Positions 1-56,650 of a DNA stretch of 56,650 nucleotides are shown here, piece after piece. The notes under the pieces are model-generated. The model worked only from the letters and a program-made list of their open reading frames with translations, was not told where the DNA came from and made no database searches. Each line of letters starts with the position of its first letter. Positions within the stretch are counted from its first letter, which is position 1. The stretch is from contig JAHJQV010000031.1 of NCBI GenBank assembly GCA_018819105.1, forward strand, positions 1 through 56,650. Direction: 5' to 3'. The stretch is from Gammaproteobacteria bacterium (lineage in GTDB: Bacteria > Pseudomonadota > Gammaproteobacteria > Xanthomonadales > Wenzhouxiangellaceae). A program made the translations under genes and the position numbers.

Positions 1-63
1 CATGCCGGGTGGGAGGCAGCATAACCCGTGCATGATCAGAGATTGGGGAGCAGTCTAAGAAAT

Positions 64-140
64 TGGTAGCGGGGGCAGGATTCGAACCTGCGACCTTCGG
101 GTTATGAGCCCGACGAGCTGCCAGACTGCTCCACCCCGCA
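64..140 (-). tRNA. initiator tRNA-Met (CAT)
   Basis: A 77-base cloverleaf with anticodon CAT and an encoded CCA end. Initiator hallmarks are visible: three G-C pairs at the base of the anticodon stem (CGGG/CCCG), A at position 11, and no Watson-Crick pair at 1:72. The mismatch here is T1-T72 rather than the C1-A72 of E. coli. The gene follows the nuo block on the same strand. In several gammaproteobacteria an initiator tRNA sits between nuo and rimP-nusA-infB, so those genes probably lie just left of the window. Confidence 0.95.
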
Positions 141-221
141 CCAGACTCACTATTATGACGGCTTTATGAACCGCTTTCAAGCATTATTCGGGCTTATTTC
201 TGAATCACTGCGCCGGGCTGC

Positions 222-482
222 TCAGCGACGCAGCATCCAGCGCACAATGCCGATCAGACTGATGCTGATCCAGAAGATCTCGATGATGAACGATGCCCAG
301 TTAAACGTGTACAACAGGGAAACAAGGATCAGCACGGCACTGATACCGTTGAGCAGCGAATAAGCCAGTGACTGCGAGTCGATGCGGTCGATCTGCAGGG
401 CAAAATAGGTGCCCAGCAGCATGACCACACCGGCCAGCCCCACCACATCGTGCCAGCCGAAACTGTTGAAGCTGATGGTCAT
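222..482 (-). CDS. CBU_0592-family small membrane protein
   Basis: An 86-residue integral membrane protein with about three hydrophobic segments (roughly residues 13-30, 41-60 and 62-82) and a WHD motif at residues 10-12. It resembles the short CBU_0592-type conserved membrane proteins of gammaproteobacteria. It lies 39 bases downstream of nuoN on the same strand and may be cotranscribed with complex I. No biochemical role is known to me. The family call is from recognition of the overall pattern, so it is less certain than the coding call. Confidence 0.7.
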   Translation of the reverse strand: MTISFNSFGWHDVVGLAGVVMLLGTYFALQIDRIDSQSLAYSLLNGISAVLILVSLLYTFNWASFIIEIFWISISLIGIVRWMLRR

Positions 483-521
483 GTCAGATCCGGAACCAAT
501 GCGCTTGTCGTCCGCGCATGC

Positions 522-1952
522 TCAGAAGCTGGCCACACACAGGCCGATGAGAATGTTGGCGAAGATGCCAAGCAGCAGTTGTGCGCTGCCATTCAAGGTC
601 AAGGCGGCACGAAAATCGGCCGGCACGGAGATCGCATCATCTTTGTCGGGCGCATCAAAATACATCAGCTTGACCACGCGCAGATAGTAGAACGCGCCAA
701 TGACGGAGAAGATCACCGCCAGGATTGCCAGCCAGATCATGCCGGCATCGATGACTGCCTGGATCACCAGCCATTTGGCGAAGAACCCGGCAAACACCGG
801 CACCCCGGCCATGGAAAACATCAGCATCAGCATCATCAGCGCCAGCCACGGACTGCGCTTGCTCAAGCCCTTGTAGTCGTCGAGGTGCTCAGCTTCCACC
901 CCGTGCTGGGACAAAAGTATCATGACGCCGAACGCGCCGGCCGCCATGATGGCATAGACGATGGCATAGAACATCGCTGCACTGAAGCCCTGATCGCTGC
1001 CGGTGAGCAGACCCAGCAGCATGAATCCCATGTGACCGATGGTGGAATAGGCCAGCATGCGCTTGAGATTGCTCTGCGCAATGGCCACCAGATTGCCAAC
1101 CACAATCGACAGTGTCGCCAGCACCACCAGCATGCTCATCCAGTGCATCTGCATGTTGCCGAGACCATCGCTGAGCAGACGAATCGCCATGGCAAAGACG
1201 GCCAGCTTGGGCAACGAGCCAATCAGCGCCGTCACCGCTGCTGGCGCGCCGTGATAAACATCCGGCACCCACATATGAAACGGCACCACGCCCAGCTTGA
1301 AGGCAATGCCGATGACGACAAAGATCAGCCCCAGCACCAGCACGGTGTTGTTGCCCATGGCGGTGATGTTGGCCACCTGGGCCAGGCTGAGGGTGCCGGT
1401 GACGCCATAGATCATGGACAGCCCATACAGCAGCAGACCCGAGGCCAGTGAACCCAGCACGAAATATTTCATCGCCGCCTCGGTGCTGCGCTGATCATCG
1501 CGCCGCAGCGCCACCAGGGCGTAGGATGGCAAGGCGATCAGTTCCAGCCCCAGATACACGGTCAGCATGCTGGCGGCCGAGATCAGCACCATCACGCCGA
1601 GCAGCAGAAACAGGCTCAGCACGTGGTACTCCAGCATCGCGACCTTGAACACGCGCAGGTACTGGCGCGCATAGACCAGGATCGCCGCCAGCACGATGAA
1701 GGCAGACAGTTTCAGCACATCGGCCATCTGATCGCGCACAAAGGTGGCGTTGAAGGCAAAGCTGACCGCCGCCGGATCAGGATCGTCCCAGCCGAGCAGA
1801 ATGATGGCGGCAAACACCAGTGTCATGATCGAGACAAAACTGATCATGCCCTGGCGCTCCTCCGGCAGCCACAAGCCGAACAGCATGATGATACAGGTCA
1901 TGCCCAGCACGAAGATTTCCGGCAACGCCAGCATCAGATCGGCAGCAGTCAT
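522..1952 (-). CDS. nuoN: NADH-quinone oxidoreductase subunit N
   Basis: Antiporter-like membrane subunit of complex I that takes part in proton pumping in the inner membrane. The product is about 476 residues with some 14 hydrophobic helices. It carries the conserved proton-channel block around ALPSYALVAL and KLGVVPFHMWVPDVYHGAP, with channel lysines and histidines. I chose the ATG at 1952, preceded by AAGGTG at good spacing, because the longer reading frame to 2036 only adds non-homologous residues inside nuoM. It starts two bases after the nuoM stop codon, so the genes are translationally coupled. Last nuo gene of the operon. Confidence 0.95.
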   Translation of the reverse strand: MTAADLMLALPEIFVLGMTCIIMLFGLWLPEERQGMISFVSIMTLVFAAIILLGWDDPDPAAVSFAFNATFVRDQMADVLKLSAFIVLAAILVYARQYLRVFKVAMLEYHVLSLFLLLGVMVLISAASMLTVYLGLELIALPSYALVALRRDDQRSTEAAMKYFVLGSLASGLLLYGLSMIYGVTGTLSLAQVANITAMGNNTVLVLGLIFVVIGIAFKLGVVPFHMWVPDVYHGAPAAVTALIGSLPKLAVFAMAIRLLSDGLGNMQMHWMSMLVVLATLSIVVGNLVAIAQSNLKRMLAYSTIGHMGFMLLGLLTGSDQGFSAAMFYAIVYAIMAAGAFGVMILLSQHGVEAEHLDDYKGLSKRSPWLALMMLMLMFSMAGVPVFAGFFAKWLVIQAVIDAGMIWLAILAVIFSVIGAFYYLRVVKLMYFDAPDKDDAISVPADFRAALTLNGSAQLLLGIFANILIGLCVASF

Positions 1953-1954
1953 GA

Positions 1955-3460
1955 TCAGGACACCTTGGATTGAATGATGTGAGACAACAGCTGATCCACC
2001 GACGGTTGCATCAGCGTGATCAGCGGATCCGGCCACACGCCAAGCAGCAGCACGGCGGCCGCAAGCACGCCGAGGATGGCAAACTCACGTGCGCTGAGAT
2101 CCTGCAGTTCGGCAACCGCCTTGTTTTTGACATCGCCAAAAATGACCCGCTTGACCAGATAAAGGCTGTAGGCTGCGCCCAGAATCAGGGTCAGACCAGC
2201 CAGCGCCGCGTACCAGAAGCTGGCCGCAAACGAGGACAGGATGACAAAGAACTCGCCGACAAAACCACTGGTGCCAGGCAGCCCGCTGTTGGCCATGAAA
2301 AACAGCACAGCGAAAGTGGCAAACCAGGGCATGCTGTTGGCCACCCCACCGTAATCGGCTATCTGCCGCGAGTGCATGCGATCGTACAGCACCCCGACGC
2401 AGAGGAACAGTGCGCCGGAGATAAAGCCGTGCGAAATCATCTGCACCATGCCGCCGGTCAGGCCCATGTTGGCGGCATCGGTGACGCCGGCATCACGCAC
2501 TATGGCGACCACCACGAAAAAGCCCAGCGTGGCAAAGCCCATGTGTGCGATGGAGCTGTAGGCGATGAGCTTCTTCATGTCCTGCTGCACCAGCGCCACC
2601 AGACCGATGTAGACGATGGCAATCAGCGAAAAGGCGATGATCAGCCAGTCCAGTGCGGCACTGCCATCGGGCGTGATCGGCAGGGAGAAGCGCAGAAACC
2701 CGTAACCGCCGATCTTCAGCATGATCGCTGCCAGAATGACCGAGCCACCGGTGGGTGCTTCCACGTGCGCATCCGGCAACCAGGTGTGCACCGGCCACAT
2801 CGGCACCTTCACCGCAAAGGCGATGAAGAACGCCATGAACAACCATTGCTGGGCGCGCAGCGACAGCGGGAAATCATGCCAGGTGAGAATGTCGAAACTG
2901 CCCGACTGCAGGTACAGCCAGATCAGCCCCACCAGCATGAACACCGAGCCGAGAAAGGTGTAGAGGAAAAACTTTACCGTGGCATAAACGCGCCGTTCAC
3001 CGCCCCAGATGCCGATAATGAGAAACATCGGAATCAGCATGGCTTCGAAAAAGATGTAGAACAGCATGCCATCCAGCGCTGCAAACACCCCGACCATGAG
3101 CCCCTGCAGAATAAGGAAAGCCGCCATGTATTGCGCCACCCGCTGCTGGATAGAAACCCAGCCGGCCACCACAACGATGACGCCGAAGAAACAGGTCAAC
3201 AGCACCAGCGGCAGGGAAAAACCGTCCACACCAAGGTGATAGTGAATGTTGAAGGCCTCGATCCAGACCATTTTTTCGACCATTTGCATGGCCGCGCTGC
3301 CACTGTCAAAGCCGGCATACAGCGGCACGCACAGCGCCAGACAGACCAGCATGCTCAGCAATGCCAGAATGCGCGCCAGCATGGGCCGCTGATCCCCGAC
3401 CGCAAGCACCAGCACTGCACCCAGCAGCGGCAACCAGACAAGAAGTGATAACAAGTGCAC
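1955..3460 (-). CDS. nuoM: NADH-quinone oxidoreductase subunit M
   Basis: Antiporter-like proton-pumping subunit of complex I, 501 residues, close to the E. coli length of about 509. It is very hydrophobic throughout and contains the conserved channel motifs FFEAMLIPMFLIIG and KVPMWPVHTWLPDAHVEAP. The start is a GTG at 3460 with a GGGAG ribosome site about eight bases upstream. It lies 16 bases after the nuoL stop codon and two bases before nuoN. Confidence 0.96.
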   Translation of the reverse strand: MHLLSLLVWLPLLGAVLVLAVGDQRPMLARILALLSMLVCLALCVPLYAGFDSGSAAMQMVEKMVWIEAFNIHYHLGVDGFSLPLVLLTCFFGVIVVVAGWVSIQQRVAQYMAAFLILQGLMVGVFAALDGMLFYIFFEAMLIPMFLIIGIWGGERRVYATVKFFLYTFLGSVFMLVGLIWLYLQSGSFDILTWHDFPLSLRAQQWLFMAFFIAFAVKVPMWPVHTWLPDAHVEAPTGGSVILAAIMLKIGGYGFLRFSLPITPDGSAALDWLIIAFSLIAIVYIGLVALVQQDMKKLIAYSSIAHMGFATLGFFVVVAIVRDAGVTDAANMGLTGGMVQMISHGFISGALFLCVGVLYDRMHSRQIADYGGVANSMPWFATFAVLFFMANSGLPGTSGFVGEFFVILSSFAASFWYAALAGLTLILGAAYSLYLVKRVIFGDVKNKAVAELQDLSAREFAILGVLAAAVLLLGVWPDPLITLMQPSVDQLLSHIIQSKVS

Positions 3461-3476
3461 TGAACAAGCTCCCTGA

Positions 3477-5444
3477 TCAGGCCAGGATGATGTAGGTGAA
3501 GATGATCATGATGAGACCGACAATCATGGCGAACGCGTAGTGGTAGAGATAGCCGGATTGCAGATACCGCAGCAGACCGGCGCACCAGCCCACCAGCGTC
3601 GCCGAACCGTTCACCATGAGATTGTCGATCACGGCAATGTCGCCGTAGCGCCACAGCCCGTTGCCAAGCCGCGCACTGCCACGGGCGAACATGGCCTGAT
3701 AGATCTCATCAAACCAGTATTTGCGATCCAGCACGTGCACCAGCGGTGAGAACCGCTGCCGGCACCAGACCGCCAGTTGCGGTTTCCAGAACCAGATCGC
3801 CACCGCCAGCGCGCTGCCCAGCACCACCAGCCAGAACACCGGCGTGACCAGCGCATGCACGGCCATCGCCAGCGGGCCGTGGAAGTGGCTGCCGATTTCG
3901 GCCAGCACGTCGTTGCCGGCAGCAACATGAATGGCATCGCCAAAAAACCCGCCGAACAGCATCGGCTCGATGCTGAAGTAGCCGATGAACACCGACGGTA
4001 TCGCCAGCAGGATCAGCGGTACCGTGACCACCCAGCCCGGCTCGTGGGCATGCTCACGCACCGACTGCTCCATGCGCGGCTCACCGTGGAAAGTCAAAAA
4101 CAGCAGGCGCAGCGAATACATCGCCGTGACCACCACCCCCAGCAGCACGCACCAGTAGGCAAAACCGGCCCCCGGTCGATTGGCCAGGTGCACCGCTTCG
4201 ATGATGATGTCCTTGGAATAGAAACCGGAAAACAGCGGCACGCCCATCAGTGCCAGCGAACCCAGCCACGCGGTGACAAAGGTGATCGGCAGCACACGTC
4301 GCAGACCGCCCATCTCGCGCATGTCCTGACGGTGATGCAGGGCGATGATGACCGAGCCGGCACCGAGGAACAGCAGCGCTTTGAAAAACGCATGCGTCAT
4401 CAGGTGGAAGATCGCTGCGCTGTAGGCAGAAGCGCCCAGCGCCACCGTCATGTAACCCAGCTGTGACAATGTGGAATAGGCAATGACCCGCTTGATGTCA
4501 TTCTGCACCAGCCCGATCAGCCCCATGAACAGCGCGGTGATGGCACCAATGACCAGCACAAAGCTCAGCGCCACCTCGGACAGCTCAAACAGCGGTGACA
4601 TGCGCGCGACCATAAAAATGCCGGCGGTGACCATGGTGGCGGCGTGGATCAGGGCGGAAATCGGCGTCGGGCCTTCCATTGAGTCCGGCAGCCACACGTG
4701 CAGCGGTGCCTGCGCCGATTTGCCCATGGCACCGATGAACAGACAGATGCAGACAAAGGTCAGCAGCGCCCACTCAACGCCGGGGAAGACGCTGATGGTC
4801 TGGTCAACGGCCGTCGGTGCCACGGCAAAGACCTCGGCATAATCGAGACTGCCGAAGCTGACCACGATCGCGGCGATGCCGAGCAGGAAGCCGAAGTCAC
4901 CGACCCGGTTGACCAGAAACGCCTTCAGATTGGCGAAGATCGCCGACTCCTTCTTGAACCAGAAGCCGATCAGCAGATACGACACCAGACCGACCGCCTC
5001 CCAGCCGAAAAACAGCTGCAGGAAGTTGTTCGACATCACCAGCATCAGCATGGCAAAGGTAAACAGTGCGATGTAACTGAAAAAGCGCTGATAGCCGGGG
5101 TCGTCATGCATGTAGCCAATGGTGTAGATGTGCACCATAAGCGAGACAAAGGTCACCACGGTCATCATCACCACGGTCAGCGAGTCGATCAAAAAACCGA
5201 TCTCGAACTTCAGACCGCCGGTCACCGCCCAGGTGTAGATGCTGGTGTTGATGGCCGGCATGGCGTCGAACACGATCAGCTTGAACACATACAGCGACAG
5301 CAGCAGTGACCCAGCCACCGCCAGAATGGTGATCCAGTGCGCGCCGGCGCGTCCGATCTGGCGGCCAAACAGACCGGCCAGCACCGCGCCGAACAGCGGC
5401 AACAGCGGAATGGCCAACAGAATGATGTGCAGATCTGTGTTCAT
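3477..5444 (-). CDS. nuoL: NADH-quinone oxidoreductase subunit L
   Basis: Largest antiporter-like subunit of complex I, 655 residues. The N-terminal two thirds hold the Mrp-type channel (FGWEAVGLVSYLLIGFW near residues 147-163, and a KSAQAPLHVWLPDSMEGPTP block). The C-terminal part provides the long lateral amphipathic helix and a final membrane anchor ending in IIFTYIILA. It is somewhat longer than E. coli NuoL (613), as is common outside enterics. It starts one base after the nuoK stop codon. Confidence 0.97.
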   Translation of the reverse strand: MNTDLHIILLAIPLLPLFGAVLAGLFGRQIGRAGAHWITILAVAGSLLLSLYVFKLIVFDAMPAINTSIYTWAVTGGLKFEIGFLIDSLTVVMMTVVTFVSLMVHIYTIGYMHDDPGYQRFFSYIALFTFAMLMLVMSNNFLQLFFGWEAVGLVSYLLIGFWFKKESAIFANLKAFLVNRVGDFGFLLGIAAIVVSFGSLDYAEVFAVAPTAVDQTISVFPGVEWALLTFVCICLFIGAMGKSAQAPLHVWLPDSMEGPTPISALIHAATMVTAGIFMVARMSPLFELSEVALSFVLVIGAITALFMGLIGLVQNDIKRVIAYSTLSQLGYMTVALGASAYSAAIFHLMTHAFFKALLFLGAGSVIIALHHRQDMREMGGLRRVLPITFVTAWLGSLALMGVPLFSGFYSKDIIIEAVHLANRPGAGFAYWCVLLGVVVTAMYSLRLLFLTFHGEPRMEQSVREHAHEPGWVVTVPLILLAIPSVFIGYFSIEPMLFGGFFGDAIHVAAGNDVLAEIGSHFHGPLAMAVHALVTPVFWLVVLGSALAVAIWFWKPQLAVWCRQRFSPLVHVLDRKYWFDEIYQAMFARGSARLGNGLWRYGDIAVIDNLMVNGSATLVGWCAGLLRYLQSGYLYHYAFAMIVGLIMIIFTYIILA

Positions 5445-5445
5445 G

Positions 5446-5754
5446 TCAGCCCTTCAGTTCATCCATGTCTTCAACATTGATGCTGTTGCGATTGCGGAAC
5501 AGCACCATCAGTATGGCCAGGCCAATGGCCGCCTCGGCCGCCGCCACGGTGAGTATGAAGAACACAAACACCTGTCCTTCCAGATGACCGTGGAAGCGCG
5601 AGAAAGCGACAAAATTCATGTTCACCGCCAGCAGCATCAGCTCTATGGCCATGAGCAGAATGATGATGTTCTTGCGATTGAGAAAGATGCCGGCCACGCT
5701 GAGACTGAACAAAATGCCGCCGAGGGCAAGAAAATGTGCCAGAGTCAGGCTCAT
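5446..5754 (-). CDS. nuoK: NADH-quinone oxidoreductase subunit K
   Basis: Small three-helix membrane subunit of complex I, 102 residues, the usual length. The two conserved membrane glutamates of the E-channel are visible in [16 protein letters not shown] and [12 protein letters not shown]. Its ATG overlaps the nuoJ stop codon by four bases. Confidence 0.97.
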
Positions 5755-6371
5755 GAGCGTTCCTCCGCGGACTTGCTGCCAGCGCCGGGCATGCTGACGA
5801 TGCGCACGCGATCCTCACGCCGGGTGCTGACCTGCCGCGAAGGATCCTGATAGCGCGTGTTGGGGTTGCGTCCGGTATGGGTCAATGCAATGGCCGCGAC
5901 AATGCCAACCAGCAGAATCACCGCAGCGATTTCAAATGGATACAGATAGGCGGTGTACAGACGCTCGCCCAGCAGTGCCGTGTTGGCACCGGCATCGCTT
6001 TGTCCGGGCGGCAAGGGCAGCTTTTCCGCACCCTTGGTCCAGATCACGAACATCAATTCGCCGGCCATGATCAGCGCCACCAGTATGCCCACCGGCAGAT
6101 AGCGGGCAAAGCCCTCGCGCACGCGTTCGCTGTTCATGTCCAGCATCATCACCACGAACAAAAACAGCACCATGACCGCGCCCACATACACCAGCACCAG
6201 CGTGATGGCGAGAAATTCAACTTCCAGCAGCATCCAGATCGCTGCGCTGGAGAAGAAGGCCAGCACCAGAAACAGCGCCGCATAGACCGCGTTGCGTACC
6301 GTGATCACGGCCAGCGCAGACAAGGTCAGCACAGTGCTGAAAAGATAAAAAACCAGTTCGATGGCAGTCAT
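5751..6371 (-). CDS. nuoJ: NADH-quinone oxidoreductase subunit J
   Basis: Membrane subunit of complex I, 206 residues with about five hydrophobic helices. The conserved third-helix region reads [20 protein letters not shown]. The C-terminal 45 residues are hydrophilic and variable, as in other NuoJ proteins. The gene overlaps nuoK by four bases and follows nuoI after 19 bases. Confidence 0.96.
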
Positions 6372-6390
6372 GGGTTTATGTCAATCAGAA

Positions 6391-6879
6391 TTAGCGATAC
6401 GCCGCATCTTGGCGGCGGGCGGCGGCAATACTGGTTTCAAAACGATCACCGAGAGCCAGCAGTTGTTGCTTGCTGACAATGTTCTCGCCGCGATTTTCAA
6501 AATGGTATTCATGAAAATCGGTCTCGACGATGGAGTCCACCGGGCAGGATTCCTCGCAAAAACCGCAGTAAATGCATTTGAACAGATCAATGTCGTAGCG
6601 CGTGGTGCGGCGGGTACCATCGTCGCGCTGCTCGGAGTCGATGGTGATGGCCAGTGCCGGACACACCGCCTCGCACAGCTTGCAGGCTATGCAGCGCTCT
6701 TCGCCATTCGGGTAGCGGCGCAGCGCATGCAGGCCGCGGAAACGGTTCGACTTGGGGGTTTTTTCTTCCGGATAATTCAGCGTGAACTTGGGCGCCACCA
6801 TGTGTCGCCAGGTCACACTGAGGCCCCGGAACAGCTCGACCAGCATCAGCGATCGCAAATATCTTGTCACTGCAGTCAT
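6391..6879 (-). CDS. nuoI: NADH-quinone oxidoreductase subunit I
   Basis: Peripheral-arm ferredoxin-like subunit of complex I carrying the two [4Fe-4S] clusters N6a and N6b. Both motifs are intact: C63, C66, C69, C73 ([11 protein letters not shown]) and C102, C105, C108, C112 ([11 protein letters not shown]), counting from the chosen start. The product is 162 residues. I chose the ATG at 6879 because AGGAG lies about nine bases upstream and the frame before it overlaps nuoH without family similarity. Confidence 0.96.
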
Positions 6880-6901
6880 GTGAGTACTCCTGACATGTCG
6901 C

Positions 6902-7930
6902 TCAGCTTCCGCGCACAATGGCGCCGGTCAGCACCAGCACCGCTGCCACCACCACCCAGACGATGGTGATGGGAATCAGCACCTTCCAGCCCAGACGCAT
7001 GATCTGGTCGTAGCGATAGCGCGGGAAAGTGGCGCGGAACCACAAAAAGAAAAACATGAAGAACACGGTTTTGGCCAAAAACCAGCCGATACCGTGGGTG
7101 GCCAATAACGTGCCTCCCAGCACCGGCACGTTCTCGAACGGCGACAGCCAACCACCGGCAAACAGCAACGCGGTCAGTGCCGAGATCAGTATCATGTTGG
7201 CGTATTCAGCGAGAAAGAACACGGCAAACGCTGCACCGGCGTATTCGACATGAAAGCCGGCAACGATTTCCGACTCGCCTTCGGCGACGTCAAACGGGGC
7301 GCGATTCGTTTCTGCCACGCCGGAGATGAAATACACCATAAACATCGGCAGCAGCGGCAGCCAGAACCAGTCAAACACCCCGCCCTGCTGTGCCTCGACA
7401 ATGCCTTTCAGGCTGATGTCACCGGCGGCGATGAGCACGCACACCAGGGCGAAGCCCATGGCAATTTCATAGGAAATAATCTGCGCCGCCGAGCGCAGTG
7501 CGCCGAGAAAGGCATACTTGGAATTGGACGCCCAGCCGGCAACGATAATGCCGTAGACCCCCATCGAGGTCAGCGCCAGCACATACAGCAGACTGGCGTT
7601 GATGTCGGCCAGGATCAGCCAGTCACTGAACGGCACCACCGCCCAGGCAGCCAATGCCGGGCCCAGCGTCAGCACCGGTGCCAGATAGAACAGGAACTTG
7701 TTGGCGTTGGCCGGCAGGATGATTTCCTTGAACAGCAGCTTGAACACATCGGCAAACGGCTGCAGCAGACCCCACGGACCAACCCGGTTGGGACCGATGC
7801 GTGACTGCATGTAGCCGATCACCTTGCGCTCGGCATAGGTGTAATAGGCCACCGTGAGCGTGATCGGAATGATGATGATGAAGATCTTTGCCAGCGTCCA
7901 CAGCAAAGTCTGCAGGGTTTGCATGTCCAT
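6902..7930 (-). CDS. nuoH: NADH-quinone oxidoreductase subunit H
   Basis: Membrane subunit of complex I at the junction with the peripheral arm, where it forms part of the quinone chamber. 342 residues with about eight helices. Conserved loops include [20 protein letters not shown] near residues 31-50 and [19 protein letters not shown] in the middle. The ATG overlaps the nuoG stop codon by one base (TGATG). An alternative in-frame ATG lies two codons further in. Confidence 0.97.
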
Positions 7931-10392
7931 CAGGCACCGTCTCCCGCATCGCTTTCCGCCAGCGCCAGCGTTTGCTGGGCATCGGCTGCTGGCTGCAGGC
8001 TGACCGGCCCGAAGGCGGCGCCCAGTTCAGCGGCCAGTGCGGTGGTCAGCGCAATGCCGATGCAGCCGCTGGCCACGGCCGCATCGGCAACCACGGTGGC
8101 TTCCGCCCGGGCATCGCCCTGGCTGATCAGCACGCGTGCCTGGTCATTGAGTTTGAGCTTGCGCAGGTCATCCGGGTGCAGCCGTGCCTGCCGGTCGGCC
8201 ACCTGATGGGCGCTGGCCTGGAGTGCCGCACTGTGCCGGCACAACTGATCCACACGTACCATGGGCAGCTCACCGAGACGGTACAGCTGGCCGGCAGCCG
8301 ACGATTTTGGCAGCGTCATCGAAGCCGGCTTTTCCGGCAGTTGATGGATCACTGCCTGCAGATCCACACTGCTGCCGGCGTCGCTGACACCCTCACGCAG
8401 CGCCTGCAGACGATTGGCCACGGCCTGGCGCACCGCATCGTCGTCGTTCCATTGCAGCAGGCTTGCGTCTTGTGCATCCGCTGGTGTGGACGCTGCCGAC
8501 ATGGACTCGGCCAGCCTGCGGGCAATCTTCCAGCCCGGTCGGGCACTGCCCGGTGCCCTGGCGGCAGCGGCAAAGGTCTGGCTTAAGCCATTCAGGTTGA
8601 CACTGGTGCCGCCGGTTTCGATATTGTCTGCCACCGGCAGCATGATGTCAGCGAGCTGTTCCAGGTCGTCATCGCGCCAGGCACTGAGCGCAATCACGGT
8701 GTCGGCCTGCTGGCACAGTGCGTGCAAGTGCTCCGGCCGGGCTGTGTCGCACAGCGGCTGCAGTGAATGCAGAATCAGCACTTTGGGCGCGTCGATCCGA
8801 CGTTCAGCACCGTCATGCATGAGCATGGCACCGGCGGCGTTGCCACCGGCGGCGAGCACGGTCAGACCGCTGCCACTGGCCTCGGCGATCAGCCGCAGCA
8901 GATACTGCAGCAAGCCCGCCTGCGGATGCATGGCAATCTGCTGCCCGGCAATGACCACAGCACGCTCGGCCTGCTGCAGACGCTGGGCAATCTGTTCCTC
9001 TTCCGGGCCGCGCCGGGCGGCCTTCATCAGTGTCTTGAAACCGCTCTGCCCGGCGTAGTCAGGCTGCAGTGCCAGCAGTATGCCGGCCAGATGCTGCGCC
9101 CACTGATCTGGTGCTGCCAGCACGGTGCTGTCCTGCCGGCAATACCAGTCGACCTGCGCAGCTGTCAGCACGTTGATGCTCGCCCCATGGCGCCGTTGCG
9201 CCTGACGCAGGCGGTGGCCCAGCATGGGCTGATCATGGTGAATTCTGGCTCCGGCCAGCAACACCGCGTCGGCCCGCTCCAGCGCTGCCAGCGGCACATT
9301 GCTGTGTGACCAGTTCTGCGCCGGCTGGTCGCCATCGGCCACGGCGTGGTCATACACCTGCCAGTCGACTGCAGCGCCAATCTGATCGGCCCAGTGGCGG
9401 AAAGCCAGCTGTTCTTCGCACACCAGCTGCGGCGACAACAGCATCTGCACGCTGTCGCCAGCCTGCTGCAGTGCGGTCACCGCCTGCTCCAGTGCCTGCT
9501 CCCAGCTGGTCTGCTGCCAGCGCTCGCCGTTGCGCAGTTGCGGCTGCAGCAGGCGATTGGCGTGCTGCAGACCGGAATGGCTGTAGCGATCACGGTCGGA
9601 CAGCCAGGTTTCGTTGATGGCCTCGTTGTCACGCGGCACCGCCCGCAGCACTTCACCGCGACGGGTGTGGTACCAGATGTTGCTGTGCAGGCAGTCATGG
9701 CTGGATACGGCCGGGCGCGCCAGCATTTCCCACGAGCGCGCGCGAAAGCGGAACGGCTTGTTGGTCAGTGCCCCCACCGGGCACAGATCGATGATGTTGC
9801 CGGACAGCTCGGAATCAATGCTGTGCTCGATGTAGGTACTGATTTCGGTTTTTTCACCGCGTCCGATGGTGCCCAGTTCGTTGCTGCCGGCGATTTCATC
9901 CAGAAAGCGCACACAGCGCGTGCAGTGAATGCAGCGGGTCATGTCGGTGCTGATCAACGGACCGAGGTTCTTGTCCTTGACCGCGCGCTTGCGCTCAGTG
10001 AAGCGCGACACCGAACGGCCGTAGCCCATGGCCAGATCCTGCAATTCGCATTCTCCACCCTGATCGCAGATCGGACAGTCCAGCGGATGATTGATGAGCA
10101 GAAACTCCATGACGTTTTTCTGCGCATCCCGCGCGCGGCAGGATTCGGTGAACACGCGCATGCCGTCTGCCACCGGGGTGGCGCAGGCCGGCATCGGCTT
10201 CGGCGCCTTTTCCACATCGACCAGACACATGCGGCAATTGGCCGCGATCGACAGTTTGCGGTGATAGCAGAAGCGCGGTATGTCGATGCCAATGCGGTCG
10301 GCCGCCTCGATGATCATCGAGCCTTTCGGCGCTTCCACCTTGCGGCCATCGATTTCGATCGTGACCATGTCCTGTTGCACCTGCGCGTTCAT
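7930..10392 (-). CDS. nuoG: NADH-quinone oxidoreductase subunit G
   Basis: Iron-sulfur subunit of the electron-input module of complex I, 820 residues. The N-terminal ferredoxin domain has C42, C53, C56 and C70 for the [2Fe-2S] cluster N1b. H102, C106, C109 and C115 match the His-Cys3 cluster N5, and C154, C157, C160 and C204 match cluster N4. The CxxC set for the extra N7 cluster of E. coli NuoG is not visible; that region reads [11 protein letters not shown]. The remainder is a degenerate molybdopterin-oxidoreductase fold. Its ATG overlaps the nuoF stop codon by four bases. Confidence 0.96.
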
Positions 10393-11696
10393 GCTGCCAC
10401 CCCCGGAGCCTGTTCCACCAGCGAATGGCCGTGTTCTATGTAGTATTCAAATTCGTCCCAGAAATGCCTGAGCATGCCCTGCACCGGCCAGGCGGCGGCT
10501 TCACCGAAGGCACAGATGGTGTGGCCTTCGATCTGGCCGGCGGCGGCGCGCAGCAGATCCAGATCACTGCGCTGTGCCTGTCCGGCAAGAATGCGCTGCA
10601 GCACCCGGTACATCCAGCCGGTGCCTTCCCGACACGGTGTGCACTGGCCGCAGCTCTCGGCCATGTAAAAACGCGCGATGCGGGCACACATATTGACCAT
10701 GCAGGTGGTTTCGTCCATCACCACCACCGCACCTGAACCCAGCCCGGAACCGGCCTTGGACAGGGCGTCGAAATCCATGGTCAGCGCCATCATCGTGTCT
10801 GCCGGCAACACCGGCATGGACGAGCCGCCGGGAATCACCGCCTTCAGCCTGCGGCCCTGCCAGACGCCACCGGCCATTTCCAGCAGCTCGGCAAACGGCG
10901 TGCCCAGCGGCACTTCGTAATTGCCGGGCCTGGCCACATGTCCGGACACGGAAAAGGTTTTCGGACCACCATTGTTCGGCTTGCCGATGTTGAGAAACCA
11001 GTCGGCGCCGTGGCGCAGAATCGCCGGCACTGACGCCAGCGTTTCGGTGTTGTTGATCGTGGTCGGCTTGCCATAGATGCCGAAATTGGCCGGAAACGGC
11101 GGCTTGAATCGCGGCAGGCCTTTCTTGCCTTCCAGTGATTCCATGAGCGCGGTTTCCTCGCCACAGATGTAGGCACCGGCACCGAGCAGGTTGTGGATGT
11201 CGATATCGATGCCCGAGCCCATCACGTCCTTGCCCAGATAGCCGGCCGCATAGGCTTCCGCCAGTGCCTGTTCAATGCGCTCGAACGGCTCATGATGAAA
11301 TTCTCCGCGCAGGTAGTTGTAGGCCACGCTGGCGCCCATGGCGTAGGCGGCGATGGCCATGCCTTCGATCACCGCGTGCGGATTAAAGCGCAGGATGTCG
11401 CGGTCATGGCAGGTGCCCGGTTCGGATTCATCGGAATTGCACAACAGGTACTTCTGTCCGGGAGCCGAGCGCGGCATAAAACTCCATTTCAGCCCGGTGG
11501 GAAAACCGGCACCACCGCGGCCACGCAGGGCCGAAGCCTTGACCGTCTCGATGATGTCTTCCTGCGGGGTCTTGTTCTTGACCACATTTTCCCAGGCCTG
11601 ATAACCATCACGCTGCCGGTACGAGGCCAGCGTCCATGGTTCCGGATCGGTGTTGCGGTCAAAATTGAAACAGACATTGTGTGCAGACATATCCAT
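10389..11696 (-). CDS. nuoF: NADH-quinone oxidoreductase subunit F
   Basis: NADH-binding flavoprotein subunit of complex I, 435 residues. The FMN/NADH glycine-rich loop [10 protein letters not shown] is at residues 59-68. A second conserved block reads [16 protein letters not shown]. The [4Fe-4S] cluster N3 ligands are in [12 protein letters not shown] with a fourth cysteine in TICAFGE. Two further in-frame starts exist (TTG at 11699, ATG at 11690). I chose the ATG at 11696, which overlaps the nuoE stop codon as TGATG. Confidence 0.96.
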
Positions 11697-12262
11697 CAAT
11701 CCTGCTCGTCGTCGGTGGCAGCGCTGTCGGATGGTGACAGCCCGGCCAGAATCTCGTCAATGCGTGCTGGCGTGAGGTTTTCGTGGTAATGGCCGTCGAC
11801 AATCATCACCGGCGCACCGCAGCAGGCGGCCACGCATTCTTCCTCGATCTTCAGCGTGACGCGGCCATCGGCGGTGGTCTGGCCCAGCTTGATGCCGAGC
11901 TGCTGCTCGACGTAGGCCACCGTTTCCCCGGCCCCACGCAGCATGCAGGAAATGTTGGTGCAGATCGATATCTTGTGGCGGCCAACCGGCTCGGTTTCGA
12001 GCATGGAGTAGAACGAGGCCACCTCGTACACCCACACCGGCGGCACCTGCAGATACTCGGCCACGGCATCCATCTGCGCTGTGCTGAGCCAGCCGCTGCC
12101 ATGCTCCTGCAGCGTGAACAGCGCCTGGATGATGGCCGAGCGCTGACCCTGCGGTCCGTCCGGAAACTTGCCGCGCCAGTGATCGATGGCCGTGCGCTCG
12201 GCGTCACTGAGCTGGTAGCCCGCTGCAGAGCCTGCAGCCATGCTTGCACTACCCTGGCTCAT
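11696..12262 (-). CDS. nuoE: NADH-quinone oxidoreductase subunit E
   Basis: Thioredoxin-like [2Fe-2S] subunit (cluster N1a) of the NADH-input module, 188 residues. Cluster ligands are visible as C101 and C106 (CTNISC) and the later pair in [11 protein letters not shown] around residues 143-148. A conserved [10 protein letters not shown] segment precedes them. The last 15 residues are an acidic Ser/Asp-rich tail. The start codon overlaps the nuoD stop codon by four bases. Confidence 0.95.
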
Positions 12263-13512
12263 CGGTCTATCTCGCCCAGTACGATGTCCTGGGTGCCGAT
12301 GATCGCCGGCACATCGGCCAGCATGTGGCCGCTGAGCATTTCATGCATGGAGGACAGATGCACGAAGCCGGGCGCACGCAGATGCACGCGAAACGGCTTG
12401 TTGCTGGCATCAGACACCAGGTAGCAGCCGAATTCACCTTTCGGCGCTTCCACCGCGGCATAGGTCTCGCCTTCCGGCACGATGTAGCCTTCGGTGAACA
12501 GTTTGAAGTGATGGATCATCGCTTCCATGTCCTCTTTCATCTCTTCCCGCGTTGGTGGCACGACCTTGAAGTTCTTCGGCATCACCGTGCCAGGGTGCTC
12601 GCGCAGCCAGGCAATGCACTGCTTGATGATGCGGTTGGACTGGCGCATTTCCTCGATGCGCACCAGATAGCGGTCATAGCAGTCGCCATTGACCCCGACC
12701 ACGATGTCGAAATCGACCTCGTCATAACAGGCGTAGGGCTGCTGCTTGCGCAGATCCCACTGCACCCCCGAGCCGCGCAGCATGGGACCGCTGAAGCCCA
12801 GCTGCAAGGCACGCTCGGGCGATACGGTGCCGATGCCCACGGTGCGTTGCTTCCAGATGCGGTTGTCGGTCAGCAGGGTTTCATAATCATCGACCTTGCT
12901 GTCGAAGTCGTCACAGAAATGCTGCAGAAAATCCAGCAGTGAGCCTTCCCGCCAGGCATTCACCCGCTGCAGGTCCTTGCCTTTGGTCCAGCGGGTTTCC
13001 TGGCGCTTCGGCATCTGCGCCGGCAGATCGCGGTAAACCCCGCCGGGACGGTAATAGGTGGCATGCATGCGTGCACCGCTGACCGCCTCATAGCAGTCCA
13101 TCAGCTGTTCGCGCTCGCGGAAGGCATACAGAAACATGGTCATCGCACCCAGATCCAGCCCATTGGTGCCCACCCACAGCAGGTGATTGAGGATGCGGGT
13201 GATCTCATCAAACATGGTGCGGATGTACTGTGCACGCTTTGGCACTGCAATGCCGATCAGCTGCTCGATGGCACGCACATAGGCGTGCTCATTGCACATC
13301 ATGGAGACGTAGTCGAGCCGATCCATGTAGCCGATGGAATGATTGAACGGCTTCGATTCGGCGAGCTTTTCCGTCGCCCGGTGCAACAGGCCGATGTGCG
13401 GATCAGCCCGCACCACGGTCTCGCCATCCAGCTCCAGAATCAGCCGCAGCACACCGTGCGCAGCCGGATGCTGGGGACCAAAGTTCATGGTGTAGTTGCG
13501 TATCTCAGCCAT
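12259..13512 (-). CDS. nuoD: NADH-quinone oxidoreductase subunit D
   Basis: 49-kDa quinone-site subunit of complex I, related to [NiFe]-hydrogenase large subunits. 417 residues, the typical length for stand-alone NuoD. The N-terminal hallmark [13 protein letters not shown] lies near residues 12-24 and forms part of the quinone pocket. A longer frame starts at 13524. The ATG at 13512 gives the standard N-terminus [16 protein letters not shown], so I prefer it. NuoC is a separate gene here, unlike the NuoCD fusion of E. coli. Confidence 0.95.
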
Positions 13513-13554
13513 GCCAGCCCGCATTGTCCGAATGTTTTCTGTGACGCATCATGC

Positions 13555-14289
13555 TCAGGCCTCCTGTTCCTGATTGCCGCTGCTGCTGCGATCAGGCTGC
13601 ACATAACGCGAATCCCGCCGCACCACCCTGGGCACGGTGACCCGTGGTTCGATTTCCACCGTGTCATAGACCACCCGGCGCTGCTCTTCGTCATAGCGCA
13701 CGGTGACATTGCCGATGAGCGGAAAATCCTTGCGGAACGGGTGGCCGACAAAACCGTAATCGGTGAGAATCCGGCGCAGATCCGGATGGCCTTCAAACAC
13801 GATGCCGAACAGGTCAAACGCTTCCCGCTCGTACCAGTTGGCGCTGTTCCACACCTCCACCAGCGAGGGCAACAAGGGCATAGGCTGAAGTGGCGGGAAG
13901 CAGCGCAGACGCAGGCGGCGATTGTGCTGCAGCGACAACAGTTGCACCACCACGGCAAAGCGGTTTTCGACCTCGGCGGCTTCCGGCCGGTGCGCCCAGT
14001 CAAACCGTCCCGGGCCCAAGGCATCCACACCACGGCTGTAACCTTCGCTGGTGGCCTGTTCGGTCTCCCATTCGTCGTTGCCGTAGCCCAGATAATCGAC
14101 GCCGCACAGGTCAATCAGCTGGGCAAAGGCAAAGCGCTCGTCATCACGCAGCTTCAGCGCCACGCTTTGCCAGTGCTGTACCGGCACTGTCACGGTGAGC
14201 TGACCGATCGGGTTGCAGCTGGTGCTAACCTTATGTTCGGCCAGCACTTCCTGCAACAGCTGTTCCAGGCTTGGCGTCGTTTCATTCAT
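13555..14289 (-). CDS. nuoC: NADH-quinone oxidoreductase subunit C
   Basis: 30-kDa peripheral-arm subunit of complex I, about 244 residues. The family block is visible near the C-terminus ([20 protein letters not shown] followed by [20 protein letters not shown]). The tail rich in Ser and Gln after VQPD is variable. I use the ATG at 14289. A TTG at 14325 would add 12 residues and leave nine bases after nuoB, so the exact start is uncertain. Confidence 0.93.
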
Positions 14290-14334
14290 GACAGGTGCTG
14301 CACGGGCTGTGACCAATGATTGCAAACATGCTGA

Positions 14335-14889
14335 TCAGCCCTTTGCGCCGGAGCTGAAAAAGGTGTTGGTGCGGCGAATTTTCTTCTGCAGCTGCAAAAT
14401 GCCATACACCAGCGCTTCCGCGGTGGGCGGGCAGCCGGGCACATAAATGTCGACCGGCACGATGCGGTCGCAGCCGCGGGTGACCGCATAAGAGTAGTGA
14501 TAATAGCCACCACCGTTGGCGCAGGAGCCCATGGAAATGACCCATTTCGGATCCGCCATCTGATCGTAGACCTTGCGCAATGCCGGTGCCATCTTGTTCA
14601 CCAGGGTGCCGGCCACAATCATGACGTCGGATTGCCGTGGACTCGGACGGAACACCACGCCGAAGCGGTCCAGGTCATAGCGCGCGGCACCGGCATGCAT
14701 CATTTCCACGGCACAACAGGCCAGACCGAACGTCACCGGCCACATCGATCCGGTGCGTGCCCAGTTGATCAGTGCATCGGCCGAGGTGGTGGCAAAACCG
14801 CGATTAAGCAGCGGGTTGTGATCGGCATCCGGTCGCAGGATGTCGTCCACCGCGTTCATCGGCATGGGTTCGTTGGCGGCCGCTACCAT
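14335..14889 (-). CDS. nuoB: NADH-quinone oxidoreductase subunit B
   Basis: Subunit carrying cluster N2, the last iron-sulfur centre before quinone. 184 residues. Ligand cysteines are in [20 protein letters not shown] and [14 protein letters not shown]. The ATG at 14889 overlaps the nuoA stop codon by seven bases and has AGGAG eight bases upstream, so it is preferred over the in-frame start at 14910. Confidence 0.96.
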
Positions 14890-15236
14890 TCCAGCGCTCC
14901 TTTCTTCCATTCGTAAATGAAACCGACCACGAGCAGGCCAAGAAACACCATCATGGCCCAGAAGCCGGTCCAGCCAATCTGCTCCAGCACCACGGCCCAG
15001 GGAAACAGAAAGGCGATTTCCAGATCGAAAATGATGAACAGAATGGCGACCAGGTAGTAACGCACATCAAACTTCATGCGCGCGTCCTCGAAGGCCTCGA
15101 AACCGCATTCGTAGGCAGACAGCTTTTCGTCGTCCGGCCGTTTTGGCCCCAGCACGGAACCGATGACCACCAGCGCCGCACCCATGCCAGCGGCGATGAT
15201 CAGAAACAACAGGATTGGCCAGTATTCATTGAGCAT
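14883..15236 (-). CDS. nuoA: NADH-quinone oxidoreductase subunit A
   Basis: Small three-helix membrane subunit at the arm junction, 117 residues. The conserved loop [21 protein letters not shown] contains the redox-sensitive cysteine, and a second conserved stretch reads [20 protein letters not shown]. This is the first gene of the 14-gene nuo operon. The 252 bases between it and the upstream tRNA-Leu hold no gene that I can see and presumably contain its promoter. I could not identify convincing hexamers there. Confidence 0.96.
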
Positions 15237-15488
15237 ATTGGTCTGTCACCAGGCTTTCAGTTAGCGCCTGCGAAAAACCGCAACAAGTGCCGGCTTTTCC
15301 GGGCGTGGTGCCGCACCATGCGGCAACATTGATCTGTGATGCATGTGATCTTTCTGTCCGGCAAGCGCTGTGGATGGCGTCAAGTTACGCCAGCCGGCAA
15401 GCCACCGCGCAGCGTGCATGGTAGACACACACTTGCCAGCACGGGCCAGCAAAGCCAGTGCTTGAGCGTGACCATCCATCGATTGCTA

Positions 15489-15573
15489 TGGTGCCGAAGG
15501 CCGGACTCGAACCGGCACGGCTTGCGCCACTGCCCCCTCAAGACAGCGTGTCTACCAATTCCACCACTTCGGC
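15489..15573 (-). tRNA. tRNA-Leu (GAG)
   Basis: An 85-base class II tRNA with encoded CCA. The acceptor stem is GCCGAAG/CTTCGGC. The anticodon loop TTGAGGG is closed by CTGTC/GGCAG, giving anticodon GAG. The long variable arm is typical of leucine tRNAs. It sits between secG and nuoA, a placement seen in many gammaproteobacteria. Confidence 0.96.
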
Positions 15574-15616
15574 AAATCGTTGGTCACTTCGTTCCGTTCA
15601 GCCCCACAGGCTGCGC

Positions 15617-16132
15617 TCAGCCACCGTTGTCGTCATCTGCGCCCTGCCCGCTGGCAGCATCGTCTGCTGTCGCCATGTCAGCGTCGGCGGCTGGCAGATC
15701 CTGGTCTGCGTCTGTACCGCTCAGTGCTGCGTCGTCGACGACCGGCAGGTCATCGGCGCTGAGCATGTCCTGGCTGACTTCTGGCGCTTCAGTCTGCGCC
15801 GCATCCGGCACCGGCTGGTCCGTATTCATGCCGTCCATGCCACTGTCCATAACGCTGTCCATAACACTGTTTTGGGAGTTGTCGGTGATGCCCACGCCGC
15901 GCGACACCATGACCGCCATGGCCAGCGCGATGGCGAAGAACATGGCCGCCATCACGCCGGTGGTGCGGGTCAGAAACGAAGCCGAGCCGCGTGCGCCAAA
16001 TACCGTGCCTGAGGCACCGCTGCCAAACGCCGCCCCGGTGGTGGCACCGGCACCGCGCTGCAGCAGTATGAGCGCGATCATGCCGATGGCAATGAGCACC
16101 AGAACAATGGTCAAGATGGTCAAAATATCCAT
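15617..16132 (-). CDS. secG: protein-export translocase subunit SecG
   Basis: Small SecYEG translocon subunit in the inner membrane. Residues 1-25 form the first helix (DILTILTIVLVLIAIGMIAL). The conserved loop LLQRGAGATTGAAFGSGASG TVFG follows, and the second helix spans about residues 57-77. At 171 residues it is much longer than the usual 75-130. The last 90 residues are a very acidic Asp/Ala-rich tail with near-repeated VMDSVMDSGMDGM. The core is clearly SecG; the tail is variable in the family and its role is unknown. It follows tpiA after 107 bases. Confidence 0.93.
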   Translation of the reverse strand: MDILTILTIVLVLIAIGMIALILLQRGAGATTGAAFGSGASGTVFGARGSASFLTRTTGVMAAMFFAIALAMAVMVSRGVGITDNSQNSVMDSVMDSGMDGMNTDQPVPDAAQTEAPEVSQDMLSADDLPVVDDAALSGTDADQDLPAADADMATADDAASGQGADDDNGG

Positions 16133-16239
16133 AACTTCTAACTGGTTAGCGGCCTGCTCGGCAGACGGACTTGGCGTCGGCGGAAAACACGGCCTGGGTA
16201 TTGTAAGCGGATGGCGCTGTCGCCTTGCGCGGCATGCTC

Positions 16240-17016
16240 TCAGCCGGCACGGCAGATTCCAAGAAACTGCTCCACCTGCAGAGAGGCACCGCCGATCAGC
16301 CCGCCATCAATGTCCGTCTGGGCAAACAAATCAGCGGCATTGTCAGCCTTGACACTGCCGCCGTAAAGTATTTGAACCTGACCCGCTATTCTAGCATCGA
16401 CTGCAGCAATTGTCTGCCTGATGTAGGCATGAACCTCTTGCGCCTGCTCCGGGCTGGCGGTCTTGCCGGTGCCTATCGCCCAGAGCGGCTCATAGGCCAG
16501 CACGGCATTGCCCAGTGCCGCAACCCCGGCGCGATCCAGCACCGCCTGCAGTTGGCGCTTGACGATGACTTCGGTGAGCCCATTCTTGCGCTGTTTGGCC
16601 GATTCTCCCATGCACAGAATCGGCCTCAACCCGGCACGCTGGGCGACGACAAACTTCTCCGCCACCAGGTCGTCATCCTCACCGTGCAACTCGCGCCGCT
16701 CCGAGTGCCCGACCAGCACGTACTCGCAACCGACCTCGGCCAGCATCGCCGCAGAGACCTCGCCGGTGTGCGCGCCCTGCTCGTGGGCACTGAGATTCTG
16801 CGCGCCCAGCAGCAGTGGCTGATCCTGAATCAGGGATTCTGCCAGCGTCAGGTACGGGAATGGCGGCAGCAGCAGCACATCGGTGTTGGCCGGCAGATCA
16901 GATTCATCGAGCAGATTGCTGATCATGTTGCGCAACAGCGCTGCCGTGCCGTTCATCTTCCAGTTGCCGGCCACCAGGTGGCGACGTTCGGCTTGATCTT
17001 GCTGCGCGTTCGGCAT
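16240..17016 (-). CDS. tpiA: triosephosphate isomerase
   Basis: Interconverts dihydroxyacetone phosphate and glyceraldehyde 3-phosphate in glycolysis and gluconeogenesis. 258 residues, a complete TIM barrel. Catalytic residues are visible: Lys20 in GNWKMNG, His104 in GHSERR, Glu176 in AYEPLWAIGTG, and the phosphate-binding loop GGSVKADN near the C-terminus. Starts at 17016 and 17025 are both possible; the frame extending to 17091 has no family similarity. It heads the tpiA-secG-tRNA-nuo block and is divergent from the SDR gene. Confidence 0.96.
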   Translation of the reverse strand: MPNAQQDQAERRHLVAGNWKMNGTAALLRNMISNLLDESDLPANTDVLLLPPFPYLTLAESLIQDQPLLLGAQNLSAHEQGAHTGEVSAAMLAEVGCEYVLVGHSERRELHGEDDDLVAEKFVVAQRAGLRPILCMGESAKQRKNGLTEVIVKRQLQAVLDRAGVAALGNAVLAYEPLWAIGTGKTASPEQAQEVHAYIRQTIAAVDARIAGQVQILYGGSVKADNAADLFAQTDIDGGLIGGASLQVEQFLGICRAG

Positions 17017-17287
17017 AATGTACATCCAGTTGCAATGTGATTCGATGCTGGGCAGTTGCAGTCGCCGGCATGTCTGGCTGCACCGGGACAAGCCGCAGCA
17101 GAGAGCCTGACACCAGGCATGGCATCCGGCTGCGGGCAGTGCCGTGACCGGCAGCTGTCAAGGCAGGCCATTTTATCCGACCCGCGATCGAGTTGCCACG
17201 CAAGCAATCATGTAACGTGACCGCACAAGTCAATGACCGCCATTGCCGCAAGCACCAGCCCAATCATCCACCAAGCAGAGTGAGCCC

Positions 17288-18133
17288 ATGAATCAGGCCG
17301 TTTCCGCCAGCAAAGACAGCAGCCAAGGCAACACCTCAACCGCGCTGGTTACCGGTGCCTCGGCCGGCATCGGTGCCGAATTCGCCCGCCAGCTGGCGGC
17401 ACAGGGCCACGATCTGGTACTGACCGCCCGACGCCTGGATCGCTTGCAGCAACTGGCTGGCGAGTTGCAGCAGCAGCACAGCATCCGCGTGCACTGCATC
17501 GCCGCCGACCTGGCTGCCGCTGACGCGGTCAGCGAGCTGGTCAGCAAGATCGACGCGCAGCAACTGCACATCGACATCCTCATTAACAACGCCGGTTACG
17601 GTGTGCCCGGGCATCTGACCAGCGTGGACTGGACCGAACATCAGCGATTTATGCAAGTGCTGGTGCTGGCGGTGATCGAGCTCAGTTACCGACTGCTGCC
17701 GGGCATGCAGCAGCGTGGCTTCGGTGGCATCATCAACGTCGCCTCACTGGCCGGCCTGGTGCCGGGCACTGCCAGTCACACACTGTATTCGGCCAGCAAG
17801 GCCTTTCTCATCCGCCTGTCTGAATCGCTGGCGCTGGAGAATGAACAGCACGGCATCCGCGTGCAGGCGCTGTGTCCGGGTTTTACCTACAGCGAGTTCC
17901 ATGATGTCACCGGCAGCCGCGAACTGGTGTCACAGATGCCGGATTACATGTGGTTGCAGGCCGAGCATGTGGTGCGCATTTCGCTTGCGGCGCTGGTGCA
18001 GGACAAACCGCCGGTGCTGGTGGTGCCGGGGCGCATCAACCGCACGCTGGCGCGCATCGCCGCCTGGCTGCCGCACCGACGCGCCCTGAACCTGGTGCGC
18101 CAGCGCAGCCGCAAGTACCGGCAGCAGGAATAG
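17288..18133 (+). CDS. SDR-family NAD(P)-dependent oxidoreductase
   Basis: Classical short-chain dehydrogenase, 281 residues. The cofactor loop TGASAGIG is at residues 22-29, NNAG at 100-103, the catalytic Ser153 in NVASL, and Tyr167/Lys171 in YSASK. TARR after the second strand suggests NADP(H) preference. The C-terminal tail is strongly basic (RRALNLVRQRSRKYR). The start at 17288 has GAGTGAG just upstream. The substrate cannot be told from sequence. It is divergent from tpiA and stands alone; the 270 bases between them hold no gene that I can see. Confidence 0.92.
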   Translation: MNQAVSASKDSSQGNTSTALVTGASAGIGAEFARQLAAQGHDLVLTARRLDRLQQLAGELQQQHSIRVHCIAADLAAADAVSELVSKIDAQQLHIDILINNAGYGVPGHLTSVDWTEHQRFMQVLVLAVIELSYRLLPGMQQRGFGGIINVASLAGLVPGTASHTLYSASKAFLIRLSESLALENEQHGIRVQALCPGFTYSEFHDVTGSRELVSQMPDYMWLQAEHVVRISLAALVQDKPPVLVVPGRINRTLARIAAWLPHRRALNLVRQRSRKYRQQE

Positions 18134-18220
18134 CTGGCCTCTGCCGGCTTGTTGATCTATGCCTGCAACTGCATTGGACACAGCCGCGTGTTCCCGGCCG
18201 TATGAGGAAAAGAGCCGCTC

Positions 18221-19123
18221 TCAATCATAATTCAGGCGAAAGAAATCCGTGCGCGTCACGGTGAGAACATCATCAATACCGATCAAGGAAAATCTCGAGT
18301 CAGTGATACTGTCGAACTCAACACCAAAGCCTTGCATCGGACCAGCAGAAAAACTCAAAGAACAGTTCGGCGCTTGTTCCGAGCCCCGAACGAAATCGCA
18401 ACTGATCACCGGATCAACTGCAGTGAATGCCAAGCCCTCCAACACCGGGTAGCTGACGGTCAGAAACACATCGCCGGTGTCTGCATCGGGAAATCTGCTT
18501 ACTGTTCGATCGCCTACAACAACAATGCTGGAAAAATCCTGACTGCTGCTGCCAAAGCCAGAGCCCTGAGTGCTGACGCTCAGCCAGATCCCGGTCAAAT
18601 TCGGCAAAAACAGATTCGGCTGCTCGGGGTCAAACGCAAATGCAGGATTGCCCCAGTAGGCTGGGAATATCTTGACGGGTTCGTTGTCATCGACGCTGAA
18701 CGTGGCCTGACTGCGACCACTGAACTCCAGCCTGATCTGAGCAACCTCGTCGGTCACCGGATCAGCCACATCGGCCTCGGCACAGTCCAGAATGCAGCCT
18801 CCTGCCGTGGTCTGCCGCAATGGTGACTCCAACAGCCAGCCATTCTGAAGTCCATCGTCGCCAATGACTGGCTGCAGCTGACCACTGAAGATCAGCCAGA
18901 CATTGTCACCGGCAGCATCGGCACCAAAATAGGCACCGGCCAGAATGCCGTTCTGCACCTCCATAAAGAAGCCGGTTCTGGAGCCGTCTTTGGCATCCCA
19001 GGCACCGGTTTCAGGATAAGGGTTGAGCAGTAAGTCCAGATCCTGTCCTTGGGCATGCGCAACACAATGCAGGCAGCCCAGCAGTATCCACATCTCGAAT
19101 GAATAAGAAAGCAGGCGTTTCAT
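18221..19123 (-). CDS. secreted paralogue 3 of tandem family (unknown function)
   Basis: 300-residue exported protein of unknown function. The N-terminus is a signal peptide with a possible lipobox, ILLGC at residues 13-17. It shares a constant region with its two upstream neighbours, from LNPYPETGAWDA through the GCILDC cysteine pair to LFLPNLTG (about residues 32-180). The second half differs apart from a cysteine pair and the end TRTDFFRLNYD. The NPYPETGAWD...GFFMEVQNG...VWLIFSG spacing resembles a beta-rich domain common in secreted gammaproteobacterial proteins; that is inference. It is last in an operon led by a metalloprotease, nine bases after paralogue 2. A short AGAG/CTCT hairpin followed by TTTT just past the stop codon may end the transcript. 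Confidence 0.85.
   Translation of the reverse strand: MKRLLSYSFEMWILLGCLHCVAHAQGQDLDLLLNPYPETGAWDAKDGSRTGFFMEVQNGILAGAYFGADAAGDNVWLIFSGQLQPVIGDDGLQNGWLLESPLRQTTAGGCILDCAEADVADPVTDEVAQIRLEFSGRSQATFSVDDNEPVKIFPAYWGNPAFAFDPEQPNLFLPNLTGIWLSVSTQGSGFGSSSQDFSSIVVVGDRTVSRFPDADTGDVFLTVSYPVLEGLAFTAVDPVISCDFVRGSEQAPNCSLSFSAGPMQGFGVEFDSITDSRFSLIGIDDVLTVTRTDFFRLNYD
18595..19040 (-). repeat. tandem-paralogue constant segment, copy 3
   Basis: About 440 bases nearly identical to segments at 19486-19930 and 20426-20870, including at third codon positions. It encodes the N-terminal constant half of paralogue 3. Confidence 0.9.
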
Positions 19124-19132
19124 TTGCAGTGA

Positions 19133-20011
19133 TCAGTCATAATTAAGTCGGAAAAAATCTGTACGGGTCAAGGTGAGCGTGTCATCTGAGACCAGCCAAG
19201 TAAATCGGGAGTCAGAGATATCATTAATCCTGATGCCGGCAATGTCCATAGATATTGGCACCAAGCAAAGCGACGCAGTATCTATATTTCTAAAATATCT
19301 GCATAAAATATCCAGCCCTGAGAAGCTGCCTTTGATAATTGGGTACAGCACTTCCAAAAAGGCTTCCTCGTCTGCGGCATCAGGAAAGTTAGTGACCTGA
19401 CGTTCGCCGATTTCCATGATAAAAATATCCGAGTCAAATGCGTCAAATCGACCCTGCATCGTGCTCACCCCAACCCAAGTTCCGGTCAGATTCGGCAAAA
19501 ACAGATTAGGCTGCTCGGGATCAAAGGCAAATGCCGGATTGCCCCAGTAAGCTGGATATATATTAGTCGGCTCGCTGTCATCGATACTGAACGTGGCCTG
19601 ACTGCGACCGCTGAACGTCAGTGTGATCTGTGCTACCTCGTCGGTTACCGGATCAACCATATCGGCCTCGGCACAGTTCAGAATGCACCCCGCTGCGGTA
19701 GTCTGCCGTAATGGCGACTCCAACAGCCAGCCATTCTGCAGTCCATCGTCGCCAATGACTGGCTGCAGCTGACCACTGAAGATCAGCCAGACATTGTCAC
19801 CGGCAGCATCGGCACCAAAATAGGCACCGGCCATGATGCCGTTCTGCACCTCCATAAAGAAGCCGGTCCTGGAGCTGTCTTTGGCATCCCAGGCACCGGT
19901 TTCGGGATAGGGGTTGAATAGGAAATCCAGGCTTTGCTGAGACAGGGCGGTTTCATGAATGCACCCTAGCAGCAATAGCATTGAGATTGAATTGCGCCAT
20001 GAACGTTTCAT
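19133..20011 (-). CDS. secreted paralogue 2 of tandem family (unknown function)
   Basis: 292-residue exported protein of unknown function. The signal peptide has a lipobox-like LLLLGC (cysteine near residue 17), suggesting an outer-membrane lipoprotein. The constant region is nearly identical to that of paralogues 1 and 3. The variable second half keeps a cysteine pair (CRYFRNIDTASLC), DSRF and the end TRTDFFRLNYD. The ribosome site GAGGA lies about seven bases before the ATG. It sits 10 bases after paralogue 1, clearly in one operon. Confidence 0.85.
   Translation of the reverse strand: MKRSWRNSISMLLLLGCIHETALSQQSLDFLFNPYPETGAWDAKDSSRTGFFMEVQNGIMAGAYFGADAAGDNVWLIFSGQLQPVIGDDGLQNGWLLESPLRQTTAAGCILNCAEADMVDPVTDEVAQITLTFSGRSQATFSIDDSEPTNIYPAYWGNPAFAFDPEQPNLFLPNLTGTWVGVSTMQGRFDAFDSDIFIMEIGERQVTNFPDAADEEAFLEVLYPIIKGSFSGLDILCRYFRNIDTASLCLVPISMDIAGIRINDISDSRFTWLVSDDTLTLTRTDFFRLNYD
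19486..19930 (-). repeat. tandem-paralogue constant segment, copy 2
   Basis: About 440 bases nearly identical to 18595-19040 and 20426-20870. It encodes the constant half of paralogue 2. The flanking parts of the gene diverge strongly. Confidence 0.9.
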
Positions 20012-20021
20012 ATTTCAGTCC

Positions 20022-20960
20022 TCAATCATAATTCAGGCGAAAGAAATCAACACGAGTTGTAAATCCCGGAACATCATCCACAGTAGAGCCTAACAATGTA
20101 AATCTTGAATCAGTGATCAAATTAAAAAAAGCGACTGGTTCTGGCAACAGCGTAGGCATTGATATCGTTTGCCTGCATTCAGGACTTTCAATTCCAGTCG
20201 ATACTGCCGCACGATAGAATGTACATACAATGTTATGCTGTGCTGGAGGAGGCGCAAGCGCAGCGGAGAATAGCGGATAGCGAACTTCCAGAAACGGTGC
20301 TCCTGGCTCTGTCCCTGGATCAATTGGCGTAATATCTCTCTCACCAATCTCAACAATAAACGTTGCCGCAGGGTTCTCGCTTGAAGACAAAATCTGATCA
20401 ATCCTCACTGCCCCCCAGGTGCCCGTCAAATTCGGCAAAAACAAATTCGGCAGCTCGGGATCAAACGCAAAGGCAGGATTGCCCCAGTAAGCTGGATATA
20501 TATTAGTCGGCTCGCTGTCATCGACACTGAACATGGCCTGACTGCGACCACTGAACTCCAGCCTGATTTGGGCCACTTCTTCGGTCACGGGATCGGGCTC
20601 AACACCTGAATCACAATCGAGGATGCAGCCCCCTGCCGTGGTTCGGCGCAATGGTGACTCCAGCAGCCAGCCATTCTGCAGTCCCTCGTCGCCAATGACT
20701 GGCTGTAGCTGGCCACTGAAGATTAACCAGACATTGTCGCCGGCAGCATCGGCACCAAAATAGGCACCGGCCATGATGCCGTTCTGCACCTCCATAAAGA
20801 AGCCGGTCCTGGAGCCGTCGTTGGCATCCCAGGCACCGGTTTCGGGATAGGGGTTGAGCAGGAAATCTAAATTCTGACCGTCCTGAGCAGGAAGTGAAAT
20901 ATGAAGACTGATGTAAATGAGCAGCGTGAATGCAATAAATCTTGAGCAATGTGTAATCAT
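20022..20960 (-). CDS. secreted paralogue 1 of tandem family (unknown function)
   Basis: 312-residue exported protein of unknown function. The signal peptide (about residues 1-25, ending near LPAQ) lacks the LLGC lipobox of its two neighbours, so it may be released rather than lipid-anchored. The constant half matches paralogues 2 and 3, including GCILDC. The variable half carries CTFYRAAVSTGIESPEC and ends in TRVDFFRLNYD. A strong ribosome site, AAGGAG, lies seven bases before the ATG. It follows the metalloprotease gene after 12 bases, so protease and paralogues are very likely cotranscribed. Confidence 0.85.
   Translation of the reverse strand: MITHCSRFIAFTLLIYISLHISLPAQDGQNLDFLLNPYPETGAWDANDGSRTGFFMEVQNGIMAGAYFGADAAGDNVWLIFSGQLQPVIGDEGLQNGWLLESPLRRTTAGGCILDCDSGVEPDPVTEEVAQIRLEFSGRSQAMFSVDDSEPTNIYPAYWGNPAFAFDPELPNLFLPNLTGTWGAVRIDQILSSSENPAATFIVEIGERDITPIDPGTEPGAPFLEVRYPLFSAALAPPPAQHNIVCTFYRAAVSTGIESPECRQTISMPTLLPEPVAFFNLITDSRFTLLGSTVDDVPGFTTRVDFFRLNYD
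20426..20870 (-). repeat. tandem-paralogue constant segment, copy 1
   Basis: About 445 bases nearly identical to 18595-19040 and 19486-19930. It encodes the constant half of paralogue 1. Confidence 0.9.
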
Positions 20961-20972
20961 CCTGATTCTCCT

Positions 20973-22787
20973 TTATAGGCAACTTGGAATGGAGCCGGCT
21001 GCCTCCTGATTACTTAAATCGCTGCAACCGCCGGAATTGCATGCCTTGACTCGCAGATACCAAGTCTGACCCTGTGGTACATTGACGGTAGTAATCAAAC
21101 TTGATCCAGTGAATATTTTAGTTGGAAATGAAAAGCCAGAAGACAGCGATCTAAATAACTCATAACTGTTCGCACCATTAACCGAATTCCATGTAACTGT
21201 GTTCAGCCCTAAACAGTGTTCTGACTGTACATTTAATATTGGTGCGCTGGTCGGCGCGGGCGGATCAGCAAAATATCCGGAAACAATCGGCATTCCTGAA
21301 ACTTCCAGCCAGCTTTCCATATCGGCCTTGAATTGGTCATTCGCCACACCTGGCATATCAGTGTCCACGGAGGCCCCAAGAGAAATGATTTGGCCATTGA
21401 ATTGTGCTGACATGACAGGGTTGGAGAAGTGAGGGATTCTCTCGCATGGCTGCATTTCTGGATCTGTCAAAGAAAAATCGAACTTACACCTTAAAGCAGC
21501 AACAAAAGGATTAGTATCATCAGTCCTGTAACCACCCATTATGGTCTGCCACTCAAACGTCTGAGATCCACTGACTACCTCACCGTCTATTCCGTGTGAA
21601 TATTCACCAAGAGTAAACTGAGCAGCTGTGGGTCTTGATTCGTTGGCATGTTGCCCGCCCAATGTATGACCGATTTCGTGTAGTGCAGTAAGGTCACCCA
21701 GTGCATAGGTATCCGCACTAAGTGAAAAAGGGCTTTGTGAATGATCCTGAATGCCTGCGGTCCCGGGATAAAAACCCGTTGAAACACCACCTATTCTCGC
21801 TCGCACATTAAACCCACCCAAGCCTGAAGGGCATGGAGTACTCAAAGAGCCAGTTTGCACAATCAAAAACGCAATATCTGCTGCATGACTATTCAACCAT
21901 GAGTTCATGGCTGTAAATGGTGCATTGCGCATATGCATGTCATAGAGAATCTTACCCCTGCAATCATGACTGCCGGTAAAGCCGCTGGCAACGGTGAGCA
22001 CACCAGCCGAACTGATTTTATTGGCACATGCCACACCAGAGCGAGCCAGCGCCAGGTTGAATTCTGAAACGGTTTGTGCTGCTAACAGCGCCTGATTGTT
22101 GACGTTGTTGGCAAATAGGAATAACACTCTGACATCACCCGAGCCAGTGCTGCTGCGAATGGGCTGACTCGCCGCTATCTCAGCATCAAAAGCTGGTGAA
22201 TCATCTACTCGAATCAACAATCCACGATCTAGCACTATGATGTCATGCATACCGCTGACATCAGCAACCGGTTCAATGACATAACTGACCTGCCCAATCA
22301 GCAATTTGCCCAGAAGCCTGGAATCCTGAAGCGAGAAACTAAAGTATGCCTCCGTATCATCTGTGATATTGCCAGAATACGTAATCACGTCCGGTTCAAA
22401 TTGTGCAACCTGATTGACCTCAAGCGTTATGGGTTTGGAGATACCTGGCAGCCGCATGCGAAAAGTCTGGCCGACAATCAGCGGCGTAAATTTTTTCCTG
22501 TCAATCAATTCATTTAAGGGGGATAGCGGTAATGCCAGCGCTTTGGTATTGAGCCTGACCCGGTGCACAGATACCACAGCGTCATTGTGTGCGTTGTGCC
22601 AGCGGGATGTGGTTCGTAAATTTGATGCAGAATCCGCAGCATCAAGTAAAAAGTCAGCGTCTGGCTGCTCAGCCCGCGCATGGAGATGATTAAAAGCAAA
22701 CAGAATCGCCAGCACACAAAACAATGCGATGCGCCTTGAATTGCTGCCAAAAATGACAACGGAGCCATAATGTGAAGAATTATTCAT
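20973..22787 (-). CDS. secreted metzincin-type zinc metalloprotease
   Basis: 604-residue exported protease. A hydrophobic signal segment spans residues 19-37. The next 170 residues look like a propeptide or beta-rich N-domain. The zinc site HEIGHTLGGQH near residues 368-378 fits the metzincin pattern HExxHxxGxxH, and TIMGGY followed later by HFSNPVM fits the Met-turn region of M12B (reprolysin)-like enzymes. The C-terminal 95 residues look like a fibronectin type III domain (NTVTWNSVNGANSYELFRS) with late cysteines. The ATG has AAGGG upstream. Base composition is more AT-rich than the core genes. It leads an operon with three secreted paralogues, which are possible substrates or partners (inference). 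Confidence 0.9.
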   Translation of the reverse strand: MNNSSHYGSVVIFGSNSRRIALFCVLAILFAFNHLHARAEQPDADFLLDAADSASNLRTTSRWHNAHNDAVVSVHRVRLNTKALALPLSPLNELIDRKKFTPLIVGQTFRMRLPGISKPITLEVNQVAQFEPDVITYSGNITDDTEAYFSFSLQDSRLLGKLLIGQVSYVIEPVADVSGMHDIIVLDRGLLIRVDDSPAFDAEIAASQPIRSSTGSGDVRVLFLFANNVNNQALLAAQTVSEFNLALARSGVACANKISSAGVLTVASGFTGSHDCRGKILYDMHMRNAPFTAMNSWLNSHAADIAFLIVQTGSLSTPCPSGLGGFNVRARIGGVSTGFYPGTAGIQDHSQSPFSLSADTYALGDLTALHEIGHTLGGQHANESRPTAAQFTLGEYSHGIDGEVVSGSQTFEWQTIMGGYRTDDTNPFVAALRCKFDFSLTDPEMQPCERIPHFSNPVMSAQFNGQIISLGASVDTDMPGVANDQFKADMESWLEVSGMPIVSGYFADPPAPTSAPILNVQSEHCLGLNTVTWNSVNGANSYELFRSLSSGFSFPTKIFTGSSLITTVNVPQGQTWYLRVKACNSGGCSDLSNQEAAGSIPSCL

Positions 22788-22821
22788 GTGATACCCTTAT
22801 GAATGCAACTTGATAAAATTA

Positions 22822-22850
22822 ATACTATATCCTTCGTTTTTTATTGTCAA
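22822..22850 (-). promoter_or_regulatory. sigma-70-type promoter of the metalloprotease operon
   Basis: On the minus strand a perfect TTGACA (22845-22850) is followed after 17 bases by TAGTAT (22822-22827). The start codon is about 35 bases downstream, with AAGGG between. This is the only strong promoter I see for the four-gene block. Confidence 0.65.
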
Positions 22851-22917
22851 CCATTGTGAATTATGCCCAGGGCAGTATCTATGTCAACACGACACCGTCA
22901 GTTGAACACGACCATGA

Positions 22918-23508
22918 TTATCTGGCCAGAGCCCGAATCTCGATCAAACGCCCGTGCTGGAACAGCAGTTCGCGATCCAGCACAGCGCCGTGTCCGGCAT
23001 AAATCCAGCGTGAAAACGCCACCGGCTGGACCGCGCCGTGGTGTCTGGCATGGTAATAATCCGGCACGCCGGAGTAGACATAATCCGGGGCACCACAGCG
23101 GGCAAATATTTCTGCCGTCATGCTGCCGGCATTGGCCAGGTCCCGCGCGGCGCAGCGGCGGCTTCCCGGCGTGTAGCCCACGCCATAGCCCAGCTCATCG
23201 ATGCGCTGCAACTGGCCGTTGCTGAACACCAGCCTGCGCATGAGCTTGCCGCTGCCAAAATTCAGATACCACACCTCTGCGGCAGGCAACACCACGGCAT
23301 GACCATAAGCACGATGACCGCCAGGATGGTGATACAGGGGTTCCTGATAAAACGGCTGTGGGCAGGCGCGGGCGACGCGATGCTGCGGATCACCGACCTT
23401 GACCAGCTCGCTGCCGCAGTACATGCTGGCCTGTGCCGGCAGGCTGCACAGTGCCAGCAGCAACAGTCCGCACGCCAGTGACCATTTTGTTGCAAGCATG
23501 GATTTCAT
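22918..23508 (-). CDS. DUF2845-domain exported protein
   Basis: 196 residues with a signal peptide (about residues 1-27, cleaved after AQA). Two copies of the DUF2845 pattern are visible: CGSELVKVGDPQHRVARAC followed by P at the mature N-terminus, and a second, ARDLANAGSMTAEIFARCGA with PDYV. Each is followed by strands (VWYLNFGSGKLMRRLVFSNG and RELLFQHGRLIEI). Function unknown. A later ATG three codons in is possible. It is a single gene flanked by intergenic stretches. Confidence 0.8.
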   Translation of the reverse strand: MKSMLATKWSLACGLLLLALCSLPAQASMYCGSELVKVGDPQHRVARACPQPFYQEPLYHHPGGHRAYGHAVVLPAAEVWYLNFGSGKLMRRLVFSNGQLQRIDELGYGVGYTPGSRRCAARDLANAGSMTAEIFARCGAPDYVYSGVPDYYHARHHGAVQPVAFSRWIYAGHGAVLDRELLFQHGRLIEIRALAR

Positions 23509-23708
23509 GTCTGCATTGTAACGCCAGCAATTGAATGGTCGCTGAACAGGAAGTGCTGACGGCTTGGGCTTTGTATCTGAGCAATCTGTGTCATCCGGGA
23601 TTCATGAGATCAATAAGCACTGATCCACACCACCGGAGATCAATGCCTCTGCCAATGCCGGAGTATTGGTGATGACTGCTTACACAGGAGCTTGCGCCTG
23701 GACTGGTA

Positions 23709-24107
23709 TCAGGTAGATTTGAATGGCAATGGTGTTTGCGGTAGCGGCAGAGAGGCAAACTCCGGGTCTTTGTGCACGAGTATGGCATCCTGCGTCATCG
23801 CTGCGGCAGCGATCCAGGCATCTGCCACCGACAGGCTGTTGCCAGCCTTCAGTTCGGCCGCCTGCAGCAACAGTTCATCACTGTACTCGATCCACTGCAT
23901 CGGCAGAGCAAGACACTGTTGCAGAGCCAGTTTTCCGGCCAACTCCCCCTCATCTTTCCACACCCGATACAACACTTCCATGCGCGACATGAAGCATCCC
24001 AGGCACTGCCCATCTACGCATTGCAACAGCGTTTCCACTTGATCTGCGCCGGGCTCATCATCGCGCAATGTCAACAAAGCCGATGTGTCCAGCAGGTAGC
24101 GCTTCAT
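23709..24107 (-). CDS. PIN-domain ribonuclease toxin (VapC-like)
   Basis: 132-residue PIN-domain protein, the size of VapC toxins, which cleave RNA using a metal-binding acidic cluster. Expected acidic residues are present: D7 (LLDTSALL), E44 (RMEVLYR), D96 (SVADAWIAAAA) and D114 (HKDPEF). The start overlaps the end of the AbrB-type antitoxin gene by four bases, the usual toxin-antitoxin coupling. All catalytic positions appear intact, so it is likely functional. The 200 bases downstream hold no gene that I can see. Confidence 0.88.
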   Translation of the reverse strand: MKRYLLDTSALLTLRDDEPGADQVETLLQCVDGQCLGCFMSRMEVLYRVWKDEGELAGKLALQQCLALPMQWIEYSDELLLQAAELKAGNSLSVADAWIAAAAMTQDAILVHKDPEFASLPLPQTPLPFKST

Positions 24108-24328
24108 TCCCGCCCGGTGTCATGGCGGCGATCTGTGATCAGCCGCTGCGTGGCACCACCCTGTCCCCGCCCGCGAAAGGCGCTCACCGGGTCGGCCTTG
24201 ACCGGCACCACTCTCAGGCCGTCACTGGTCAGTATCCATTCCAGGCGATCACTGGCTTGCAGTCCCAGTTGGCGACGAATCGCAGCCGGTATCACGGTCT
24301 GACCACGCTCGGTGATGGTGCTACGCAT
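24104..24328 (-). CDS. AbrB/SpoVT-type antitoxin (VapB-like)
   Basis: 74-residue protein with a SpoVT-AbrB DNA-binding swapped hairpin at the N-terminus (STITERGQTVIPAAIRRQLG). Its C-terminal tail would wrap the PIN toxin. I chose the ATG at 24328 because GAGGA lies six bases upstream; a start four codons earlier is in frame. A -10 box TATACT on the minus strand (24359-24364) lies about 30 bases upstream with no good -35. Such antitoxins normally repress their own operon. Confidence 0.86.
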   Translation of the reverse strand: MRSTITERGQTVIPAAIRRQLGLQASDRLEWILTSDGLRVVPVKADPVSAFRGRGQGGATQRLITDRRHDTGRE

Positions 24329-24419
24329 GTCTGTCCTCACAGATGAATTACCTTTTCAAGTATAGTGTAATTCAAACAAATCTGTTACGGCAATGACAGG
24401 TAGCTGCTTCTGCAGGCCA

Positions 24420-25853
24420 TCAGCCCGCGTCACCGGCGATGGTCATCTCGCGAATCAGCCAGGACGGGGTCTGCACGTTGCCACGCAGGTCGACGTCGTT
24501 GCCCAGCGCGAGCAGGTTGGCGAACATGTCACGCAGGTTGCCGGCGATGGTCAGTTCCTGCACCGGATAGGCAATCTCACCGTTTTCGATCCAGAAGCCA
24601 CTGGCACCGCGGGAATAATCACCGGTCACGGTGTTGACCCCCTGTCCCATCAGTTCATTGACCACCAGTCCGGTGCCCATTTGCTGCAGCAGTGACTGCT
24701 GGCTGTCCTGTCCGGGATGAATCAGCAGGTTGCGCACACCGCCGGCGTTGCCGGTGGTCTCCAGCCCCAGTCGGCGGGCGGCATAGCCACCCAGCACATA
24801 GCGTTGCAGCTTGCCGGTACTGACCAGTGCGTTGTGCCGGCCGGTGGCGACACCATCGTGATCGTAGCTGGCACTGCCCGGCGCGCCAGGCAGCTGCGGG
24901 CGCTCCTCGATGTTGACGAATTCAGGAAACAGCTGCTGTCCGACCTGATCCAGCAGAAACGAGGCCTGTCGATACAGGGCACCGCCAGAGCAAGCGGCAA
25001 CCAGATGCCCGAGCAGGCTGCGCGCGACATCGGGCGTGAACAGCACCGGCGCACGTGTGGTGCGGGCGCTGCGCGCACCGAGCCGGCGCAGGGTGCGATG
25101 CGCGGCGTTGCGCCCCAGCTCACGGGCATCCAGCAGATCCTCAAAACGCCGCCGGTTGTCCCAGTCATAGTCACGCTGCATGCTGTGCGGCGAGGCGGGC
25201 TCGGCAGCAACCAGCGCGAGGCTTTCGAAAAAGCTGGTCCCGGACTGGGCAGCACAGAAGCCGTGGCTGTTGCCGTAGGCACTGACGCTTTGATCGAAGC
25301 CGGCACTGGCGCCCTCGGAATTGTGAATGCGGGCATCCACATCACGTCCCGCCTGCTCCATCTCCATGGCCCGCTCAATCAATTGAGCCGCGCTCAGTTC
25401 GCGCGGATGCCACAGGTCCAGATCGGGAAATTCCGTCGCCAGCATGGCCGCATCGACCAGTCCGGCGCAGGCATCGGGTTCGGTGAAGGTGGCGATGTCC
25501 AGCGCCCGCTGCACGGTATCGCGAATGCTTTGCGGACGCAGATCTCCACAGCTGGCGCTGCCTTTGCGCTGGCCTTTGTAAACGCTGATGGACAGGCTGC
25601 GATCACGATGATGCTCAACCGTCTCGACCTGCCCCATGCGCACGGTGGCCGACAGGCCGCGATGACCGGATACCCCGGCTTCAACAGCACTGGCACCCAG
25701 TTGCATGGCCTGCTCGATGACGTCGCTGACCAGCGCGTTGAGCTGCGCCGGCGCAAAGTCGGCGCGGTGATCGACCGGCTCGGCTGCCGCGTTGGTCATT
25801 GCTGCGTGCGGGTTGTCTGCGGCCTGATCGCTGCCTGGTTTGTGCATGGTCAT
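24420..25853 (-). CDS. pmbA: metalloprotease subunit PmbA (TldE)
   Basis: Partner of TldD. The TldD/TldE heterodimer is a metalloprotease known from microcin maturation and CcdA degradation in E. coli. About 477 residues against 450 in E. coli. Family stretches include VRMGQVETVEHHRDRSLSIS near the N-terminus and VTGDYSRGASGFWIENGEIA near the C-terminus. ATGs at 25853 and 25847 are both plausible; AGGA lies just upstream. The frame extending to 26015 would run into the divergent darP gene. pmbA and tldD flank darP here, so both halves of the protease are in this window. Confidence 0.93.
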   Translation of the reverse strand: MTMHKPGSDQAADNPHAAMTNAAAEPVDHRADFAPAQLNALVSDVIEQAMQLGASAVEAGVSGHRGLSATVRMGQVETVEHHRDRSLSISVYKGQRKGSASCGDLRPQSIRDTVQRALDIATFTEPDACAGLVDAAMLATEFPDLDLWHPRELSAAQLIERAMEMEQAGRDVDARIHNSEGASAGFDQSVSAYGNSHGFCAAQSGTSFFESLALVAAEPASPHSMQRDYDWDNRRRFEDLLDARELGRNAAHRTLRRLGARSARTTRAPVLFTPDVARSLLGHLVAACSGGALYRQASFLLDQVGQQLFPEFVNIEERPQLPGAPGSASYDHDGVATGRHNALVSTGKLQRYVLGGYAARRLGLETTGNAGGVRNLLIHPGQDSQQSLLQQMGTGLVVNELMGQGVNTVTGDYSRGASGFWIENGEIAYPVQELTIAGNLRDMFANLLALGNDVDLRGNVQTPSWLIREMTIAGDAG

Positions 25854-25916
25854 GTCCTGGTTGCTGCCGCGTCTGCTGAGCGCATCAGCGGCCATGAATG
25901 ATAGTAAAATGGGAAA

Positions 25917-26525
25917 ATGGTAAAAAAATCCGCCCCCGGCCAAGCGGCCGACGCCGCCGCACAAGACGCCATCAGCGGGCCCGATCCGCATGACAAGACG
26001 CTCAGCCGCACGCAACGCAAGCTGGCATCGAAATCACTGCAGCAACTGGGCCAGCGCCTGGCGGCCCTGCGCGACAGTGAACGCGCGGCACTGGATCTGC
26101 CCGCTGACATTCTCGAAGCGGTGGATGATCTCAACAGCATGCGCAGCCACATCGCACGCAAACGCCAGATGCTTTATCTGGGCAAGTTGCTGCGTCGCAT
26201 CGATGTCGGTGGCATCGTCCATCAGCTGGAGCACAGTGAACAGCAGACCCGGCAGCAGGTCGCCAGCCAGCATCGCGCCGAGCGCTGGCGAGAACACCTG
26301 CTGAGCCACGGCGACCAGGCCCTGCAAAGCCTGCTGACACATCTGCTGGCGAACACAGACAATGCCCCCGCACCGCCCGTGGCGGAGCCGCAGCAGTGGC
26401 GTGCGCTGCTGCGTCAGGCACAGCAACAGCTGCGCGCCGGCAAACCGCCGGCAGCCAGCCGCAAGCTGTACCGCATGCTGTATGCGGCCGATCAGGCACA
26501 GCCCTTGCCGCCAGTGGTCGACTGA
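25917..26525 (+). CDS. darP: ribosome biogenesis factor DarP (YjgA, DUF615)
   Basis: 202-residue, highly charged helical protein of the DUF615 family. E. coli DarP (YjgA) acts late in 50S ribosomal subunit assembly. Conserved stretches include SRTQRKLASKSLQQLGQRL near residues 30-48 and RRIDVGGIVHQLE in the middle. It lies between pmbA (divergent) and tldD (convergent). The gene is on the plus strand while most of its neighbours are on minus. Confidence 0.9.
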   Translation: MVKKSAPGQAADAAAQDAISGPDPHDKTLSRTQRKLASKSLQQLGQRLAALRDSERAALDLPADILEAVDDLNSMRSHIARKRQMLYLGKLLRRIDVGGIVHQLEHSEQQTRQQVASQHRAERWREHLLSHGDQALQSLLTHLLANTDNAPAPPVAEPQQWRALLRQAQQQLRAGKPPAASRKLYRMLYAADQAQPLPPVVD

Positions 26526-26573
26526 ACTGGCGCATGGCTGGCGGCAGCGATGTCACGATGGCGGCGGCAGGCA

Positions 26574-28025
26574 TCAATCCGAACGGGTGCCGCCAACGGT
26601 CAGCGTGTCGATCTTGAGGGTCGGCTGACCAACCCCCACCGGCACGCTCTGACCTTCCTTGCCACACACGCCGATGCCGTTGTCGAGCTTGAGATCGTTG
26701 CCCACCATGCTCACTCTGGTGAGCACGTCCGGGCCGTTGCCGATCAGGGTGGCACCGCGCACCGGCTGGGCAATCCTGCCGTTTTTGATCAGGTAGGCTT
26801 CGCTGGCGGAGAACACGAACTTGCCGGAAGTGATGTCCACCTGTCCGCCGGCGAAGCCGACCGCATACAGGCCATTTTCCACCGAAGCAATGATTTCTGC
26901 CGGATCGTGCGGCCCGGCCAGCATGTAGGTGTTGGTCATGCGCGGCATGGGCAGGTGCGCAAACGATTCCCGCCTGCCGTTGCCGGTGGGCCGGTTGCCG
27001 CTCAGCCTGGCATTGAGCTTGTCCTGCATGTAACCGACCAGACGACCATTTTCAATCAGCGTGGTGCAGGCTGTGGGTGTGCCCTCGTCGTCCATCGACA
27101 GCGAACCGCGACGTTCTGCCAGGGTACCGTCATCCACCACGGTGCACAGCTCACTGGCCACGCGTTCGCCCATTCTGCCGGCAAACGCCGAGGTGCCCTT
27201 GCGATTGAAGTCGCCTTCCAGACCGTGACCGATCGCCTCATGCAGCAGTACCCCCGGCCAACCCGGACCCAGCACCACCGGCATGCTGCCGGCCGGGGCG
27301 TCTTCGGCCTCAAGGTTGACCAGTGCCTGGCGCACCGCCTCGCGCACTTCGTGCTGCCAGAACTCTGTGCTCATCACGCGCTCCAGCGCAAAGCGACCAC
27401 CGCCGCCCGCCATGCCCTGCTCGCGCCGTTCGCCAGCGACGGCAATGACATGCACATTGAAGCGCACCAGTGGCCTGACATCACCGGCCAGCGTGCCATC
27501 GCTGGCTGCCACCAGCACCGACTCGTGATTGGCCACCAGCGAAACATTGACTTGCTGTACGCGCGCATCCAGCGAGCGCGCATAGGCGTCTGCGGCACGC
27601 AGCAGCGCCACCTTGTCGGCCGCACTGACTGCGGCAATCGGATCGGTGTCGGCATACAGCGCCGGCTGCGACTGACCACGCCAGGCCTGGATACGACCCT
27701 CACCGCCACTGGCGGCGATGCCACGCGCGGCTTTGGCGGCCTCCAGCAGGGCCGGCAGCTGTACCTCATCGGCATAGGCAAAACCGGTTTTCTCACCGCT
27801 GTTGGCGCGGATGCCGACCCCCTGTTCAGTGTGGAAATTGCCACCGCGCACGATGCCATCCTCCAATGACCAGGATTCCCGGCTCAGACGCTGAAAATAC
27901 AGCTCGCCGGCATCAATCGATGGCAGCATCAGGGTGTCCAGCGCCTGTTCCAGCTGGCGCAGCTCGACCCCGGCCGGCGTGAGAATGGACTGCTGGGCGA
28001 GTTCTAGTGAATTGGCTTGCATCAT
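26574..28025 (-). CDS. tldD: metalloprotease subunit TldD
   Basis: Catalytic subunit of the TldD/TldE protease, 483 residues, near the E. coli length of 481. The zinc-binding HExxxH motif is visible in [13 protein letters not shown] around residue 260. The glycine-rich C-terminal region ([20 protein letters not shown]) is conserved in the family. I chose the ATG at 28025, which overlaps the yhdP stop codon by four bases. Two ATG codons stand side by side there. Confidence 0.95.
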
Positions 28026-31000
28026 GGTTTGTTGACCGTCACGGTTGGTTCGGGGCTGTAGGCACTCAAGGTCGGGCTCTGCCACGGGCCGGTGATCTGA
28101 TATTCCAGCTTGCTGATTTCGCCAATCGGGCCACTGAACAGGCTTTGCAGGGCAAACCCGGCACCGGCTCCAATCGGCCCGCCGGCGATCACCCCGATCA
28201 GCGGCAGGGCAAAGCTTCTGGCCGGCTCGATCAGCAGGCGCTGGTCATAGGTTCTGGCGACCAGGTCGGTGCTGCCGGTCATGCGAATGGTGGCCGCGGC
28301 CGCATTGATGACGACGTTCTCGGCGGTGGCCATGCCGTCATCAAAAACAAAGCGACCACTGGCGTTCTCGAACTCCATGCCCTCGGCGAACACATCACTG
28401 AAATCCAGAAACAGCCGCTGTGGCAAGGCCTGCAGGCTGAGCAGTCCCAGCGCCCTTCCGGCCCCGGGAGATGCCTTGGGTATCACCCCGCGGCCGGTTT
28501 TTACATCGAGATAGCCGCGCAGCTTGTGCAGCCTGAACTGGCTGATGTCACCAGCCCAGTTCACATCCAGCAGCATTGTCGTCTGCGCATTTCTGACCAG
28601 GTCATCATAACCGAGCCCACGCAGCACAGTACCCATATCATTGCTGTCCAGGCGCAATTCAAGCCGTGATTCAACATTGCCCTGCTCGGCCTGCCAGGCA
28701 CCGGTGGCGGTGACATTGATGCTGTCGGAACTGGCTTCCAGCCGCTGCAGCGAAAGACCATCGATGGTCGGCACCAGCTCCAGTCGCACCATGCCCAGAT
28801 CAAGCTGCTCGTAGCGCACCTCATCGGCAATCAGGTTGACCGTGATGCCGGTGCGGCCGGCCTGCGGCAGAGCCGGATCAGAGCGCATGTCAGGACGCGG
28901 CTCTGGTGTGTTGCTCAATGACGGCCCCGGTGCCGGCAGGTACAGTCTGCGCATGGCCACATTGACCAGCGCGCCACTGGCGGTGTCGACAACGTCGGCG
29001 CTGCCGGCAATGTTGTCACCCCGCAGCTGCAGGGCCAGCGCCGGCGGCGAATCGCTGCTGGCGGCAGCGCTGTCCGCCGCCGCAATGCTCAGCGCCACCG
29101 GACCAAGATTGCGCTGCGCCAGCAGCAGGCTGTCGGTGCGCAGATCGCTGCTCAGGGTAAAGCCGGGCGCAGTCGACACGCTGCTGGCGGCGGTAGCGGG
29201 CCGGGCTGCAGTATCGCGTCGATAATCCAGCAGCAGACCGCCCCAGTCCAGCGCCGAGATGGCGCTGGCATGACCGCTGAAGCGCAATTGTCCCGGCTCC
29301 AGCGGTGCATCGTAGAGCTTGCTGCTGATCTGCATGGGGGCACGCCAGTCGGCGGCGGGCTGATCAAAGTGCATGGCTGCGGCGACCACATTGCCATCGT
29401 CCCGCAGCAACAGCCTGACGCTGAGCAGACCAGTGCCGACATGGCGCTGCCCGGCCTCCAGTTGCCCGAATTCTGCGACCTTGCTGCCATGACGGATGCG
29501 AATGCTGCGCGCTCCGGATCCCAACGGCAGGGACAGGCTCAGGGGTCTGCGCGTTGTCGCCAGTTTGCTCAATGGTGCTGGCAAGCGGATCTCGGTACCC
29601 AGCAGATCGCTGTAGGCCAGTACCATCGCCGTGTCCCGATCCAGCAGCAGGCGCAGTTTCCACAGGCTGCTGCCGCCAATGTACTGCGGAATCAGGGCCG
29701 GCAGATCCACCGCAGCATGCGCCACCTGCTGACTCGGAAAGCGCCCCTGCATGCGGATTTCCGGACCATCGGGGGTGCGCTGCCAGGCCAGTCGGGCATC
29801 GTGCTCACCCCAGCGTCCTTGCAGGCTGCTATTGGTGGGGCCGGCATCGTCAAAGCCCAACTGACCGTGGATGTCATCAATGGTGATCTGCTCGGTCACG
29901 GCCTGGACGCCGCGCAGATTGGCTGCGCCACGGGCGTACAGCAATTCGGTTCTGCCGGCCAGATCAATGCCGATGTCGGCCTGGGCCTGAACCGGGCCGC
30001 GCAGTCGGTAATCGCGCTTGCTGAAGTCGCCGTCAGTGATCGGCATGCTGGCGAGCAGATCCAGCATCTGCTCGCCATCGCCGGCAACATTGGCCTGCAG
30101 ATGCAGGCTGGCATGACTGAACAGCTCATCAATGCGCGCGCTGACATCGGTCAGACTGACGTCACGCATGCGTGCCTGCGATGTGGTGGCCTGCAGCCGG
30201 TTGTCAACGATGCGCATGCTGGCCTGCAGCGACTCCGCCGGCGGCCAGTTTTTGGCATAGTCCATGCGCACATCGTCCAGCTCCAGCGCCAGTTGCAGAT
30301 CATCCCATGGCGCGCCGTCGGCCTTGTTGTCGGCGGCGTCCGCAACTGCCGGCAGCGGATTATTGCCCCAGGCCAGTGGCCAGCTTAGCCGCAGATCACG
30401 CAGCCAGCCCCCCTGCATGGCCTGCTCGATCCAGCGCGCGGTGTCCGGCTTGCCGCTGTCCGGCGGCAGATAGGCCTTGACTCGGGTCGCCAGCAGGGCC
30501 GGCATATGGACGTGCAGCTCAGCACTGCCGCGGTCGGATTGCTGCTGCATCTGCCATTGCGCCTGCATGCTGAAATCCGGCGTTTCCAGCCGCGCCTGCG
30601 CGGCATCGACACGCACACCGTCTGCCAACTGCTCAAGCGGCCCGGCAATGCTGAAATGATCCAGCAACAGCGGGCTGCGCAACAGCCCCGGCAGGGCACA
30701 CACGGCCTGGTCTGCAGTCAGTCTGAACTGCCCCAACTGCTGCCGCATGTCCAGCTGCAGGGCAAATGGGCCGCAATCGTCGATGCCGTCGCCAGCATCG
30801 GCTGGCGACTGGCCTGCCAGCACAGCGTGGCTGAGCAGCAGCTCATCAATGCGCAGACTGGCAGCTTGAATGCGTTGCCGGTCATCCACCACCAGCTGTG
30901 ACAGATTGATGCGCGTGTCCGGATGTTGCAGCTTTATCCAGTCCTGCAACTGCTGCTGCCACTGCGCCACGGCCTGATTCGGTGCCAGCGCGTTGAATGC

Positions 31001-32245
31001 CGCGATGAGTGCGGCCAGCTGTTGTGGCTGCAGCTGCTCCACGCGGGCGGACCAGCCGCCGTGTCCAGCGCTGCCGGCAGCAAGCGATGCCGCCGAAGGC
31101 AGCGCATCGGGTTTGCCGAGATGATGCAACAGCAACTGCCAGTAAGGCGTCTGTCCGTCTGCCGGGCTCTGCCACAGCCATTCGATGTCACTGGCCAGTG
31201 GCAATACCTGCGAGGCGCTGGCAGTCTTGTGTTCGGCGGCGTCATGCAGCGCCAGCGCGCCGCGCAGCTGCAGGTAGTCATGTTCGCGCCAGCCGAACCA
31301 GACGCTGCTGCTGAGCTTGAGCTGCGGTGCCGCTGCGGCCGCTGGCACCAGTGCCTCGGGATCGCTGCTCAATGTGCGCAGCAATTGCTGCCAGACATCG
31401 ATGGGTTGCTGCGTCAGATCGGCGTAACCTTCCACCGCCATGCCCTGCGGACCAAAGCGCAGTTGCATGGCCACATCGACCCCGGCCTGTGCTGCCCGGC
31501 CAGCGTCGCTGGCCACCGCATTGTTGGTTTGGCCAGGGCTGGCTTGGGGGCGCAGACGCAACTGAACCCCGTAACCGCCCTGATCGGAGCTGGGCGCAGT
31601 CCACTGCGGCATGGCCGTGCGTGGCAGCGCATCAGGACGCTGCGCCAGTTGTTGCAGTGCCGGGCGCCAGGCACTTCCCGAAAACCGGCTCAGATCAGCA
31701 TAGTCAACCCACAATGTGGTGCGCTCGTCCGGCAGCGCGGCATTGCTGATGCTGATTTGTGCGTCGCGCAGGCGCAGATCCCCCTGACTGAGCACTGACT
31801 CCAGCGTCTGCCGTCGTGCTCCGGCAGCGATCTCGCTGACCCCGGCCGGCGAGGAAAGACCGGACAGCGACCAGCCTGTGGCAGTCCTGTGCAGCGCCAG
31901 ACGCGCATTGATCACTTCCATCTGCAGGGCATTGCGACCGCGCCGCAGCAGCGCACCGGGACGCAGATAAACCCTGACCTTGCCCAGATACAGCTGTGCC
32001 TCGTCGCGCCCCAGACTGAGGTCATCAATGAGAAAAAACGGTTGCGCGCCTTGCCAGCCGGCACGCAGTTTCGACATCTGCACGCTGGTCTGCAGCTGCT
32101 GTGCCAGATAGTCGCTCAGGTGTGGCTGCAGCAAGTCGGCCCTGGGCGCGAGCAACCGCGTGGCCAGCAACAGCAATGCCAGCAGCAGCAGCAGCCAGAA
32201 ACCACAATGCAGACACAGCCGCGTAAACCCGGTCCACCAGCGCAT
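28022..32245 (-). CDS. yhdP: YhdP-family AsmA-like envelope protein
   Basis: 1407-residue protein of the YhdP/TIGR02099 family (DUF3971 plus AsmA-like C-terminal region). One N-terminal membrane anchor spans about residues 10-31, and the rest is a long periplasmic beta-rich body. E. coli YhdP helps move phospholipids to the outer membrane together with TamB and YdbH. The conserved C-terminal block ([20 protein letters not shown] and [20 protein letters not shown]) is present. It lies between rng and tldD, the order known from other gammaproteobacteria, and the stop codon overlaps the tldD start. Confidence 0.93.
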
Positions 32246-32249
32246 CGGC

Positions 32250-33824
32250 CTATTTCAGCACCACGTCAAACTGCTCCTGCAGATAGTGATCGTCTGGCTG
32301 AAAACGGATCTGTTTGTGGATCGAATCTTCGATTTCGGCCACCACTGCGGTGTATTCATCCAGCATCTTCTCCACCACCCCCACCGCCGCTATGACGATC
32401 ACCTGGGGCGCATCGAACTGACGCACGGCGCGGGTCACCTCGCGGAAGATTTCGTAACAGATGCTGTCGGCGGTCTTTACCCGACCACTGCCGGCACAAA
32501 CCCTGCACGGCTCGCAGATACGCTGGGCCAGGCTTTCGGTGGTGCGTTTGCGGGTCATTTCCACCAGGCCCAGCGGGGAGAAATCATGAATCACCGTGTG
32601 GGCATGATCCGGTTCCAGCGCACGCGCCAGCGTTTGCAGCACCTGCTCACGATGTTCCGGTTCGTACATGTCGATGAAATCAATGATGATGATGCCGCCG
32701 AGGTTGCGCAGTCGCAGCTGCCTGGCGATGGCCTGGGCCGCCTCCAGATTGGTGCGGAAGATGGTTTCCTCCAGATTGCGGTAACCGACATAGGCACCGG
32801 TGTTGACATCAATCGTGGTCATCGCCTCGGTCTGATCAAAAATCAGATAGCCGCCGGATTTCAGTTTGACATCGCGCTGCAGCGCCTGATCGATTTCCTC
32901 ATCGACCCCATACAGATCAAAAATCGCCCGTTCGCCCTGATACAGATAGAGGCGGTCTGACCAGCCATCGAGAAACTTGCCGGCAAAATCACGCATGCCG
33001 CTGAGCAGATCCGGGGCATCCACCAGCACGCGGTCCACCTCGGTGTGCATGCGATCGCGCAGGGTCCGGTATGGCAGCGTCAGCTCCTCATAGATGCAGG
33101 ATCCTGGTGCCATGCTCTGCTGACGCTGATACACCACCCGCCACAGACGCAGCAGATAATCCATGTCGGTAAGCAGTTCGGCAGCACTGGCACCTGCGGC
33201 ATTGGTGCGGGCGATGAAACCCATTGCCGGGGGCGCGCCAGTGGCCGCCTCATTGCCGGCAACGCTGAAGTATTTGGGCATCAGTTGCTGCGCATGTTCG
33301 CCCATGATCCGGCGCAGGCGTTCGCGTTCCTGCTCATCCTCGATGCGCAGGGAAACTCCGATGTTGTCTGCCAACGGCAACAGCACCAGCAGGCGCGACG
33401 GTATGCTGACCTGTGCCGACAAGCGTGCCCCCTTGCTGCCGATGGCGTCCTTGATCACCTGCACGGTGATGGTCTGGCCGGACTGCAGCAGTTCGGTGAT
33501 GCAGGGCGCTTCCAGCTCCGCTGCAGCTGCCGGCACCGCAGCAGGTTTTGTGCTGGCAGACGCCTCCAGTTGGTCATCGCTGACGGCCGCCGGGCGGGGT
33601 GTGATCAGATCGCGCACATGCAGAAAGCCGGTTCGCTCCAGACCGATGTCGACAAAGGCGGCCTGCATGCCTGGCAGCACGCGGCGCACGGTACCGATGC
33701 AGATGTCCCCCACGTGGCTGGCACGATGGCCACGCTCCACATGCACCTCCTGCACGGTACCGTTGCTGACGACGGCCACCCGGTTTTCCCCGGCGACCGC
33801 GTTGATCAGTATTTCATCTGTCAT
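32250..33824 (-). CDS. rng: ribonuclease G
   Basis: Endoribonuclease of the RNase E/G family, involved in 16S rRNA 5'-end maturation and mRNA decay. 524 residues from the ATG at 33824 (MTDEILINAVAG) against 489 in E. coli. An N-terminal S1-like domain (VGDICIGTVRRVLPGMQAAF) is interrupted by an Ala/Pro-rich insert of roughly 35 residues. The catalytic core (EAMTTIDVNTGAYVGYRNLE and IIIIDFIDM) holds the metal-binding aspartates, and CEPCRVC fits the zinc-link. The earlier frame start at 33863 lacks similarity. It starts 152 bases downstream of maf. Confidence 0.95.
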   Translation of the reverse strand: MTDEILINAVAGENRVAVVSNGTVQEVHVERGHRASHVGDICIGTVRRVLPGMQAAFVDIGLERTGFLHVRDLITPRPAAVSDDQLEASASTKPAAVPAAAAELEAPCITELLQSGQTITVQVIKDAIGSKGARLSAQVSIPSRLLVLLPLADNIGVSLRIEDEQERERLRRIMGEHAQQLMPKYFSVAGNEAATGAPPAMGFIARTNAAGASAAELLTDMDYLLRLWRVVYQRQQSMAPGSCIYEELTLPYRTLRDRMHTEVDRVLVDAPDLLSGMRDFAGKFLDGWSDRLYLYQGERAIFDLYGVDEEIDQALQRDVKLKSGGYLIFDQTEAMTTIDVNTGAYVGYRNLEETIFRTNLEAAQAIARQLRLRNLGGIIIIDFIDMYEPEHREQVLQTLARALEPDHAHTVIHDFSPLGLVEMTRKRTTESLAQRICEPCRVCAGSGRVKTADSICYEIFREVTRAVRQFDAPQVIVIAAVGVVEKMLDEYTAVVAEIEDSIHKQIRFQPDDHYLQEQFDVVLK

Positions 33825-33976
33825 GGTGTTTCGCTGTCTCGTGGCGCACTGCGCCGACTGCAATCACTGAAGCATCCTGAGACCATAATGGCCGGCAAAC
33901 ATTGCGCCCAGCTGGCGTCACCCCTCTGCAGCCGCAATCCTGCATCCGTTTCCGCACACGCATGCCAATCACCTGC

Positions 33977-34570
33977 TCAATAGCCCAGGCATTGTGCGGT
34001 GCGCAGCAGGCCTGCGGTTTCTGCCAGTGGCAGACCCATGACGCTGCTGTAACTGCCCTGCAGGTCAGTGATGAAAGCGGCAGCGCGACCCTGGATGGCG
34101 TAGCCGCCCGCTTTGCCCATCGGTTCACCACTGGCAACATAGCGACTGATCTGCAGATCGGTCAAGGGCATGAAGGTCACCGTGCTGGTCTGCAGCAAGG
34201 TCTGCCTGCTGCCAGCTGTGACCAGGCATACCGCCGTCAGCACCTGATGACTGCGCCCGGACAGCCGACGCAGAAAACCCACGGCGGCCAGCGCGTCGTC
34301 CGGCTTGCCCAGAATCATGCCGTCGCAGACCACACTGGTGTCTGCGCCTAGCACATGGGTCTGCTGCCGCACGGCGCAGTCCAGTCGCCGCTGGCAGGCC
34401 AGGGCCTTTTCCTCCGCCATGCGGCAGACATACTGGCCGGCTGGCTCGGCAACAGCAGGGGTTTCATCAATGTCCGCCGGCGCAATGCCAAATTGCACAC
34501 CCAGCTGCTGCAGCAACTGCGCACGGCGTGGCGAGGCGGAGGCCAGAATCAGTCTTGGCGGCAGCATCAT
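33977..34570 (-). CDS. maf: Maf-type nucleotide pyrophosphatase (YhdE-like)
   Basis: House-cleaning nucleoside triphosphate pyrophosphatase. 197 residues, exactly the family size. Conserved elements are ASASPRRAQLL at the N-terminus, DIDETP, GADTSVV, GKPDD and GYAIQGRAAAF with GSYSSVMGLPL. The ADTSV form suggests the dTTP/UTP-directed YhdE subfamily (inference). The ATG at 34570 overlaps the rlmH stop codon by four bases; the frame before it is inside rlmH. Confidence 0.94.
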   Translation of the reverse strand: MMLPPRLILASASPRRAQLLQQLGVQFGIAPADIDETPAVAEPAGQYVCRMAEEKALACQRRLDCAVRQQTHVLGADTSVVCDGMILGKPDDALAAVGFLRRLSGRSHQVLTAVCLVTAGSRQTLLQTSTVTFMPLTDLQISRYVASGEPMGKAGGYAIQGRAAAFITDLQGSYSSVMGLPLAETAGLLRTAQCLGY

Positions 34571-35028
34571 TGCGGGTGACCACTGCGGTGATAGGGATGC
34601 CCCTGCACAATCATCGCGGCGCGATACAACTGCTCTGCCAACAGCACCCGCACCAGCATGTGCGGAAACGTCAGCGGCCCCAGCGACCAACACTGATCAG
34701 CAGCCTGCAGCACCTGCGGCTGCAGGCCGTCGGCGGCACCAACCAGCAATGCAACATCGCGTCCCAGCCGCTGCCAGCCTTGCAGCTGGGAGGCCAGTTG
34801 TTCGGTGCTCCAGGTCTGGCCGCGCAGATCCAGCGCCACTCTGTGCTGCTGCTCAGAATGCTTCAGCAATGCTGCTGTCTGCGCTGCGCAGCCGGCCTGT
34901 TTGCCAGATACCGGCAATTCATGCAGGCTCAGCGTCAGGCCAGCCGGCATGCGACGGGCATAGTCCTGCCAGCCGGTGTGCATCCAGGCAGGCATCTTCT
35001 GCCCCAGGCTGACCACACGCAGGCGCAT
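34567..35028 (-). CDS. rlmH: 23S rRNA (pseudouridine1915-N3) methyltransferase
   Basis: SPOUT-class methyltransferase acting on position 1915 of 23S rRNA in the assembled ribosome. 153 residues against about 155 in E. coli. The SAM-binding knot is seen in LLVGAADGL and LGPLTFPHMLVRVLLAEQLY, ending in the characteristic HPYHR. Start at 35028 (MRLRVVSLGQKMP). It overlaps maf and follows rsfS after about 150 non-coding bases. Confidence 0.95.
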   Translation of the reverse strand: MRLRVVSLGQKMPAWMHTGWQDYARRMPAGLTLSLHELPVSGKQAGCAAQTAALLKHSEQQHRVALDLRGQTWSTEQLASQLQGWQRLGRDVALLVGAADGLQPQVLQAADQCWSLGPLTFPHMLVRVLLAEQLYRAAMIVQGHPYHRSGHPQ

Positions 35029-35181
35029 CAAACAAGGTGATTCAGGCGCAGGCCACACCAGCGTGGCATCACTGCAGCGGTGCCACCAGTGTCACCATGC
35101 ACGCCAGCTTCAGCCACTGCGGCAACGCGCCATGCCGCCCGGGCCATGACCCGCAACATCAGGACAAGCAGTGCCATGCCT

Positions 35182-35631
35182 TCAGTCGCTGCTGGCCTGA
35201 TCGGCTGCCTGGCCGGCGTCCTGGTCGGCGTCCTGGTCGGCATTGGGCCGGACTTCCCACAGGCTCTCGATATTGAAGAAGTCGCGGATTTTCGGCAGCA
35301 TCAGATGCAGGATGACATCTCCGGTATCAATCAGCACCCACTCACCTTCGCGCTCGCCTTCGACCCCCAGCGGTGGCATGGCAGCAGCTTTCAGACGCAT
35401 CACCACATGATCTGCCATCGAGCGCAGGTGCCTGGAAGATCTACCGCTGGCAATGACGATGTAATCGGCAATGCTGCTGCGACCGCGCACATCAATGGTG
35501 GTGACCGCTGCGGCCTGATCCTCATCCAGCTGATCCAGCAGCAGCTGCATCTGCTGGTTGACGCGCTGCTCGGCAGCGGCGTCTGTCGAGGCGGGATACA
35601 CGGCATCCGTGGGCTTGTCAGCGCCGCTCAT
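35182..35631 (-). CDS. rsfS: ribosomal silencing factor RsfS
   Basis: Binds ribosomal protein uL14 and blocks subunit joining under starvation. 149 residues; the family core runs from about residue 25 to 125 (IDVRGRSSIADYIVIASGRS and WVLIDTGDVILHLMLP). The C-terminus has an unusual near-repeat of Asp/Gln/Ala (NADQDADQDAGQAADQ). I chose the ATG at 35631 with AGAGG five bases upstream; ATG 35658 and TTG 35664 are in frame but lack a site. nadD, its frequent neighbour, is absent here. Confidence 0.92.
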   Translation of the reverse strand: MSGADKPTDAVYPASTDAAAEQRVNQQMQLLLDQLDEDQAAAVTTIDVRGRSSIADYIVIASGRSSRHLRSMADHVVMRLKAAAMPPLGVEGEREGEWVLIDTGDVILHLMLPKIRDFFNIESLWEVRPNADQDADQDAGQAADQASSD

Positions 35632-35817
35632 GGTGCCTCTTGAGGAAGTTTGTGGCATGGTCAATGATCAGTTCTCCGGGACAAAACATGGGGTTCATGC
35701 TGCGCCTGCCCGTGCACGGCAGCATGAAAGAAAACAAGGCAGGTGAACAAATGCTGTTGGGGGTAATGCTGCGGTCCAGGTGAGAGCCCCGGACAAGCCT
35801 TCAGCCCTGACAGAATA

Positions 35818-36026
35818 ATGAAAAAGTCCAACCTTGACCTTTTTCAACTCGCTTGGGCGCGGCGCATGTCTGCGCCTCGCGCCGTTTCTCAAGCACTGAC
35901 GTGCTGCAGAAACGATGCGTCCCATGCCTGGAGCGCTCACCAGACTGTTTTTCAACAGCCTGCCAAGGCTGGCTGCAGAGTGTGACTGCTGGATCGGCTT
36001 CAAGCCTTATGCTGGACTGGATGCAT
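35818..36026 (-). ncRNA. candidate structured RNA or long rsfS leader
   Basis: The 467 bases between rsfS and rlmB hold no gene but several clear hairpins. CTGTT/AACAG closes at 35945-35958. A nested GTTTCT/AGAAAC plus AGCAC/GTGCT hairpin spans 35884-35913. An 11-pair GC hairpin with a two-base bulge spans 35856-35883. GAAAAAG/CTTTTTC spans 35820-35845. An extended -10 promoter lies just upstream on the minus strand. This may be a small RNA of about 200 bases ending at the A/T hairpin, a long rsfS leader, or a degenerate dispersed repeat. I recognise no known family. Confidence 0.35.
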
Positions 36027-36032
36027 GCGCGT

Positions 36033-36041
36033 ATTCTAGCA
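36033..36041 (-). promoter_or_regulatory. extended -10 promoter upstream of rsfS
   Basis: The minus strand reads TGCTAGAAT, an extended -10 element one base from consensus, with no good -35. It lies about 60 bases after the rlmB stop codon and about 400 bases before rsfS. A transcript starting near 36026 would include the hairpin cluster. Confidence 0.45.
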
Positions 36042-36098
36042 GAATCCCTGGTGCATAAAACCTGCAGTGTACTCACTGTATGGGCGTGATAGACGGCT

Positions 36099-36845
36099 TC
36101 ACGTCGTTGCCAGTCGCGCGCGCAGATCGAACAGACAGATTCCGGTCGCCACCGAGACATTGAGACTGCTGATGCGGCCATACATGGGCAGGCCGGCCAG
36201 CTCGTCACAATGTTTCATGGTCAGCTGACGCAGTCCCTTTTCCTCGCCGCCCATGACCAGCAGCGTGCGGCGCTGCGGTGTGGTGGCATACCAGTCCTGG
36301 CTGGCCTGGTCGCTGGTGCCGATGATCCAGCAGTGCTGCTGCTGACAGCTGCGCATGGCCCGGGCCAGATTGACCACTTCGCAGATGGGCAGCAGCTCTG
36401 CGGCACCGGCAGCGGCGCGCCTGGCGACTGCGGTCAGACCGGCCGCGCGCTGCCGTGGCAGCAGCACCAGCTGCACCCCGGCAGCCTCGGCGCTGCGCAG
36501 GCAGGCCCCCAGATTGTGCGGGTCCTGCACACCATCCAGCATCAGCAGCAATGCCGGTTCCTGCAGGGCCTGCAGCAGTTCCGGCAGGTCCTGCTCGTTA
36601 TACAGGTTGTCCGGCACGAAATCGGCCACCCAACCCTGATGCATGGGCGTCGCCGCCAGTCTGGTCAGAGCTGCCGGCTGGCTCGGCTGCACGCGAATGC
36701 CCGCCTGCCTGGCCAGTTCGTGCAGGGCTTCACTGCGTTGATCGCTGCGATCCCGCGCTGCCCACAGCGACCTGACCAGCTGCGGCTTGTGCTGCAACAG
36801 ATTCTCGATCACATGGATGCCGCAAACGCGTTGACTCTGGCTCAT
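36099..36845 (-). CDS. rlmB: 23S rRNA (guanosine2251-2'-O)-methyltransferase
   Basis: SpoU-family SPOUT enzyme methylating G2251 of 23S rRNA. 248 residues from the ATG at 36845 (MSQSQRVCGIHVIENLL). The three SpoU motifs are visible: NLGACLRSAEAAG, LVMGGEEKGLR and ISSLNVSVATGICLFDLR. The longer frame to 36893 overlaps rnr without similarity. It lies 25 bases after rnr, matching the rnr-rlmB pair of E. coli. Confidence 0.94.
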   Translation of the reverse strand: MSQSQRVCGIHVIENLLQHKPQLVRSLWAARDRSDQRSEALHELARQAGIRVQPSQPAALTRLAATPMHQGWVADFVPDNLYNEQDLPELLQALQEPALLLMLDGVQDPHNLGACLRSAEAAGVQLVLLPRQRAAGLTAVARRAAAGAAELLPICEVVNLARAMRSCQQQHCWIIGTSDQASQDWYATTPQRRTLLVMGGEEKGLRQLTMKHCDELAGLPMYGRISSLNVSVATGICLFDLRARLATT

Positions 36846-36870
36846 GCTGTCACGCTCATGATCGCAGCGA

Positions 36871-39099
36871 TCATTTTGTCTCACTGAGGGCAAAGTTTAG
36901 TTTGCGCTGATCAATGTCGACATCCACCAGCTTTACCATGACACGGTCAGACATGCTGAAGCTCTGGCCGCTGCGTCGATTGCGCAACTGTTGCGAACGC
37001 TCTTCATAGACAAAGTAATCCTTGCCCATCTGGCTGATGTGCACGAGGCCGCTGACGGTCGGTTCATGCAGTTCCACAAACATGCCAAACGGCTTCACGC
37101 CGGTGACGGTGGCGGCAAAGATGTCGCCGATGAAATCCTGCATGTAATCGCAGATCAGACGCCACTCCACATCGCGGACCGCCTCTTCGGCGCGGCGTTC
37201 GGTCATGGAGCAGTGCGTCGCCATGGCCTCGAGTCTGGCATCCATGTCCTCACCGGCGATGTAGTTGCTCGCAGGCTGGCGATCCAGCAGTGCATGCAGG
37301 GCACGATGTACCACCAGGTCCGGGTAGCGGCGGATCGGCGATGTGAAATGACAGTAGGCATCCAGCGCCAACCCGAAATGCCCCTCATTGTCCGGCAGGT
37401 AAACCGCCAGGCTTTGCGCTCGCAGCAGTGCTTCATCAATGATGTGGGCATCTTCGCGGCCGGCACATTGGGCCTGCAGCGTGGCAAAGTCTCTGGGTTC
37501 CGGTTGCTCGCGCCAGTTTGGCTTGATGCCTCGGGCCAGCAGCAATTGCGTCAGCTCTTCCAGCTTGCGCCCCTGCGGTGGCGCATGCACCCGGTAAAGC
37601 GCTGGCTGCTGCCGCTGCTGCAAATAACGCGCCGTGGCCACATTGGCCAGGATCATGCTTTCCTCGATGATCTTGTGACTGGTGTTGCGGGTGCGCTGAT
37701 CGATGCTGGCAATGGCCCCATCCTCGCGCCAGGTGAACACCGATTCCGGACGGTCAAATGCCAGCGCACCGCGCTGTTCGCGCAACTTGATCTGCAACTG
37801 AAACAACTCGTGCAGCGTCATCAGGCTGTTGTAGATCAGTTCGCCCGGAGCACGCTGATCGCCGTCAATAATGGCCTGCGCCTCGGCATAAGTCAGCCTT
37901 GCGTGGGAACGGATCACCGCCTTGTAGTGACGGCTTTGCTGCAGTTTTCCGGCGGCATTCAGGCGCATGTCGCAGACCAGTGCCAGCCGCTCCTGCTGTG
38001 GACGCAAGGAACACAGGCCGTTGCTCAGTGCTTCCGGCAGCATCGGCACCACACGGGTGGGAAAATACACCGATGTGCCACGCTCCCAGGCGTCGTCGTC
38101 CAGCGCAGAGCCGGGGCGCACATAGCTGGCGACGTCGGCAATGGCAACCACCAGGCGCCAGCCATCCGCAGTTTGTTCACAGTACACCGCGTCATCGAAG
38201 TCACGCGCATCGGCACCGTCAATGGTGACCAGCGGCAGCGCGCGCAGATCTTCCCGCTGCTGCAACTGGCTGGCATCAATGTGTGCACCAAAGGCCTCGG
38301 CTTCCGCTATGCAGGCGGGGGAAAACTGCTCCGGCAGGTTGTGCTGGATGATGGCGATTTCAGTGGCCAGTCCGGCCTCATTGCTGTCATCAAGTTCGCG
38401 CAGCACGCGCACTTCACCGCGCTGACCATAATCCGGGTAACTGACGATTTCAGCGACCACAATCACGCCCGGCTGCAGACTGCTGCCGCTGTCGGCCAGC
38501 ACCTGCATGGTAGCGGTGATGCGCGGGTTGTCGGCACTGAGCACCAACCCGGTTGCGGTTTCCACGACGCGTCCAACGAGATGCTTACGCGCCCGCTGTA
38601 CCACCATCAGCAGCTCACCAAATACTTTATCTCGGGCTCTCTGCTTGCGCGTGTGCACCAGCACCACATCACCATGCATCAGGCTTGCCATCTGCACTTC
38701 GTCCAGATAGACGTCTTCGTGTGCCGCCGGTGTCAGCACAAAACCGTAACCATCGGCGTGGGCACTGACTGCACCTCCGGCCAGACCCAACGCGGCATTG
38801 ATCTGCCACTGATCAGGGCCGCTCTGCTGCACCAGCTGCTGCTGCTCAAGCTTTCGCAGCACGGCATGAACTTCACAGTCGTCATCGAGCTGGTTGCTGC
38901 AGTGCTCGGTGGACACCGGGTGTTCCGTGCCGGCAAGATGAATCAACAAATGCAGTTCAGCGCGCGACAGCGCCTGCAATGAATGTTTCAGTCCGGCATT
39001 GGCCCCTGCCGCAGGGCCGTGTTCAATGCGACGTGATTTTGATTTTCTGGCAGCAGCCTGACCGTTGGGTTTTCCGTGCTGACGTTTGCGTTTGCTCAT
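36871..39099 (-). CDS. rnr: ribonuclease R
   Basis: 3'-5' exoribonuclease that degrades structured RNA. 742 residues. Order: a basic N-terminal tail and winged-helix segment, two cold-shock-like domains (about 90-240), the RNB catalytic domain with TIDGADARDFDDAVYCE near residue 290, and an S1 domain (GDIFAATVTGVKPFGMFVEL) near residue 640. The basic tail common at the C-terminus of enteric RNase R is very short here. Followed by rlmB. Confidence 0.96.
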   Translation of the reverse strand: MSKRKRQHGKPNGQAAARKSKSRRIEHGPAAGANAGLKHSLQALSRAELHLLIHLAGTEHPVSTEHCSNQLDDDCEVHAVLRKLEQQQLVQQSGPDQWQINAALGLAGGAVSAHADGYGFVLTPAAHEDVYLDEVQMASLMHGDVVLVHTRKQRARDKVFGELLMVVQRARKHLVGRVVETATGLVLSADNPRITATMQVLADSGSSLQPGVIVVAEIVSYPDYGQRGEVRVLRELDDSNEAGLATEIAIIQHNLPEQFSPACIAEAEAFGAHIDASQLQQREDLRALPLVTIDGADARDFDDAVYCEQTADGWRLVVAIADVASYVRPGSALDDDAWERGTSVYFPTRVVPMLPEALSNGLCSLRPQQERLALVCDMRLNAAGKLQQSRHYKAVIRSHARLTYAEAQAIIDGDQRAPGELIYNSLMTLHELFQLQIKLREQRGALAFDRPESVFTWREDGAIASIDQRTRNTSHKIIEESMILANVATARYLQQRQQPALYRVHAPPQGRKLEELTQLLLARGIKPNWREQPEPRDFATLQAQCAGREDAHIIDEALLRAQSLAVYLPDNEGHFGLALDAYCHFTSPIRRYPDLVVHRALHALLDRQPASNYIAGEDMDARLEAMATHCSMTERRAEEAVRDVEWRLICDYMQDFIGDIFAATVTGVKPFGMFVELHEPTVSGLVHISQMGKDYFVYEERSQQLRNRRSGQSFSMSDRVMVKLVDVDIDQRKLNFALSETK

Positions 39100-39620
39100 A
39101 GGCGGGTTTCAATGTTGTTATCAGGGGTTGTTTGGCGGGCATGCCAGTTATCGAACTGACACACCCGCAAAGTGAGCACATCACATCCGCCCCATACCGA
39201 TCCTGCTGCTGTCAGTTGACAGCATTGAGCAGTGATGCTGAGTGGATGATTCGACACATCTTTGCGGTCGAGGGCAGGCACTCAGAAAAGCCTGGCCAAG
39301 TTGATGCTCTCAGTCCGGCAGGTCGAGTGAATGATTCATATTTATTCTAACAGAAACAGAGCCTCCATTCCTGTTCCTTGCCATCGTCATGTCACCCGCA
39401 GCATCCACAGGGACTGCACGGCGTCAACAGCATCTGCCAGGATGATCATCGCGCGCAGTAACCAGCGCAGCAGACAGCATCGTCACAGGCTGAACGCATG
39501 CCGTCTGCCTGCAACCACAATGCATTGCCGGGAGCATGAACCAGATCAGTGTGTTAGCAATGTTTGCGCACACCGACTGTTCACACCCTGCACCCGGCAA
39601 AAAAAATTTTGCCTGTGCAC
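39100..39620. other. non-coding interval between rnr and the tRNA-Leu promoter
   Basis: About 520 bases. The frames in it have no similarity that I recognise and no ribosome sites. It presumably holds the rnr promoter. The one clear element is the perfect palindrome at 39208-39223. Nothing else stands out. Confidence 0.6.
39208..39223. promoter_or_regulatory. perfect 16-base palindrome upstream of rnr
   Basis: GCTGTCAGTTGACAGC, a perfect inverted repeat about 110 bases before the rnr start. The TGTCA/TGACA half-sites with a two-base centre look like a dimeric repressor operator. The regulator is unknown. Confidence 0.35.
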
Positions 39621-39649
39621 TTGACTCTGCCTGACGGTGATAGCATCAT
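39621..39649 (+). promoter_or_regulatory. sigma-70-type promoter of the tRNA-Leu transcript
   Basis: TTGACT at 39621-39626, a 17-base spacer, and CATCAT at 39644-39649. Transcription would begin near 39656, just before the first hairpin of the leader. No other promoter is seen before tRNA-Leu(CAG). Confidence 0.55.
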
Positions 39650-39655
39650 AGTCAT

Positions 39656-39730
39656 GTCGAAGCGGGTTGCCCCCTTGCCCGCTTCACACGTGGCTGGGGT
39701 TTCCCCCTTGCCCCAGCCACACCTTTTTTA
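39656..39730 (+). ncRNA. double C-loop hairpin RNA or tRNA leader
   Basis: Two adjacent strong hairpins with nearly the same C-rich loop. The first has an 8-pair stem GAAGCGGG/CCCGCTTC (39659-39685) and loop TTGCCCCCTTG. The second has a 10-pair stem GTGGCTGGGG/CCCCAGCCAC (39690-39720) and loop TTTCCCCCTTG. A run of six T follows at 39724-39729. The loops are complementary to Shine-Dalgarno-like AAGGGGG. This could be a small regulatory RNA of about 75 bases, or a leader or attenuator for the tRNA that starts eight bases later. I do not know the family. Confidence 0.55.
39690..39729 (+). terminator. intrinsic terminator in front of tRNA-Leu(CAG)
   Basis: Ten-pair GC-rich stem with an 11-base loop, then ACC and six T. 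It ends eight bases before the mature tRNA 5' end, so the tRNA must be made by read-through or processing unless a promoter was missed. Confidence 0.65.
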
Positions 39731-39737
39731 ATCCCCG

Positions 39738-39824
39738 GCCGAGGTGGCGGAATTGGTAGACGCGCTAGCTTCAGGTGCTAGTGACCGCAAGGTCGTGGAG
39801 GTTCAAGTCCTCTCCTCGGCACCA
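39738..39824 (+). tRNA. tRNA-Leu (CAG)
   Basis: An 87-base class II tRNA with encoded CCA. The acceptor stem is GCCGAGG/CCTCGGC. The anticodon loop TTCAGGT lies within stem CTAGC/GCTAG and gives anticodon CAG. The long variable arm is present. It reads the frequent CUG codon. Confidence 0.97.
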
Positions 39825-39907
39825 TTTTAACCTGACAACCTTAAGGTGCATCGCCAATCCCTGGTGGAGTGGCGTCGGATGGTTTCAGCAGTTAGACTGT
39901 GCAGAAC

Positions 39908-39992
39908 GCCGGGGTGGCGGAACTGGTAGACGCGCTGGTTTTAGGTACCAGTGGGGCATCCCGTGGAGGTTCGAGTCCTCTCCCCGGCACCA
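39908..39992 (+). tRNA. tRNA-Leu (TAG)
   Basis: An 85-base class II tRNA with encoded CCA. The acceptor stem is GCCGGGG/CCCCGGC. The loop TTTAGGT in stem CTGGT/ACCAG gives anticodon TAG, which can read CUN codons. It lies 83 bases after tRNA-Leu(CAG), probably in the same transcript. Confidence 0.97.
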
Positions 39993-40035
39993 ATCCACAG
40001 CATTCACACATATATGGTAACTCTCGTACGAACAC

Positions 40036-40064
40036 TTGCGTAGAGACTCTTACTGTGCTACAAA
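40036..40064 (+). promoter_or_regulatory. promoter of the small lipoprotein gene
   Basis: TTGCGT at 40036-40041, a 17-base spacer, and TACAAA at 40059-40064 with TGC before it (extended -10). It lies about 35 bases before the start codon at 40098. Confidence 0.45.
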
Positions 40065-40097
40065 TGCTCTACACACTCACTGCAAGAGAACCATCAC

Positions 40098-40295
40098 ATG
40101 CGTCATTTCGTATCCACAATAATCCTGTTTGCCATCATCAGCGCGATCGGTTGCGCCAGCAGTCCCGATCAGGCTGACTCAGCCAGCGCGCAATCTGACA
40201 AAACGGAAATGCGCTGCGAAAAGCGTTCACACAGCGGCTCCCGCCTCGGCGTCAGCAAGTGTCGACGAGTGACGGTCAGCGACGACGAAGGCTGA
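40098..40295 (+). CDS. small exported lipoprotein-like protein
   Basis: 65 residues. The N-terminal hydrophobic segment ends in a lipobox-like SAIGC (cysteine at residue 19). The mature part is short and charged with a two-cysteine motif, MRCEKRSHSGSRLGVSKCRR. I have seen this C...GSR...C pattern in other short gammaproteobacterial exported proteins of unknown function. AAGAGA lies upstream at acceptable spacing and a promoter is visible. It stands alone between the tRNAs and the convergent pnuC gene. No function can be assigned. Confidence 0.65.
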   Translation: MRHFVSTIILFAIISAIGCASSPDQADSASAQSDKTEMRCEKRSHSGSRLGVSKCRRVTVSDDEG

Positions 40296-40330
40296 TTACC
40301 CTGCACGAGCGCGCAGTACAGACCAATAAT

Positions 40331-40365
40331 CCCTGTAGGACTCGCTTTTGCGCTGTCCTGCAGGG
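40331..40365. other. strong hairpin between convergent genes
   Basis: Inverted repeat CCCTGTAGGAC/GTCCTGCAGGG (11 pairs, one G-T) with inner CGC/GCG around TTTT. It sits between the lipoprotein gene and convergent pnuC. No T run follows on either strand, so a bidirectional terminator is possible but unproven. Confidence 0.4.
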
Positions 40366-40508
40366 CTCTGCAATCGGTGTTCAAGCTGCTGATGGCAGCT
40401 GAAGTGGCTGTCAGGTCTGCCTGCAATGATTGCGCGCAGACATTTATGTGGCCTCAATGTCGACCGATAGGCAGTCGCACATGCGTCTTCGGAATGACTC
40501 AATCTCGG

Positions 40509-41141
40509 TCAGGTGGCGCGCATCGCTGCATTTTTGCGCATGATTCCGCGCCAGTGAAAGTAACCCAGCACTGCCAGCACGGTAAACACCAGATACTGCA
40601 GCGATAGCATCCCCAGCCCACGCCATGCGTACAGTGGCACGGTCATCACATCGGCGATGATCCACAAGGTCCAGTTTTCCAGTTTCTTGTTCGCCATCAG
40701 CCACATGGCGGTGAAAAACAGCCCGGATGTGAAGATGTCGATCCAGTTTGCCCAGCCGATGCTGCGGCCGAACATGCGATAAACCAGCCAGGTCACCAGC
40801 AGCGTCAACGCAAACAGGATCGCAGCAATGACTTTGTCACGCTGGCTGGTCACGCTGATCAGCAGCAACTCACCCTGCTCACCATGCCGGCGCGTCCAGT
40901 TCCACCAGCCGTACACACTCATCAGTGAGTAGTAGACGTTCATGGTCATGTCGCCGAGATAGCCGGCGCGATACAGCAGCACAACGGTAATGGCGGTGGC
41001 AATCAGGCCGGTGGGATAAACCAGAATGTGCGCCTGCCGCGCATACCAGACACTGGCAATGCCGAACACGAACGCGATCGCCTCCAGCATGATCGCCAGC
41101 GCGCTGGCATCCCGGTAGGGGTCAAGCAGGAAATCGATCAC
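40509..41141 (-). CDS. pnuC: nicotinamide riboside transporter PnuC
   Basis: Inner-membrane facilitator for nicotinamide riboside, feeding NAD salvage. 210 residues with about seven hydrophobic helices. Family signatures are the tryptophan- and tyrosine-rich NVYYSLMSVYGWWNW in the middle and KKLENWTLWIIADVMTVPLY near the C-terminus. It lies 48 bases downstream of purA on the same strand and may be cotranscribed. No NAD-related riboswitch is visible in that gap, and no nadR-type regulator gene is adjacent. Confidence 0.9.
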   Translation of the reverse strand: MIDFLLDPYRDASALAIMLEAIAFVFGIASVWYARQAHILVYPTGLIATAITVVLLYRAGYLGDMTMNVYYSLMSVYGWWNWTRRHGEQGELLLISVTSQRDKVIAAILFALTLLVTWLVYRMFGRSIGWANWIDIFTSGLFFTAMWLMANKKLENWTLWIIADVMTVPLYAWRGLGMLSLQYLVFTVLAVLGYFHWRGIMRKNAAMRAT

Positions 41142-41189
41142 CGCAATCAGCTGGCAGGTTCAGCGCTGTCGTTGCTGAGGGCCTCCCAC

Positions 41190-42781
<1,592 letters not shown>

Positions 42782-42795
42782 CAGCTGCGACCTGC

Positions 42796-43680
42796 TCAGC
42801 GCCGACCGTTGCTGTCAGCGCGCGGATTCTGATTGCCGAAATAGTCAAAGAACTCGGAGTTGGGATCCAGGACCAGAGTGTCCTGGCCGCTGGAAAACGC
42901 ATTGCGATAGGCATTGAGACTGCGGTTGAAGCGGTAGAACTCGCGATCCTGATCAAACGCTTCCGCATACAGCGTGGTGGCCTCGGCGTCGCCTTCACCA
43001 CGCAGCTTTTCCGCATCGCGATCGGCTTCAGCCAGGATCACCCGTGCCTGACGATCCGCTTCGGAGCGGATGCGCTCGGCCTGTTCGCGCCCCAGCGAGC
43101 GGCGTTCGTTGGCCAGCTCCTTGCGCTCGGTCTCCATGCGCGTGAACACCGCATCGAGCACATCGTTGCTCAACTCAATGCGCTTGATGCGCAGATCGAC
43201 AATGTTGATGCCAAGATCGCCGGCGCGGTCATTCACGCTCTGCGTCAACCGATCCATCAGCTCACCACGATCCAGAGCCACCACCTGAGTCAGCGTGCGC
43301 TGGGCAAACTCGTCGCGCAGGCGGTCCCGAATGACCTGGGAAATGCGGTTTCTCGCCAGCATTTCATCACCACGGGTGGACACATAGTAATTGTCCACAT
43401 CAGCGATGCGCCAGTTGACAAAGTAATCCACTTCCAGGTATTCCTGTTCCACCGTGTTCAGCTGTTCGGTGGGCATGTCCATGGGCAGAATGCGACGATC
43501 AAAGCGGCGCACGTTGTTGATGAATGGTGCCTTCACGCGCAGGCCAGGCTGGATGTCACTCTCGATGATTTCACCCAGTCTGAACTTGATGGCGGTTTCG
43601 TATTCGTTCACCGTGTAGAGCATTTGCGAGCCGATAAAGACAATCAGCGCAATGATGATGATGGTGCTGTACTTGATCAT
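42796..43680 (-). CDS. hflC: FtsH protease modulator HflC
   Basis: SPFH/prohibitin-family protein. With HflK it forms a large membrane cage around the FtsH protease and modulates its activity. 294 residues from the ATG at 43680, with an N-terminal anchor (about residues 3-21) and then the SPFH domain (YTVNEYETAIKFRLGEI). A coiled-coil follows, rich in Glu, Arg and Ala. The C-terminal segment (SNGRR end) is short. It starts one base after the hflK stop codon; the longer frame to 43812 lies inside hflK. Confidence 0.95.
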   Translation of the reverse strand: MIKYSTIIIIALIVFIGSQMLYTVNEYETAIKFRLGEIIESDIQPGLRVKAPFINNVRRFDRRILPMDMPTEQLNTVEQEYLEVDYFVNWRIADVDNYYVSTRGDEMLARNRISQVIRDRLRDEFAQRTLTQVVALDRGELMDRLTQSVNDRAGDLGINIVDLRIKRIELSNDVLDAVFTRMETERKELANERRSLGREQAERIRSEADRQARVILAEADRDAEKLRGEGDAEATTLYAEAFDQDREFYRFNRSLNAYRNAFSSGQDTLVLDPNSEFFDYFGNQNPRADSNGRR

Positions 43681-43681
43681 G

Positions 43682-44839
43682 TTAACGTCCCTCCCGACCG
43701 CGCAATCTGGCTGCGTCGGCGGCATTGTTGCTGCCTCCGGATGAAGCGGATGTGCCGGTGTTGGCCGCACTGCGCAGCGGTGGCAATGGCGCTGCGGTGT
43801 TGTCGGCACCACTCAGCGGCAGATAGAAAATGTTGCCGTCCGAATTCACGTCCAGCAGCAGCTTGCGGTTGGTCGCCAGCACACCCTCAATGGAATCCAG
43901 ATAAAGTCGGTCGCGGGTCACTTCCGGAGCCTGCCGGTAGGCCCCCAGCTGCAGCATAAAGCGCTCGGCCGAACCGGTCGCCTCAGCCGTCACCGTGGCC
44001 TTGTAGCCTTGCGCCTCTTCCAGAATTCTGGCGGCCTGACCGCGCGCTTCCGGCACCACTTCATTGGCATAGGCCTGGGCTTCATTGATAAAGCTCTGGC
44101 GATCCTTATCGGCCTTGATGACATCATCGAAAGCGGCCTTGACCTGGGCCGGCGGGGTGACATCACCCAGGTTGAAATTGGAGATACTGATGCCGGTGGC
44201 ATAGCGATCCAGCATGGATTGCAGCAGTTGGCGGGTTTCCGAGCCGATCGCGCCACGGCCGGTTTCCAGAATGAAATTCAGCTTGTTGGCACCCACCACC
44301 TCGCGCAGTGCACTTTCCGCCGACAGCGACAGCACTTCTTCCGGATTGCGTACCTGGAACAGATAGGCCATCGGGTCAACCACCTGATACTGCACCGAGT
44401 AGGCCACCGCGATGATGTTTTCATCGCTGGTCAGCATGGTGCCATCGTTGCTGACCGAGCGGACACTGCTGACATTGACCTTGTACATGCGCTCGATCGG
44501 CGCTGGCCAGGTGAACTTCAGACCCGGTTCGGTCACTCGCACGAATTCACCAAAACGGGTCACGACACCGCGCTCGGCCTGATCCACCACGTGCGGTGTG
44601 GTCACCAGAATCCACAGCAGCACAGCAATCACGGCGATGATGCCGAAGCCGGCAAAGCCACCGCCGCCACTGCCGCCGCCGCGGTTGCCGGAACCGCCGG
44701 AATTGCCGCCGAACACGCCTTTCAGCTTGCGTTGCAGCTTGGCAAACACCTCATCGAGATCAGGCGGCTGCGACGAGCCTTTGTTCCAGGGGTCTTTCTG
44801 ACCATTACCCGAGCCTTTGCCAGGTTCATTCCAGGGCAT
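43682..44839 (-). CDS. hflK: FtsH protease modulator HflK
   Basis: SPFH partner of HflC in the inner membrane, 385 residues. The N-terminal 60 residues are hydrophilic and rich in Gly, Ser and Asn, with KDPWNKG near the start as in other HflK proteins. A membrane helix follows at about residues 62-80, then the SPFH domain (VDQAERGVVTRFGEFVRV) and the ISNFNLGDVTPPAQVKAAF region leading into a coiled-coil. The C-terminal 45 residues are low-complexity Ala/Ser/Asn. Confidence 0.95.
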   Translation of the reverse strand: MPWNEPGKGSGNGQKDPWNKGSSQPPDLDEVFAKLQRKLKGVFGGNSGGSGNRGGGSGGGGFAGFGIIAVIAVLLWILVTTPHVVDQAERGVVTRFGEFVRVTEPGLKFTWPAPIERMYKVNVSSVRSVSNDGTMLTSDENIIAVAYSVQYQVVDPMAYLFQVRNPEEVLSLSAESALREVVGANKLNFILETGRGAIGSETRQLLQSMLDRYATGISISNFNLGDVTPPAQVKAAFDDVIKADKDRQSFINEAQAYANEVVPEARGQAARILEEAQGYKATVTAEATGSAERFMLQLGAYRQAPEVTRDRLYLDSIEGVLATNRKLLLDVNSDGNIFYLPLSGADNTAAPLPPLRSAANTGTSASSGGSNNAADAARLRGREGR

Positions 44840-44987
44840 GTTGATGCTCCGTTAAAGTTTGAGAATGCAATGATTTCATCTGTTGCGACAGGTCGTGAAT
44901 TGACCACCACGTGAGCGCTTTCGCTGTAGCCATCACAGCAGTTTATGGTAGCAGCAATGCAGCAGCGTATCTTGGTGACTGCAGCAT

Positions 44988-46301
44988 TCAGTGACTATCA
45001 AATAGTGACTGTGCCGCCACTTTACCAGCCTCACCCGGCAATCGACTCAACTGCTGCAGAGTGGAGTCAGCGATGTTGACACTGACATTGAAACCATCGG
45101 CATCGTTTTCATGCTCGGCTTCAATGGCATCCAGTGCGAACAGTCTGGCGCGCAGCTCCGCCGCCGCGAATGGAATATGCATGTGTCCACGCACCCGACC
45201 GATGCCAAGACGCTGATTGACCGCACGTGCCAGATCGTCCAGTCCGGCACCGCTGGTGGCACTGATCGTCACTGACACCGTTTCGTCCTTGTTGTCCTGA
45301 TGGATGCCGATGGCGGCGCCGCTGCGGTCGGCCTTGTTGAACACTTTCAGGACCGGTACACGATCAGCGTCGATGTCGCGCAGCACCGACTCGACATCGT
45401 CGATGTGCCGCTGCATCTCGGCATCCGCGCCGTCAATCACATGCAGCAGCAGATCCGCTTCTCTGGCCTCCTGCAGGGTGGAGCGGAAGGCTGCCACCAG
45501 ATCATGCGGCAGTTCACTGACAAAGCCGACCGTGTCACTGAGCAGCACGGTGCCGAGTTCCGGCGCACTCCAGCGACGCACAGTGGGATCCAGCGTGGCA
45601 AACAGCTTGTCTTCGACCAGCACGTCGGAGTCAGTGAGGCGATTGAACAGTGTCGACTTGCCGGCATTGGTGTAGCCGACCAGCGCGACCACCGGCTCCT
45701 GCCCCTGCTGGCGACGGCTTCTGCCGGCCTGACGGCGCTTGTCCACGGCAGCCAGTCTAAGTTTAAGCTGCTTGATGCGTTCACCGAGCAGGCGCCGGTC
45801 GGTCTCCAGCTGGGTCTCGCCGGGCCCGCGCAGACCGATACCGCCCTTTTGCCGCTCCAGATGGGTCCAGCCACGCACCAGCCTGGTGGAAAGATGTCGC
45901 AACTGCGCCAGCTCGACCTGCAGCTTGCCCTCGTAGGTGGCGGCCCGCTGGGCAAATATGTCCAGGATCAGCGCCGTGCGTCCTAGCACCTGGCAGGAAA
46001 CGGCCCGCTCGATATTGCGCTCCTGCACAGGCGTCAGCTCACGGTTGATCAGCACCAGATCGGCCTCGGCATCGACAACAGCCTGGCGCACTTCCTCCAG
46101 CTTGCCCTTGCCGATAAGCGTGCCGGCGTGCGACTGCCGCAACGGCGCGGCCACCGTGGCCACGGTGGTCACGCCGGCGGCATTGACCAGTTCCCGGAAT
46201 TCAGCAGTGGACTCATGCTGATGCTGTTGACTGTGCCGGACATGCTGTTCTGAGACCAGAATCAGCAGCGCACGATAACCACGTTCACGGGATTCAAACA
46301 T
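44988..46301 (-). CDS. hflX: GTPase HflX
   Basis: Ribosome-associated GTPase that splits stalled or stress-arrested 70S ribosomes. 437 residues. The N-terminal HflX domain includes GKGKLEEVRQAV. A coiled-coil linker with GLRGPGETQLETDRR follows, then the G domain: GYTNAGKST (residues 209-217), DTVGFVSELPHDLVAAF (switch II) and NKAD. It lies between hfq and hflK, the standard order. Confidence 0.96.
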   Translation of the reverse strand: MFESRERGYRALLILVSEQHVRHSQQHQHESTAEFRELVNAAGVTTVATVAAPLRQSHAGTLIGKGKLEEVRQAVVDAEADLVLINRELTPVQERNIERAVSCQVLGRTALILDIFAQRAATYEGKLQVELAQLRHLSTRLVRGWTHLERQKGGIGLRGPGETQLETDRRLLGERIKQLKLRLAAVDKRRQAGRSRRQQGQEPVVALVGYTNAGKSTLFNRLTDSDVLVEDKLFATLDPTVRRWSAPELGTVLLSDTVGFVSELPHDLVAAFRSTLQEAREADLLLHVIDGADAEMQRHIDDVESVLRDIDADRVPVLKVFNKADRSGAAIGIHQDNKDETVSVTISATSGAGLDDLARAVNQRLGIGRVRGHMHIPFAAAELRARLFALDAIEAEHENDADGFNVSVNIADSTLQQLSRLPGEAGKVAAQSLFDSH

Positions 46302-46603
46302 GCAGTTTCATAACGGTGTGTGCAGACAATCATATTGATATGCCTGGCATGGTACAGCAAGTGTACTCTCCGGCACCAATGACTGCTGTAAGCCAGATGA
46401 CGGAAGCCATGCCGGATGCGCGGTCGCAACAGGGCAACTGCTCACAGCAGCAGCAATGCCTGTGCTGCCAGTATAGCGCAGGATGGCCCGCAACTGGCAG
46501 CAGTCAGCACAGTTGACAACAACACTGCAGCTTAACGACCTGATCAGAACCGGATCAGCCTGGAGCCAGATCAGCGCCGCGAATGATCAAGTTGTCGTGC
46601 AGA
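46302..46603. other. non-coding interval between hfq and hflX
   Basis: About 300 bases with no convincing gene. A minus-strand TATACT at 46470-46475 could be a -10 box for hflX, but I see no matching -35. No T-run terminator follows hfq. Confidence 0.5.
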
Positions 46604-46873
46604 TCAATCCTGCGGCTGGATATCTTCAGCTCCGGAATCGTCGGCATTGCCGTTTTCGTACGGCAGCTTCACGTTGCGTGCAGGAACGATGGTGGAAATG
46701 GCATGCTTGTAGATCATCTGATTCACCGCGCTGCGCAGCAGCACCACGAACTGATCGAACGAATCGATCTGACCCTGCAATTTGATGCCATTCACCAGGT
46801 AAATGGACACTGGCACCCTTTCCTTCCGCAAGGCATTGAGGTAAGGCTCTTGCAGTGATTGTGCCTTATTCAT
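46604..46873 (-). CDS. hfq: RNA chaperone Hfq
   Basis: Sm-like hexameric RNA chaperone that pairs small RNAs with mRNAs. 89 residues. Sm1 spans about residues 15-50 ([20 protein letters not shown] with FDQFVVLL) and Sm2 holds the [12 protein letters not shown] signature near residues 55-66. The C-terminal tail after residue 70 is short and acidic. Within Sm1-Sm2, [14 protein letters not shown] differs a little from the common LLKNTVSQMVYKHA, still within family variation. Confidence 0.97.
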
Positions 46874-47015
46874 TGATCATTCTCCGTTTAAATTTAAACC
46901 GTTCAGGAAAACGCGTCCATGACGGATTCCGACAGCTGTATCCTTGATATCACAGTTTATCCAAATGCACAATCAACAACCCGTCCTAGGCGTCACTCGC
47001 GCACACTCATGGCAT

Positions 47016-48005
47016 TCAGACCAGAGATATAGGGTAACTGATTTCGCTTTTAACCCTCATTGCGACTAATGTATGACATTGATTCCAATGTCGGTTTATC
47101 CATATAGCACCGGCTTCGCTGCGCAGCCAGGTGAGTTGCCGCTTGGCCAGTTGCCTAGTCGCCTGCGCAATTATATCAACAACTTCTGATTCAGCAAGCG
47201 CTTCATGCACGGCCCGCCAGGCCTGGCGATAGCCCACCGCGCGCATGCTGGTCGGCAAACTGCGCAGATCGTAGTGCTTTTTCAATGCACGGATTTCATT
47301 CAGCAAGCCGGCCGCCAGCATGCTTTCTGCGCGTCGGCGGATGCGGGCATGCAGTGCGGCCCGTGCCAGATCGTGCAGGACAAACTTGAGTGGTCGCCAG
47401 CCTGCATCCAGGCCAGGCATTGCGTTCGGCTGTCGACCCGATGCCGGCCGATCAGGCTGCCCGACAATTTCCAGGGCGCGGGCGATGCGCTGGGCGTCGT
47501 TGACATGAATTCTGGCGGCAAGCGCCGGATCCTGCCGCGCCAGTTCGCTGTGCAGCTCAGGCCAGCCCTGCTCGGTGGCGCGCTGCTGCAGTCGGCTGCG
47601 CAGCTGCGCATCGGCTGCGGGCAAGGCATCCAGACCATGCAACAGGGCATGAAAGTAAAACATCGTGCCACCGACCAGTACCGGGACGCGTCGCTGTTGT
47701 CGGCACTGCTCCAGCAAATTCAGCGCATCGCTGCAGAACTGCCAGGCATCATAGCTTTGCAGCGGATCACGGATGTCGATGAGTGCGTGTGGATAGCGCT
47801 GCAGTGTGGCCGCATCCGGCTTGGCGCTGCCTATGTCCAGCCCGCGATACACCTGCACTGCATCGACACTGATCAGATCGCAGGCGATACCGTCTGCCGC
47901 CAGCGTATCCACCACCTGCATGGCCAGTTCGGTCTTGCCCACGGCGGTGGGCCCCATGATGCAGACCAGTGGCCAGACCGATTGCCCACGCCCCGGTTCA
48001 GGCAT
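47016..48005 (-). CDS. miaA: tRNA dimethylallyltransferase
   Basis: Adds the isopentenyl group to A37 of tRNAs reading codons that start with U. 329 residues from the ATG at 48005. The P-loop GPTAVGKT is at residues 18-25, followed by ISVDAVQVYRGLDIGSAKP and GGTMFYFHALLHGL. The middle insert region (RQPNAMPGLDAGWRPLKFV) and the C-terminal helix-rich RQLAKRQLTWLR are typical. The start is not strongly marked and the frame extends upstream into mutL. It lies 10 bases after mutL and before hfq, the conserved order. Confidence 0.93.
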   Translation of the reverse strand: MPEPGRGQSVWPLVCIMGPTAVGKTELAMQVVDTLAADGIACDLISVDAVQVYRGLDIGSAKPDAATLQRYPHALIDIRDPLQSYDAWQFCSDALNLLEQCRQQRRVPVLVGGTMFYFHALLHGLDALPAADAQLRSRLQQRATEQGWPELHSELARQDPALAARIHVNDAQRIARALEIVGQPDRPASGRQPNAMPGLDAGWRPLKFVLHDLARAALHARIRRRAESMLAAGLLNEIRALKKHYDLRSLPTSMRAVGYRQAWRAVHEALAESEVVDIIAQATRQLAKRQLTWLRSEAGAIWINRHWNQCHTLVAMRVKSEISYPISLV

Positions 48006-48015
48006 CTTGCGCAGA

Positions 48016-49937
48016 TCAGCGACCACGCAGAAACAGCTTGTCCAGCGTGGCCAGATCCAACTGCAGCCAGGTGGGTCGGCCGTGATTGCACTGATCACTG
48101 CGCTCGGTGGCTTCCATGGCCCGCAGCAGCGCGTTCATTTCGTCCACACTGAGCTTGCGGTTGGCGCGCACCGAGCCATGACAGGCCATGCTCGACAACA
48201 CCTCGTTGGCCTGCTGCTCCAGCAGCGTGCTGGATTCCAGGCTCAACAGCTCTGCCAGCACATCGCGCAACAGCGTCTCGATGTCAGCACCAGCCAGCAA
48301 CTGCGGCAATGCGCGCACGCTGACCAACTCCGGCCCGCTGCGCACCACATCCAGCGCGAACGCCTGCAGCTGTTCGGCAAACTGTTCCACCGCCTCGGCC
48401 TCACGTTCACTGACCGCAATCTGTTGCGGCAGCAGCAATTGCTGTGCCTGCAGCGTGGCCTGGGCATGGGCCTGTTTGAGCGCCTCGTAGGTCACCCGCT
48501 CGTGTGCGGCGTGCATGTCCACCAGCACCAGTCCGTGGGCGTTTTCGGCCAGCACATAAATGCCCTGCAATTGGGCCAACGCATGGCCCAGCGGCGGCAT
48601 GGAAGTGTCCACCTCCAGTGCTGCATCCGATTTGTCATTGGCATCGGCATCTGCGCCCGGCTCGGCCATTGACTGCGCCGATGACTGCGTCAGATAGGCA
48701 TAGGCCGCTGCCGCGTCCGCGATGTGCCGGGCGCTGCCGCCAGGCTGCGGCATGACCTGCGTGTGCGCATGACGCTGGGCAAACAGCGCCGCTGAACCGC
48801 TGCGTCCCAGTGCACCAGCACCCGACAGCGCCACGCTGCGATGGCCCACCTGCAGACGAGCTGCCGCCGTTGCATCCGGTGTCTGTGCCATGCTGGTGGC
48901 GGCGTCGTGCTGCGCCGCCAGGCGTCGATGCAGGCTGGCAAACAGGAAATCGTGCACCTGGCGCTGCTCACGAAAGCGCACCTCATGCTTCTGCGGGTGC
49001 ACATTGACGTCCACCGCAGCCGGATCCAGCGCCAGGTAAAGCACATAGGCCGGGTGACGTCCGTGATACAGCACATCTTTGTAGGCCTGGCGAATCGCAT
49101 GCCCCACCAGCCGGTCGCGCACCAGTCGGCCATTGACAAAAAAGTACTGCATGTCCGCCTGCTGGCGGGAAAAGGTCGGCCGTGCGATCCAGCCACGCAG
49201 GCTCATACCGGCCTGCTGGCCGTGACCGGCCTGGGCATCAATCTGCTGCGCCTGCTCAACAAACGCCTTACCGCAGACCAGTGCCAGCCGCTGCTGTTCG
49301 GCCTGTTGTGCCGACAGCAGCGCCGAGGCGGACAGCTGGCGCACGGTCTTGCCATTGTGCTCGAGCACGAAATCCACATCCGGGCGCGCCAGCGCCAGGC
49401 GCTTGATCAATTCGTCGATGTGACGGAATTCGGTCTGTTCGGTGCGCATGAACTTGCGCCGGGCCGGGGTGTTGTAGAACAGATCGCACACTTCAATGTC
49501 GGTGCCCTCGGCACAGGCGCTGGGCACTGGCGTCTGGCCGCCGGGTTCGATCTGCCAGCCATGGCGCTGGTCATCGCGCTGACGACTGGCAATGGTCAAC
49601 CGGGCCACCGAGGCAATCGACGCCAGCGCCTCACCGCGAAAGCCCAGACTGGCGACCGCCTCCAGATCGTCCAGCGAGGCAATCTTGCTGGTGGCATGGG
49701 CCGCCAGCGCCAGCGGCAGATCATCTGCGGCAATGCCGTAGCCGTTGTCACGCACGCGGATTTTGCGCATGCCGCCGCGCTCGATCTCCACCTGGATGCG
49801 GTTGGCACCGGCATCCAGACTGTTCTCAACCAGTTCTTTGACCACCGAAGCCGGTCGCTCGATGACTTCGCCGGCAGCGATCTGATTGATCAGTCGCGCA
49901 TCCAGCTGCCGGATCTGGTGCTGGTGTGCAGGGGCAC

Positions 49938-49941
<4 letters not shown>
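48016..49941 (-). CDS. mutL: DNA mismatch repair protein MutL
   Basis: 641-residue mismatch repair ATPase. The N-terminal GHKL domain is intact: [19 protein letters not shown] and [11 protein letters not shown]. The C-terminal domain carries [12 protein letters not shown] around residue 470, which fits the endonuclease pattern DQHA(X)2E(X)4E with Met for Gln, and ACHGSVRA further on. This suggests an endonuclease-active MutL of the kind found where MutH is absent. The start codon overlaps the fumC stop codon by four bases. Confidence 0.95.
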
Positions 49942-51338
<1,397 letters not shown>

Positions 51339-51501
51339 CACTTGCTCCATGGTTTGCTGGATATGGGTGCAGGCGGCATCGCCTACACTGCAGCAACCAT
51401 TATAAACGCTGGCCTGGTCTGCGCCGACCCGGGCGTCCGGCTTTGTCGTGGTTGCGTCGTACCGTGCTTCCGGGCTCATTGCTCAGGCAAAACCCGCTAA
51501 A

Positions 51502-52917
51502 ATGTCAGCCATGAACCATGCTCAAGCCAAACTGCCATTGCAGGCACTGACCGCTGTCGGCCCGGTCGATGGCCGCTACGCCGACAAAACCGCCGCCCTG
51601 CGTGGCCTGCTCAGCGAATACGCCCTGATCCGCCAGCGCCACCAGATCGAGGTGCGCTGGCTGCAGGCCCTGGCGGCGGCACCCGGCCTGCCCGAACTGG
51701 CCGCATTCGATGCTGCCAGCCAGCAGTTTCTGCAGCAGCTGCTGAACGATTTCGGGCTGGAGGATGCTGCCGCGATCAAAGCCATCGAGCTACGCACCAA
51801 CCACGATGTCAAAGCGGTGGAGTACCACCTGAAGGCACAGTTGGCCAAACACGCACCCCTGTTGCCGGCCACCGAGTTCATTCATTTTGCCTGCACCTCG
51901 GAAGACATCAACAACCTGGCCTATGCGCTGATGCTGAGCGAAACCAGAGCACAGCTGATCCTGCCTGCGCTGGGGCAGCTGGAACAGCAGCTGGCAAGCA
52001 TGGCAGGGCAGTATGCCGAGCTGCCGATGCTGTCGCGCACGCACGGCCAGACCGCCAGCCCGACCACGCTGGGCAAGGAGATTGCCAATGTGCTGCAGCG
52101 CCTGCGCCGCCAGCGCGACACGCTGCAGGCGGTCGCCATCTGCGGCAAGCTCAACGGCGCGGTGGGCAACTACAATGCCCATGTCATCGCCTGTCCGGAA
52201 CTGGACTGGCTGCAACTGTCGCAGCAGTTTGTCGAAGCGCTGGGCCTGCACTGGAACAGTCACACCACGCAGATCGAGCCACACGACTGGATCGCCGAGT
52301 ACGCCGACGCGCTGTGCCGCAGCAACACCGTGCTGATCGATCTGGCACGCGACATCTGGGGTTACATCTCGCTGGGCTACTTCCGCCAGCAACTGGTGGC
52401 CGATGAAGTCGGTTCCTCGACCATGCCGCACAAGGTCAACCCGATCGATTTTGAGAACGCCGAGGGCAATCTGGGTCTGGCCAATGCCATGCTTGGTCAC
52501 CTGTCCGCCAAGCTGCCGGTTTCGCGCTGGCAGCGCGATCTGACCGATTCCACCGTGCTGCGCAGTCTGGGTACCGCCATTGGCCACTGCAGCATTGGCT
52601 GGCAGGCGCTGCACAAGGGACTGGGCAAGCTGGCAGTGAATGAGGAAGCCCTGAACCGCGATCTGCAGCAAAGCTGGGAGGTGCTGGCGGAAGCGGTGCA
52701 GACGGTCATGCGCCGGCACGGCCTGCCGGAACCCTATGAGCAGCTCAAGCAACTGACCCGCGGCCAGGGCATTACCGAATCCTCGCTGCGCGAGTTCATC
52801 AGCAAGCTGGAGCTGCCCGCTGCCGATCGCCAGCGCCTGCTGCAACTGACCCCGGCCGGCTACACCGGACTGGCAGCACAGCTGGCGCGGGACGTGGTCG
52901 CTGCAGCAGGAGATTGA
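51502..52917 (+). CDS. purB: adenylosuccinate lyase
   Basis: Catalyses two purine steps: SAICAR to AICAR and adenylosuccinate to AMP. 471 residues. LTAVGPVDGRYADKTA at the N-terminus, HFACTSEDINNLAYAL, RTHGQTASPTTLGKE and the signature SSTMPHKVNPIDFENAEGNL near residue 304 are intact. ATGs at 51502 and 51511 are both plausible. It is in the same superfamily as its divergent neighbour FumC. Confidence 0.96.
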   Translation: MSAMNHAQAKLPLQALTAVGPVDGRYADKTAALRGLLSEYALIRQRHQIEVRWLQALAAAPGLPELAAFDAASQQFLQQLLNDFGLEDAAAIKAIELRTNHDVKAVEYHLKAQLAKHAPLLPATEFIHFACTSEDINNLAYALMLSETRAQLILPALGQLEQQLASMAGQYAELPMLSRTHGQTASPTTLGKEIANVLQRLRRQRDTLQAVAICGKLNGAVGNYNAHVIACPELDWLQLSQQFVEALGLHWNSHTTQIEPHDWIAEYADALCRSNTVLIDLARDIWGYISLGYFRQQLVADEVGSSTMPHKVNPIDFENAEGNLGLANAMLGHLSAKLPVSRWQRDLTDSTVLRSLGTAIGHCSIGWQALHKGLGKLAVNEEALNRDLQQSWEVLAEAVQTVMRRHGLPEPYEQLKQLTRGQGITESSLREFISKLELPAADRQRLLQLTPAGYTGLAAQLARDVVAAAGD

Positions 52918-53448
52918 ATGTCTGCTGTGACCAGGTCTGCACTCAAAGCGCTTGTAAGACTTAAGTATCAGGTATAGAATCGGGCCTGCAGCCGTCTGTG
53001 CCTGTCGCAGGCTCAGGCACTGCCCAAGCAGCAGGTCCAATAATGAGAAAAATCTTGCCAGCCGGCAGCCTGATCACCGTATTGACAAATCATGTCAGCA
53101 ATTGCCGTAGCCAAATCCGGTCGGCTGCAGTCAGTGATCATGAGGCAGCGGCAGTCTCCCACGGCCTGCGCACCTCAGGGTTTACATTTCGCTTCCAACC
53201 TAGCGCTCAGCCCCATCATGCAGCATGCCAACTCTGCCTGCGCATGGCGGCAATCGCCTTTGCACAAACTGTTACCAGCCTGCCTCGCTGCGGGGCGCGC
53301 AGGCCGCTGACAGGCCGCAGGAACTGACCGGCTCATGGACGGCAACTCTGGCAGGATGCCTGAAATCGCTGTCATGACAATGACATCGTAAACCAAGGGA
53401 AAGACATGCAAACCCTCAATCATAATAACTACCAAGAGAGGTAACGAC
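52918..53448. other. non-coding interval before the FG-GAP gene
   Basis: About 530 bases. One promoter is visible at 52952-52980. The frames in it lack ribosome sites and recognisable similarity. The ribosome site AGAGAGG at the right end belongs to the next gene. Confidence 0.5.
52952..52980 (+). promoter_or_regulatory. sigma-70-type promoter downstream of purB
   Basis: TTGTAA at 52952-52957, a 17-base spacer, and TAGAAT at 52975-52980 (five of six). It points towards the FG-GAP gene and would give a leader of about 460 bases. Confidence 0.5.
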
Positions 53449-55539
53449 ATGAACAAAGCAACCATCCTGAACAGCTGTATTGCCGCCGGTCTGGGGCTTG
53501 TGCTCGCCGCACAGACCAGCTCTGCCAGTGGCGGCCAGGTCAGCTACACCGACATTGTCGCCGCAGGCACAGCCGGCATTGCCTACAGCAATGCGCCGGG
53601 TCTGTATGATCCGCTGTGGGACGACATCAAGCTGCTACCGGTGTTTCGACCACCGGTGGAGGGGCCGCTGGTGCCAACCAAGGCGACCGGCAATCCCGGC
53701 ATCGCCGTGCTTGACTACGACCGCGACGGCGACCTGGACCTGTTCGTCACCAATTCCACCAATCAGACCGCCAACAGCCTGTTTGCCAATCAGCTGGCAC
53801 AGACCGGCGTCACCAGCTTTGTTGACGTTGCCGCCAGTGCCGGAGTCACCGGTCAGGATGATCCGGCCCATCTGCAGAGCACCGGCGTCTGTTTTGGCGA
53901 CATCAACAACGATGGCTACGACGATCTCTACGTCACCGGCTTTGGCAGCAACCTGCTGTATCTGAACAATGGCGACGGCAGTTTCAGCAACATCACTGCC
54001 AGCAGCGGTACTGACGGCGGCAGCCGGGATGCCGGCGGCTGCAGTTTTGGCGATGTGGACAACGATGGCTGGCTGGATCTTGCAGTGGCCAACAGCTACA
54101 GCTGGATCGACCGCGTGCCGCTGAACTCACTGGCCGCAGTGAACCAGTTGCAGGACAATCAGCTGTTCATGAATCTGGGCGGCGAGCAGTTCGTCGACGC
54201 CTCAGTCAGCAGCGGCATCACTGGCAGCGGTCGTCTGACCTGGGCGGTGGCGCTGGTGGACATAGACCACGACGGCGACCTGGATCTGCTCAATGCCGAC
54301 GATCAGGGCCCGCGTCCCGGCAGTGTGTTTGGCGGACTGGATGTCGGTCGCATCCGGGTATTCAGCAACGACGGCAACGGCCAGTTCAGCGAGACCACGG
54401 CCAGCTCCGGTCTCAACGATCTGATTGGCGGCTGGATGGGCATGGCGTTTGGTGACCTCAACCACGATGGCGCAGTGGATCTGTTTGCCACCAACTTCGG
54501 TCAATTCCTCGGCACCAGCCTGGAACTGGCCGCAGGCTTTCAGAATTTCACCGCATCGCAGTGGCTGCTGGGTCAGGGTGACGGCAGTTTCGTCAACCCC
54601 GGTCAGGGAGCCATCGCCAACACGCCATTCGGCTGGGGTGCCGCCATCGCCGACTACGACAACGACGGCGACAGCGATGTGCTGTATCACGGCGGGTTTG
54701 ACATCGGCGCGTTTGTGGAATCGTCCAACCCGGGCAGCATACTCAGCAACGATGGCCAGGCGGGCTTCCAGCGCGATGAACTGGCACTGGCCGGTTCCAC
54801 CGATCACCTGCGGCGCAACGTGCAGGGTTTTGCCATCGGCGACCTCAACCGCGACGGCCTGATCGATCTGGTCACTGCCTCCAACATGGACTGGCCAGCA
54901 CCGTTTCCACTGCTGCCCTACACCGCGCGTGGGGTCAATCTCGGTGGCCCGTTTGCCGGCATCGCCACCACCTGGCCCATATTCCGGCCGGTTGAACCAG
55001 GCAACCCTGCTGCTGGCCTGACCTGGGCCGGTGCCGAACCCGGCGATGGCAGCCTCAGCATCGAGCTGGCCAGCCAGAATGATCCCGGACACTGGGTGCG
55101 GGTGAATCTGGTCGGCAGTAAGGACCTCACCGATGAGGGTCGCGTCAACCGTTCCGGCATCGGTGCCATGGTCAGTGTCACCCCGCTGGGCGGCACCCCC
55201 AGCCTGATGCCGGTGGTCAGCGGTGCCGCCACCAACTCCAGTCACACACTGGAACAGATCCATGGGCTGGGCCAGCGCACGCTGGCGCGACTGGATGTGA
55301 CCTGGCCGGGCGGCATCCACAACCGCCTGCCGCTGGTGTATGCCGGCGAATCCATCGTGTTTCCGGAAATCCCCTGTGATTTCAAGGATCAATCGCAATC
55401 ACTGGGGGCCTATCTGCGCTGCGTGCGACCGGCACTCAATGACCTGCGCCAGGCCGGCGTGATCAATCGTCAGCAATCGACCCGCTTGCTGCTGGGAGCC
55501 CTGCTTGCCTACCTGGAGTTTGCCCGCACCGGCCAGTAG
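53449..55539 (+). CDS. CRTAC1-like secreted FG-GAP/ASPIC-UnbV protein
   Basis: 696-residue exported protein with a signal peptide (about residues 1-27, ending SSAS). At least seven calcium-loop motifs of FG-GAP/VCBS repeats are visible, such as DYDRDGDLDLF, DINNDGYDDLY, DVDNDGWLDLA, DIDHDGDLDLL, DLNHDGAVDLF, DYDNDGDSDVL and DLNRDGLIDLV, suggesting a beta-propeller. The C-terminal region (NRSGIGAMVSVTPL with HTLEQIHGLGQ) matches the ASPIC/UnbV domain of CRTAC1-like proteins. A strong ribosome site, AGAGAGG, precedes the ATG. The role is probably extracellular binding or adhesion, not known. Confidence 0.88.
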   Translation: MNKATILNSCIAAGLGLVLAAQTSSASGGQVSYTDIVAAGTAGIAYSNAPGLYDPLWDDIKLLPVFRPPVEGPLVPTKATGNPGIAVLDYDRDGDLDLFVTNSTNQTANSLFANQLAQTGVTSFVDVAASAGVTGQDDPAHLQSTGVCFGDINNDGYDDLYVTGFGSNLLYLNNGDGSFSNITASSGTDGGSRDAGGCSFGDVDNDGWLDLAVANSYSWIDRVPLNSLAAVNQLQDNQLFMNLGGEQFVDASVSSGITGSGRLTWAVALVDIDHDGDLDLLNADDQGPRPGSVFGGLDVGRIRVFSNDGNGQFSETTASSGLNDLIGGWMGMAFGDLNHDGAVDLFATNFGQFLGTSLELAAGFQNFTASQWLLGQGDGSFVNPGQGAIANTPFGWGAAIADYDNDGDSDVLYHGGFDIGAFVESSNPGSILSNDGQAGFQRDELALAGSTDHLRRNVQGFAIGDLNRDGLIDLVTASNMDWPAPFPLLPYTARGVNLGGPFAGIATTWPIFRPVEPGNPAAGLTWAGAEPGDGSLSIELASQNDPGHWVRVNLVGSKDLTDEGRVNRSGIGAMVSVTPLGGTPSLMPVVSGAATNSSHTLEQIHGLGQRTLARLDVTWPGGIHNRLPLVYAGESIVFPEIPCDFKDQSQSLGAYLRCVRPALNDLRQAGVINRQQSTRLLLGALLAYLEFARTGQ

Positions 55540-55563
55540 GCGGCCAGTAATCGGCCAGTAACC
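55531..55563 (+). repeat. three tandem 11-base repeats over the stop codon
   Basis: GGCCAGTAGGC, GGCCAGTAATC and GGCCAGTAACC in direct succession. The first copy contains the TAG stop of the FG-GAP gene. Confidence 0.8.
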
Positions 55564-55837
55564 GGCGCGGTGATAGATGGGATAGAGACAAGCTGACAAG
55601 CAGACAATCGCGCAGCAAGCTGCAGGCCCCGAACCAGCAGGCAGCCCCGAACCAGCTCAGACACCCTGCCTGGTCTGCAAAGCATTGTCTCTGCCAATCC
55701 CCGCACAGCGAGTTACCACTGGTGGCTCGCCTTGCGGCTTGGCCTAATCACCGACATCACCCGCATCAAAAAAGCTGCCCATCAACTGCGCGATCGATGA
55801 TAGGATTATCATAGGGATATATCACAGGGAGTTAATC
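55564..55837. other. non-coding interval after the FG-GAP gene
   Basis: No gene seen. It contains two copies of GCCCCGAACCAGC near 55627-55655. Composition shifts to AT-richer around 55770, perhaps the left edge of foreign DNA. Confidence 0.4.
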
Positions 55838-55957
55838 ATGGCGTCTTCGTGGCACACATCTCAATGTGTTGGTGATCACTTAGACTTTACTCCGCTTCCA
55901 GTGAACAAGAACAAAGCATTTCCGGCACAAGGCTCAATCGACCCAACAATGGCTTGA
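55838..55957 (+). CDS. possible 39-residue protein of unknown function
   Basis: Short frame starting MASSWHTSQCVGDH and ending in TMA. Evidence for translation is the GGGAG ribosome site six bases before the ATG. ATGATA/TATCAT, an inverted repeat around GGAT near 55796-55811, could be an operator over a -10 box. Codon use is more AT-rich than in the core genes. No similarity recognised. It may be part of the foreign segment that holds the Abi locus, or a chance frame. Confidence 0.3.
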   Translation: MASSWHTSQCVGDHLDFTPLPVNKNKAFPAQGSIDPTMA

Positions 55958-56119
55958 TGCTCAAGCCAATTCGAGTTTAGAGTGCAGAACATGAAAGGAA
56001 TCAGGCAGGGGTGCGACAGTATCATTGAGACATGCAAAGCGAGCAATGCCAATCTGTCTGACACTATGAATGCAAAAGATTGTAGCAGGCAGGCGACTAC
56101 CACTTCACTAAAGTTTAAC

Positions 56120-56148
56120 TTGCGCGAACATACAAGTTATCGTATAGT
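56120..56148 (+). promoter_or_regulatory. promoter of the Abi-associated RNA
   Basis: TTGCGC at 56120-56125, a 17-base spacer, and TATAGT (five of six) at 56143-56148. The predicted start near 56154 is seven bases before the first stem of the RNA. Confidence 0.6.
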
Positions 56149-56153
56149 TGTTC

Positions 56154-56216
56154 ACAACAGACCCGCCAAGCCTCTGTGGATTTCGATTCACAAGCTCAAA
56201 TCGAGCGGGTTTTTTT
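56154..56216 (+). ncRNA. AbiF-type small RNA upstream of an Abi_2 gene
   Basis: About 63 bases. The outer stem ACCCGC (56161-56166) pairs with GCGGGT (56205-56210). An inner stem forms by TCGAT (56183-56187) with ATCGA (56200-56204), or alternatively GATTT with AAATC. Seven T end the RNA at 56216. Its own promoter is just upstream and an Abi_2 gene begins 46 bases downstream. Structured RNAs in this position are known for abiF/Abi_2 loci, where the RNA can act as antitoxin to a HEPN toxin. The match to that RNA class is my inference from structure and context. Confidence 0.6.
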
Positions 56217-56262
56217 ATGCAAGCCTGAAACTGCCATCTTCTGCAAGCCTGGGTGCAGTGTG

Positions 56263-56514
56263 ATGCGCTTCAGTAAACCAGCTCTCACTCCCCAGCAGCA
56301 GCTAAATCGGCTCATCAATCGAGGACTAGAAATCCACAATCGGGAAAGGGCTCTGCGCTTGCTTGAGGTCACCAGTTTTTTCCGTCTCATTCCCTATATG
56401 CGACCTTTTCAACAGCTTGACGCCGCTGGCAAATGCTTCAGGCCGGGTGTAGGGCTGAAGCAGATATACACACTCTACCAGTTCGATAGCCGACTGCGAC
56501 AGCACACCATGTAA
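56263..56514 (+). pseudogene. truncated Abi_2 (AbiD/AbiF-type) protein
   Basis: The 83 codons match the N-terminus of Abi_2 abortive-infection proteins: FSKPALTPQQQLNRLINRGL, ALRLLEVTSFFRLIPYMRPF, and IYTLYQFDSRLR at residues 68-79. Full-length members have about 300 residues and continue from FD..LR into an alpha-helix holding a HEPN R-x4-6-H ribonuclease motif. Here the frame stops directly after LRQHTM at the start of an insertion-like sequence, so the HEPN core is lost. I use the ATG at 56263; the frame from 56176 would run through the upstream terminator. Confidence 0.75.
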
Positions 56515-56650
56515 AGTGGACCCCATAGTCAAGACAAAATCCACTTGAGTTTAAGCTCCACATTCCACACCACATGCAGCTGCACGGCGCTGCCCCGAAT
56601 CTGCCTTGATCTCTGCTCCAGAGACCTTCTCGCTGAATTTGTCCACTATC
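56510..56650. mobile_element. probable end of an insertion sequence, cut by the window edge
   Basis: The sequence changes abruptly at 56510 to TGTAAAGTGGACCCC, a TG-starting end like those of IS21- and IS3-type elements. AGTGGA-type motifs recur as TCCACTT at 56540-56546 and GTCCACTAT at 56641-56649 in inverse orientation; multiple terminal repeats would favour the IS21 family. No transposase is seen within the remaining 140 bases. Family and orientation are unresolved. Confidence 0.4.

Follow-up and report, generated by a model that had tools for sequence, protein, structure and literature searches.

A conserved RNA with two C-rich hairpin loops lies ahead of tRNA-Leu(CAG) in two families of one bacterial order

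The window analyzed here is a 56,650-nucleotide stretch of a gammaproteobacterial genome (contig JAHJQV010000031.1 of assembly GCA_018819105.1, referred to as G000), and the locus of interest lies among genes encoding RlmB, RNase R, PnuC, PurA, and HflC (rlmB, rnr, pnuC, purA, and hflC). There, a promoter-like site is followed by two hairpins with C-rich loops, a short U run, and two leucine tRNAs (Table 1). The sigma70-like site agrees with 9 of 12 consensus bases and is one of two such sites found, against 0.4 in shuffled sequences, which fits the promoter that a first-pass annotation, made from the letters of this DNA alone, had placed upstream of the hairpins. That annotation had also called two strong hairpins with the same loop motif, and both are confirmed by the fold and by a repeated 8-mer: positions 39650 to 39732 have a minimum free energy of −41.1 kcal/mol, where shuffled versions average −21.4 (z = −6.67) and none of 200 folds as stably, and CCCCCTTG occurs at 39670 to 39677 and at 39703 to 39710, once in each hairpin loop. 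A chance repeat was considered and set aside; taken alone, the 8-mer is no rarity (3 copies in the window against a mean of 2.0 expected), and what counts is that it falls in two hairpins that are conserved and covary. The third copy, at 33428, lies inside a 537-amino-acid reading frame, which we take to encode RNase G, and is not ahead of the start of that frame. The U run does end eight bases before the tRNA, as had been annotated.

Table 1. Features of the two-hairpin locus (positions are those of the window)
Feature	Position	Strand	Basis and remarks
Promoter-like site, TTGACT-17-CATCAT	39621–39649	+	Consensus scan; predicted start ~39655–39657
Hairpin 1, 8-bp stem GAAGCGGG/CCCGCUUC, loop UUGCCCCCUUG	39659–39685	+	Sequence, fold; matching helices covary in relatives
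Hairpin 2, 10-bp stem GUGGCUGGGG/CCCCAGCCAC, loop UUUCCCCCUUG	39690–39720	+	Sequence, fold; covariation in relatives
U6 run, 3 nt past the hairpin 2 stem and 8 nt ahead of the tRNA	39724–39729	+	Sequence
tRNA-Leu(CAG), sole leucine tRNA with this anticodon found in the assembly	39738–39824	+	tRNA search
tRNA-Leu(UAG), not constantly linked	39908–39992	+	tRNA search

Two further elements were seen in the window: an AT-rich inverted repeat (GGCAAAA/TTTTGCC, arms 4 A apart) at 39596 to 39613, just 5' of the −35 box, near the place where genome G001 has another, different AT-rich palindrome, and a match to the Rfam abiF RNA (RF03085) at 56162 to 56210, scoring 38.1 bits where the gathering score is 37.

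In a DNA search of 61 genomes, matches in nine relatives from the window's family (f1) extend upstream from the tRNA into the hairpins. A covariance model (R1), built from 12 sequences of groups g2, g5, and g6 and leaving out G000, G001, G004, and G008, matched G000 at an E value of 2.5e-6 though trained without its sequence, gave one match each in 37 of 43 f1 genomes (G000 included), and matched 38 of 398 sampled genomes of the order. Six f1 genomes had no R1 match (G007, G023, G025, G033, G061, and G063); the contig of G007 begins inside the CAG tRNA, and the tRNA-Leu match retrieved from G023 is UAG. Draft contigs also break at or near the hairpins in three genomes with matches (G024, G027, and G035, at bases 1 to 54, 1 to 62, and 20 to 82 of their stretches), ending inside the RNA or just past it. 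A broadened model (R2), built from alignment A3 with 40 sequences, found the RNA in 59 of the 398 order genomes, all in two families (37 in f1 and 22 in f8), and found no member besides G000 among 369 genomes of the class and 398 of the phylum, all of these sets being draws from larger groups searched with stricter filters at which weak matches are lost. Applied to 80 named RNase R loci, R2 gave a single match, L035, and in a tree of RNase R the window sits on a very long branch with L035 as its nearest neighbor.

Rfam searches returned no family but tRNA at the hairpin locus of the window, and none at gathering score in 29 further loci (9 plus 20, some overlapping), and so lend no outside support to a small-RNA reading. 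Weak scores for related designs appeared at one place only, in G030 (L018, also L176), for ar14 (RF02344; 43.1 against 58.8) and ar7 (RF02342; 36.9 against 60). Two other subthreshold matches, mir-1502 in L034 (E = 0.15) and Chlorobi-1 in L191 (22.5 bits against 50), were taken as chance. From its sequence, we consider this to be a conserved RNA of two families in one order, absent from Rfam and of the C-loop small-RNA kind.

The first-pass annotation had proposed aligning the region upstream of tRNA-Leu(CAG) in relatives, and doing so showed stems that covary beneath loops that stay constant. Of the 19 base pairs in alignment A3 (33 distinct rows used), 14 have changes at both partners, and the paired share of cells is 97.7%. 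In A4, which combines f1 and f8 and both tRNA-linked and free-standing copies (40 distinct sequences of 41 rows, without the three-loop RNAs), such two-sided changes occur in 17 of the 19 pairs, the paired share is 94.4%, and 0 of 500 shuffles reached any of five measures, with the reservation that the rows are related sequences and that each alignment, having been fitted to the structure of the model, leans towards it. In helix 3, which is hairpin 2, both-side changes fell in 8 of 10 pairs and 97.7% of the A4 cells were paired. Mean majority frequencies in A4 were 0.892 in loop 1 and 0.907 in loop 2, compared with 0.764 in the stems and 0.478 in other columns, and in all 40 distinct A4 sequences each of the two loops has four or more consecutive C; the loop core across A4 is UUCCCCCUU.

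The RNA occurs in several settings. In architecture B, the layout of the window and of 10 f1 genomes (g1, g4, and g5), tRNA-Leu(CAG) begins 8 to 17 nt past hairpin 2. In architecture A, found in 23 f1 genomes (22 of g6 and one of g2), the two hairpins are followed by a third hairpin, then by a separate promoter, and then by the tRNA, which ARAGORN calls UAA in G065, near a contig end. The third hairpin was recognized by eye as terminator-like; T-tail scores after d'Aubenton-Carafa, available for 10 of the 23 loci, are 2.2 to 4.2 in nine and 0.26 in G014. In one more f1 genome, G003, the tRNA begins 957 nt downstream of the RNA. Family f8 has 25 places in 22 genomes: 15 of architecture B, with hairpins 3 to 8 nt from the tRNA in the 12 tails typed, 2 free-standing copies, and 8 places with a three-loop RNA. 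The free-standing two-hairpin copies (L191 in G166 and L201 in G092) have strong U tails, with scores of 4.81 and 4.99, and no tRNA within the surrounding 2 kb; G092 also has a tRNA-linked copy, L204. A gene for an M28 peptidase stands on one side of L201. The three-loop RNA (L193, L194, L197, L198, L199, L200, L202, and L206) is distinct, having three C-rich stem-loops, and in L198 it lies between a gene for a BioC-like methyltransferase (just below the model cut-off) and zapE, not beside polA.

The first-pass annotation had tied its reading to conservation of the hairpins in close relatives and to a missing separate promoter for the tRNA; the hairpins are conserved, and architecture B, the window included, leaves no space for a separate promoter, whereas one is seen in architecture A (g6 and g2). 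An exact pattern for tRNA-Leu(CAG), which diverged copies would escape, has a single match in 19 of the 20 genomes checked and none in the incomplete G166, and in G000 this tRNA is one of 37 found. In architecture B, therefore, an apparently single-copy tRNA stands behind the hairpins. The second leucine tRNA, which had been thought to share the transcript, need not do so: tRNA-Leu(UAG) is on the same strand in the 8 listed g1, g4, and g5 loci with both genes, and 8 of the 9 such g6 loci have it on the other strand.

We do not retain the initial call of hairpin 2 as an intrinsic terminator. In the window the stem is not directly joined to the U tract, from which it is parted by a 3-nt spacer, ACC; the tail score is 0.95, and the U run is not conserved among relatives of the same layout. 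Other g1 and g4 loci score 0.86 to 1.10, g5 loci 3.4 to 3.8 except G017 (0.62), and f8 loci 0.33 to 3.88; fair U tracts occur in g5 and some f8 loci, and the f8 genomes G098, G134, and G208 have the tails ACT, ATT, and ACTAAT, without a U tract. A terminator scan, limited to loops of 3 to 8, found none here. The U6 of the window would thus be a leaky terminator at best, and partial termination is possible in g5 and some f8 genomes. Because the U tails vary across relatives, the conserved feature is the linkage to the tRNA and not termination at hairpin 2. Across the B loci the gap from RNA to tRNA is 3 to 17 nt, without room for another promoter, and this layout, together with the single CAG tRNA, supports the earlier proposal that both come from one transcript, with the two-hairpin RNA of architecture B as a presumably co-transcribed 5' leader of tRNA-Leu(CAG). 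One could instead suppose that hairpin 2 and U6 form a functional terminator, ending a small RNA of its own, and that the tRNA has a concealed promoter within or past hairpin 2; in favor of this, U6 is present in the window, and TTTAAT at 39727 to 39732, immediately 5' of the tRNA, would be a candidate element. We think this improbable: the window offers 17 nt between stem and tRNA, or 8 nt past the U run, and several f8 loci offer 3 nt; a promoter scan between the hairpins and the tRNA in the window found none; and the tRNA promoters of architecture A, by contrast, have TATAAT in 23 of 23 cases, some with weak −35 boxes.

That the hairpins abut the tRNA in f8, and remain near it in two families, would also suit an element acting only in cis, such as an attenuator or a processing or protection device that sets the level of tRNA-Leu(CAG), with no function in trans. 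This we regard as unlikely, since the loops are kept throughout architecture A despite the intervening third hairpin and tRNA promoter, two copies are free-standing without a tRNA, U runs come and go among relatives, and no pairing between leader and tRNA is common to the loci. The two fold separately, with 0 or 1 crossing pairs, in 23 of 24 B loci, the exception being L008 with 16, and a leader-tRNA switch was set aside for this reason. A resemblance of hairpin 2 to the tRNA acceptor stem (GCCGAGG in g5, by eye) was also considered and set aside, as it seems not to track the tRNA sequence across genomes. Two near-identical loops on variable stems might also form a repeated binding site, making the hairpins a protein decoy or landing place instead of a base-pairing RNA, and to this we assign little weight. 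Sites for CsrA and RsmA carry a GGA motif, which by eye is missing from the loops. Known RNAs of such shape, moreover, are reported or predicted to base-pair (PMC3771888, PMC10746234).

The first-pass annotation had likened the loops to those of sX13-like RNAs that mask ribosome sites. The likeness in design is supported; general masking of such sites is not. In 257 genes drawn from 456,650 bases of G000, with start codons called crudely, GGGG was not enriched between −17 and −4 (4 of 257 genes against 21 of 1,241 internal ATGs), AGGGG was found in 0 of 257 genes against 2 of 1,241, and GGGGG in 1 of 257 against 2 of 1,241. A genome-wide anti-Shine-Dalgarno role is unsupported in this sample, and without enrichment of G runs before starts the targets, if any, would be few or elsewhere. 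By analogy, the loops could act as those of sX13 do on 4G motifs.

The promoters differ among the architectures. The best-scoring promoter ahead of the RNA starts with TTGAC in all 49 tabulated loci, the window included. As a measure of the discriminator we used the mean G+C of the seven bases past the −10 box, in related sequences, with L177, L178, L180, L181, and L188 (whose RNA is identical to that of L189) left out of the table. Within architecture A, small-RNA promoters average 0.39 (n = 23) and tRNA promoters 0.92 (n = 23), without overlap; shared promoters average 0.82 in f8 (n = 14), where most rows count two or three bases of the RNA itself among the seven, and 0.44 in f1 architecture B (n = 10), and the free-standing f8 copies average 0.14 (n = 2). 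The 18 tRNA promoters of G000 scoring at least 9 average 0.65, including that of Leu(CAG) at 0.43, a value that is not unique to it because the Gly GCC promoter and one Met promoter share it; the distance from the Leu(CAG) promoter to its tRNA, 88 nt, is the largest of 35 tabulated in G000. A GC-rich discriminator is a feature associated with stringently controlled promoters of stable RNAs, and the pattern hints that fusion may place the tRNA under a different control.

Upstream of the −35 box, TCAC occurs at 21 to 22 nt in 17 of 53 rows, all from related genomes of f1 g6 (e.g., L160 to L172), and GTGA at 13 to 14 nt in 5 of 6 g5 rows; the motif was not seen in the window, and it could be an activator site. 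In a PurA tree (30 genomes, one gene, with the G001 and G003 rows partial), f8, with 8 rows that are all of architecture B, falls beside f1. Within f1, the B-type groups g1 and g4 join g3 (support 93/80), and the B-type g5 is nested among A-type g6 and g2, several forks near g5 being moderately supported. The starred branches of this tree force at least two changes of architecture.

Conservation, covariation, loop constancy, the two architectures, the single CAG tRNA, and the free-standing copies can all be read from the sequences. The explanation we favor, with a probability of roughly 0.6, is that the window encodes a C-loop small RNA like sX13 or ar14, fused here to tRNA-Leu(CAG) in one precursor; its expression, release by RNase P, and action in trans are what we infer. 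Under this explanation one promoter would give hairpin 1, hairpin 2, and tRNA-Leu(CAG) as a single precursor, and some transcripts may stop at the weak U run. A cut by RNase P at the 5' end of the tRNA, as expected from established tRNA maturation, would release an RNA some 80 nt long, whose loops, with the core UUCCCCCUU, would be available to pair with G-rich segments of other RNAs. A bolder version, which we put forward only tentatively and hold to be rather doubtful as a whole, is that a trans-acting small RNA and the bacterium's only leucine tRNA with the CAG anticodon come from one precursor, that RNase P matures both, and that the governing promoter has been rewired more than once, being GC-rich and tRNA-type in the f8 fusion, split into two separate promoters in architecture A, and AT-rich and small-RNA-type in the fusion of g5 and the window's lineage. 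If true, growth-rate control of tRNA would or would not extend to how much of a regulatory RNA is made. The linked, uncoupled, and free-standing forms are a ready-made set of natural cases in which to ask whether the small RNA is purposely linked to tRNA supply, and the locus is a case in which RNase P, and not a terminator, may define the 3' end of a small RNA.

Excision of a regulatory RNA from a tRNA precursor has a precedent in 3'ETS-leuZ, a tRNA 3' spacer RNA that acts as a sponge. The RNA described here would likewise be cut from a tRNA precursor, and it differs in being a 5' leader with two stable hairpins and in existing also as a free gene. The small RNAs RrA, RrB, and RrF of Escherichia coli rRNA operons, which are made by read-through, follow the first of two rRNA terminators, and are reported to bind Hfq and CsrA, are similar in lying within a stable-RNA precursor transcript, whereas the RNA of the window precedes a tRNA instead of following an rRNA terminator (PMC8144298). 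Narrow term searches of open-licence literature, covering titles and the starts of abstracts, returned no description of a small RNA ahead of a tRNA.

C-loop small RNAs are known from distant bacteria (sX13 and ar14), and a similar design is here joined to what is apparently the only tRNA of its kind. In alphaproteobacterial ar14/NfeR1 the hairpins share an identical C-rich loop motif on highly different stems, and constant C-rich loops on varying stems link the window's RNA to both ar14/NfeR1 and ar7; the ar14 loop is CCUCCUCCC, present three times, whereas the loops here are UUGCCCCCUUG and UUUCCCCCUUG (PMC10746234). The Xanthomonas RNA sX13 has an unstructured 5' region and three C-rich apical loops (4C, 4C, and 5C) on stable stems, lies downstream of polA, represses targets independently of Hfq through its 4C loops and 4G motifs in mRNAs, and is reported only in Xanthomonadaceae (PMC3771888). 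The three-loop RNA of f8 is nearer to sX13 in shape than the two-hairpin RNA is. Membership of the two-hairpin RNA in sX13, ar14, or ar7 was considered and rejected, given its position away from polA, its two loops, its other loop motif, and its scores below gathering. With sX13 it shares stable stems with short C-rich apical loops, and UCCCCCU of sX13 loop 3 recurs in the loop of hairpin 2; it differs in having two C-loops, in standing ahead of tRNA-Leu(CAG) and not by polA, and, in the window, in being without a clear terminator of its own (PMC3771888). What is unusual is that the RNA is coupled to tRNA-Leu(CAG) and that this coupling has switched.
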